From Chthonomonadaceae bacterium (GTDB taxonomy: Bacteria > Armatimonadota > Chthonomonadetes > Chthonomonadales > Chthonomonadaceae), in the NCBI GenBank assembly GCA_025054835.1, contig JANWZQ010000180.1:1-41759 (forward strand): DNA of 41,759 bases, read 5' to 3'. Shown one piece after another: positions 1-41,759 of this stretch (position 1 is its first letter; every line of letters begins with the position of its first letter). The notes beneath the pieces are model-generated. The model saw nothing but the letters and a program-made list of their open reading frames with translations, was not told the origin of the DNA and did no database searches. A program made the translations under genes and the position numbers.

Positions 1-233
1 ATTCTTCACTTCTCTCGAGAGGTCTCTCCTCTCTTATGGAATTAGCCCAGTGCGATTGAAAAGGTATTGCCTTGCCTGTTCTTTTGCCTGTCACTGGGGT
101 TTTATTACTGTTTTCGTCGTCATTGTGTGCGAGAGTATGAAGACTTCATCAAAAAGTCTCCGGGAGAAAGGGCTCCGGAGCCACACAGTCAGGAAGTGAC
201 GCCAGACACTGATTGAGATGCGAGGTGCTGCTC
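1..233. other. AT-richer leader upstream of the large ATPase
   Basis: No gene is visible here. The first 180 bases are about 47% G+C by my count, clearly below the coding sequence that follows. Short inverted stretches are present around 14-37 (CTCTCGAGAG) and 159-180 (CTCCGG and CCGGAG arms), but no convincing promoter or terminator. The low G+C could simply be intergenic composition or could mark a boundary with acquired DNA; the window edge prevents a decision. Confidence 0.4.
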
Positions 234-3200
234 ATGCCAACCCTGTATGAGATCGTGGGTAATATAGAGCCCATTATTGACACGTTCCGGGCAAGCGCTC
301 TGAGGAATACCCCCGGCGCAGTCCGTACTGCATACGAGCCCAATGCGGAGCGTTACTTTGCCAGCGAAGCGGTACGTCAGGTGCGCGACAACCTGCTCAA
401 GCGCCTGAAACAGGGCGAGCGGGCGCTGGGCTACCTCATCGGCGAATACGGCTATGGGAAAACCGCTGCCGCCATATACCTCTGGAGAGAGTGCGAACGC
501 AACGGCATTGTTGCCGTTCCCCCATTCCAGTTCACCAGCTTTGATGACCTGACAGAAGCGGTAACCGGGTGGCTTCGACAGGCCATCATCGACCGCCGTG
601 CCGATCTGGTCCCGCAGGTAGATGCGTTGCAGGAACGCTATCACGGGCGCTCCGTGGAGCAACGTGCTACGGAACTGGCCCGGCAGCACGATCTGCCGGT
701 AGACAAGGCGCGCGAGATCGTTGCGAAAGAGATTGCTCCCATAACCAGTATCGGGCAGGCAGGGCACGTGTCGGATTTTCTGGAGGCTGCGACTCGCCTG
801 GCGCAGGAGGCCGGGTATCAGGGGCTGATCGTCTTTGCAGACGAAATGCAAGCCTTTCTGGAGGCGGGAGATATACGTAAGAACATCGAAGCCCTGCGGC
901 AACTGGTGCTCGCCCTGCGCCTCTCGAAAGCGGTTCTGGGCCTGATGCTTGTGATCCATGAGCGGTCTGCTATGCTCGTTGCGGAGAATACAGGCGATGC
1001 CATGCAACGCCTGCAGGATGACGGCGCAGCGCTCAATCTGGGGCAGCACCTGGACGTAGAGTTCCCCCGTCATCTCATGGAGTACCTCTGTCAGAAAGCA
1101 GGGGTGGAGCGGGACCTCGTGGTTGACACAGCCACACTGGAAGCGCTCGGGCAGATCACGCTGCGCAAGGACCTCTCTAACGGGCCACGCACCGTGGCAG
1201 CGGCCGTACGTTGCATCGTTCGCCACCATAACGAGCAGGCGAAGCCGTATCGCATCCAGGATCTGGCGCGCGATTACGAGGAGCGCCGTATTGTCTTCGA
1301 CGGCGTGGAGCGCTCGCTCTCCGGAGTAATGGCCCGGTTGCTGGCCGATGATGTGGTCCGGAAGGACGCGCGCTACGGCGATGTGGTGCGGTTCCTCTGC
1401 ATGTTTCCGGAGGGCGCCCCTGAGCAGTTCCTGCGCCAGTACGGTCTGGAGATCGCCCTGGTGGAACTGGCCCAGAGGGAGGGGTTGCTCGGCACCATGA
1501 TTTACGCGCCCAAGGCGGAGCACTGGGCGCTCCGGGCGTTGCAACTGGATGCCGGTGCGGAAGACCGTCTGACAGAATTTGTGCGGCAGTTCCGGGACCG
1601 GGGATGGTATCACGCTACGCCGGAAGAGCGCCTGCAGATCGCGCGTGCCGCCTTCGCCAAGCTACTGTTGCCAGAAATCCTGCCTCGCCGTGGACCGGGA
1701 GAAGGCAAACGAAAATTCTGGGGGCATCTCAACTGGGATAGAGAGTCCTTCCGCGACCCGGGCGAGATCATTCTGCGGGGTAGCTTCGAGAGCACGGTGA
1801 CGCGCTTCCCGGAGCGCAAGGTGGCAATTCTCATTGGATCCAGAGAGGACAGGATGCGCGCCTACCGTCCTGACGAGGACACACATCTGGTCTTCGCTTT
1901 TCATCTGCTACCGTTCGGAGGTGCAGAAAAGAATCGTGTGGAGACAGTGTGCAACAGCTCCCGCGTGGACTTTTTCCTCAATCTGGACGTGAGTGTCACC
2001 ACTCTGACTCCAGACCACGATTTCCCACCGGAACTGCAGGTGCTGCGCGACAGCATCGTTCCAAGCCAGTGCACCGCGGCAATTCTGCTCAATTTGATCT
2101 TCTACATCGAGGATCAACTGCCCCGGTTGGTGATGCCGGAGGCCGACCGACAGCAGATAAAGCAGTACCTGTGGCGCAGCGCGCTCAGGAACCTGGAGCA
2201 ACTGCTGTTCCCGGCAGACATGGAGGCCACTGGTGTCTCCGTGCAGGCGCGCGGCCGGCAGTTGCTTGAGTCGATCTTCACACAGAAGCTGGAAGAACTC
2301 TACCCGCACTATCGCGCTCTGCACACCGGCACCGAGGCGCAGAATGACCTGAAGAGATACGAGCGCTTGCTGAAGGAGGGTGGTTTTCGGCTTGCTGTCA
2401 AGCGGGGGCAGATGCCGGTGCGCCTCTCCACAACCGAGTTCCTGCAGAAGGCAGGGGGGAGCACGGGTTCGCAGTTTGACGCAATCGTGTCGCGCCTGAA
2501 GGGGCTCGGGTTGCTCGAGACCAGTAAGGAAGAGACACAGCTGGATGACAACGGACGGCGTGTGCGCACGCTAGAATTCACGCTCGTCGAGCACCCTCTG
2601 GAGGTGCATTTGCGGCAGCAGATAGAGAGACACGGCACAGAGTTCACCGTCCGGCGAGGTGGGAGGTTGCATGAGACACGCCGTCTGCCACGGGAGCACC
2701 TGCAACGTCTGGCAGTGCGTCTGGGGTACCTTGTCGAGGAGTTTGAAACGATCCTGAATCTGGCGTGCTGGCGTGAGTGGCTTGACGTCGAAGACACGCA
2801 CGTCTTTCTGGCGGTGCCGGACACCGACCCGGACACGTTGCGCCGGGAAGCGCAGGAGCTCCGCGATCAGATAGAGGCATTTGCCGATGTGGACATAGAA
2901 GAGGCCACAGCACTGCGTGACCGTCTCGATATGATCGCCCGGCGCATTGATGCGGGTGATCCAGAGATATTGAGCGACACGAGCGTGGAACTGCGCGTGC
3001 TGCGCGAGAGGCTGGCGGCACTCGTCCGAAGCTATGCACGGAGGCAGGAAGAAAAACGTAAGGAGCTTCATGGCAAGGTGCGTGTCATTCTGCGCTCTGT
3101 GCCTGAGCTGGAGGAACCCATTGCCATCCCGGGTGCCATCGGGGGCAAGCTGGAAGAGATCCGTCGTCGCCTGCAGAAAAACAGCGTGAAGTTGCGCACA

Positions 3201-4223
3201 GAGTTGCAGGCCCTGCAGGAGATGGTATGGGCTTCCATAGGTGACGAGGACATCGAGAGTGTCCACGAACTGATCCAGCAACAACAGAGAGATGCAGAGA
3301 GGGAGCAGAAGGCTGTACAACTGAACAAACAGATCCGATGGCTGAGCCAGCTTCGAGAACATCTGGAGCACTGGAAAGCACTGGCTCATAGCGCGCTTCA
3401 ACTCGAACAGGAGGCCAGGGAGAACGCGCCGGACATCGCAGAACGGCTGACCACATGGTCGGACGAAGTGATCATGCTCTTCAGCAGCAACGACCAGCTG
3501 GTGGAAGCCATCGCGAAGCATACGGAGTTTGAGCCACGCCTCAAAGCGTTGCGTGCCGAGCAGGACGGCAGGGCGCAGCAGTTGCGCGATGCGTTCACGC
3601 AATATCATGCGCGCCTGTGCCAGTTGATGCGCGAGAACCGGCTTCCGGAACCCCGCGAGCACGCCTTTGATCCCCAGAACCCCGATCGGTCCTATGAGGC
3701 TCTGGCAGCAGAAGTGGCGCGCCTCCTGCGGGAGGCCCTGCAGACGCTTTTGCTTCCTCTCGAGGAGATTATTGCCCGGTGTACGTTCCTCCTCGAGTTC
3801 CGGCAACGGCATGAAGCTCTGGCTGCCCGGATGGAGGCAGAACGGATGCATTCCTCCATCAGCAACGCCATCAGTGAGGCCCATGAGAGAATGGTGCTGG
3901 AGTTCCGTCAGGGGAACGAGAAGTTGATCGAACTCTGTGGAGCGTACGCGGAAGCTCTGGCGAAGCAGGGGGTGCTGGCACAAAAGGTGGCCGCATTGGA
4001 ACAACCGGATCCACCGCGCCCGGGAGTGCAGGAGGAAGTGTTGCTCGCCATTCGGCGCTATGAGCGTGACAACGGAGGGCGCACCACACCGGTTACCATG
4101 GCGGGACTGTATCAATCCCTGCGCAAGCGGCAACGCCTGACAGCCAATGACCTGTTCTCTGCGGTGCAGCAACTCTACATGCAGGGGAATGTGGAGATCA
4201 TCCTGCGCGAGCGGTGCGAGTAG
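234..4223 (+). CDS. Large P-loop ATPase with long helical C-terminal half, possibly BREX BrxC/PglY-like
   Basis: This protein of about 1329 residues has an N-terminal NTPase domain. Walker A is GEYGYGKT at residues 70-77. Walker B is LIVFADE, with D203-E204, followed by sensor-like helices. The middle carries alpha/beta and winged-helix-like segments. Residues from about 860 to 1250 are charged and rich in heptad-like Leu/Glu/Arg/Gln, suggesting coiled coil. The last 60 residues resemble a winged helix. I chose ATG 234 because GAGGTG sits six bases upstream; a TTG at 213 is also in frame. The size and plan recall the giant ATPases of phage-defence systems such as BREX BrxC/PglY, or other DNA-processing ATPases, but I do not recognise the family firmly. 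The downstream neighbours are housekeeping genes, so any partner genes would lie to the left of the window. Confidence 0.6.
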   Translation: MPTLYEIVGNIEPIIDTFRASALRNTPGAVRTAYEPNAERYFASEAVRQVRDNLLKRLKQGERALGYLIGEYGYGKTAAAIYLWRECERNGIVAVPPFQFTSFDDLTEAVTGWLRQAIIDRRADLVPQVDALQERYHGRSVEQRATELARQHDLPVDKAREIVAKEIAPITSIGQAGHVSDFLEAATRLAQEAGYQGLIVFADEMQAFLEAGDIRKNIEALRQLVLALRLSKAVLGLMLVIHERSAMLVAENTGDAMQRLQDDGAALNLGQHLDVEFPRHLMEYLCQKAGVERDLVVDTATLEALGQITLRKDLSNGPRTVAAAVRCIVRHHNEQAKPYRIQDLARDYEERRIVFDGVERSLSGVMARLLADDVVRKDARYGDVVRFLCMFPEGAPEQFLRQYGLEIALVELAQREGLLGTMIYAPKAEHWALRALQLDAGAEDRLTEFVRQFRDRGWYHATPEERLQIARAAFAKLLLPEILPRRGPGEGKRKFWGHLNWDRESFRDPGEIILRGSFESTVTRFPERKVAILIGSREDRMRAYRPDEDTHLVFAFHLLPFGGAEKNRVETVCNSSRVDFFLNLDVSVTTLTPDHDFPPELQVLRDSIVPSQCTAAILLNLIFYIEDQLPRLVMPEADRQQIKQYLWRSALRNLEQLLFPADMEATGVSVQARGRQLLESIFTQKLEELYPHYRALHTGTEAQNDLKRYERLLKEGGFRLAVKRGQMPVRLSTTEFLQKAGGSTGSQFDAIVSRLKGLGLLETSKEETQLDDNGRRVRTLEFTLVEHPLEVHLRQQIERHGTEFTVRRGGRLHETRRLPREHLQRLAVRLGYLVEEFETILNLACWREWLDVEDTHVFLAVPDTDPDTLRREAQELRDQIEAFADVDIEEATALRDRLDMIARRIDAGDPEILSDTSVELRVLRERLAALVRSYARRQEEKRKELHGKVRVILRSVPELEEPIAIPGAIGGKLEEIRRRLQKNSVKLRTELQALQEMVWASIGDEDIESVHELIQQQQRDAEREQKAVQLNKQIRWLSQLREHLEHWKALAHSALQLEQEARENAPDIAERLTTWSDEVIMLFSSNDQLVEAIAKHTEFEPRLKALRAEQDGRAQQLRDAFTQYHARLCQLMRENRLPEPREHAFDPQNPDRSYEALAAEVARLLREALQTLLLPLEEIIARCTFLLEFRQRHEALAARMEAERMHSSISNAISEAHERMVLEFRQGNEKLIELCGAYAEALAKQGVLAQKVAALEQPDPPRPGVQEEVLLAIRRYERDNGGRTTPVTMAGLYQSLRKRQRLTANDLFSAVQQLYMQGNVEIILRERCE

Positions 4224-4282
4224 TTCCCCCGGCTGTAGCGTTGCCAGCAGCAGTGCAGTGGAACCGGAGCGCTGGCACAGGT

Positions 4283-5125
4283 TTACGCGACTTTGCAGAT
4301 CTGGTAGGCCTGCCGGAGTGAGGTCATCGGATCCCGGCGGGGAATGAACTCGTGCGCCAGATAGCCCTGGAATCCTGTGTCCACGATCGCGCGGGCGATC
4401 CGGGCGTAGTTGAGCTCCTGCGTCTCGTCGATCTCATTGCGACCGGGCACGCCCCCTGTGTGGAAGTGCGCGATGTACTGGATGTTGTTCTGAATGGTCT
4501 GGATAATGTCCCCCTCCATGATCTGCATGTGGTAGATGTCGTAGAGTAGTTTGAAGCGGTTGGAGCCAACGCGCTTGCAGAGCTCCACGCCCCATGCGGT
4601 ATGGTCGCACTGATAGTCCCGGTGATCGCGTTTGGAGTTGAGTAGCTCCATGACCACGGTAACGCCCAGGCTCTCTGCAAGGGGCATGATCCGCTTCAAC
4701 CCGCGCGCGCAGTTCTCCAGACCCTCCGCATCGGAGATACCGCGCCGGTTGCCTGAGAACACAATCATGCAGGGCAACTTTGCGGCGGCAATCTTCGGCA
4801 GCAGGCGCTCCGACTCCCGGACCAGCCGGTCATGGTCGGCAACCCGATTCCATCCCTCCACAATCCCCCCCGGCCCGTTGGCAACAGCGCAGGTGAGGTT
4901 GTACTTTCGAACGATTTCCCACTCGTTCTCGCTCAGCAGCTCCACTGACTGAATGCCGATCTGTGCCGCGTTCTTGCAGAGATCTTCCAGCGACATGTTC
5001 CCGTAGCACCATCGGCATACCGACTGCTTGAGGGGCGCCTTCTTCGGATCCTGCCCGGCAGCGGCGCGTGTGACCGCCACGGTCGTGGCCAGTGCGGCGA
5101 ACGCGGTACGACGTGTGACTTCCAT
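4283..5125 (-). CDS. Tat-exported hydroxypyruvate isomerase-like TIM-barrel protein
   Basis: The 280-residue product is a xylose isomerase-like (AP endonuclease 2 superfamily) TIM barrel, closest in character to hydroxypyruvate isomerase Hyi. Likely metal and substrate ligands are visible in order: VVMELLN (Glu), YDIYHMQ (Asp and His), AHFHTGG (His) and AHEFIPR (Glu). The N-terminus carries a twin-arginine motif, RRTAFAAL, followed by an Ala-rich hydrophobic stretch, so folded export is expected; the cytoplasmic Hyi of other bacteria lacks this. The start at ATG 5125 is preferred because it places the RR motif at the very N-terminus and has a purine-rich stretch (GGGGAGAAAGG) upstream; the longer reading frame to 5236 is Arg/Gly-rich and unlikely. 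It is transcribed divergently from gltB. The substrate is unknown; the family assignment is firm. Confidence 0.85.
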   Translation of the reverse strand: MEVTRRTAFAALATTVAVTRAAAGQDPKKAPLKQSVCRWCYGNMSLEDLCKNAAQIGIQSVELLSENEWEIVRKYNLTCAVANGPGGIVEGWNRVADHDRLVRESERLLPKIAAAKLPCMIVFSGNRRGISDAEGLENCARGLKRIMPLAESLGVTVVMELLNSKRDHRDYQCDHTAWGVELCKRVGSNRFKLLYDIYHMQIMEGDIIQTIQNNIQYIAHFHTGGVPGRNEIDETQELNYARIARAIVDTGFQGYLAHEFIPRRDPMTSLRQAYQICKVA

Positions 5126-5332
5126 GGCCTTTGCCTTTCTCCCCTGCAACGGTGATATGTCTGTTTCTAGCACATTTCCGCATGCAAGGACACGACTCCT
5201 TCCTGGCCCGGGAGCAGCGCGCTTTCTGGAGCGCACCTGCCCGGGACGGGATCACACGTGCGAGCAAGTATGGCAATCTGTGGCCTGAGATGCATGTTGT
5301 GGTAATCCAGCGAAAAAGACGGGCTCGAAACC

Positions 5333-5361
5333 TTGACTTGTCGCGCTTTTTATGATACGCT
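5333..5361 (+). promoter_or_regulatory. Candidate sigma-70 promoter for gltB
   Basis: A TTGACT box (5333-5338) is followed after 17 bases by TACGCT (5356-5361). The -35 is good and the -10 is weak. It lies about 100 bases before the gltB start codon in the 344-base divergent gap, so the transcript would include the small upstream ORF at 5414. Confidence 0.4.
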
Positions 5362-5413
5362 AATCTCCCTGCGTCTCCACAAGAAGGAAACCGACGGGCA
5401 GAACGGAAGGACC

Positions 5414-5469
5414 ATGCTGTCCATTCTCGGCGACAACGGGGTCACGCGAATGGCGCGACGGAGAAAGGG

Positions 5470-5473
<4 letters not shown>
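5414..5473 (+). CDS. Putative 19-aa upstream ORF coupled to gltB
   Basis: ATG 5414 opens a 19-codon frame (begins MLSILGDNG, ends MARRRKG) whose TGA at 5471-5473 overlaps the gltB ATG at 5470-5472 in the classic ATGA arrangement. A GGAAGG element lies just before its start, though spacing is short. If translated, ribosomes terminating here would be positioned to restart on gltB. Nothing in the peptide looks like a run of one regulatory amino acid. It could be fortuitous; only the overlap and the purine-rich element support it. Confidence 0.3.
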
Positions 5474-10089
<4,616 letters not shown>

Positions 10090-10110
10090 CATCGGGAGCC
10101 CTCCGGAGCG

Positions 10111-11421
10111 CTAGAAGGGGTTCACCGGTGTGCCATTTACCCGGACTTCGAAGTGCAGATGCGGGCCGGTAGAAAGGCCGGTGGAACCTACCCGGGCGAT
10201 CACCTGCCCCTGCCGGACTTCCTGTCCTTCGCGCACCAGCAGTACCGAGCAGTGTGCGTAGAGGGTGGTACGGCCGTCTCCGTGGTCGATGATCACGCAG
10301 TTGCCATATCCTCCAGAGTAGGCGGCCAGCAACACCACACCACCGGCGGCCGCGCGGATCGGTGTGCCATGGGGTGCTCCGAAGTCCACTCCCGTGTGCA
10401 TGCGGCGGCGGCGCAGAATGGGGTGGAACCGTTCGCCGAAGCCCGAGGTGATGCGCCCGGCAACGGGGCGCATAAAGCCGCCCCGCCAGACAGGCGGCGG
10501 TGTGTATTCAGGGGCTTCCTCCGGCCCCGGTGGGGGAAGTCCACGGCGCTTACGGGCAAGTTCCAGCGCCCTTCTGCGGGCCAGAGCCGCGCGACGCAGT
10601 GCTTCCTGCCGGCGACGCAGCATTTCGGAGAGCATGCGGATGCGCGCAGTCATGGCGCGCGCCTCCTCTTCCAGCTCATCCAGCATCTCTTCCGCTTCGT
10701 GACGTTGTTCCTGCACCTGATCGAGCAACTGCCGTTGTTGTGCCCGATCCCGCAGATAGTCCTGCTTGCGCGCCTCGAACTCGGCTGCAAGCGCCTGCTG
10801 CTCCCGGCGTTGCTGCTCGAGGCGGCGTTTGTCTGCGGCAATCTGTGCCAGGTCGCGCTTCACACCCTCAATCAGCTCGGCGTCGCTGCGCACGATGTGC
10901 TGGACGTAGACGCTGCGTGACAGCAGTTCCTGCAGATCCCGGGATTGCAGCAACACCTGCAGGTAGTTCGTCGGCCCTCGTGCGTAGTTTTCGCGCAGGC
11001 GGCGGGCCAGCAGGATGCGGCGTTGCGCCAGTCGCTCCTCTGTCTCCTCCAGACGGCGGGTCACGCGATCGTGTGCTTCACCGAGTTCCCGCAGGCGCTG
11101 GCGCACTGCGTTCAGGCGCTCCTGCGTGCGTGCGATCCGGGCATTCACGGTCTCGATGGTGTCGGCAATGGCGATTTCCCGATCTTTTGCCTGCCGGATC
11201 TGTGTCTGCACTTTCTGCATCTGCTGTTGCATACCGCGCAGTTGCTGGCGCAACCGGGCCTTCTGGGCAGCCGCCGCACTGGCCTCCCGGGCCGAGAGAA
11301 CACGTCGAGGGGAGGCTTTTGCTTCTTTCGCATAGCGTGGAACAGACTGCTGTGCCGTACCGCTTCCGGCAAGGAGCGCCGCCAGTACGCCGAGACCGAT
11401 TGTCCGGACAGGGGAGCGCAT
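10111..11421 (-). CDS. envC: EnvC-like murein hydrolase activator, LytM/M23 domain
   Basis: The 436-residue protein has a signal peptide (residues 1-23), a long coiled-coil region of about 240 residues, and a C-terminal LytM (peptidase M23) domain. The zinc-site residues appear intact: H342 and D346 (HTGVD), H390 (YAHC) and H421/H423 (HLHFEV). In Escherichia coli EnvC the metal ligands are lost and the protein only activates amidases; here the retained residues suggest it could itself cleave peptidoglycan. It follows ftsX with a one-base gap, so it is the periplasmic effector pulled by FtsEX during septum splitting. Its 3' end converges on gltB with a 21-base gap and no obvious terminator. 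Confidence 0.93.
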   Translation of the reverse strand: MRSPVRTIGLGVLAALLAGSGTAQQSVPRYAKEAKASPRRVLSAREASAAAAQKARLRQQLRGMQQQMQKVQTQIRQAKDREIAIADTIETVNARIARTQERLNAVRQRLRELGEAHDRVTRRLEETEERLAQRRILLARRLRENYARGPTNYLQVLLQSRDLQELLSRSVYVQHIVRSDAELIEGVKRDLAQIAADKRRLEQQRREQQALAAEFEARKQDYLRDRAQQRQLLDQVQEQRHEAEEMLDELEEEARAMTARIRMLSEMLRRRQEALRRAALARRRALELARKRRGLPPPGPEEAPEYTPPPVWRGGFMRPVAGRITSGFGERFHPILRRRRMHTGVDFGAPHGTPIRAAAGGVVLLAAYSGGYGNCVIIDHGDGRTTLYAHCSVLLVREGQEVRQGQVIARVGSTGLSTGPHLHFEVRVNGTPVNPF

Positions 11422-11422
11422 C

Positions 11423-12316
11423 TCAGATTGGCCTCAGGAAGCGACGGATTGCCAGGTAGCTGCCGACGAGCCCGATCAGGGCGCCCAGCGCGACGAGGAC
11501 AGCTGGCACGTGCCATGGGGAGAGCAGCGAGGGGACATCGCCAATCAGGGGGGAGCGCAGGCTGGCGACAAAGCGGGAGACCTCGCGTGCGCAGAGTAGC
11601 AGGATCCCACTTGCGAGCAGAGCGCCCACAACGCCGTGGAACAGGCCTTCCAGGAGCAGCGGCAGGCGGATGAATCCCGGGGTAGCCCCGACCAGTTGCA
11701 TGGTGCGGATCTCACGCCGACGCGCGAAGACCGTTAGCCGGATGGTGTTGTAGACGAGAAACAGAGTCGCGATGAACAGGCCTGCACTGGCACTGCCACC
11801 GACCACCTTGACCACGCGGGCCAGGCCCAGCATCACGCGTACCGCTTCCCCGGCATCGACCACGCGCTCCACGTCCGGGTAGGCAGTCTGATCGCGGAAG
11901 TTATGGGCTATCGCCTGGATCTGTGCGATGTCCCGGACCTCGACCTCCAGCTTGTCCGGCAGCGGGTTCTCTTCCAGCGCTTCGGTTAGCAGAGGCTCAC
12001 TGGCCTGCAGGTCGGCCCAGGCCTGCTCCCGGGGAATAAGCCGGACGCGTGCGACGCCGGGCAGGTGTGCGATCTGATCCCGGAGCGTTTCTGCCCGTTC
12101 GCGGCTGACGTCGGGCAGGAGGAACAGGTCAATCCGGTCGAAACGGCGGGGCTGGAACTGGGCGTACTCGCTGAGCCGGAAAATGGTCCAGAGCGAGGCG
12201 CCCAGAACGGTCAGCGCAACGGTAACTGTGCCCAGTGTAGCCAGAGACATCAAACCGTTGCGACGAATGTTGAGCCATGCCTCATGCAACAGGAAGCCCA
12301 GACTGCTCAGCCTCAC
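11423..12316 (-). CDS. ftsX: Cell division protein FtsX
   Basis: The 297-residue permease-like protein has the FtsX plan: a short cytoplasmic N-terminus, a first membrane helix (about residues 22-46), a periplasmic domain of about 120 residues containing the VRLIPREQAW segment, and three C-terminal membrane helices. It shows no transport-ATPase function of its own and couples FtsE ATP hydrolysis to the periplasmic hydrolase. The start is GTG 12316 with GAGG eight bases upstream, ten bases after the ftsE stop. The gene is followed immediately by envC. Confidence 0.95.
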   Translation of the reverse strand: MRLSSLGFLLHEAWLNIRRNGLMSLATLGTVTVALTVLGASLWTIFRLSEYAQFQPRRFDRIDLFLLPDVSRERAETLRDQIAHLPGVARVRLIPREQAWADLQASEPLLTEALEENPLPDKLEVEVRDIAQIQAIAHNFRDQTAYPDVERVVDAGEAVRVMLGLARVVKVVGGSASAGLFIATLFLVYNTIRLTVFARRREIRTMQLVGATPGFIRLPLLLEGLFHGVVGALLASGILLLCAREVSRFVASLRSPLIGDVPSLLSPWHVPAVLVALGALIGLVGSYLAIRRFLRPI

Positions 12317-12326
12317 AACGCAATCC

Positions 12327-13049
12327 TCATGATCGCATTGGTTCCGACAGCATCAGCAGGGGGCGGTACGCGCCCTGCTGATCGTCACGCACCAGACGGC
12401 CACGTTCCAGCGCGACGACGCGACGTTGCATGCGATCCACAATCGTGTGGTCGTGCGTGGCGACGATCACCGTGGTGCCTCGCACGTTGATGTGATGGAG
12501 CAGCTGCACAATGCCGAGCGAGGTGTCTGGATCCAGATTGCCGGTCGGCTCATCGGCGAGCAGAAGCGGGGGATCGTTAACAAGAGCCCGGGCAATGGCC
12601 ACGCGCTGTTGTTCCCCTCCGGAGAGCTGATGCGGGAAGGCATCCGGGCGATGCGCGAGGCCGACCATCTCCAGCACGTGAGGGACCTTGCGTCGGATGG
12701 TCCGGCTGCTCTCTCCGGTTACCCGCAGGGCAAAGGCAACATTCTCGTAGACCGTTTTGTTGGGCAGCAGGCCAAAGTCCTGAAACACGATGCCGAGGCG
12801 GCGCCGGAAGAGCGGGACCTCCCGGGAGGGCATGTGGTTCAGGTCATGGCCCGCGACACGTACGGTGCCCTGTGTGGCCGTTTCTTCCCGGTAGAGCAGC
12901 TTGAGGAGCGTTGATTTGCCCGCGCCGGTAGGACCCACGATGAAGACGAATTCGCCCTTATTGACGCACAGGCTGACCTGATAGAGGGCGATCCACTCGT
13001 TGCCGTAATTGACGGTCACGTTCTGAAGCTGGATCATTGGCGTACTCAC
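12327..13049 (-). CDS. ftsE: Cell division ATP-binding protein FtsE
   Basis: The product of 240 residues is an ABC ATPase with Walker [10 protein letters not shown], the Q-loop in [10 protein letters not shown], signature LSGGEQQR, Walker [13 protein letters not shown] and the switch His in [14 protein letters not shown] and position beside ftsX identify it as FtsE rather than a generic exporter ATPase. GTG 13049 and ATG 13037 are both possible starts and neither has a strong ribosome site; the family usually begins near the second. It is the first gene of ftsE-ftsX-envC. Confidence 0.95.
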
Positions 13050-13377
13050 GGGCAGCAGGAAGATGGAGATCCGGTGGCCGGTTCGGGCGGATGCGAACTG
13101 CCTGTACGCGGTCAGCCGTCGCCGGTACGTCGTCCGCAGAGACCTTCCTCAGGGCCGTTCCGTTTGCGAGAAGGTGTCGTGAGAGAGGGCCCGGCACAGG
13201 CCGTTGCTTTCCATTAAGACACGTCTCCCTGTTCCCTGTCAAGTGTTGACGCAAACTGCGAGGAAAGCCAGCACGCAGCAAGACCCGTGCGAGCGTGGTT
13301 GCAGAGCACTGCGAAGGGCGGGAATGCATCGCGGGCAGGTCCGGAAGCCCGGTTGCCACGAGAGGCGGTGTGATCGC
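13050..13377. other. 328-base intergenic stretch between SLBB gene and ftsE
   Basis: No gene is credible here. The stretch holds the ftsE promoter at 13213-13242 and about 160 bases of leader before ftsE. I saw no clear terminator for the SLBB gene that ends at 13378, so read-through into ftsE is possible. Confidence 0.5.
13213..13242 (-). promoter_or_regulatory. Sigma-70-type promoter for ftsE-ftsX-envC
   Basis: On the minus strand a perfect TTGACA (13242-13237) is followed after 18 bases by CTTAAT (13218-13213). Expected transcription start is near 13206, giving a leader of about 155 bases before ftsE. A consensus -35 of this quality is rare in the window. Confidence 0.55.
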
Positions 13378-14607
13378 TCAGAAGCCGAACGTGAAGAATC
13401 GCAGCACCAGCGGTAGGAACTGCTGCAGCAAACCGGGACGCCGGACGCGCGGAGGAAGCAGGACCGCATCACCGGGCTCGAGGACGTAGTCGGGTTGTTT
13501 TCCCTTCTTGACCTGCTCCAGATCAAAGGGGATGTCGCTGGCCTGCGCGGGGTTGCGCAGGAAGTTACGGCGCAGCAGGCCTTTGCGCAGGTCAGCCTGC
13601 CGGGTGGGGCCACCGGCACGTTCGATCGCGGTGAGCAGGGTGACTTTCTCGTCGGTGCGATAGGAGAATGTGCTGGGCTGAGCCACTTCTCCGAGGACCG
13701 CAAAGACCCGGCTCTGATCGCGCACTCCGACGATGATCAGGTCGTTCGGGGCGAGGGGCAGATTGTACACCGGATCGTCGGCTTCGACCTTGTCGGCGTC
13801 CAGTTCGAGCACCTTGCCGTCCGCGCCGCGCACCAGGCGGATTTTCTCCCGATCGGCAGTGGGCTTCAGGCCTCCAGCACGTTCGAACAGGTCCTTGACT
13901 CGCAACCCCGGGGTGAGGGGATGCTGTACCTCGCGCTCCACTTCGCCGATGATCCGCACGTAGGTCGGTTCCTTCGGCGCTTGCTGGCCCTGGCGCGCGA
14001 TCAGGACGATCCGGTCTCCAGACTGAAGCGGGGGATCGTCATCGTGCTCGCCACGTCCATAGGCCTCAACATCGACGATCAGGGTCTCGGGTTTTCCTCC
14101 GGGGTGTCTGGAAGGGCGCAGGATGCGCACGTTGGTCAGGTCGGTTGTCGGGCGATAGCCGCAGCGCGCCAGAGCGTCTGAGAGGCGTGCACCGGGCTTC
14201 AACTCCATCGGACCGGGGCGATCCACCGGTCCAACGATGTCCACGCGCACGCGTGGCAGTTTCACGATCACCACTGTCACTTCCGGGGCACGCAGGTATT
14301 TCTTCAGGCTCTCTGTGATCGCAGCCCGGGCTTCTTCCGTCGTCTTGCCCTTGAGACTGACGCGCCATTCCTGCCGGTTTTCGCCCTCGGTATCTGCCAG
14401 TGAGAACAGAATATCGCCCTTCTCGTCCAGGATGTGCGTTCCGGACAGATCAGGCTCACCGGTGACGATCACGCAGACGGTGCAACCGGCTACGATCCGC
14501 GTTGCCGGCGTGACGTCCGGGTCGGGGCGTGGGATCACCTCCTGCGCATCGGCGACGCTTCCAGGGAACAGTGTGAGCAGTATGAGCAGTGTGAGCGCGA
14601 TCCGCAT
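13378..14607 (-). CDS. SLBB-domain polysaccharide export protein (Wza-like)
   Basis: The 409-residue secreted protein begins with a signal peptide (MRIALTLLILLTL, cleavage near ADA-QE). A Poly_export domain follows (about residues 30-120), then three SLBB-like beta-grasp units, recognisable as repeated VDIVGPVDRPG, VRIIGEVERE and VFAVLGEVAQP starts followed by DLFERAGG-type turns. Family members form outer-membrane or periplasmic rings for capsule or exopolysaccharide export. The C-terminus is Arg-rich then hydrophobic (QQFLPLVLRFFTFGF). ATG 14607 is chosen over GTG 14622 because only the former has a purine-rich ribosome site (GGGGA). No Wzc kinase or glycosyltransferase is nearby. Confidence 0.88.
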   Translation of the reverse strand: MRIALTLLILLTLFPGSVADAQEVIPRPDPDVTPATRIVAGCTVCVIVTGEPDLSGTHILDEKGDILFSLADTEGENRQEWRVSLKGKTTEEARAAITESLKKYLRAPEVTVVIVKLPRVRVDIVGPVDRPGPMELKPGARLSDALARCGYRPTTDLTNVRILRPSRHPGGKPETLIVDVEAYGRGEHDDDPPLQSGDRIVLIARQGQQAPKEPTYVRIIGEVEREVQHPLTPGLRVKDLFERAGGLKPTADREKIRLVRGADGKVLELDADKVEADDPVYNLPLAPNDLIIVGVRDQSRVFAVLGEVAQPSTFSYRTDEKVTLLTAIERAGGPTRQADLRKGLLRRNFLRNPAQASDIPFDLEQVKKGKQPDYVLEPGDAVLLPPRVRRPGLLQQFLPLVLRFFTFGF

Positions 14608-14701
14608 CCTGGATTTCCCCACATACAGGGTGCTGTGAATAGCCCTGTCGTTACTTATTTTCGGTACGGAGCGGGCGTCTCCTGCCGTCGGTTCCGCTGG
14701 T

Positions 14702-14731
14702 TTGCATCGTCAGACCTTATTCCGGTACAAT
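14702..14731 (+). promoter_or_regulatory. Promoter for the DUF512-ppk operon
   Basis: TTGCAT (14702-14707) and TACAAT (14726-14731) are separated by 18 bases. Transcription would begin near 14738, about 105 bases before the DUF512 start. The longest possible reading frame of that gene starts inside this -35, which argues against using that start. Confidence 0.5.
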
Positions 14732-14818
14732 AGTGTATTCTGGACCGGGGGCGGTAGACTCCGGGCAGAGTGCAGCTTCGGGTCTGCCAAGGGGCCGGTC
14801 TGTGAAAGGAGCCCACTA

Positions 14819-14833
14819 CCCCGTTCAACGGGG
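14819..14833 (+). promoter_or_regulatory. Hairpin next to the DUF512 start codon
   Basis: CCCCG-TTCAA-CGGGG forms a short GC-rich stem directly before the in-frame ATG codons at 14834 and 14843, just after an AGGAG at about 14808. The second arm overlaps the GGGGA that would serve ATG 14843, so folding could limit translation starts. This is structural inference only. Confidence 0.3.
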
Positions 14834-14842
14834 ATGCTGGCC

Positions 14843-16252
14843 ATGTCAGAAATCTTCGTCAAACCTGTCAATGCCCTGATCGTTGCCGGAGTAGACCCGG
14901 ACAGTCCCGCGGAGCGTGCGGGCGTTCGGGCAGGCGATCTGCTGCGTCGGATCAACGGCAAACCCATTCTGGATGTTCTGGACTATCGCTTCCACGCTGT
15001 GGGCGCACGCCTCGACCTGAGCCTGGAGCGTAATGGCAGGCCTTTGAACCTGCGTCTGATCAAACGAGACTACGAGGACGCGGGCCTGAGTTTCGAGTCG
15101 GATCTGGGCGATCGCGTACATACCTGCAAGAATAAATGCGTCTTTTGCTTCATCCACCAGCAACCCCGGAAGATGCGCCGTTCGCTCTATCTGATGGACG
15201 ATGATTTCCGGCTCTCGTTCATGCACGGCAATTATGTGACGCTGACCAATGTCACCCCGGAGGAGTGGGCGCGCATCAAAGAGCAACGCCTGTCCCCGCT
15301 CTATGTATCCGTGCACGCCACGGATCCGGAGTTGCGTGGCCGTTTGCTGGGGCGGAAAGAGCCGGCTCCGGTTCTGCCTCAGATCCGGGAACTGGCGGAC
15401 CATCGGATCGATGTGCACGCGCAGGTGGTGCTCTGCCCGGGTTGGAACGATGGCGCGGCGCTGGAGCGCACGCTGGAGGAGCTGGCCGCAGAGCACCGGG
15501 TGGTGACGGGCAAGCGGGCCGGGGTCCCTTCAGTGGCCATTGTGCCGGTCGGGTTGACCCGTTTCCGCGAGCGCTTGCCGCGCCTGCAGAACGTCGAGAA
15601 GGACTACGCGCGGGGGATGATCGCCTGGATCTCTCGCAAACAGCGTGCGTTTCAGGCACGTCTGGGCACGCGCTTTGTCTGGCTGGCAGATGAGTGGTAC
15701 TACATCGCAGGGCGGCCTGTTCCCGGGAGAGCACACTACGAGGACTTCCCGCAGCTGGAGGACGGTATCGGCACGGTGCGCCTGTTTCTGGAGGACGCCC
15801 GGCAGGTCGTGCGACGGCTGCCAGCGCGTGTGCCGGTGCCGGTTCGCGCCACGCTGGTCACTGCGGAGATGCCGGCGCCGTACGTGTGCCGGTTTGCTGC
15901 GCGGCTCAACCGGATCGAGAACGTGTATGTCAACGTGTGTGTGGTGCAGAACCGTTTTTTTGGTGGCGATATTCGCATTGCGGGGTTGCTGACAGCAACG
16001 GACATTCTGGAGCATCTACGGGCGTTTCCTGACTGCCAGGATACCGTATATCTTCCTGAGCGATGCCTGCGCGATCGCTCTCTGTTTCTGGACGATGTTA
16101 CGCTGGAGGAGGCACGGCGACGGTCCGGCAGGGACCTGCGCGTTGCTGGGAGTCGGCCACGGGACCTTGCAACCGCTCTGGGATTGATCCGGCCCGGGCG
16201 GTCCGGTCGCTCGCTGGTGCCTCGCTGGTTGCTTGAGGCGGAGAGGACCTGA
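14843..16252 (+). CDS. DUF512 family protein: PDZ plus radical SAM-like
   Basis: The 469-residue protein begins with a PDZ-like domain (VDPDSPAERAGVRAGDLLRRING). A radical SAM-type cluster motif, CKNKCVFC (C95, C99, C102), follows, then the long DUF512 C-terminal domain. This arrangement matches the TIGR03279 putative FeS oxidoreductase family, found in Cyanobacteria, Firmicutes and others, whose reaction is not established. The CxxxCxxC spacing is canonical for a 4Fe-4S cluster that cleaves S-adenosylmethionine. ATG 14843 is chosen because the PDZ domain follows at once; ATG 14834 is an alternative. ppk begins eight bases after the stop, so the two are probably cotranscribed. Confidence 0.88.
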   Translation: MSEIFVKPVNALIVAGVDPDSPAERAGVRAGDLLRRINGKPILDVLDYRFHAVGARLDLSLERNGRPLNLRLIKRDYEDAGLSFESDLGDRVHTCKNKCVFCFIHQQPRKMRRSLYLMDDDFRLSFMHGNYVTLTNVTPEEWARIKEQRLSPLYVSVHATDPELRGRLLGRKEPAPVLPQIRELADHRIDVHAQVVLCPGWNDGAALERTLEELAAEHRVVTGKRAGVPSVAIVPVGLTRFRERLPRLQNVEKDYARGMIAWISRKQRAFQARLGTRFVWLADEWYYIAGRPVPGRAHYEDFPQLEDGIGTVRLFLEDARQVVRRLPARVPVPVRATLVTAEMPAPYVCRFAARLNRIENVYVNVCVVQNRFFGGDIRIAGLLTATDILEHLRAFPDCQDTVYLPERCLRDRSLFLDDVTLEEARRRSGRDLRVAGSRPRDLATALGLIRPGRSGRSLVPRWLLEAERT

Positions 16253-16259
16253 ACGTTCC

Positions 16260-18371
16260 ATGCAACGTGCTGCTGCGGGTTCTACCAGACGTACACCGCG
16301 CCACGCTGCTGCCAACGGGCGGAGCGCGCCGAATGCTGCGCCGGCGGACCTCTATTTTGACCGGGAGTTGAGCTGGCTGGAGTTCAACGCCCGGGTGCTC
16401 TCCGAGGCGCTGAACCCGGCCAACCCGTTGCTGGAGCGCCTGAAGTTCCTCGCGATCTTCAGCAACAATCTGGACGAGTTCTTCATGATCTACGTGCCCG
16501 GCATGCGCAGCCGGACGGATGATGCGGGGCACGCGCTATCGGAGGCTGCAATCAAGCAACGGTTGCGCGCTATCCAGCACAAGCTGGAGCCGATGCTGGC
16601 CCGTCAGGCCCGTTGCTTCCAGGAGTTGTTGCCGCAACTGGCCCGTCACGGCATTCAGTTGCTGCGCTATCCGGAGTTACAACCGGATCAGAAGGAGTGG
16701 TTGCAGGACTACTTCGAACGGGAGATCTTCCCGGTTCTGACGCCCCTCGCAGTGGATCCCGGGCATCCTTTTCCCTACATTTCCAACCTGAGCCTCAGCC
16801 TGGCGGTTCTGGTGCGTGATCCCGTCACGCGCACCGAGCACTTCGCACGGGTCAAAGTGCCGACCCGGCCGGTGCTGCCGCGGCTGATCCATCTGCCGGA
16901 AACGCGGTGGCAGTACATCCTGCTGGAAGATGTGATCTCGGCGCATCTACATCGGCTCTTCCCCGGAATGGAGGTGCTGGCCAGCTACCCGTTCCGCGTC
17001 ACGCGCAACGCGGATCTGGAGTTACAGGAAGCCGCCGCTGCCGACCTGCTGGAGTGGATTGAAGAGAAACTAACGCAACGTCGCTTCGGAGAGATTGAGC
17101 GGGTGGAAATCGCGCGGCAGATGCCACTGATGCTGCGTCGTCTGATTATCGAGGAGCTGCAACAGGTCTCCGATGAGGAAGTGTATCTGGTGGATGGCCC
17201 GCTCAACATGGCCGACTTCTTTTCCCTGGCCAATCTGGACATCCCGGAATTGCGCGATCCTCCGTTTGTGCCCGGGGTGCCGAAGGCGTTGCGTGAGGCC
17301 CCGGATATCTTCTCGGCGATGCGGCGCGGGGACATTCTGCTGCATCACCCTTACCAGTCCTTCGGTTGTGTCACCGATTTCATCCGGCAGGCCGCGGACG
17401 ACCCGCAGGTACTGACGATCAAGCACACGCTCTACCGCACCAGTGGCGACTCACCCATTCTGGAGGCGTTGACGGATGCGGCGGACAACGGCAAGCAGGT
17501 TGCCTGCCTGGTGGAGCTCAAAGCGCGCTTCGATGAGGCCAACAACATCCACTGGGCCCGGCAACTGGAGAAGGCCGGGGTGCATGTGGTGTACGGGCTG
17601 GTCGGGTTGAAGACGCACTGCAAGGTGACACTGGTAGTGCGTCGTGAAGAGGATGGTCTGCGTCGCTACCTGCACATCGGGACGGGCAACTACAACCCGC
17701 GCACTGCCACGGTCTACACCGATGTGAGCCTGCTGACCTGTGATCCGGATTTCTGCGCCGATGCGTCGGACCTGTTCAACTTCCTGACGGGCTACTCGCG
17801 TCAGTCCGAGTACCGCAGATTTCTGGTCGCGCCCATAACGCTCCGCAGCCGTCTGCTGGCTCTGATCGAGCGGGAGATGGAAAGGCATTCCGAGGAGAGC
17901 CCGGGGCGGGTCATCGCCAAGATGAATGCGCTGGTGGACCGGCAGCTGATCGATGCGCTCTACAAAGCTTCCCGGCGAGGAGTGCAGATTGACCTGATTG
18001 TGCGTGGCATGTGCTGTCTGCGGCCGGGCATAAAAGGCCTGTCGGAGAACATCCGGGTTATCAGCATTGTCGGGCGATTTCTCGAACACAGCCGGATCTT
18101 CTACTTCCGGAACGGGGGCGAGGAAGAAGTATACATCGGAAGCGCAGACTGGATGCCACGCAACCTGGATCGACGTGTTGAGGTGGTCGTTCCGGTGCAG
18201 GACCCCGGACTCCGGCGTTGTCTGTATGAGGAGGTTCTGCGGACCCTGTTGTCCGACAACTGTCAGGCGTGGGAACTGCAGGCGGATGGGCGGTATCTCC
18301 GACGGGTGCCCCAACCGGGGGAGGAACGGCGGAACGCCCAGCTGATCCTGCTGGAGAATCTGCGTGCGTAG
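16260..18371 (+). CDS. ppk1: Polyphosphate kinase 1
   Basis: The product, about 703 residues, makes long-chain polyphosphate from ATP reversibly. All parts of PPK1 are present: the N-terminal domain (YFDRELSWLEFNARVL), the head domain, and two phospholipase D-like catalytic domains. The phosphorylated histidine is H453 in GLKTHCK, followed by RRYLHIGTGNYNPRTA; the second catalytic histidine is H610 in FLEHSRIFYF. Length is normal. The start is ATG 16260, with GGAGAGG upstream. It lies eight bases after the DUF512 gene, suggesting an operon. Confidence 0.97.
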   Translation: MQRAAAGSTRRTPRHAAANGRSAPNAAPADLYFDRELSWLEFNARVLSEALNPANPLLERLKFLAIFSNNLDEFFMIYVPGMRSRTDDAGHALSEAAIKQRLRAIQHKLEPMLARQARCFQELLPQLARHGIQLLRYPELQPDQKEWLQDYFEREIFPVLTPLAVDPGHPFPYISNLSLSLAVLVRDPVTRTEHFARVKVPTRPVLPRLIHLPETRWQYILLEDVISAHLHRLFPGMEVLASYPFRVTRNADLELQEAAAADLLEWIEEKLTQRRFGEIERVEIARQMPLMLRRLIIEELQQVSDEEVYLVDGPLNMADFFSLANLDIPELRDPPFVPGVPKALREAPDIFSAMRRGDILLHHPYQSFGCVTDFIRQAADDPQVLTIKHTLYRTSGDSPILEALTDAADNGKQVACLVELKARFDEANNIHWARQLEKAGVHVVYGLVGLKTHCKVTLVVRREEDGLRRYLHIGTGNYNPRTATVYTDVSLLTCDPDFCADASDLFNFLTGYSRQSEYRRFLVAPITLRSRLLALIEREMERHSEESPGRVIAKMNALVDRQLIDALYKASRRGVQIDLIVRGMCCLRPGIKGLSENIRVISIVGRFLEHSRIFYFRNGGEEEVYIGSADWMPRNLDRRVEVVVPVQDPGLRRCLYEEVLRTLLSDNCQAWELQADGRYLRRVPQPGEERRNAQLILLENLRA

Positions 18372-18424
18372 CTTCTCTGTGTACTGTTGCTATCTGTTCT
18401 GAGCTCTGAAGAGGGGCGTGCGGA

Positions 18425-21400
18425 ATGAGAAACAGGATGCGTGTGCAGAGCGTTGCCCGGGGGCTTCTGTTGTGGGTCTGTGTTGCGACGGGAGAGGCAA
18501 CCTTCGCGCAGGAGAGATCACCGGCCCGTGTGCAGTTCAACCGGGATATCCGACCGATCCTTTCGGATCACTGCTTTGCCTGCCATGGCCCGGACCGCAA
18601 CAGCCGGAAAGCGGGTCTGCGTCTGGACGTGCGCGCGGAGGCTCTGAAACGTCGGGTGATTGTACCCGGGAAGCCGGAGCAGAGCACACTTATCGCGCGG
18701 ATTTTCTCGACCGGCACCGTCCCGATCATGCCGCCCCCGTCGGCACACAAACCGCTGACGGCGCGCCAGAAGGAATTGCTGCGTCGGTGGATCGCGCAGG
18801 GGGCACCCTACGAGGCGCACTGGGCTTTCACGCCCCTGCCGCGTCATATTCCCGTGCCGAAAGTCAGGAACATACGATGGGTGCGGAACCCGATCGATGC
18901 GTTTGTGCTGGCGCGACTGGAGGCGCTGGGCATCGCGCCCTCTCCGGAGGCAGATCGGGTGACATGGTTACGCCGGGTCACGCTGGATCTAACTGGCCTG
19001 CCCCCTGCCCCCGATGACGTGGATGCCTTTCTCGCGGATCGCTCCCCGGATGCCTACGAGAAAGTGGTCGATCGCCTGCTGCGGAGCCCGCGCTACGGGG
19101 AGCGCATGGCCACGCCATGGCTGGACGTCGTACGCTACGCCGACAGCTATGGCTACCAGAGCGATCAGCTCAGCACCACATGGCCCTATCGGGACTGGGT
19201 GGTCCGGGCGTTCAATAGCAACATGCCGTACGACCGGTTCCTCACCGAGCAGATCGCCGGGGATCTTCTGCCCTCTCCAACCCGCGACCAGAGAGTGGCG
19301 ACCGCCTTCCACCGTCTGCATCGCATGACCAATGAGGGGGGAAGCGTGCCGGAGGAGTGGCGCCTGGAGGGAGTGGCCGACCGGGTGAACACCTTTGGCA
19401 TGGCTTTTCTGGGGCTGACGCTGGAGTGCGCTCGATGCCATGATCACAAGTACGATCCGGTCTCCATGCGCGACTACTACGCGCTCTCCGCGTTCTTCAA
19501 CAGCATCGATGAGCACGGTCTGTACGATCGGGCTGACATTATCCCCGCACCCTCCATGCTGTTGCCGAACCCGGAGCAGGAGCAGAACCTGTCCCGGGCC
19601 CGGCAGATGGTGGAGCAACGTGAGCGCGAGTGGCTGCAGAAGCGGCAGGAGCGCGAGCCAGCATTCCGCGAATGGCTGGCCTCCATGCAACGTTCCAGGG
19701 CAACGTCATCGGCGTTGCCCGACCTGATCGGGCGGTTCGACTTCGAACGCTTCGACGGGAGTACCCTGAGAAACCTCGTGCCGGACGCAACCCATCACGG
19801 GGCGCGTTCCGAGGAGGTACCGCTGGTGCCGGGGTGGGCCGGTATGGCCGCGCAGTTCGACGGGGAGAACAATGTGCACTTCCCGGAGCTCGGGCGTTTC
19901 GGCCGCCATACTCCGTTCACCATCGCTTTCTGGATGCGCGATCCCCGGCAGGTGCAGGGAGCCGCAGTGGTATTTCAGGCCTGCGGGGGAACGGATGCCG
20001 GGCCGCATGGCTACGATTTGCTGGTGGAGCAGGGAGTGCTGACAGCACGCCTGTTCCGTCACTGGCCGGGCAACGCCATCGCAGTACGCACCCGACAGGC
20101 CATCCCGGCCAACACGTGGACGCACGTGGCAGTGACCTACGACGGCTCCAGTCGTGCCGCCGGTCTGCGGATCTACGTGAACGGCCGGTCGGCCGCATTG
20201 CAGACGGTTCGCGACCGGATGCTCAAGAGCATTGGATATCACACGCTGGTGCTGGGGCAACGCTTCCGGGACCGGGGCTTCAAGGGCGGACAGATCGATG
20301 AGCTGACCATCTTCCGCCGCGAACTGACCTCGCTCGAGGTAGCGCACTTGGTAGATGGACGCAGCCTCCATGACGCGCTGGCCGCGCCGCAGGCGCATGA
20401 GGCGGCCCTGCGCGAAACGTATTTTTCGGCCTTCGATCCGGTCATGCGCGAGACGACGCAGGCACTGGCCAGTGCGCGGGAGCAGCTGGTCGCTGCCGAG
20501 GATGCCTGCCTGGAACTGGCTGTCATGGAGGAGATGCCGGTTCCGCGTCCGACCTATGTGCTGTTCCGTGGCCGTTACGATGCGCCCAGGACGGAGGCCA
20601 ATCGGGTGACCCGCATCACGCCCGCATTCCTGCCTCCGATGCCTCCGGGAGCGCGCAAGGACCGGCTGGGACTGGCTCAGTGGTTGACACACCCGGATCA
20701 TCCGCTCACGGCTCGCGTTGCAGTCAACCGTTTCTGGGCCCTGCTGTTCGGTCGGGGACTTGTGGAAACGCAGGAGGATTTCGGTGTGCAGGGCCGTCTG
20801 CCCACGCATCCCGAACTGCTGGACTGGCTGGCCCGTGACTTTGTCCGATCTGGCTGGGATGTGCATGGGCTCCTGCGCAGGATCGTGCTGTCCAGCACCT
20901 ACCGCCAGTCCTCCGTGTTGCGCCCGGATCTGAAGGAGCGCGATCCGAACAACCTGTTGCTGGCACGAGGGCCTGCCTTCCGCCTGAGCGCGGAGGCCAT
21001 TCGTGACCTCGCGCTCTTCGCCGGCGGGCTGCTGGATGAGCGCATAGGTGGGCCTCCGGTCAGCCCCTATCAGCCGGGCGATCTGTGGCGTGAGACCAAC
21101 GTCATGAGCCCGCCGTATCGTCAGAGCGTGGGGGGCGACCTCTACCGGCGCAGTCTCTACACCGTGTGGAAGCGCACAGCGCCGATGCCCAACATGGTGG
21201 CGTTTGACGCCGGCAGCCGTGAAGTCTGCACGGCGCGCCGACAGACGACCAACACACCGCTTCAAGCGCTGGTGCTGCTGAACGACCCGCAGTTCGTGGA
21301 GGCAGCGCGTGCGCTTGGACAGCGCGCTCTCAGAGAAGCGGGGCCGGATGACGCGCACCGTGTGCGCTTCCTGTTCCGCGTTCTGGCTACCCGGGAGCCC

Positions 21401-21601
21401 GATCCGTTCGAGAGGCAGCAACTGCGCGCGCTCCTCGCGGATCAACGGGCGCGCTTCCAGGCTGACCCGGAGGCCGCGAAACAGTTGCTTCAGGTCGGTG
21501 AGAGCAAGCCGGATCCCGACCTCGCGCCTGTCGAACTGGCCGCCATGACTGTGGTGGCGCAAACGGTCCTTAACCTTGACGCGACGATCTGGAAACGATG
21601 A
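18425..21601 (+). CDS. Planctomycete-type cytochrome c / DUF1549-LamG-DUF1553 protein
   Basis: This 1058-residue exported protein has a signal peptide and then a single haem c site (C50-F-A-C53-H54, followed by [14 protein letters not shown]), the PSCyt1 signature. DUF1549 (PSCyt2) covers about residues 155-365, including LDLTGLPP and [11 protein letters not shown] LamG/concanavalin-like domain lies at about 430-640 ([12 protein letters not shown] to [16 protein letters not shown]), and DUF1553 (PSD1) at about 740-1010 ([12 protein letters not shown]). The function is unknown; such proteins are abundant in Planctomycetota, Verrucomicrobiota and relatives, usually paired with DUF1501 as here, and are suspected to act in polysaccharide use. 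The next gene overlaps it by four bases. Confidence 0.92.
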
Positions 21602-23097
21602 CCATGGAACCTCTGGACCCATTCTGCGTGACGCGACGGCACTTCCTGTCCAGTGCAGCGCTCGGTCTGGGCGCACTGGGCCTCTCCCATCTTCTGGGCA
21701 CGACCGTGGAAGCCCGTGCGGATGCCTCCCCGGGACGGGGTGAGGGATTGCCCGGCCTGCCGCATTTCCCTCCGAAAGCGAAGCGTATCATCTACCTGTT
21801 TCAAAGCGGGGGACCGGCTCAGCAGGATCTGTTCGACTACAAGCCTCTACTGCGTGAGAAGCACGGCGAGCCCCTGCCCGATCATGTGCGGGGTAACCAG
21901 CGCCTGACCGGTATGAGCGCCAATCAGGCGGTGCTGCCTCTGGCGGGTTCGGTCTTCGCGTTTGCCCGGCATGGCCAGAGCGGTGCATGGGTCAGCGAGC
22001 TGCTACCGCATATCGCCCGGCACGTGGACGACATCTGCTTCATCAAGTCCATGTGGACAGAAGCGATCAATCACGATCCGGCCATCACCTTCTTTCAGAC
22101 CGGATCGCAGATCGCCGGACGTCCTTCTTTTGGCGCGTGGGTCAGCTACGGGCTGGGGTCCATGAACGCGAACCTGCCTGCGTTTGTGGTGCTGGTTACA
22201 GCAGGACAGGCCGATCAACCGCTCTACGCGCGGCTCTGGGGCAACGGGTTTCTGGACTCCCGGTTTCAGGGAGTGCAGTTCCGTTCCGGCAAAGAGCCTG
22301 TGCTCTATCTCACCAACCCGGCGGGCATCTCGGCGCAGGGGCGACGGGCCATGCTCGACACGTTGAAAGCCCTCAACAGGGCGCAGTATCAGAAAGCGCT
22401 GGACCCGGAGATCGAGGCGCGGATCGCACAGTATGAGATGGCCTACCGCATGCAGACCAGTGTGCCGGAGGTGATGGACCTCTCAAAGGAGCCGGATGCG
22501 GTGTTCGAGATGTACGGACCCGAGGCGCGGAAGCCGGGGACCTTTGCGGCCAACTGTCTACTGGCGCGGCGGTTGGCGGAGCGCGGTGTGCGGTTCATCC
22601 AGCTGTATCATCAGGGATGGGATCATCATGGCGATCTGCCAGGCGGCATTCGCTATCAAGCGCAGCGCACGGACCAGCCCACGGCAGCTCTGCTGCGGGA
22701 CCTGAAACAGCGCGGGTTGCTGGATGAGACGCTGGTGATCTGGGGGGGAGAGTTCGGGCGCACCAGCTACTCACAGGGCAAACTGACGCAGGACAACTAC
22801 GGGCGGGACCATCATCCCCGGTGTTTCACGATCTGGCTGGCTGGCGCGGGCGTGCGCGCCGGAATGACCTACGGGCAAACCGATCCCTACGGCTACAACA
22901 TTGTGGACGCGGAGGGGAATCCGATCACGCCCTCCAAGGACGCGTTCACGCCCGGCGCCGTGCACGTGCATGATCTGCAGGCCACGATCCTGCATTTGCT
23001 CGGTATCGATCACACCCGGCTCACCTATCGCTATCAGGGGCGCGATTATCGCCTGACTGATGTGCACGGGCACGTCGTACGCGATATTCTGGCCTGA
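21598..23097 (+). CDS. DUF1501 family Tat-exported sulfatase-like protein
   Basis: The 499-residue product starts with a twin-arginine signal (TRRHFLSSAALGLGALG) and belongs to DUF1501, an alkaline-phosphatase/sulfatase-fold family of unknown activity. Features typical of the family include FQSGGPAQQDLFDYKP near the N-terminus, HQGWDHH (about residue 338-344) and IWGGEFGRTSYSQG, followed by GRDHHPRCFTIWLAGAGV. Asp and His residues in these segments could bind metal. Its ATG overlaps the stop of the preceding cytochrome gene (ATGA), indicating translational coupling. The pair is probably exported and works as a unit. Confidence 0.93.
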   Translation: MTMEPLDPFCVTRRHFLSSAALGLGALGLSHLLGTTVEARADASPGRGEGLPGLPHFPPKAKRIIYLFQSGGPAQQDLFDYKPLLREKHGEPLPDHVRGNQRLTGMSANQAVLPLAGSVFAFARHGQSGAWVSELLPHIARHVDDICFIKSMWTEAINHDPAITFFQTGSQIAGRPSFGAWVSYGLGSMNANLPAFVVLVTAGQADQPLYARLWGNGFLDSRFQGVQFRSGKEPVLYLTNPAGISAQGRRAMLDTLKALNRAQYQKALDPEIEARIAQYEMAYRMQTSVPEVMDLSKEPDAVFEMYGPEARKPGTFAANCLLARRLAERGVRFIQLYHQGWDHHGDLPGGIRYQAQRTDQPTAALLRDLKQRGLLDETLVIWGGEFGRTSYSQGKLTQDNYGRDHHPRCFTIWLAGAGVRAGMTYGQTDPYGYNIVDAEGNPITPSKDAFTPGAVHVHDLQATILHLLGIDHTRLTYRYQGRDYRLTDVHGHVVRDILA

Positions 23098-23108
23098 AAG
23101 CGCGGGGG

Positions 23109-23615
23109 CTAGAACATATCGCGCGTGCGGTGCGCGCCAATCAGCCGGCGTACTGCTGGATAGAGGAGTGGGGAGAGTGCCCCGTTATACAGGGCAGTCA
23201 TGCCCATGTGGCGCGCCCAGTGCGGGATATTGGGGTGCGGTGCGATCACGAAGTAGAGCAATTCGGCCAGTGCAGTGCCGGTGATGACCAGCATCAGTGC
23301 GCTCAGCAGGTGATCGCGGTACAGGCGTTCTTCCAGCCATCCTACCAGAGCGCACACCAGCATCCGGCTGACGATCAGGCTGCCAAACCCCCCTGCAGGA
23401 GGAGCGGCCAGCGAGGCGTGCAGAAGACCTGCGAAAAATCCAGTGGTAGCTGCCCCGTTGACGTGAGTGAACAGGGACAGGATCAGGGCAACGCAGAGCA
23501 GGAAATCGGGGCGAGCGCCGGCTACCTGCAGGGGACTGGCAAAGACCGCCTGTGCCAGCGTGGCCAGGAACAGGGCCGCCACTGTGCCTGCAACGCGCCG
23601 CGTGGCGGGGCTCAT
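23109..23615 (-). CDS. mreD: Rod shape-determining protein MreD
   Basis: A 168-residue integral membrane protein with about five hydrophobic helices, including FLLCVALILSLFTHVNGAA and a C-terminal PLLYPAVRRL segment typical of MreD. Its ATG overlaps the mreC stop (ATGA), so it is the last gene of mreB-mreC-mreD. MreD links the elongasome to the membrane. The 3' end converges on the DUF1501 gene with an 11-base gap. Confidence 0.88.
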   Translation of the reverse strand: MSPATRRVAGTVAALFLATLAQAVFASPLQVAGARPDFLLCVALILSLFTHVNGAATTGFFAGLLHASLAAPPAGGFGSLIVSRMLVCALVGWLEERLYRDHLLSALMLVITGTALAELLYFVIAPHPNIPHWARHMGMTALYNGALSPLLYPAVRRLIGAHRTRDMF

Positions 23616-24436
23616 GGCAGCAGGTAAACCTCTTCCAGGCGATCAAAGCGTACGATAGGCTGGATCTGTGCCGTCTTGTTTACGTTTTCAGCGTCGCGCG
23701 TTACCTGTGTGACGGTGCCGATGAGCAGGCCCGGTGGGAAGACGCCTCCCAGTCCAGAGGTGACGATGCGGTCGCCGGGCCGGACATCCGCATCGGGCGC
23801 CAGATTGTGCAGCATCAGGGTTGTGGCGTTCGCGCCCTTGCAGATCCCGACAGCACGGGACTCTGGCCGTTGAACGCGCGCGCCCACGCTGGCATTCGGG
23901 TCCATCAGCAGGAGCACTGTGGCCGTGGTCGGGGTGACCTCGGAGACCTGCCCGACCACGCCCCCCTGCGCAATCGCCACACTGTGCACACGCACGCCAT
24001 CCCGGGATCCGCGGTTGACCAGCAGGGTCTCGAACTTCGGGTCGGGGCGCAGGGCGACTACATCTGCGGCAACAGGGGGGGCAGGGCGGCTCTGCACGAA
24101 GCCCAGATCCTTGCGGAGGTGCGCCAGCTTGATGTCGGCCTCCTGCAGGCGTGTGACCTCGGCCTCCAGTACCGCAACGCGTTGCTGCAGGCGTTCGTTC
24201 TCCTGTGCCAGCGTCTTTCCGCGCCAGAACCATGCCGTCTGCTCGTAGATCCAGTTCGAGGCTTTCCGGAGCGCTCCGGCCGGTGGCGCTACCGCACCGC
24301 GCACCAGTCCAACCACAACATCCGGTTCGCCTCGATCGACGGCACGGTTGTGCCATGCTCCCGCCAGTGTCCCCAGCATCAGGAAGAGCAATACCGTCCC
24401 ATACCGCCGGATGGGAGGCGTTCTGCCTGTCAGCAT
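23612..24436 (-). CDS. mreC: Rod shape-determining protein MreC
   Basis: The product (about 274 residues) has a short cytoplasmic N-terminus, one membrane helix (residues about 12-28), a coiled coil (LAQENERLQQRVAVLEAEVTRL) and the MreC beta-barrel domain with the characteristic VNRGSRDGV, GVVGQVSEVTPTTATVLLLMDPN and IVTSGLGGVFPPGLLIGTV segments. It links MreB to PBP2/RodA. ATG 24436 is preferred to GTG 24463 because GAGG lies five bases upstream. Confidence 0.94.
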   Translation of the reverse strand: MLTGRTPPIRRYGTVLLFLMLGTLAGAWHNRAVDRGEPDVVVGLVRGAVAPPAGALRKASNWIYEQTAWFWRGKTLAQENERLQQRVAVLEAEVTRLQEADIKLAHLRKDLGFVQSRPAPPVAADVVALRPDPKFETLLVNRGSRDGVRVHSVAIAQGGVVGQVSEVTPTTATVLLLMDPNASVGARVQRPESRAVGICKGANATTLMLHNLAPDADVRPGDRIVTSGLGGVFPPGLLIGTVTQVTRDAENVNKTAQIQPIVRFDRLEEVYLLP

Positions 24437-24499
24437 ACGCACCTCAACGTTTCTGCGGCGCACGATGCCGCAACGACCCCGGAGGAGTTCCGGGCGGGA

Positions 24500-25543
24500 T
24501 CAGTGTCCTTTCAGGACTTTGCGCAGACGCGGCTCGGAGTCGATGGCCTCAAGTACCCGGCCTGTGCCGAGCACCACGCAGGAGAGCGGGTCTTCAGCGA
24601 TATGTACTGGCATGGAGGTCTCGCGGGCCAGCAACGTATCCAGACCGTCCAGCAGGGCACCGCCACCGGCCAGCACGATCCCGCGTTCATAGATGTCGGC
24701 GGCCAGCTCAGGAGGCGTGCTTTCCAGTGTCACTTTCACGGCTTCTACAATGGCGTTCACCGGCTCCTGGATCGCCTCACGGATCTCTGTACTGGTGATG
24801 GTGGTGCAGCGAGGTAGACCGGAGATCAGGTCGCGCCCGCGGATGTCCATGGTACGCTCTTTGCCCGTCGGGTAGGCGGATCCGACGACGATCTTGGCCT
24901 CTTCTGCTGTGCGATCGCCGATGCACAGGTTGTACGTGCGACGCACATAGTTGACGATCGCTTCATCGATCTCGTCACCGGCAACGCGAATGGATCGACT
25001 GGTCACGATCCCGCCCAGTGAGATAACAGCTACCTCGGTGGTACCGCCGCCGATGTCCACAATCATGGAACCCGTTGGCTCTGTGATGGGCAGGTTTGCG
25101 CCGATGGCTGCGGCCATCGGCTCCTCGATCACATAGGCTTCTTTCGCGCCTGCCGCTTCGGCTGCCTCCTTGACTGCGCGTTCTTCCACCTCCGTCACAC
25201 CGGAGGGGACCCCGATCACCACACGGGGTGCGATCAGCATGGAGCGCCGGTGTACCTTCTCGATGAAGTAGCGGATCATCTTCTCCGTCTGGTCGAAGTC
25301 GGCGATGACCCCGTCCTTCAGGGGGCGGATCGCGATGATGCTGCCCGGCGTGCGGCCCAGCATGCGTTTGGCTTCCTCGCCTACCGCGTAGATGCGGCGC
25401 GGGTTGTCCCGGTCAATCGCGACCACCGATGGCTCGCGCAGCAGGATCCCTCGGCCGCGCACATGTACCAACGTGTTGGCTGTGCCAAGGTCGATCCCCA
25501 TGTCGCGGGAGAAGTGCCCCAACACGCCCCGCAGAAATCTCAT
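24500..25543 (-). CDS. mreB: Rod shape-determining actin MreB
   Basis: The 347-residue actin homologue has the phosphate 1 motif [13 protein letters not shown], the [18 protein letters not shown] phosphate 2 motif and the [17 protein letters not shown] adenosine motif. It forms membrane filaments that guide lateral wall synthesis. An N-terminal [11 protein letters not shown] extension of about 14 residues could act as the amphipathic membrane anchor. It is the first gene of mreBCD and has a strong promoter 40 bases upstream. Confidence 0.98.
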
Positions 25544-25587
25544 GCCCTCACGGTCTCCAGACGGCTTTGCAGGTAACTCGACGGCCC

Positions 25588-25617
25588 ATTATATCACATT
25601 GCCACAGCTTTTGTCAG
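25588..25617 (-). promoter_or_regulatory. Promoter for mreBCD
   Basis: The minus strand reads CTGACA (25617-25612), 18 bases, then a perfect TATAAT (25593-25588) preceded by TGA, i.e. an extended -10. Transcription should start near 25581, about 38 bases before mreB. Of the promoters I found in the window, this is the closest to consensus. Confidence 0.65.
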
Positions 25618-25640
25618 TGTATGTCCGAATTGGCGTCGAG

Positions 25641-25646
25641 TATACT
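25641..25646 (+). promoter_or_regulatory. -10 element for yajQ
   Basis: TATACT lies 24 bases before the yajQ ATG, within GTATACTATCC. No good -35 is visible at the right distance. The start would fall next to the ribosome site, giving a very short leader. It is back to back with the mreB promoter. Confidence 0.35.
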
Positions 25647-25669
25647 ATCCCCGAAGGGAGGTACGTACC

Positions 25670-26164
25670 ATGGCAACGGAATACTCGTTCGACGTGGTCT
25701 CGCGCGTGGACATCGCCGAGGTGAAAAACGCGATCGATCAGGCGGAACGGGAGATTGCCAATCGCTTTGATTTCCGTAACACGAAAACCAGTCTGACGCT
25801 GGAGGGGGACAGCATCCGGGTCATTTCCGATGACGAGTTCCATCTGGCAACGGTGCTGGACATCCTGCGCAGCAAGCTGGCGAAACGGAACGTCTCTTTG
25901 AAGGCGCTGGAGTACGGTAAGGTAGAGCCGGCTGCGGGGGGTACCGTGCGTCAGGTGGTAACGTTGCGGCAGGGCATCCCGGCAGAAGAGGCCAGGAAAC
26001 TGGTCCGGGAGATCAAGGCCTCGGGTATCAAGGCGCAGGCGCAGGTGCAGGGAGATCAGTTGCGCGTCTCCAGCAAGGAGAAGGATGCTCTGCAGGCAGT
26101 GCAACGCCTGATCCGGAACATGGAGGATCTGCCGTTTGATGTGCAGTTCGTGAACTACCGATAG
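25670..26164 (+). CDS. yajQ: YajQ family nucleotide-binding protein (UPF0234)
   Basis: The 164-residue cytoplasmic protein matches the YajQ family over its whole length: an N-terminal YSFDVVSRVD, then NRFDFRNTKTSLTL, the central KRNVSLKALEYGKVEPA and a C-terminal DLPFDVQFVNYR. It has two ferredoxin-like RNA-binding-type folds; Xanthomonas members bind cyclic di-GMP and act in transcription. GGGAGG lies eight bases before ATG 25670. It stands alone, divergent from mreB. Confidence 0.95.
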   Translation: MATEYSFDVVSRVDIAEVKNAIDQAEREIANRFDFRNTKTSLTLEGDSIRVISDDEFHLATVLDILRSKLAKRNVSLKALEYGKVEPAAGGTVRQVVTLRQGIPAEEARKLVREIKASGIKAQAQVQGDQLRVSSKEKDALQAVQRLIRNMEDLPFDVQFVNYR

Positions 26165-26405
26165 GAAGGCTCGGGATGTTAAGAAAAAGGGGCAGCAGGT
26201 GAAAGGAGAGCAAACCCTGCTACCCTAAGGAAGGAAGGTGAACTCGAATCACTCTTAATTTCGGCAGGACGCACGCGTTTCTTCAGGCCTCCGGGCCGAT
26301 TTTTTTCATTTTTTGTAACATTTTTCGCACAGGTTTCGCACAGGGTGTTGCGTGCGAGGGCCTGCCAGAAACGCGGAGCGAGAACCCACGGGCAGGTTCC
26401 TGCGA
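26165..26405. other. Gap with a T-rich tract after yajQ
   Basis: No gene is supported. A weak GGCC-TCCG-GGCC stem near 26286-26297 is followed by runs of T (about 26300-26325), which could terminate yajQ transcription. The T-rich tract is the most AT-rich stretch of this part of the window. Confidence 0.3.
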
Positions 26406-26750
26406 TCATTCCGGGTACGCCGGGATTGGAGAGAACCTGTTGGCCGGATCCGTCTGCCAGTAGCCATACTGGAGGCAGGCACGCACGCTCTCCGGCGTCA
26501 GGTTCAGAAGACGGCGTTCACGCTCCGATGCCAGCGACAGCAGTCCTTCGATGTTCTTCGCTCTGAGATAGTTGAGGGCGCGTTCGATCATGCGGTCAGG
26601 TAAGCGGAGGTAAGCGATCCACTGGTAGAAAGCCAGCGCCAGAACGGCGGCGGCCAGTGCACCCAGCACCAGCCTCCTCCTGCGCACTGGCCATCGTGCA
26701 AGCCCCTGACCGGCACCTGATTTTGCGGCCGACTTCCGGAGGATCAGCAT
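26406..26750 (-). CDS. Small single-helix membrane protein, unknown
   Basis: The 114-residue product has a basic N-terminus (RWPVRRRRL), one membrane helix (about residues 30-47, LGALAAAVLALAFYQWI) and a 65-residue tail with an amphipathic helical segment, PDRMIERALNYLRAKNIEGLLSLA in character. It ends abruptly at PIPAYPE, so it may be the front part of a longer protein. The ribosome site is weak. It lies downstream of the cysteine-rich gene and the broken sigma gene on the same strand and may belong with them. I do not recognise the family. Confidence 0.5.
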   Translation of the reverse strand: MLILRKSAAKSGAGQGLARWPVRRRRLVLGALAAAVLALAFYQWIAYLRLPDRMIERALNYLRAKNIEGLLSLASERERRLLNLTPESVRACLQYGYWQTDPANRFSPIPAYPE

Positions 26751-26838
26751 GGCGAGCTACCGGTGCGGTAACGATGTGCTTCGTGGGATGCGGCATGTCG
26801 GAACCGTTCTGCAGCCATGTGGCATTTGTTGCAGAGGG

Positions 26839-27204
26839 TCACACATCGCCGCAGGAGTCCCCGAGGCTCAGGCATCCCACAGCGCCACCACGATCGGTAC
26901 ACGTTCCTTTGGGGAAGAAGTTGACATTGATGTTCTGCGATCCGTTGTGCATCGCGCAATTCGGCCCCGGGTTATTGCTGTATATGCATTCCTGAGTCTG
27001 AAATGAGCAGCAACCGTTACCGTCCGAACAACCCGTACTGGTGCCGGTGCGCTTGCATCTAACCACTGAGGGCATGCCCGGATGGCGTGTGCACCCTGTG
27101 ATGGTAGGGCACTCCGTCTCGAAACAGCAACTGCCACCTGGAAGAGCAACGGGTAGTGCCAGAAACACGATCAATGGCGTGTGGCACAGAATACGCATGA
27201 GCAT
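26839..27204 (-). CDS. Cysteine-rich secreted small protein, unknown
   Basis: The 121-residue frame starts with a hydrophobic signal-like segment (about residues 4-23, ending ALPGGS). The mature part of about 97 residues has 13 cysteines, including two CC pairs, with many Gly, Thr, Ser and Asn residues. The spacing suggests a disulfide-stabilised extracellular protein. ATG 27198 is an alternative start two codons in. It lies just downstream of the degraded sigma gene. The composition differs sharply from out-of-frame shadows, which are Arg/Pro/Ala-rich here, so I think it is, or recently was, a true gene. I do not recognise a family. Confidence 0.5.
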   Translation of the reverse strand: MLMRILCHTPLIVFLALPVALPGGSCCFETECPTITGCTRHPGMPSVVRCKRTGTSTGCSDGNGCCSFQTQECIYSNNPGPNCAMHNGSQNINVNFFPKGTCTDRGGAVGCLSLGDSCGDV

Positions 27205-27243
27205 GTCTGTTCTCTACACTCAGCCTGCAGGGGGATGGGGCGG

Positions 27244-27785
27244 TCACTGGTAACTTTTTCGGCTCATGCGCGGGAGAGAAAGAGGCCATGAGCGCCAGAT
27301 AATCGTCGGCATCGGTCTCCTGGAAGCCCTGGATTTCCAGAGATTGCGCGCAGGCGCGATACGAACCGCATCCGGCGTTCGGCCTGTGTCTCTGGCGATC
27401 TCCACGAAGGTCCGGTTGTAGAAGTAGCGCTGCACCAGCGCCACCCGTTGCCCGGGCGTCAGCGCCTGAAGCGCCTCCGCAATCTGTACTTCCACGGCGT
27501 GGCGCAGGGTTTCTTCTGCCGGATCGTCGGCGTTTCCGCTGTGATGTGCGCGCAGGCCTCCGGTTCCAAGGGCAGCTCCCGATTCCCTCTGCGGCGCAGA
27601 TTCCACAGGTAGTTTCGCACCCGGTTGTGCGCTGCGGTTTTCCATTAGGCCCGGGAGTATGGCTCCTGATCGGCCGGCCGCTTCGCCTCCTGCGGCAACC
27701 CGTGCTCCACGAGGGAGAGCAGGCAGTCTTCCAGATGCTCTCCGGGCAGGCGGTAGCACAGGGCAGCGAGGCGCACGTGCACCAT
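27244..27785 (-). pseudogene. Degraded ECF-type sigma-70 factor
   Basis: Three pieces of one sigma factor lie in two frames. From ATG 27785 the frame reads LAALCYRLPGEHLED and continues to an in-frame TAA at 27645-27647. The same frame then gives AHNRVRNYLWNLRRRG, resembling the end of region 2. Around 27520-27535 the homology moves one frame over, giving the region 4 helix-turn-helix (ALTPGQRVALVQRYFYN, FVEIARDTGRTPDAVR). Near 27362 it returns to the first frame (QSLEIQGFQETDADDY). This needs one nonsense change and two compensating single-base indels. The large neighbouring genes are intact, so general sequencing error is less likely than real decay. The 3' limit is uncertain. Confidence 0.7.
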
Positions 27786-27861
27786 TAGCAGATCTGCAAG
27801 AAAAGCAGATTGCTCGTCCGAGGAGCTGTTTCTTGCTACCGAATACGTTATGTAAGAGCCA

Positions 27862-28494
27862 TTACGTGGCCAGAAGTGGTGCCAGCCAGATCCTGGCCTG
27901 CTCTACCTCGGATTGCCCCAGACTGTGCCCACCCGATTGCCAGTGGACGGTGACCCGGGCCCCGTACCCGGCCAGCATCTGCGCCAGCGCTTCGGTCTGT
28001 GCGGCGGGAACGATGGGATCTGCAGTGCCGGCACCGATGAAGATGGGCACATGGTGCAGGTCCGGTGGCTGTTCCGGCACGAGAGGCACCATGGGGTGAA
28101 ACAGGACAGCACCTGCCAGCACGCCGGACCGGAGCAGGAGTGTGCTCACGGCGATGTTCGCGCCGTTGGAATAACCAACGGCCATAACCCTGCGGGTATC
28201 GAAGGCATACTGCTCCGCCGCGCGCAACACGAAGTCGGCCAGCGCATGTGTGCGCGCGATCAGATCCTCCAGATCGAAAACGCCTTCCGCGAGCCTGCGA
28301 AAGAAGCGGGGCATGCCGCGCTCCAGAACCTGACCGCGTGGCCTGAGCTGGGCGACATCGGGGGCCAGATACCTGCCTAGATCGCGCAGATCGTTCTCGT
28401 CGCCTCCAGTCCCGTGGAGCATCAGGTATGTCCAGCCGGGGGTGCGTTCCGTTCCCGGCTCAAACACATGAAGGAACTCCGATGGTGCGCTCAC
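27862..28494 (-). CDS. MhqD-like serine hydrolase (carboxylesterase)
   Basis: The 210-residue alpha/beta hydrolase carries an HGTGGDENDL oxyanion segment, the nucleophile elbow GYSNG, an Asp in GTADPIVP and a His in SGGHSLG. It belongs to the phospholipase/carboxylesterase (Abhydrolase_2) group. The start is GTG 28494, whose GTGA overlaps the stop of the preceding dioxygenase gene, so the pair is translationally coupled; the longer frame to 28578 only overlaps that gene. In Bacillus subtilis mhqO and mhqD encode just this pair and protect against hydroquinones and catechols. Substrate is inferred from that context. Confidence 0.88.
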   Translation of the reverse strand: MSAPSEFLHVFEPGTERTPGWTYLMLHGTGGDENDLRDLGRYLAPDVAQLRPRGQVLERGMPRFFRRLAEGVFDLEDLIARTHALADFVLRAAEQYAFDTRRVMAVGYSNGANIAVSTLLLRSGVLAGAVLFHPMVPLVPEQPPDLHHVPIFIGAGTADPIVPAAQTEALAQMLAGYGARVTVHWQSGGHSLGQSEVEQARIWLAPLLAT

Positions 28495-29459
28495 TGTCCG
28501 GTTCCTCCCGCGGTAGAATGAGGCAGACGCAGGGGAGCTACAATCTGTTCGATAACCCTGCGACGCGGCTCCAGCCACGCTGGCAGGCGCAGCGCGGTGC
28601 CGAGTGCCTCCAGAGGCTCATCTACCGTGAATCCGGGCGGATCCGTGGCGATCTCGCAAAGGACACCTCCTGGCTCCCGGTAGTAGATGGAATGGAAGTA
28701 CTGACGGTCCATGATCGGGGAGACGTTATACCCCTCTGCGCGGAGTTGCTCGCGCCATGCGTTCTGATGCGTATCGTCTGGCGTGCGGAACGCCACATGG
28801 TGCACAGTGCCCGCCCCCATGGTTCCGGGAGGTGCATCCGGCTGACACAGCAGGTCCACGGTCGCCCCGGCGCCTCCCTCGCCGATCTCATAGCGGAACC
28901 GGTTGCCCTGCTCGGCTGTCAGGCGGAAGCCCATAGTCTCATGCAACAGACGCGCAGTACGCTCATAGCCTTCCTCGGAGAGCGTTACGCTGTGCACGCC
29001 ACGCACGGCATGCTCAGCCGGGATCTCGCTGTGGCCCCATGCGGAGCCCGGCATGGTCCCCGCGTGCGCGATCAGCTCCAGAGTCATTCCATCGGAGTCA
29101 GCGAAAGCCAGCACGGTTGCGCCCATGCGCTCTTCCTCCACAAAGCCGATGCCCTGCCGCTGCAGGCGGTCACGCCAGTAGCCAACCGCATGTTCCGGAA
29201 CTGCCAGAGCGATCGCGATGACCTGCCCCGTTCCCTGGTGCCCGCGATGCGCGTGGCGCCACGGGAAGAAAGTCAGCAGGGTACCGGGACGGCCCTGCGC
29301 ATCACCGAAGTAGAAGTGGTATGTGCCGGGGTCGTCATAGTTAACTGTCAGCTTGACCAGGCGCAGGCCAAGCGTTTGCGTGTAGAAATCGAGGTTGCGC
29401 TGCGGATCGCTCGCAATCGCGGTCACATGGTGAATGCCGGACAGGATGGGAGAGTGCAT
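28491..29459 (-). CDS. MhqO-like ring-cleaving dioxygenase, VOC superfamily
   Basis: The 322-residue protein has two vicinal-oxygen-chelate (glyoxalase) modules. The first starts GIHHVTAIASDPQRNLDFYTQTLGLRLVK and the second VHSVTLSEEGYERTARLLHETMGF. Likely metal ligands are the early His, the His in TVHHVAFR and the Glu in LCEIATDPP. This is the PcpA/MhqO/LinE-like group that opens hydroquinone rings with Fe(II). GGAGG stands six bases before the ATG. An intrinsic terminator lies immediately upstream of that ribosome site. It is coupled to the hydrolase gene downstream. Confidence 0.92.
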   Translation of the reverse strand: MHSPILSGIHHVTAIASDPQRNLDFYTQTLGLRLVKLTVNYDDPGTYHFYFGDAQGRPGTLLTFFPWRHAHRGHQGTGQVIAIALAVPEHAVGYWRDRLQRQGIGFVEEERMGATVLAFADSDGMTLELIAHAGTMPGSAWGHSEIPAEHAVRGVHSVTLSEEGYERTARLLHETMGFRLTAEQGNRFRYEIGEGGAGATVDLLCQPDAPPGTMGAGTVHHVAFRTPDDTHQNAWREQLRAEGYNVSPIMDRQYFHSIYYREPGGVLCEIATDPPGFTVDEPLEALGTALRLPAWLEPRRRVIEQIVAPLRLPHSTAGGTGQ

Positions 29460-29474
29460 TGGATACCTCCTTGT

Positions 29475-29517
29475 AAAAACACGCGACCGGTACCCTCCGC
29501 ACGGGTACCGGTCGCGT
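29475..29517 (-). terminator. Strong intrinsic terminator or attenuator before mhqO
   Basis: Arms 29481-29495 and 29503-29517 pair perfectly over 15 bases with a seven-base loop. Read on the minus strand, the stem is followed at once by TGTTTTT and four bases later by the mhqO ribosome site. It could end the pan operon transcript. But any mhqO promoter must then lie inside or upstream of it, so it may act as a conditional terminator in the mhqO leader. Confidence 0.75.
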
Positions 29518-29604
29518 TGCGCGCATCGATCGTTGCGCCGGAAGCAGGGGTGTCACGGATATGTACGTTTGTGGGGAGTATGACGCTTCACGTCCTGTGT
29601 CGCG

Positions 29605-30204
29605 CTAGAGATCCTGATCGGCGGCGATCCGATCGACAGTGCCGTTCTTACGGATCACAAGCATCTTCGCATCGCGTACCTCGGGGATCAGGCCGTTGCG
29701 TTTTTCTTCAGCAAAGGCGTCCTGCGGGACCGGACGGCGATAGACTGCCTGATAGAGCGCCTCACGGTGCGCATCGCAGATGATGAAGGGCACAGCATCT
29801 CCCATCTTCTTCAGGCCGCGCGCATAGCCCCCGGTGAGCCAGCGGAAGCCATAGGTGACGGGGAACTTGCGGCCGTTGACCTCGATCTGTCCCTGCGAGA
29901 TCGTCGCCCGGCGTCCCTGCGCGCGCTCCGCCGTCGGGCAGAAGAACAGTTTTCCCTCTTTCACGTAGCGGGGGTACAGGGCCTCCACCTTCGGGGGCAG
30001 GGCTCCTCTGTGGTCTTTCTGATAGCCCTGAACCGCCTGATAGAACTGTCGCAGGCGCGCCTCGCACTCGCGCATTTCCGGCTCCTGCGCCCGGAGCTCT
30101 TTCTGCGCTTCTGCGCGCAGGCCGTTCTGCTGTACGGTGGCGTAGCCCACGTAGCCGAGGATCGCCAGCAGCGCGATCAGGCCCGGTATGCCCCACTTTC
30201 GCAT
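29605..30204 (-). CDS. Membrane-anchored hypothetical protein
   Basis: The 199-residue product has one N-terminal membrane helix (residues about 5-23, GIPGLIALLAILGYVGYA) followed by a charged helix and a soluble domain. That domain contains LRQFYQAVQGYQKDHRGALPP, the sort of helix-then-PPKVEALYPRYV pattern seen in type II/IV pseudopilins and DUF1559-like proteins. However, there is no prepilin peptidase motif (G-F-T-L-x-E), so it is a signal-anchored protein at best related to them. Two cysteines (FFCPT and IICDA) may form a disulfide. AAGGAG precedes the ATG, which is 17 bases after panC, so it is probably the third gene of that operon. Confidence 0.7.
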   Translation of the reverse strand: MRKWGIPGLIALLAILGYVGYATVQQNGLRAEAQKELRAQEPEMRECEARLRQFYQAVQGYQKDHRGALPPKVEALYPRYVKEGKLFFCPTAERAQGRRATISQGQIEVNGRKFPVTYGFRWLTGGYARGLKKMGDAVPFIICDAHREALYQAVYRRPVPQDAFAEEKRNGLIPEVRDAKMLVIRKNGTVDRIAADQDL

Positions 30205-30221
30205 CGATGTCTCCTTCCGGA

Positions 30222-31085
30222 TTATGCCGTTGCGCCGGGAGGCGCGATGAACGCATTGTCGATCAGACGGGTTCGGCCGATACGTACTGCCAGCGCGACC
30301 AGTGTGACCCCGGTGGCCAGCGAGTGCACGGGTTGCAGAGTCTCCGGGTGCACCAGCGCGACGTACTCGCGTGTGGCCAGCGGCTCTGCATCAATCAGTG
30401 CCTCCAGCTGACGGGCCACCTCATCCGCCCGCGCCACGCCCGACTGTACCAGCTCTTCCGCACGCCGGAGCGCGCGGAACAGCACGGTAGCCGCGCGTCG
30501 CTCTTCCGGAGAGAGGTACACGTTGCGTGACGACATAGCCAGCCCGTCCGCCTCACGCACCGTCGGAACCACTGCAATGCGGCATGTCAGGTTCAGATCG
30601 CGCACCATCCGGTCAATCACCAGAAACTGCTGGTAGTCTTTCTGCCCGAAGAACGCAACATCGGGTTGCACAATGTTCAGCAACTTGGTGACGACCGTTG
30701 CTACCCCGCGGAAGTGTCCCGGTCGGAGCGATCCCTCCAGGGTAGCGGCCAGTTCCGGCACCTCCACCCATGTCTGAAAGCCTGCCGGATACATCTCCTC
30801 TACAGAGGGATGGAACAGGGCGTCCACTTCCTCGTTGGAGGCCAGTTGCAGGTCGCGGTTCAGGTCGCGCGGATAGGTATGAAAATCTTCTCCGGGACCA
30901 AACTGAGTCGGGTTGACAAAGATAGAGACAACAACAACGTCACACTCGGTTCTGGCCCGACGGAACAGGGCGAGATGTCCTTCATGGAGAGCGCCCATGG
31001 TCGGCACAAACCCGACCGTCTTGCCTTCTTCCCGCACGCCACGCAGGTAGGTGCGCAGGGGAAGGATCTGCTGAAAGGTGCGCAT
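30222..31085 (-). CDS. panC: Pantothenate synthetase
   Basis: The 287-residue cytoplasmic enzyme joins pantoate and beta-alanine using ATP. Motifs of the family are all visible: PTMGALHEGHLAL (HIGH-type), VVVSIFVNPTQFGPGEDF, FFGQKDYQQ and AMSSRNVYLS (KMSKS-type). Length is normal. It begins two bases after the panB stop and catalyses the last step of pantothenate synthesis, directly after the panB product. Confidence 0.97.
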   Translation of the reverse strand: MRTFQQILPLRTYLRGVREEGKTVGFVPTMGALHEGHLALFRRARTECDVVVVSIFVNPTQFGPGEDFHTYPRDLNRDLQLASNEEVDALFHPSVEEMYPAGFQTWVEVPELAATLEGSLRPGHFRGVATVVTKLLNIVQPDVAFFGQKDYQQFLVIDRMVRDLNLTCRIAVVPTVREADGLAMSSRNVYLSPEERRAATVLFRALRRAEELVQSGVARADEVARQLEALIDAEPLATREYVALVHPETLQPVHSLATGVTLVALAVRIGRTRLIDNAFIAPPGATA

Positions 31086-31087
31086 CC

Positions 31088-31939
31088 TTAGAGACTGTGC
31101 TCCCGGGTAGGAAATTGCATCTGACGAACTTCCTCGACGTAGGCGCGCAACGCGTTCTCGATCTGTGTACCGACTTCAGCGTAGCGCCGGGCGTGCCGGA
31201 AAGTCCGCTGGGAGAGACCGATCAGATCGTGCCAGACCTGCACCTGCCCGTCGCAGTCCGGTCCGGCTCCGATCCCGATGGTGGGAATGGAGAGCGCCGC
31301 AGTGACCTCCGCTGCCAGTGCAGCCGGGATCGTCTCCAGCACGATCCCGATGGCGCCGGCCTCTTCCAGCGCGCGCGCATCGGCCAGAATGCGTCGGGCT
31401 GCCTCCGGGTCCTGCCCCTGAACGCGATGTCCACCCAGCATGTGCACGGACTGCGGGGTCAGGCCCAGATGGCCCATCACAGGGATTGAGGCTTCGGTCA
31501 TGCGGCGCACCGTCTCTACGAACGGCTGCCCCCCTTCGATCTTGACGGCCTGCGCGCCTCCTTCCTTGAGAAGTCGGACCGCGTTGTGAATGGCTTCTTC
31601 CGGACTGACCTGATAGCTTCCGAAGGGCATGTCCGCCAGCAGCAACGCGCGGCGTAACCCGCGACGAACTGCACGCGTGTGGTGCAGCATTTCCTCCAGC
31701 GTAACCGGAACCGTGGTGTCGTAGCCCAGAACAGTCTGACCCAGGGAGTCGCCCACCAGCACCACGTCCACTCCAGCACGGTCCGCCAGACGGGCCGCAA
31801 CGCAGTCGTAGGCAGTCACCATCACGATTTTCGGGCCCGTCTGCTTGCGCAGTTTCAGGGCCGGGATCGTGACTCGCTCCACGCCACGCGTGCCGCGCGT
31901 CTCTGGTTGGGCACCCGGCATCTGCTCCTCATCGGTCAT
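31088..31939 (-). CDS. panB: 3-methyl-2-oxobutanoate hydroxymethyltransferase
   Basis: The product, about 283 residues, makes ketopantoate from 2-oxoisovalerate and methylene-tetrahydrofolate. Key segments are VMVTAYDCVAARLADRAGVD, VLVGDSLGQTVLGYDTT with the metal-binding Asp, MPFGSYQ, VKIEGG, MGHLGLTPQ and IGIGAGPDCDGQVQVWHDLIG. ATG 31939 is favoured because AAGGAG stands nine bases upstream; the frame extends seven residues further to 31960. It is the first gene of panB-panC. The acidic N-terminal 25 residues are an unconserved extension. Confidence 0.96.
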   Translation of the reverse strand: MTDEEQMPGAQPETRGTRGVERVTIPALKLRKQTGPKIVMVTAYDCVAARLADRAGVDVVLVGDSLGQTVLGYDTTVPVTLEEMLHHTRAVRRGLRRALLLADMPFGSYQVSPEEAIHNAVRLLKEGGAQAVKIEGGQPFVETVRRMTEASIPVMGHLGLTPQSVHMLGGHRVQGQDPEAARRILADARALEEAGAIGIVLETIPAALAAEVTAALSIPTIGIGAGPDCDGQVQVWHDLIGLSQRTFRHARRYAEVGTQIENALRAYVEEVRQMQFPTREHSL

Positions 31940-31963
31940 GCACTGGCTCTCCTTACGCACGGT

Positions 31964-31993
31964 ATTCTACACAAAGTGTGACGCCTGCGTCAA
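31964..31993 (-). promoter_or_regulatory. panBC promoter with overlapping palindrome
   Basis: On the minus strand TTGACG (31993-31988) and TAGAAT (31969-31964) are separated by 18 bases. A perfect 14-base palindrome, TGACGCCTGCGTCA (31979-31992), overlaps the -35 and is placed where a repressor would block the polymerase. The start would be near 31957, only about 18 bases before panB. Confidence 0.5.
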
Positions 31994-32128
31994 CCGGGCC
32001 GACACCGGAGTCCTGTTTCCGGACTACTACGATGGAGGCAGGAGAGCGATACCGTGCAACCGTAATGAAGTAAGGCGCGGGTCGGGTGCGTGCGCTCGCG
32101 CCAACGACGGACAACAGGAGAGAATAAA

Positions 32129-33208
32129 GTGAATTCTAAGGCAAATGATCCTACCCGGTTGCGCGCGGGTATCATCGGGTGCGGATGGTTCGGACGGGTG
32201 CACCTGGAACGCCTGAGCGAGATCCCCGGCATAGCCGTCTGTGCCGTGAGCGATCCGGACCCGGCAGCGCGTCGCAAACTGGCAGAGCGTGTGCCGGAAC
32301 TGATGCGCGACCAGCAGGGCACGGATGTTGCCGATTACGCTTCCGCCGAAGAACTTATGCAGCATCCCGGTCTGGACTTTGTGGTCATCGCATCACCGAA
32401 CCGATGGCACGTGCCGCAGGTGCTTGCGGCTCTCGAACATGGTCTGCATGTGCTGTGCGAGAAACCTCTCTCTCTGGTTCCGGAAGAGGTAACACAGGTA
32501 GCGGAGGCCACGGAACGCAGTGACCGGATCGTGGCCATTGCGTATCAGTCGCGCTACCGACGCGACTCCCGGCTCCTGCGTGAGGCCCTGCGCTCAGGAC
32601 GGTGGGGCCGGATCACCTCGATCGATGTGTTCGCCTGTGAGGACTGGGTCACACCCAATGTTGGCACGTGGCGTCACGACCCGGAGCGCTGCCCCGGGGG
32701 CTACTTTGGAGACGCCAACGGGCATCAGCTGGACCTGCTGTTCCATGTGACTGGCCTGGAGGCTTCACGTCTGCGCGCTACCATGGAGAACCGCGGCACG
32801 CCGGTGCCCATTGTGACCTGGGGGGAGGCCCGATTGCGCCCGCAGAGCGCCGCAACAGCTCCTCCAAGGCAGACCGACGACGTACCATTTACCTTCACTT
32901 TTGTGGGCGATGCGAAACACTGGCGCGAGGAGATCAGTATTCAGACGGAACGCGCCGACTTCGTCATGCGCAACACCCGCCTGCTCTGGACAGACAGTTC
33001 CGCAGATCTGCGTCCCTTCACCGAGGAGGATCTGAGCCTGAGTGCGCCCGTCACGTCGGATACTCCGGACAGCGCGTTTGTGCGCGCCCTGCGAGGGGGC
33101 GAGCCCGTTGTCTCCGCGCCGGGCACTGTCTGGCCCGTGCTACGCTTCACTCTGGGCGCACTGGCCTCGGCAGCGCAGGGAGGTGTAGAGCAGCACATGA
33201 CAACATGA
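32129..33208 (+). CDS. Gfo/Idh/MocA family oxidoreductase
   Basis: The 359-residue protein has an N-terminal Rossmann fold (AGIIGCGWFGRVHLERL, GxGxxG) followed by FVVIASPNRWHVPQVLAALEHGLHVLCEKPLS, which contains the conserved catalytic-site EKP. The substrate domain includes GGYFGDANGHQLDLLFHVTG, with the conserved Asp and His of the family. Such enzymes oxidise or reduce sugars, inositols or related alcohols with NAD(P). GTG 32129 is chosen because GGAGAG lies six bases upstream. Its substrate is not predictable from the neighbours. Confidence 0.9.
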   Translation: MNSKANDPTRLRAGIIGCGWFGRVHLERLSEIPGIAVCAVSDPDPAARRKLAERVPELMRDQQGTDVADYASAEELMQHPGLDFVVIASPNRWHVPQVLAALEHGLHVLCEKPLSLVPEEVTQVAEATERSDRIVAIAYQSRYRRDSRLLREALRSGRWGRITSIDVFACEDWVTPNVGTWRHDPERCPGGYFGDANGHQLDLLFHVTGLEASRLRATMENRGTPVPIVTWGEARLRPQSAATAPPRQTDDVPFTFTFVGDAKHWREEISIQTERADFVMRNTRLLWTDSSADLRPFTEEDLSLSAPVTSDTPDSAFVRALRGGEPVVSAPGTVWPVLRFTLGALASAAQGGVEQHMTT

Positions 33209-33390
33209 TTCGGGGAGGCAGGAAAAAATATCAGTAATCAGTGATGTTTGTGGAACTGCCACAGAGCCGCAGGCGTAAACGCTTTTGAACAGAAACGCCG
33301 ATGCAGGATGCACGGCACATCCAGTCCGGTGGACTGGAGAATTTCCCATTTTGCGCGACCGCTTTGCACGGTCAAAAAGGAGAGACGCTC

Positions 33391-33891
33391 GTGAAAGTCA
33401 TGGTCAAACTGGGACTGCTGGCGCTGGCATTGTGCGCCGCGCCTGTGGCACGCGCCGAAGACATCGTGGACACCGCGGTCAAAGCAGGCAATTTCAAGAC
33501 GCTGGTCGCGGCAGTCAAGGCTGCGGATCTGGTCGAAACGCTCAAGGGAGATGGACCGTTCACCGTGTTCGCCCCGACAGATGCAGCCTTCAAGAAAGTG
33601 CCTGCAAAGGTACTTAACTTCCTGCTGAAGCCGGAAAACAAGTCGGCTCTGGTCAAGGTACTGACCTACCATGTGGTGTCCGGCAAGGTTATGTCCTCCG
33701 ATGTGAAGACCGGCGACGTGGCCACCGTTCAGGGCGAGAAGATCAAGCTGAAGGCGGGCAAGGGCGGTGTGACGGTCAACAGGGCCAAGGTGATCAAGGC
33801 AGATATTGAGGCCGACAACGGGGTGATCCATGTGATCGACACCGTGATCATCCCGCCGTCGCTGAACAAGACGATCGCCAACATCAAGTAA
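33391..33891 (+). CDS. Secreted fasciclin (FAS1) domain protein
   Basis: The 166-residue product has a signal peptide (residues 1-22, ending ARA) and one FAS1 domain carrying both family motifs, [13 protein letters not shown] (H1) and [13 protein letters not shown] (H2), with a central YHVV. FAS1 domains mediate adhesion or matrix attachment. The start is GTG 33391 with AAAGGAGAG upstream; ATG 33400 is an alternative. A clear terminator follows, so it is probably a monocistronic unit. Confidence 0.93.
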
Positions 33892-33917
33892 GCGTCATCT
33901 GACTCCTGCAACCCGCT

Positions 33918-33985
33918 TGAGGAACGTATGTTTCCTCACGGTAGCCGGAAGACTGCCTGACCCACTTCCGGCTACCGCTATTTTT
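33918..33985 (+). terminator. Tandem hairpins and T-tract ending the FAS1 gene
   Basis: A 7-base stem (33918-33924 with 33932-33938) abuts a perfect 13-base stem (33939-33951 with 33965-33977, 13-base loop), followed by CTATTTTT. The second hairpin plus T-tract is a rho-independent terminator. Confidence 0.75.
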
Positions 33986-34210
33986 CACGAACCGGACCTC
34001 CAGTGCGAACCGTCCGGTTTCAACCTTGCTCCCATGTGTCTCGACCCCGCAGAGGCGCCACAGGGCAGCGATCAGTATCACGGTCAGCAGCATGCCAGAC
34101 TCGTGCGCCCATTGTGAGCAACCTCTGGAACAACCGTCCTGCTCTTCAGACACTGCCAGCCTCTCTTTCCCGGTCTGCTGTGAGATGGCCCGCACACCAC
34201 ACGGGTCTCG
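33986..34210. other. Intergenic stretch with a third inverted repeat
   Basis: No gene is credible between the terminator and birA. An 8-base inverted repeat, AACCGGAC (33990-33997) and GTCCGGTT (34012-34019), adds a third hairpin to the series. Nothing else recognisable is seen. Confidence 0.4.
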
Positions 34211-35050
34211 TCACAGGAGACATTGCTTCTGCACGTCGGAGATCACGTGGTGTGACAGAGCCTGATCCTGTTCTCGCAACGAGGTAGCCGTGTGGATCGA
34301 AAGCACCCGGGCATCCGGGAGGGCCAGCAACAGCGCCCCCTGCGTATCCACACCTACTGCGACGCCTGCCACCGTCTGCCCTTCGATTTCCGTGGCGTAG
34401 TGCCGACCCGGGGTCTGGTCGAAGGCGCGCCACCGTTCCAGAATAGCCTCGGGGCCCTGCTCCCGCCAGATACTGGCCCAGAGACACAGGGAGGCCGGGA
34501 CCTGCTCCCCCAGTGTGCGCCAGTCGGGACAGGGAAGCCCTTCGCGATGCAACGAAGTGGCCAGGCGGGCGATCCCGTCCGGGAAGTGTGTGGTGCTCAG
34601 GTTGATCCCGACACCGATCAGGGCCACCCAGTCCTGGTCTGGAGCCTGTATCATCTCGATGAGGATCCCGCCCAGCTTGCGGCGATTGAGCAGCAGGTCA
34701 TTGGGCCACTTCAGACCAAGTGCGGCCGGAGCACCTGCCATGGCAGGCGTGCACAGGGGGAGGAGAACATCGAGGACGGCCACACCGGCCAGTAGAGCCA
34801 GGGTACCTGCCTGTTCCGGGTGGGTGCGCGGGTGTCGGAAGTAGTAGGTGGCGTTCAGATTCGCCCCGGGCTCCGCGTACCAGTCCCGGCCTCTCTGTCC
34901 GCGCCCGGCGATCTGCTCCCGGGCGATCACGCCCGCGGGATGCGGCCTGCCGGCAGAATCAAAGCATACCCGACCGGACCGGACGTTCTCCCGGGCCACA
35001 TCCATGGTGGAGGTGACACGGTCATGGACGTCCACGATGATGCGATACAT
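34211..35050 (-). CDS. birA: Biotin--[acetyl-CoA-carboxylase] ligase, catalytic domain only
   Basis: The 279-residue enzyme activates biotin and attaches it to carboxylase carrier proteins. The catalytic signatures are VTSTMDVA, REQIAGRGQRGRDWYAEPGANL (biotinyl-AMP loop), LKWPNDLLLNRRKLGGIL and GVGINLS. No N-terminal helix-turn-helix is present, so this is a class I ligase that cannot act as the BirA repressor. The start is ATG 35050, one base after the nadC stop, so nadC and birA are tightly coupled. Confidence 0.93.
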   Translation of the reverse strand: MYRIIVDVHDRVTSTMDVARENVRSGRVCFDSAGRPHPAGVIAREQIAGRGQRGRDWYAEPGANLNATYYFRHPRTHPEQAGTLALLAGVAVLDVLLPLCTPAMAGAPAALGLKWPNDLLLNRRKLGGILIEMIQAPDQDWVALIGVGINLSTTHFPDGIARLATSLHREGLPCPDWRTLGEQVPASLCLWASIWREQGPEAILERWRAFDQTPGRHYATEIEGQTVAGVAVGVDTQGALLLALPDARVLSIHTATSLREQDQALSHHVISDVQKQCLL

Positions 35051-35051
35051 C

Positions 35052-35906
35052 TCATCCACAGTTCTGAGGCAATGAGGAGAGCTCCAGGCTGATGTCAACT
35101 GCCGGTGCCGAGTGCGTCAGTGCTCCTACCGAGATGATATCCACTCCAGTCTGCGCGATGGCGGCAACCGTCTGCTCGTTCACGCCCCCGCTCGCTTCCG
35201 TCACGGCCCGCCCGGCGACGCGCTTCACGGCCTGCTGCAGGGTGGGCAGATCCATATTGTCCAGCAACAGGATCTGCGCCCCGGCCTGCAGGGCCTCGTC
35301 CACCTGCTCCAGCGTGGCGCACTCCACGGTGATGGTCATGGTGTGTGGTGCTCGGGTCGCTGCCTGCACAGCCGCGGTAATACTGCCGCAGGCCTGGATA
35401 TGATTATCCTTGATCAGGACGGCATCGTAGAGGCCCGAGCGGTGATTGAACCCGCCCCCTGTGCGCACCGCGTACTTCTCCAGCGCACGCAACCCCGGTG
35501 TGGTCTTGCGCGTGTCCGCGATCCGGGCGTGCGTTCCCTGCACCAGCGCCACAAAGCGGGACGTGCGCGTGGCAATGCCGCTCAGGCGTTGCACAAAGTT
35601 CAACGCCACACGCTCACCGGTCAGTATCGCCTGCGCCCGTCCCGTGATCTCGCATAGCAGGTCGCCGCTCCGGAAGGATGCCCCTTCGGCCAGCAACGCA
35701 CGGAACTGCAACGAGGGGTCTACCTGGCGGAAAACCTCCTGTGCTACGGGCAGGCCTGCGACGACCCCATCCTGCCTGGCGAGCATCACGGCATGCGCCT
35801 GCGCCTCCGCAGGAACAGTCAGCAGGGTTGTGATATCTCCGGTTCCAACGTCTTCCTGAAGCGCTCGACGGACGGTCTCCACATAATCAGAAGGCAGATA
35901 CGGCAT
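35052..35906 (-). CDS. nadC: Nicotinate-nucleotide pyrophosphorylase (quinolinate phosphoribosyltransferase)
   Basis: The 284-residue enzyme converts quinolinate and PRPP to nicotinate mononucleotide. It shows the family pattern from DVGTGDIT near the N-terminus through LNFVQRLSGIATRTS, DTRKTTPGLRALEKYAVRTGGGFNHR, LIKDNH, VECATLEQVDEALQAGAQILLLDNM and EASGGVNEQTV to VDIISVGALTHS. GGAG lies seven bases before the ATG. It sits between the STAS-Usp gene (41-base gap) and birA (one-base gap). Confidence 0.97.
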   Translation of the reverse strand: MPYLPSDYVETVRRALQEDVGTGDITTLLTVPAEAQAHAVMLARQDGVVAGLPVAQEVFRQVDPSLQFRALLAEGASFRSGDLLCEITGRAQAILTGERVALNFVQRLSGIATRTSRFVALVQGTHARIADTRKTTPGLRALEKYAVRTGGGFNHRSGLYDAVLIKDNHIQACGSITAAVQAATRAPHTMTITVECATLEQVDEALQAGAQILLLDNMDLPTLQQAVKRVAGRAVTEASGGVNEQTVAAIAQTGVDIISVGALTHSAPAVDISLELSSLPQNCG

Positions 35907-35947
35907 ATGCAGGCTCCGGGGAGACGCTCATCGAGAGTGATCGTCCC

Positions 35948-36739
35948 TCACTTGCGCTTACCCCGTCCGATCACCACTTCGCAGGGCGCACGCTTGATCA
36001 GGGTTTCCACAATGCTCTGCAGGTGCTCGCTGGCCTCGTCCTGTTCCGGGTATTGCGACACGCCCAGCACGACCCGTTCGGCGCCGCACTGTTTCAGGAA
36101 GCTGACGATCCCATCGCTGGCTTCCCGCACCTTCTCCAGATGTGTGTTGACCGGCACGTTGTGCGTCTTCAGGATCCGGTGTGCCTGATCCAGCGATGCC
36201 TGTGCAGCCTGTTCTGCCTCTCCCATAGGAGCGTTGAGAGGCAGGTTCCGGGCGACTTCCAGGAAGTAGACCAGCAGCACCTCATGATGACCTGCTCTGG
36301 CCAGCAGGGCCGCCAGTTCCGCGCCGTAGGTCAGGTCCATGTCGCCCAGAAGCGGCACGACCAGCAATGCGCCATGCTTGCCGTTACCGGCGACGCCCTG
36401 TGTCCTGCTGGAGAGGCGCAGAGAACACCGTGCCTCCTCGATCGAATGTGCAATGGGTAACTGGGAACGTACCCCGGGGATGGATTTGCACACCGAGAGC
36501 ACTTTCTCCGGAAGGTTTGCAACGATGATCCGGGAGTGCGCGGCCTCGATGTCGTTCATGGCATCCAGAAATGTACGGGCCCCGCCTTCGGAGATGTCTT
36601 CCAGTTCCGAACAGTCGATAATAATTCCCTGAGGATACTCTTGCAGCAACAGGTTGGCCGCCGCCTTGATGGCCTTCCACTGGTTCTTGTGCAGTGAGCC
36701 GGAGAGGCTCAACACGTCGTCTTTGGACTTGATGATCAT
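35948..36739 (-). CDS. STAS-Usp fusion protein
   Basis: The 263-residue protein joins two signalling folds. Residues 1-105 form a STAS domain (anti-sigma factor antagonist type) with GIIIDCSELEDISEGGARTFLDAM; Ser50 falls where SpoIIAA-like proteins are phosphorylated. Residues about 120-263 resemble a universal stress protein domain: ALLVVPLLGDMDLTYGAELAALL at the start and AERVVLGVSQ then CEVVIGRGKR at the end. The glycine-rich G-x2-G-x9-G ATP loop of Usp is not evident. The start is ATG 36739, which has GAGGAGCGAGAAAG just upstream. It is divergent from a sensor kinase and precedes nadC. No anti-sigma kinase is adjacent. Confidence 0.75.
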   Translation of the reverse strand: MIIKSKDDVLSLSGSLHKNQWKAIKAAANLLLQEYPQGIIIDCSELEDISEGGARTFLDAMNDIEAAHSRIIVANLPEKVLSVCKSIPGVRSQLPIAHSIEEARCSLRLSSRTQGVAGNGKHGALLVVPLLGDMDLTYGAELAALLARAGHHEVLLVYFLEVARNLPLNAPMGEAEQAAQASLDQAHRILKTHNVPVNTHLEKVREASDGIVSFLKQCGAERVVLGVSQYPEQDEASEHLQSIVETLIKRAPCEVVIGRGKRK

Positions 36740-37065
36740 TCTTTCTCGCTCCTCACAGCCCGGTTGCCAGCCCATCCCCATGAGCAGCACGCCCCGGTGC
36801 TGCTACGGTTCGCGATGGGGGCGCCCTGCCGGGCCGTTGGATAGTATACCCTGCGCGCTTCTGCCGTCTCTGGCAGACATGCCCGGCACCCCGGTCTCCC
36901 TCAGGATCTCTCCTGCAAACCGTATGCCACTTCCTCCAGCAGGGACCATGTGCCCGGATGCGCAGGAAATGGTCTGGTGTAGCGTGAACCTGACCTCATA
37001 CGTGTGCAGCATCGTCATGAGGAGAGCGCAAACCTGCTGACCTTGATTCCAGAGGTGTTTCCCGT
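36740..37065. other. Divergent control region between STAS-Usp and the sensor kinase
   Basis: The region holds a minus-strand -10 (TATACT, 36848-36843) and, in the resulting leader, a nested hairpin: CCCCAT (36776-36781) pairs with ATGGGG (36815-36820) around AGCAGCAC (36783-36790) pairing with GTGCTGCT (36797-36804). No gene is convincing; a minus-strand frame over about 36803-37020 has no ribosome site. I saw no clear promoter for the kinase. Confidence 0.45.
36843..36848 (-). promoter_or_regulatory. -10 element for the STAS-Usp operon
   Basis: Reading the minus strand gives GTATACTATCC, the same 11 bases found at the yajQ -10. A matching -35 is not evident. Transcription would begin near 36836, leaving a leader of roughly 100 bases with the nested hairpin. 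Confidence 0.35.
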
Positions 37066-39375
37066 ATGAAATCGCCGCGCACAGCCCGGTTGCTGCAACA
37101 TGCGTTGTGTGGTCTCTGTCTGGCTCTCTGCCTCTGGTTATTCGTGGACAACGCGCTGCAGGCATCCTTCGTCCCAACACGCCTGCTATCTCTGTTCGCC
37201 TCGTTTGTCATTGCTGTTCTCTCGCTGTTGCTACTGGGTCTACGTCCTGCGCAATGTTCCGCCTGCGTGATGGCCCTCTACCTGATGGCCCTTGCCGTTC
37301 TGGCGCGTGACAATATGGCCGGATTGAGTGCGCTCGCACCGTTCGCTCTGGATAGGGAGCGACCGGGTGCCGTGCACTTCCGACCGGTGCATCTGGTCTG
37401 GATTACCATTCTGGGGACCGCTCCCCTGCTTTTCGCAGGGCTCGTTGTCGGCAGGCCCGCGCAGGGGCCGTTCCGGATCCGCCGCATGGTAATGGCCGGA
37501 GGCCTGATCCTGATTCTGGCTGTCGGACAGGCCCTGTTCATCATTCTGGGCTCTCGTGGGGCGCTGCATGTGGTGGCGTTGACGCCCCTGGCACTGCGCT
37601 TGCATTTCCCGCAGCATCAATTGTTGCTCTACGCGGCGCCATTCCTGATGCTGCAGCAACTGATTGCTCTGGGGGTGCTCTGGAAGCACTATCAGGAACA
37701 GCCTGAGGGCCGCCGGATGGCCCTCCTGAGCGTGGTCGGGATTGCAACGCTGTTTACAGCGCTCTGCATCATCAATAACTCGTTGCCGACTCCGCTGACC
37801 GGTCTGCTTGCCAACCTCTGTGCGTACCTCATTCCGATCGTTTTTGTATGGGCTACAGAACGATACGCACTGTTCGACATCAAAATCACCGTGCGCCGTG
37901 TGGTGCGCTACGCGCTGGCCCGGCAGATCCTGACCGCGATGACCCTTGGTCCGTTGCTCGTTCTGACATTTCTGCTGGGTTTCTATTTCAACCCGGGGCG
38001 GATCGGGAGCAACATGACCGCCGGGGGCTTTGTCCCCGATTGGCGCGATGCCCTGCAGCAGCAGGGCGTGATCCCCTGCCTGATTCTTTTCGGTGTGTTT
38101 GCAGCAATGCTTGCGTTACGCCTACCCCTGTTACGCTGGCTGGATCGCGCCTACTTCCGTGAGGTCTACAATGCGCAGGAGATCCTCAACCGGGTGGGGC
38201 GTTCGCTGGTTGGCCTGTCGGACCCGCAGGAGATCGCCCGGCGCGCTCTGGCGGGGATCGATGCGGCATTGCATCCTGTATGTGCGCTGTTACTGGTTGC
38301 CGACGGCGAGCGGGCGCAGCGTATCGGTATGCAGGGCATCGTGCCCTGCATACCTCTGCTGGAGGATCCTTCTCTGTTGCGGGTCGATCAGGTGACGGAG
38401 ATCGGGCCTGCCGGGAGGGGACCGTTGAGACCACCGAACCTGCCGGGGGACCTGTCGGCGCAGATACACGCGTCGTTGCAGGAGGCAAGGATCCGGATGA
38501 TCCTGCCCTTGCGGGAGGAAGAGCGTACTACCGGGGTGCTGTTGCTCGGGGAAAAGGCTTCCGGGGTCGAGTACACTCCGGACGACATCGAGATCCTGCA
38601 GGCGCTCGCAGCACATATTGCGCTGGCCTTGCTGAGCGCACGCCTCAATCAAGAGTTGCTACAGCAGGGCACACGAGAATTGACTGCGCGCTCTGCCGAC
38701 TTCATTGCGCAGATCGAGCGTGAACGGCGCCTGCTGGCTGCTGATCTGCACGACCAGACTCTGCCAGAACTGCGGGCACTTCTCGCTGACCTGCACGCTC
38801 TTGAGGAACAGCAGACGTCGTCGGGGCCAGATCGGGCCGGTCGTGTGACAGGACCTACCCCGCGCGTGATGGCCGAGCACCTGCGTGTGGCGATCGAGAA
38901 CATCCGGGATATGATGGAGAGCCTGCGCCCCTCTGCGCTGGAGATGCTCGGCCTCCTGCCTGCTCTGGAGAACGAGTTGCGCAAGTCCGCGGCGCGTGCG
39001 CGACCACCCATTGTGCCACAGTTTCATGCTGCGCCGGAAGTCAGTGGGTGTGTGCTGGACGCGTTCGCGGAAGTCTCGGTCTTCCGGATCATGCAGGAGG
39101 GCGTGAACAATGCCTGTCGCCACGCTGGCGCGCAGACTGTTCGTGTCGAGGTGCGCGTTGACGGGGGGGACTGGGTACTGACCGTGGAGGATGACGGACA
39201 CGGTCTACCCCCGGAAGGGGAGCGCCATCAGGGACACGGGCTGGAGAACATGCGCTATCGGGCCGGGTTGATCCATGCGCAGGTGTCATGGTCTACCCCG
39301 GAGAGTGGAAGGGGAACGCGCATGGAGCTACGCGTTCCGCTACGTCACTCCGGGGTTTCACACGCAGCCCCCTGA
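37066..39375 (+). CDS. Orphan NarL-type sensor histidine kinase, multi-TM plus GAF
   Basis: The 769-residue protein has eight to nine hydrophobic helices in residues 1-370, resembling a membrane sensor module. A GAF-like domain follows (about 375-535: EILNRVGRSLVGLSDPQEIARRAL to EILQALAAHIALALL), then a HisKA_3 domain with H562 in LLAADLHDQTLPELR and a HATPase domain with N-box EGVNNACRHAGA and G-boxes VEDDGHGL and GHGLENMRYRA. Such kinases normally signal to LuxR/NarL response regulators; none is present here. AGAGGTG precedes the ATG. The last six codons overlap the end of the convergent glgB gene. Confidence 0.93.
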   Translation: MKSPRTARLLQHALCGLCLALCLWLFVDNALQASFVPTRLLSLFASFVIAVLSLLLLGLRPAQCSACVMALYLMALAVLARDNMAGLSALAPFALDRERPGAVHFRPVHLVWITILGTAPLLFAGLVVGRPAQGPFRIRRMVMAGGLILILAVGQALFIILGSRGALHVVALTPLALRLHFPQHQLLLYAAPFLMLQQLIALGVLWKHYQEQPEGRRMALLSVVGIATLFTALCIINNSLPTPLTGLLANLCAYLIPIVFVWATERYALFDIKITVRRVVRYALARQILTAMTLGPLLVLTFLLGFYFNPGRIGSNMTAGGFVPDWRDALQQQGVIPCLILFGVFAAMLALRLPLLRWLDRAYFREVYNAQEILNRVGRSLVGLSDPQEIARRALAGIDAALHPVCALLLVADGERAQRIGMQGIVPCIPLLEDPSLLRVDQVTEIGPAGRGPLRPPNLPGDLSAQIHASLQEARIRMILPLREEERTTGVLLLGEKASGVEYTPDDIEILQALAAHIALALLSARLNQELLQQGTRELTARSADFIAQIERERRLLAADLHDQTLPELRALLADLHALEEQQTSSGPDRAGRVTGPTPRVMAEHLRVAIENIRDMMESLRPSALEMLGLLPALENELRKSAARARPPIVPQFHAAPEVSGCVLDAFAEVSVFRIMQEGVNNACRHAGAQTVRVEVRVDGGDWVLTVEDDGHGLPPEGERHQGHGLENMRYRAGLIHAQVSWSTPESGRGTRMELRVPLRHSGVSHAAP

Positions 39376-41424
39376 TAAGCCTACCGGGGCCAGTACCTGT
39401 GCGCTGCGAGATGGCAGATAGATCTGCACGCTCTGCGCCCGCCCGTACATCGGCACCGGTTGCACTGGATACAGCTGATCCTCCACCGACCGGCCATGTC
39501 CTTCGAAGCGCAGGGCATCTGTGTCCAGAACTACCCGGTAGTCTGTTGGGTCCGGTACCGGGATGCGCAGGCCGAAGTAGGACTCCGTGGGGTGGAAGTT
39601 GAACGCGAAGACCAGAGGCCCGCGCCGGTAGATCAGCTGACGCGTGTCCTCATGCAGGGCCAGCTGCTCGATGAGTGGATCCTCCAGAATGCCGAAACGC
39701 TGGTCCAGTGCCTGCATGGCCTGATCGAAGCGATAGAGTCCTTTGTAGCGCAGGTCATCCCGTTCCACCAGCGACCACTGCCGGCGGGCATAGTGGTAGG
39801 AGTAGTTGTTGCCCGGCCGGGGGAAGTCTACCCACTCCGGGTGCCCGAACTCGTTTCCCATGAAGTTCAGGTACCCTTCACCGGCCAGACTGAAGGTGAT
39901 GAGTCGGATCATCTTATGCAGGGCGATGCCCCGGTCAATGATCAGGCTCTGTCGGAACCGGCTCATGTTCCAGTACATTTCCTGATCCATCAGCCAGAAG
40001 GCAATGGTCTTGTCTCCTACCAGCGCCTGATCATGCGACTCGGCGTAGCCGATGTGCTTCTCGTTGCGCCGGCGATTGAGCAGAGTGTGGTAGAGCTCGC
40101 CGAGGTTCCAATCCTCGTCAGAGCGTTCCTTGAGCAACTTGATCCAGTAGTCCGGCACGCCCATGGCCAGCCGGTAATCGAAGCCCACGCCCCCTTCGGC
40201 GACCGGCCGGGCGAGGCCGGGCATTCCGGATACCTCTTCCGCGATGGAGATCGCCTGCGGGTTAACAGTATGCAGCAGCTCGTTGGCCAGCATCAGGTAG
40301 ACCAGTGCATCCCAGTCGACGTTATCGGAGTAGTAGTCCTCGTAGGAAGTGAAGGGGCGTCCCAGGCCATGATCGTGGTAGATCATACTGGTCACACCGT
40401 CGAAGCGAAATCCATCGAAATGGAACTCCTCCAGCCAGAAGCGGACGTTGGAGAGAAGGAAGCGCAGCACCTCGTACCGGGAGTAGTCGAACAGCAACGA
40501 GTCCCATGCTGGATGCTGCCCTCGTCCGCCTGCGTGGAAGTACTGGTAGTCGGTGCCGTCGAAGCGGTTGAGCCCTTCCAGCACGTTCTTCACGGCGTGG
40601 GAGTGGATCAGATCCATGATGACACGGAGTCCCATTCCGTGAGCAGTGTCAATCAACCGCTTCAGATCCTCCGGCGTGCCGAAGCGAGAGGAGACCGCGT
40701 AGAAGTTGGAGACGTGGTAGCCGAAGGAGCCGTAGAAGGGGTGCTCCATGATGGCCATGAGCTGAATGGCGTTGTAGCCCAGATCCACGATGCGAGGCAG
40801 GTTGTTCCGGGTGAACTCCTCGAAAGTGCCGATGCGCCCTTCCTCCTGCGCCATGCCCACGTGTGCCTCGTAGATCCGCAGGCCACCGCGTCGCTCCGGT
40901 ATCGGCTCGGGCGTCGGGTGCTGCCAGAAGAAGGGCTCGGGCTCCCAGTAGAGTGTGGTGAAGTGCGTGCCGTCCTCCTGTACCACGCGCCGGCTGTAGG
41001 CAGGTAGCCGGTCCATCCCTCCATCCTGCGTGACCACATGCACTTTGACCCGACTGCCGTGTATCAGCCGGCCACGGTACGCAGAGTCCGGCAGGAAGAG
41101 GGACCAGACACCCCACTCGTCCCGTTGCATGGGGTTGGCGTTGCGGTCCCACCCGTTGAAATCGCCGATCAGGGCAAGAGAGTGCGCGGCTGGTGCCCAC
41201 TCCCGGTACCATACACCGGGCTCGCCGTTCCGCTCGCCGCGATTGAAGCCGAAGTAGCGGTGCCCCTGGCTGATCGGCCCGAGGATCCCCCCCTGTCGTT
41301 CTATTTCCGAGCGCACCCATCGGTAGTGCGCATAGCGTCGCCGCATCGCGTCGGCGTGAGGAGCCAGCCAGGGATCATGCGCAATCAAACCGGTTCCATC
41401 ATTCTCCTCAAAGTACAGACCCAT
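39358..41424 (-). CDS. glgB: 1,4-alpha-glucan branching enzyme, GH13_8 (eukaryote-like) type
   Basis: The 688-residue enzyme makes alpha-1,6 branches in glycogen. An N-terminal CBM48-like domain (WYREWAPAAHSLALIGDFNGWD) precedes the GH13 barrel. The barrel has nucleophile D342 in FRFDGVTSM, acid/base E396 in AEEVSGMP and the stabilising D465 in ESHDQALVGD. The segments HSHAVKNVLEGLNRFDGTDYQYFH, GNEFGHPEWVDFPR and YHYARRQWSL are those of the plant/animal/yeast branching enzymes (subfamily GH13_8), not the E. coli-type GlgB (GH13_9). ATG 41424 is chosen for its GGAGAGA spacing; GTG 41430 is two codons upstream. It overlaps the kinase gene tail to tail by 18 bases. Confidence 0.94.
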   Translation of the reverse strand: MGLYFEENDGTGLIAHDPWLAPHADAMRRRYAHYRWVRSEIERQGGILGPISQGHRYFGFNRGERNGEPGVWYREWAPAAHSLALIGDFNGWDRNANPMQRDEWGVWSLFLPDSAYRGRLIHGSRVKVHVVTQDGGMDRLPAYSRRVVQEDGTHFTTLYWEPEPFFWQHPTPEPIPERRGGLRIYEAHVGMAQEEGRIGTFEEFTRNNLPRIVDLGYNAIQLMAIMEHPFYGSFGYHVSNFYAVSSRFGTPEDLKRLIDTAHGMGLRVIMDLIHSHAVKNVLEGLNRFDGTDYQYFHAGGRGQHPAWDSLLFDYSRYEVLRFLLSNVRFWLEEFHFDGFRFDGVTSMIYHDHGLGRPFTSYEDYYSDNVDWDALVYLMLANELLHTVNPQAISIAEEVSGMPGLARPVAEGGVGFDYRLAMGVPDYWIKLLKERSDEDWNLGELYHTLLNRRRNEKHIGYAESHDQALVGDKTIAFWLMDQEMYWNMSRFRQSLIIDRGIALHKMIRLITFSLAGEGYLNFMGNEFGHPEWVDFPRPGNNYSYHYARRQWSLVERDDLRYKGLYRFDQAMQALDQRFGILEDPLIEQLALHEDTRQLIYRRGPLVFAFNFHPTESYFGLRIPVPDPTDYRVVLDTDALRFEGHGRSVEDQLYPVQPVPMYGRAQSVQIYLPSRSAQVLAPVGLSGGCV

Positions 41425-41612
41425 CGTCACTCTCTCCGATGGAGATGCCTTTCCGGATCACGTCTTTCGAACCATTCAGAGAGTTCCACAGCATCTCATC
41501 GGATCCCTGCCGCGTGCGACTTGCATGCATCGCCCGCGTTGTGTGTTCTGGTAGGGCTACAACGGCGAGTGGAGTTAATCCTGCGGCATGCGTGACGCGA
41601 ATCTCCGGCCAT

Positions 41613-41759
41613 TTACAGGGGAGCAAGTTCATCCGTTGTGCTGTCTGCAATCGCCACTTCGGGGGGCGCGGGTTCCAGCGCGCCTACCGGCATGGGATGA
41701 ACCAGCAGCAACCACCGCCCGAACCCTCCTTCCGTGCCGGTGCCGAAGAAGCCACCTCG
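41613..41759 (-). CDS. C-terminal end of an unidentified protein (partial)
   Basis: From the right edge the minus strand is open for 48 codons to a TAA at 41613-41615. The piece reads FFGTGTEGGFGRWLLLVHP followed by an acidic, Ala/Pro-rich tail ending DELAPL. The composition looks like genuine protein, and an acidic tail is a common C-terminus. The gene continues past the window; 188 bases separate it from glgB, downstream on the same strand. Family unknown. Confidence 0.45.
   Translation of the reverse strand, partial: RGGFFGTGTEGGFGRWLLLVHPMPVGALEPAPPEVAIADSTTDELAPL

Follow-up and report, generated by a model that had tools for sequence, protein, structure and literature searches.

Proteins named 'STAS' or 'universal stress protein' (Usp) are often filed as generic stress signalling. 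In the STAS protein SpoIIAA the phosphorylated residue is Ser58 (PMC3517971, PMC11418112), and in SypA and RsbV it is Ser56 (PMC10120452, PMC11418112). Potassium uptake offers systems of another kind. The importer KimA of Bacillus subtilis coordinates K+ through four residues, D36, Y43, T230 and Y377, and is described as controlled by a cytosolic domain of its own (PMC10284832), and KdpD binds c-di-AMP through the motif (A/G/C)xSxSx2N(Y/F) of its Usp domain (PMC8214093). Here we analyse a gene of Chthonomonadaceae, phylum Armatimonadota, whose product joins a STAS and a Usp domain in one chain. Phylum-wide gene order links this protein to potassium uptake, and its sequence speaks against the usual phospho-switch.

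A STAS-Usp gene followed by nadC and birA

The gene lies on the reverse strand of the window, as we call the whole stretch of 41,759 nucleotides that was analysed, and its ATG start codon at position 36739 was fixed by the M-I-I/V that opens the aligned homologues. The gene and its neighbours are:

35948-36739, minus strand: STAS-Usp gene, 263 amino acids (coding 35951-36739, stop codon 35948-35950)
36749-36754, minus strand: GAGGAG, a ribosome-binding-like sequence upstream of the STAS-Usp ATG, read from the sequence
35052-35906, minus strand: nadC, quinolinate phosphoribosyltransferase, downstream of STAS-Usp (Pfam and synteny)
34211-35098, minus strand: birA-like biotin protein ligase, in the same gene string as nadC (Pfam and synteny)

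By synteny, relatives within Chthonomonadaceae keep the string kimA-STAS-Usp-nadC-birA. Divergent from STAS-Usp, the forward strand of the window encodes a membrane histidine kinase whose domains include GAF and HATPase_c (37066-39375), which was rejected as a partner of STAS-Usp because the pairing was not repeated in the neighbourhoods of 40 relatives. Elsewhere in the window, positions 213-4223 of the forward strand encode a 1336-aa P-loop protein with only a weak BrxD-like match (E 4e-4, PADLOC), which could be a large ATPase belonging to a defence or mobile system.

STAS and Usp folds joined in one chain

Both domains scored above their Pfam cut-offs: PF01740 (STAS) matched residues 9-86 with 27.8 bits against a cut-off of 22.6, and PF00582 (Usp) matched residues 137-257 with 32.0 bits against a cut-off of 24. 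An AlphaFold2 model built from 41 orthologues (mean pLDDT 91.5, pTM 0.77) had two compact domains with a weak linker around residues 111-120, and the chain was divided as follows:

36410-36739, minus strand: N-terminal STAS domain, residues 1-110 (Pfam, AlphaFold2 model, VIA-align and conservation)
36371-36409, minus strand: variable linker, residues 111-123 (block of low pLDDT, ~58; conservation 0.18)
35960-36370, minus strand: C-terminal Usp domain, residues 124-260 (Pfam, model, and VIA-align with Z 16.4 to the A. fulgidus Usp 3qtb)

The top Foldseek match of the model was the Usp domain of KdpD with c-di-AMP (7ji4), and SpoIIAA from the SpoIIAB complex (1thn, 1th8) appeared lower among the matches. 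In VIA-align, the STAS half gave Z scores of 15.0 to RsbS, 14.8 to the STAS domain of SLC26A11 and 14.7 to SpoIIAA. The Foldseek and VIA-align matches indicate that the sequence-only reading, made without database searches, had named both folds correctly, and the structure prediction upheld the Usp fold of the C-terminal half in particular. By fold and by Pfam score, each half thus belongs to the superfamily after which it is named. The STAS half was the better conserved of the two, with a mean majority-residue fraction of 0.65 versus 0.44 in the Usp half. The fusion itself, which that reading took to suggest a stress-input switch outside standard models, was borne out as well and is no chance event: full-length orthologues of the same architecture, with ~30-57% identity, were recovered across Armatimonadota, and NCBIfam holds no named family model for STAS-Usp.

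Glu51 occupies the phosphorylation position of the STAS half

The sequence-only reading had placed a serine, Ser50, at the residue that is phosphorylated in STAS proteins. When the protein was aligned by profile with five STAS structures, without gaps from the conserved Asp42 to Gly53, this register proved to be off by one. B. subtilis SpoIIAA reads D57-S58-S59-G60 and STAS-Usp reads I49-S50-E51-G52-G53, so that Ser50 falls on Asp57 and Glu51 on Ser58, and a helix of the AlphaFold2 model starts at residue 51, in agreement with this register. The site is:

36587-36592, minus strand: Ser50-Glu51 (profile alignment to 1th8, 1auz, 4hyl and 2mwg; composition in 58 homologues)

Among the 58 homologues, position 51 was Glu in 29, Pro in 11, Gly in 8, Gln in 3, Asp in 2, Ala in 2 and Lys, Ser or His in one each; it was acidic in 31 and Ser or Thr in only one, a Ser. 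The expected conservation of Ser50 held in part. The position was Ser in 28 homologues, Thr in 22, Asn in 4, Ala in 3 and Asp in 1, a semi-conserved site at which Ser or Thr is kept in 50 of the 58 but Ser itself in only 28.

Other features of a kinase-controlled antagonist were also missing. The kinase-contact position of SpoIIAA, Asp23, is His17 in STAS-Usp and mostly His, Arg, Val or Thr in the 58 homologues (Asp in 1, Glu in 4). The NCBIfam anti-sigma antagonist model TIGR00377 scored 20 bits, below its cut-off of 53.45, and no kinase, phosphatase or sigma gene was conserved near STAS-Usp in the relatives. The domain order is STAS followed by Usp, and not the RsbR-type order of an N-terminal sensor and a C-terminal STAS domain. 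A precedent for Glu at the phosphosite is the STAS domain of YtvA, which aligns N-E-Q-T there. With Glu51 at the Ser58 position and Ser or Thr so rare among homologues, the proposal of a phospho-switched stress input finds no support, and a phosphorylated anti-anti-sigma or stressosome switch was rejected on the basis of the alignment.

The Usp half lacks the canonical nucleotide loop and the KdpD motif

As suspected from the sequence, the canonical Usp nucleotide loop G-x2-G-x9-G-(S/T) was missing from the Usp half, and this was so in 58 of 58 homologues; a typical Usp encoded in the genome of the window served as control and does have the loop. The c-di-AMP-binding motif of KdpD was likewise absent (0 of 58 homologues). 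Among aligned homologues Glu176 and Arg205 are invariant and Arg164 is near-invariant, and the fold topology suggests that these three residues sit at strand ends facing the usual ligand edge of Usp proteins. A c-di-AMP synthase was present in all 21 genomes examined. A search for the ydaO/c-di-AMP riboswitch in the window and in seven loci of the family and phylum gave no match to it and returned tRNAs only.

STAS-Usp is paired with kimA across Armatimonadota

Full-length STAS-Usp orthologues, mostly one per genome, were found in ~135 of 291 Armatimonadota genomes, and no plasmid-borne copies were found. At the sampling and sensitivity of a search of ~106 genomes from other phyla, the STAS half was not seen outside Armatimonadota, and the matches listed covered the Usp half only.

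In 31 of 40 Armatimonadota neighbourhoods, from ~20 families, members of one permease cluster lay directly upstream of STAS-Usp on the same strand. This permease aligns with B. subtilis KimA along its entire length (E=1.6e-126), and the K+-site residues D36, Y43 and T230 were kept in 44 of 44 permeases and Y377 in 43 of 44. Phylum-wide, kimA lay no more than 217 bp upstream of STAS-Usp in at least 76 of 135 cases, a lower bound, with some genes at contig edges and a few KimA coordinates added from other searches. The gaps ranged from -3 to 217 bp, and 25 of these at least 76 were at or below 0. KimA was encoded somewhere in 133 of the 135 genomes with STAS-Usp versus ~82 of the 156 without it, by lists compared by hand in which genomes were counted regardless of relatedness. 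Since many KimA-bearing genomes do without STAS-Usp, the protein is not obligatory for KimA. The adjacency was missing in 9 of the 40 neighbourhoods, including those of families such as f4, f5 and f6, and loci of families f3 and f35 had the order KimA, STAS-Usp, RCK, RCK (TrkA; RCK assigned by Pfam).

Several variants of the arrangement were observed. In families f8 and f19 (loci L053-L058), a STAS-Usp-Usp protein of ~400 aa replaces STAS-Usp, still directly downstream of kimA. In structural comparison this form could be superposed, with Z 13.5-16.4, both on tandem Usps and on the C-terminal regulatory domains of the K-Cl and Na-K-Cl cotransporters (KCC/NKCC), which are also of APC type. One of these loci (L057:2029-5897) carries a tandem pair of kimA genes directly 5' of STAS-Usp-Usp. 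One draft Armatimonadota genome (G046) has the two halves split into a free STAS of 109 aa and a membrane-anchored Usp:

L158:5583-5912, minus strand: free STAS of G046
L157:383-967, plus strand: free Usp of G046 with a transmembrane anchor

In Fimbriimonadaceae-like loci (L050, L051, L052, L059, L065, L071 and L072), kimA-STAS-Usp comes after a conserved string of three genes (clusters 6, 4 and 5), of which cluster 5 resembles GlcNAc-6-phosphate deacetylase.

Relatives of the Usp half lie beside or within permeases

Profile match and permease/RCK context place the Usp half in a Usp subfamily linked to APC permeases; in the window, the permease gene does not adjoin STAS-Usp. Locus L147, from another bacterial lineage, encodes an APC permease that carries a related Usp as a C-terminal fusion and is followed by an RCK pair (profile and Pfam). 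Further relatives, each with a single N-terminal transmembrane segment read from sequence, lie inside strings of APC permease, Usp and RCK genes (L145, L153, L154 and L155) or immediately precede RCK genes (L144). Taking these permease-fused and permease-linked Usps together with the split halves of G046 and the superposition on KCC/NKCC, the simplest interpretation is a role in transporter regulation.

The genome of the window lacks the adjacent kimA

The window keeps STAS-Usp-nadC-birA as in the rest of the family; the kimA expected to precede it is missing, and tblastn found no kimA remnant beside STAS-Usp. The single KimA of this genome is encoded on contig C170 and belongs to a strongly supported paralogue clade that was never adjacent to STAS-Usp in the sample. 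A second KimA may sit in an assembly gap, the assembly being a draft of 202 contigs. An RCK pair is found on contig C96 and a diadenylate cyclase on contig C131. The adjacent kimA has been lost in the lineage of the window, and the protein, if still functional, must therefore act in trans.

HATPase_c_2-type kinases also occur in the genome of the window. On contig C179 of genome G000, one frame (1533-2315; L074, L076) combines a STAS domain with the motif S-A-S-G and an HATPase_c_2 kinase domain; this fusion of an antagonist with an anti-sigma-like protein is the closest to a partner-switch kinase seen in the genome. On contig C111 of G000, near 10120-10419 (L073), a WecG/TagA-like glycosyltransferase frame of 540 aa runs into one or two STAS-like stretches and holds a Pfam STAS match.

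A proposed role in potassium uptake and its alternatives

From the gene order we infer an interaction with KimA, and consider it reasonably likely that in Armatimonadota STAS-Usp regulates KimA/KUP-type K+/H+ symport (APC superfamily) as a soluble subunit acting in trans. It probably serves as a detachable subunit that controls potassium uptake, not as a general-stress phospho-switch. The STAS half would be a docking domain, held non-phosphorylatable by Glu, Pro or Gly at the phosphosite, that may bind the cytosolic side of the transporter or another fixed partner; its better conservation is consistent with a docking surface that is fixed. The Usp half, whose subfamily accompanies APC permeases and TrkA/RCK proteins, would act as sensor or coupler and might respond to a nucleotide or to an ion-linked signal, with c-di-AMP or AMP as the best guess. 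Physical contact with KimA is presumed, as is the direction of control, and in the lineage of the window the target, reached in trans, would be the KimA paralogue that is left or some other K+ system. Against a KimA subunit we count the absence of an adjacent kimA in the window and in 9 of the 40 neighbourhoods, the placement of this genome's single KimA in a clade not observed beside STAS-Usp, the many genomes that have KimA but no STAS-Usp, the c-di-AMP-binding cytosolic domain that KimA itself possesses, and the absence from the Usp half of both the ATP loop and the KdpD motif. More tentatively, and falling somewhat short of probable, STAS-Usp may stand for an undescribed class of separate KUP/KimA regulatory subunits, in which a STAS dock without a phosphosite is joined to a Usp sensor (of c-di-AMP, AMP or another signal), so that two soluble folds known elsewhere as C-terminal regulatory domains of transporters are here put together in trans.

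The Glu of YtvA suggests a different use of the same STAS half, as a phosphorylation-independent scaffold to which partners would be recruited once the Usp half has sensed stress; the linkage to kimA would then stem from common osmotic regulation rather than from direct control. Such a scaffold would suit the part of the family that lies away from kimA and the stronger conservation of the STAS half; we nevertheless hold it to be unlikely, as it explains neither why the gene is so closely paired with kimA, often with overlap, in many families nor why a related Usp is fused to a permease. Partner-switching, with the STAS half antagonising an anti-sigma kinase or sitting in a stressosome and the Usp half providing the stress input, would agree with a STAS fold near RsbS and SpoIIAA, with the HATPase_c_2-type kinases of the genome, one of them STAS-fused, and with a Ser or Thr at position 50 that is modifiable in principle. 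The residue at the acceptor position is Glu51, however, the acidic kinase-contact position is lost, TIGR00377 stays below its cut-off, no kinase, phosphatase or sigma neighbour is conserved, and STAS is N-terminal here but C-terminal in RsbR-type stressosome proteins, all of which makes this explanation quite improbable.

A transporter other than KimA, or RCK-gated K+ channels (TrkA/Ktr), could also be the target, with the kimA linkage secondary. An RCK pair adjoins STAS-Usp in several loci of f3, f4 and f35, in L042, L043 and L047 without kimA, and related Usps occur in strings with RCK genes and APC permeases of unassigned substrate. KimA is nevertheless the commonest neighbour, and most KimA-adjacent families have no adjoining RCK gene in the clustering, so that we give this possibility very little weight. 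If STAS-Usp is indeed a subunit of KimA, then KimA-type importers, known as direct targets of c-di-AMP, have an accessory control subunit across a whole phylum, and the permease-fused Usp of other bacteria is the one-piece counterpart of STAS-Usp plus KimA.

Comparison with known systems

The upstream partner in the relatives is a full-length homologue of B. subtilis KimA (PDB 6s3k, 8b70) with the same K+-site residues, in which the HNQS stretch belonging to the c-di-AMP pocket is often present in part. We know of no separate STAS-Usp subunit for KimA; a separate STAS-Usp protein paired with KimA was found neither in the literature searched nor in NCBIfam, and no report of a STAS-Usp fusion was found in the open-licence papers searched. 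The Usp domain of KdpD (PDB 7ji4, c-di-AMP bound) is also a K+-linked Usp fold without the ATP loop, but it lies inside a histidine kinase and has the c-di-AMP motif that the 58 STAS-Usp homologues lack. TeaD, of the TRAP transporter TeaABC (PDB 3hgm), is a free, transporter-tied Usp and was among the top structural matches; it binds ATP and is without a STAS domain.

With SpoIIAA/RsbV the protein shares the STAS fold, but has Glu in place of the phospho-Ser, has lost the kinase contacts and is not encoded in a kinase operon. In SLC26/SulP proteins the STAS domain is likewise the cytosolic regulatory part of a transporter, as the match to SLC26A11 recalls, but there it is covalently attached, C-terminal and found on anion transporters, not on K+ importers. 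In the regulatory C-terminal domains of KCC/NKCC and in the bacterial structure 3g40, a pair of Usp-like lobes belongs to a cation-coupled transporter of APC type, and STAS-Usp-Usp superposes on these domains; they are, however, fused to the transporter and contain no STAS. Transporters with STAS or Usp domains as regulatory parts are already known; what appears to be new, judged by the papers searched and by NCBIfam, is a separate STAS-Usp protein paired with KimA phylum-wide.
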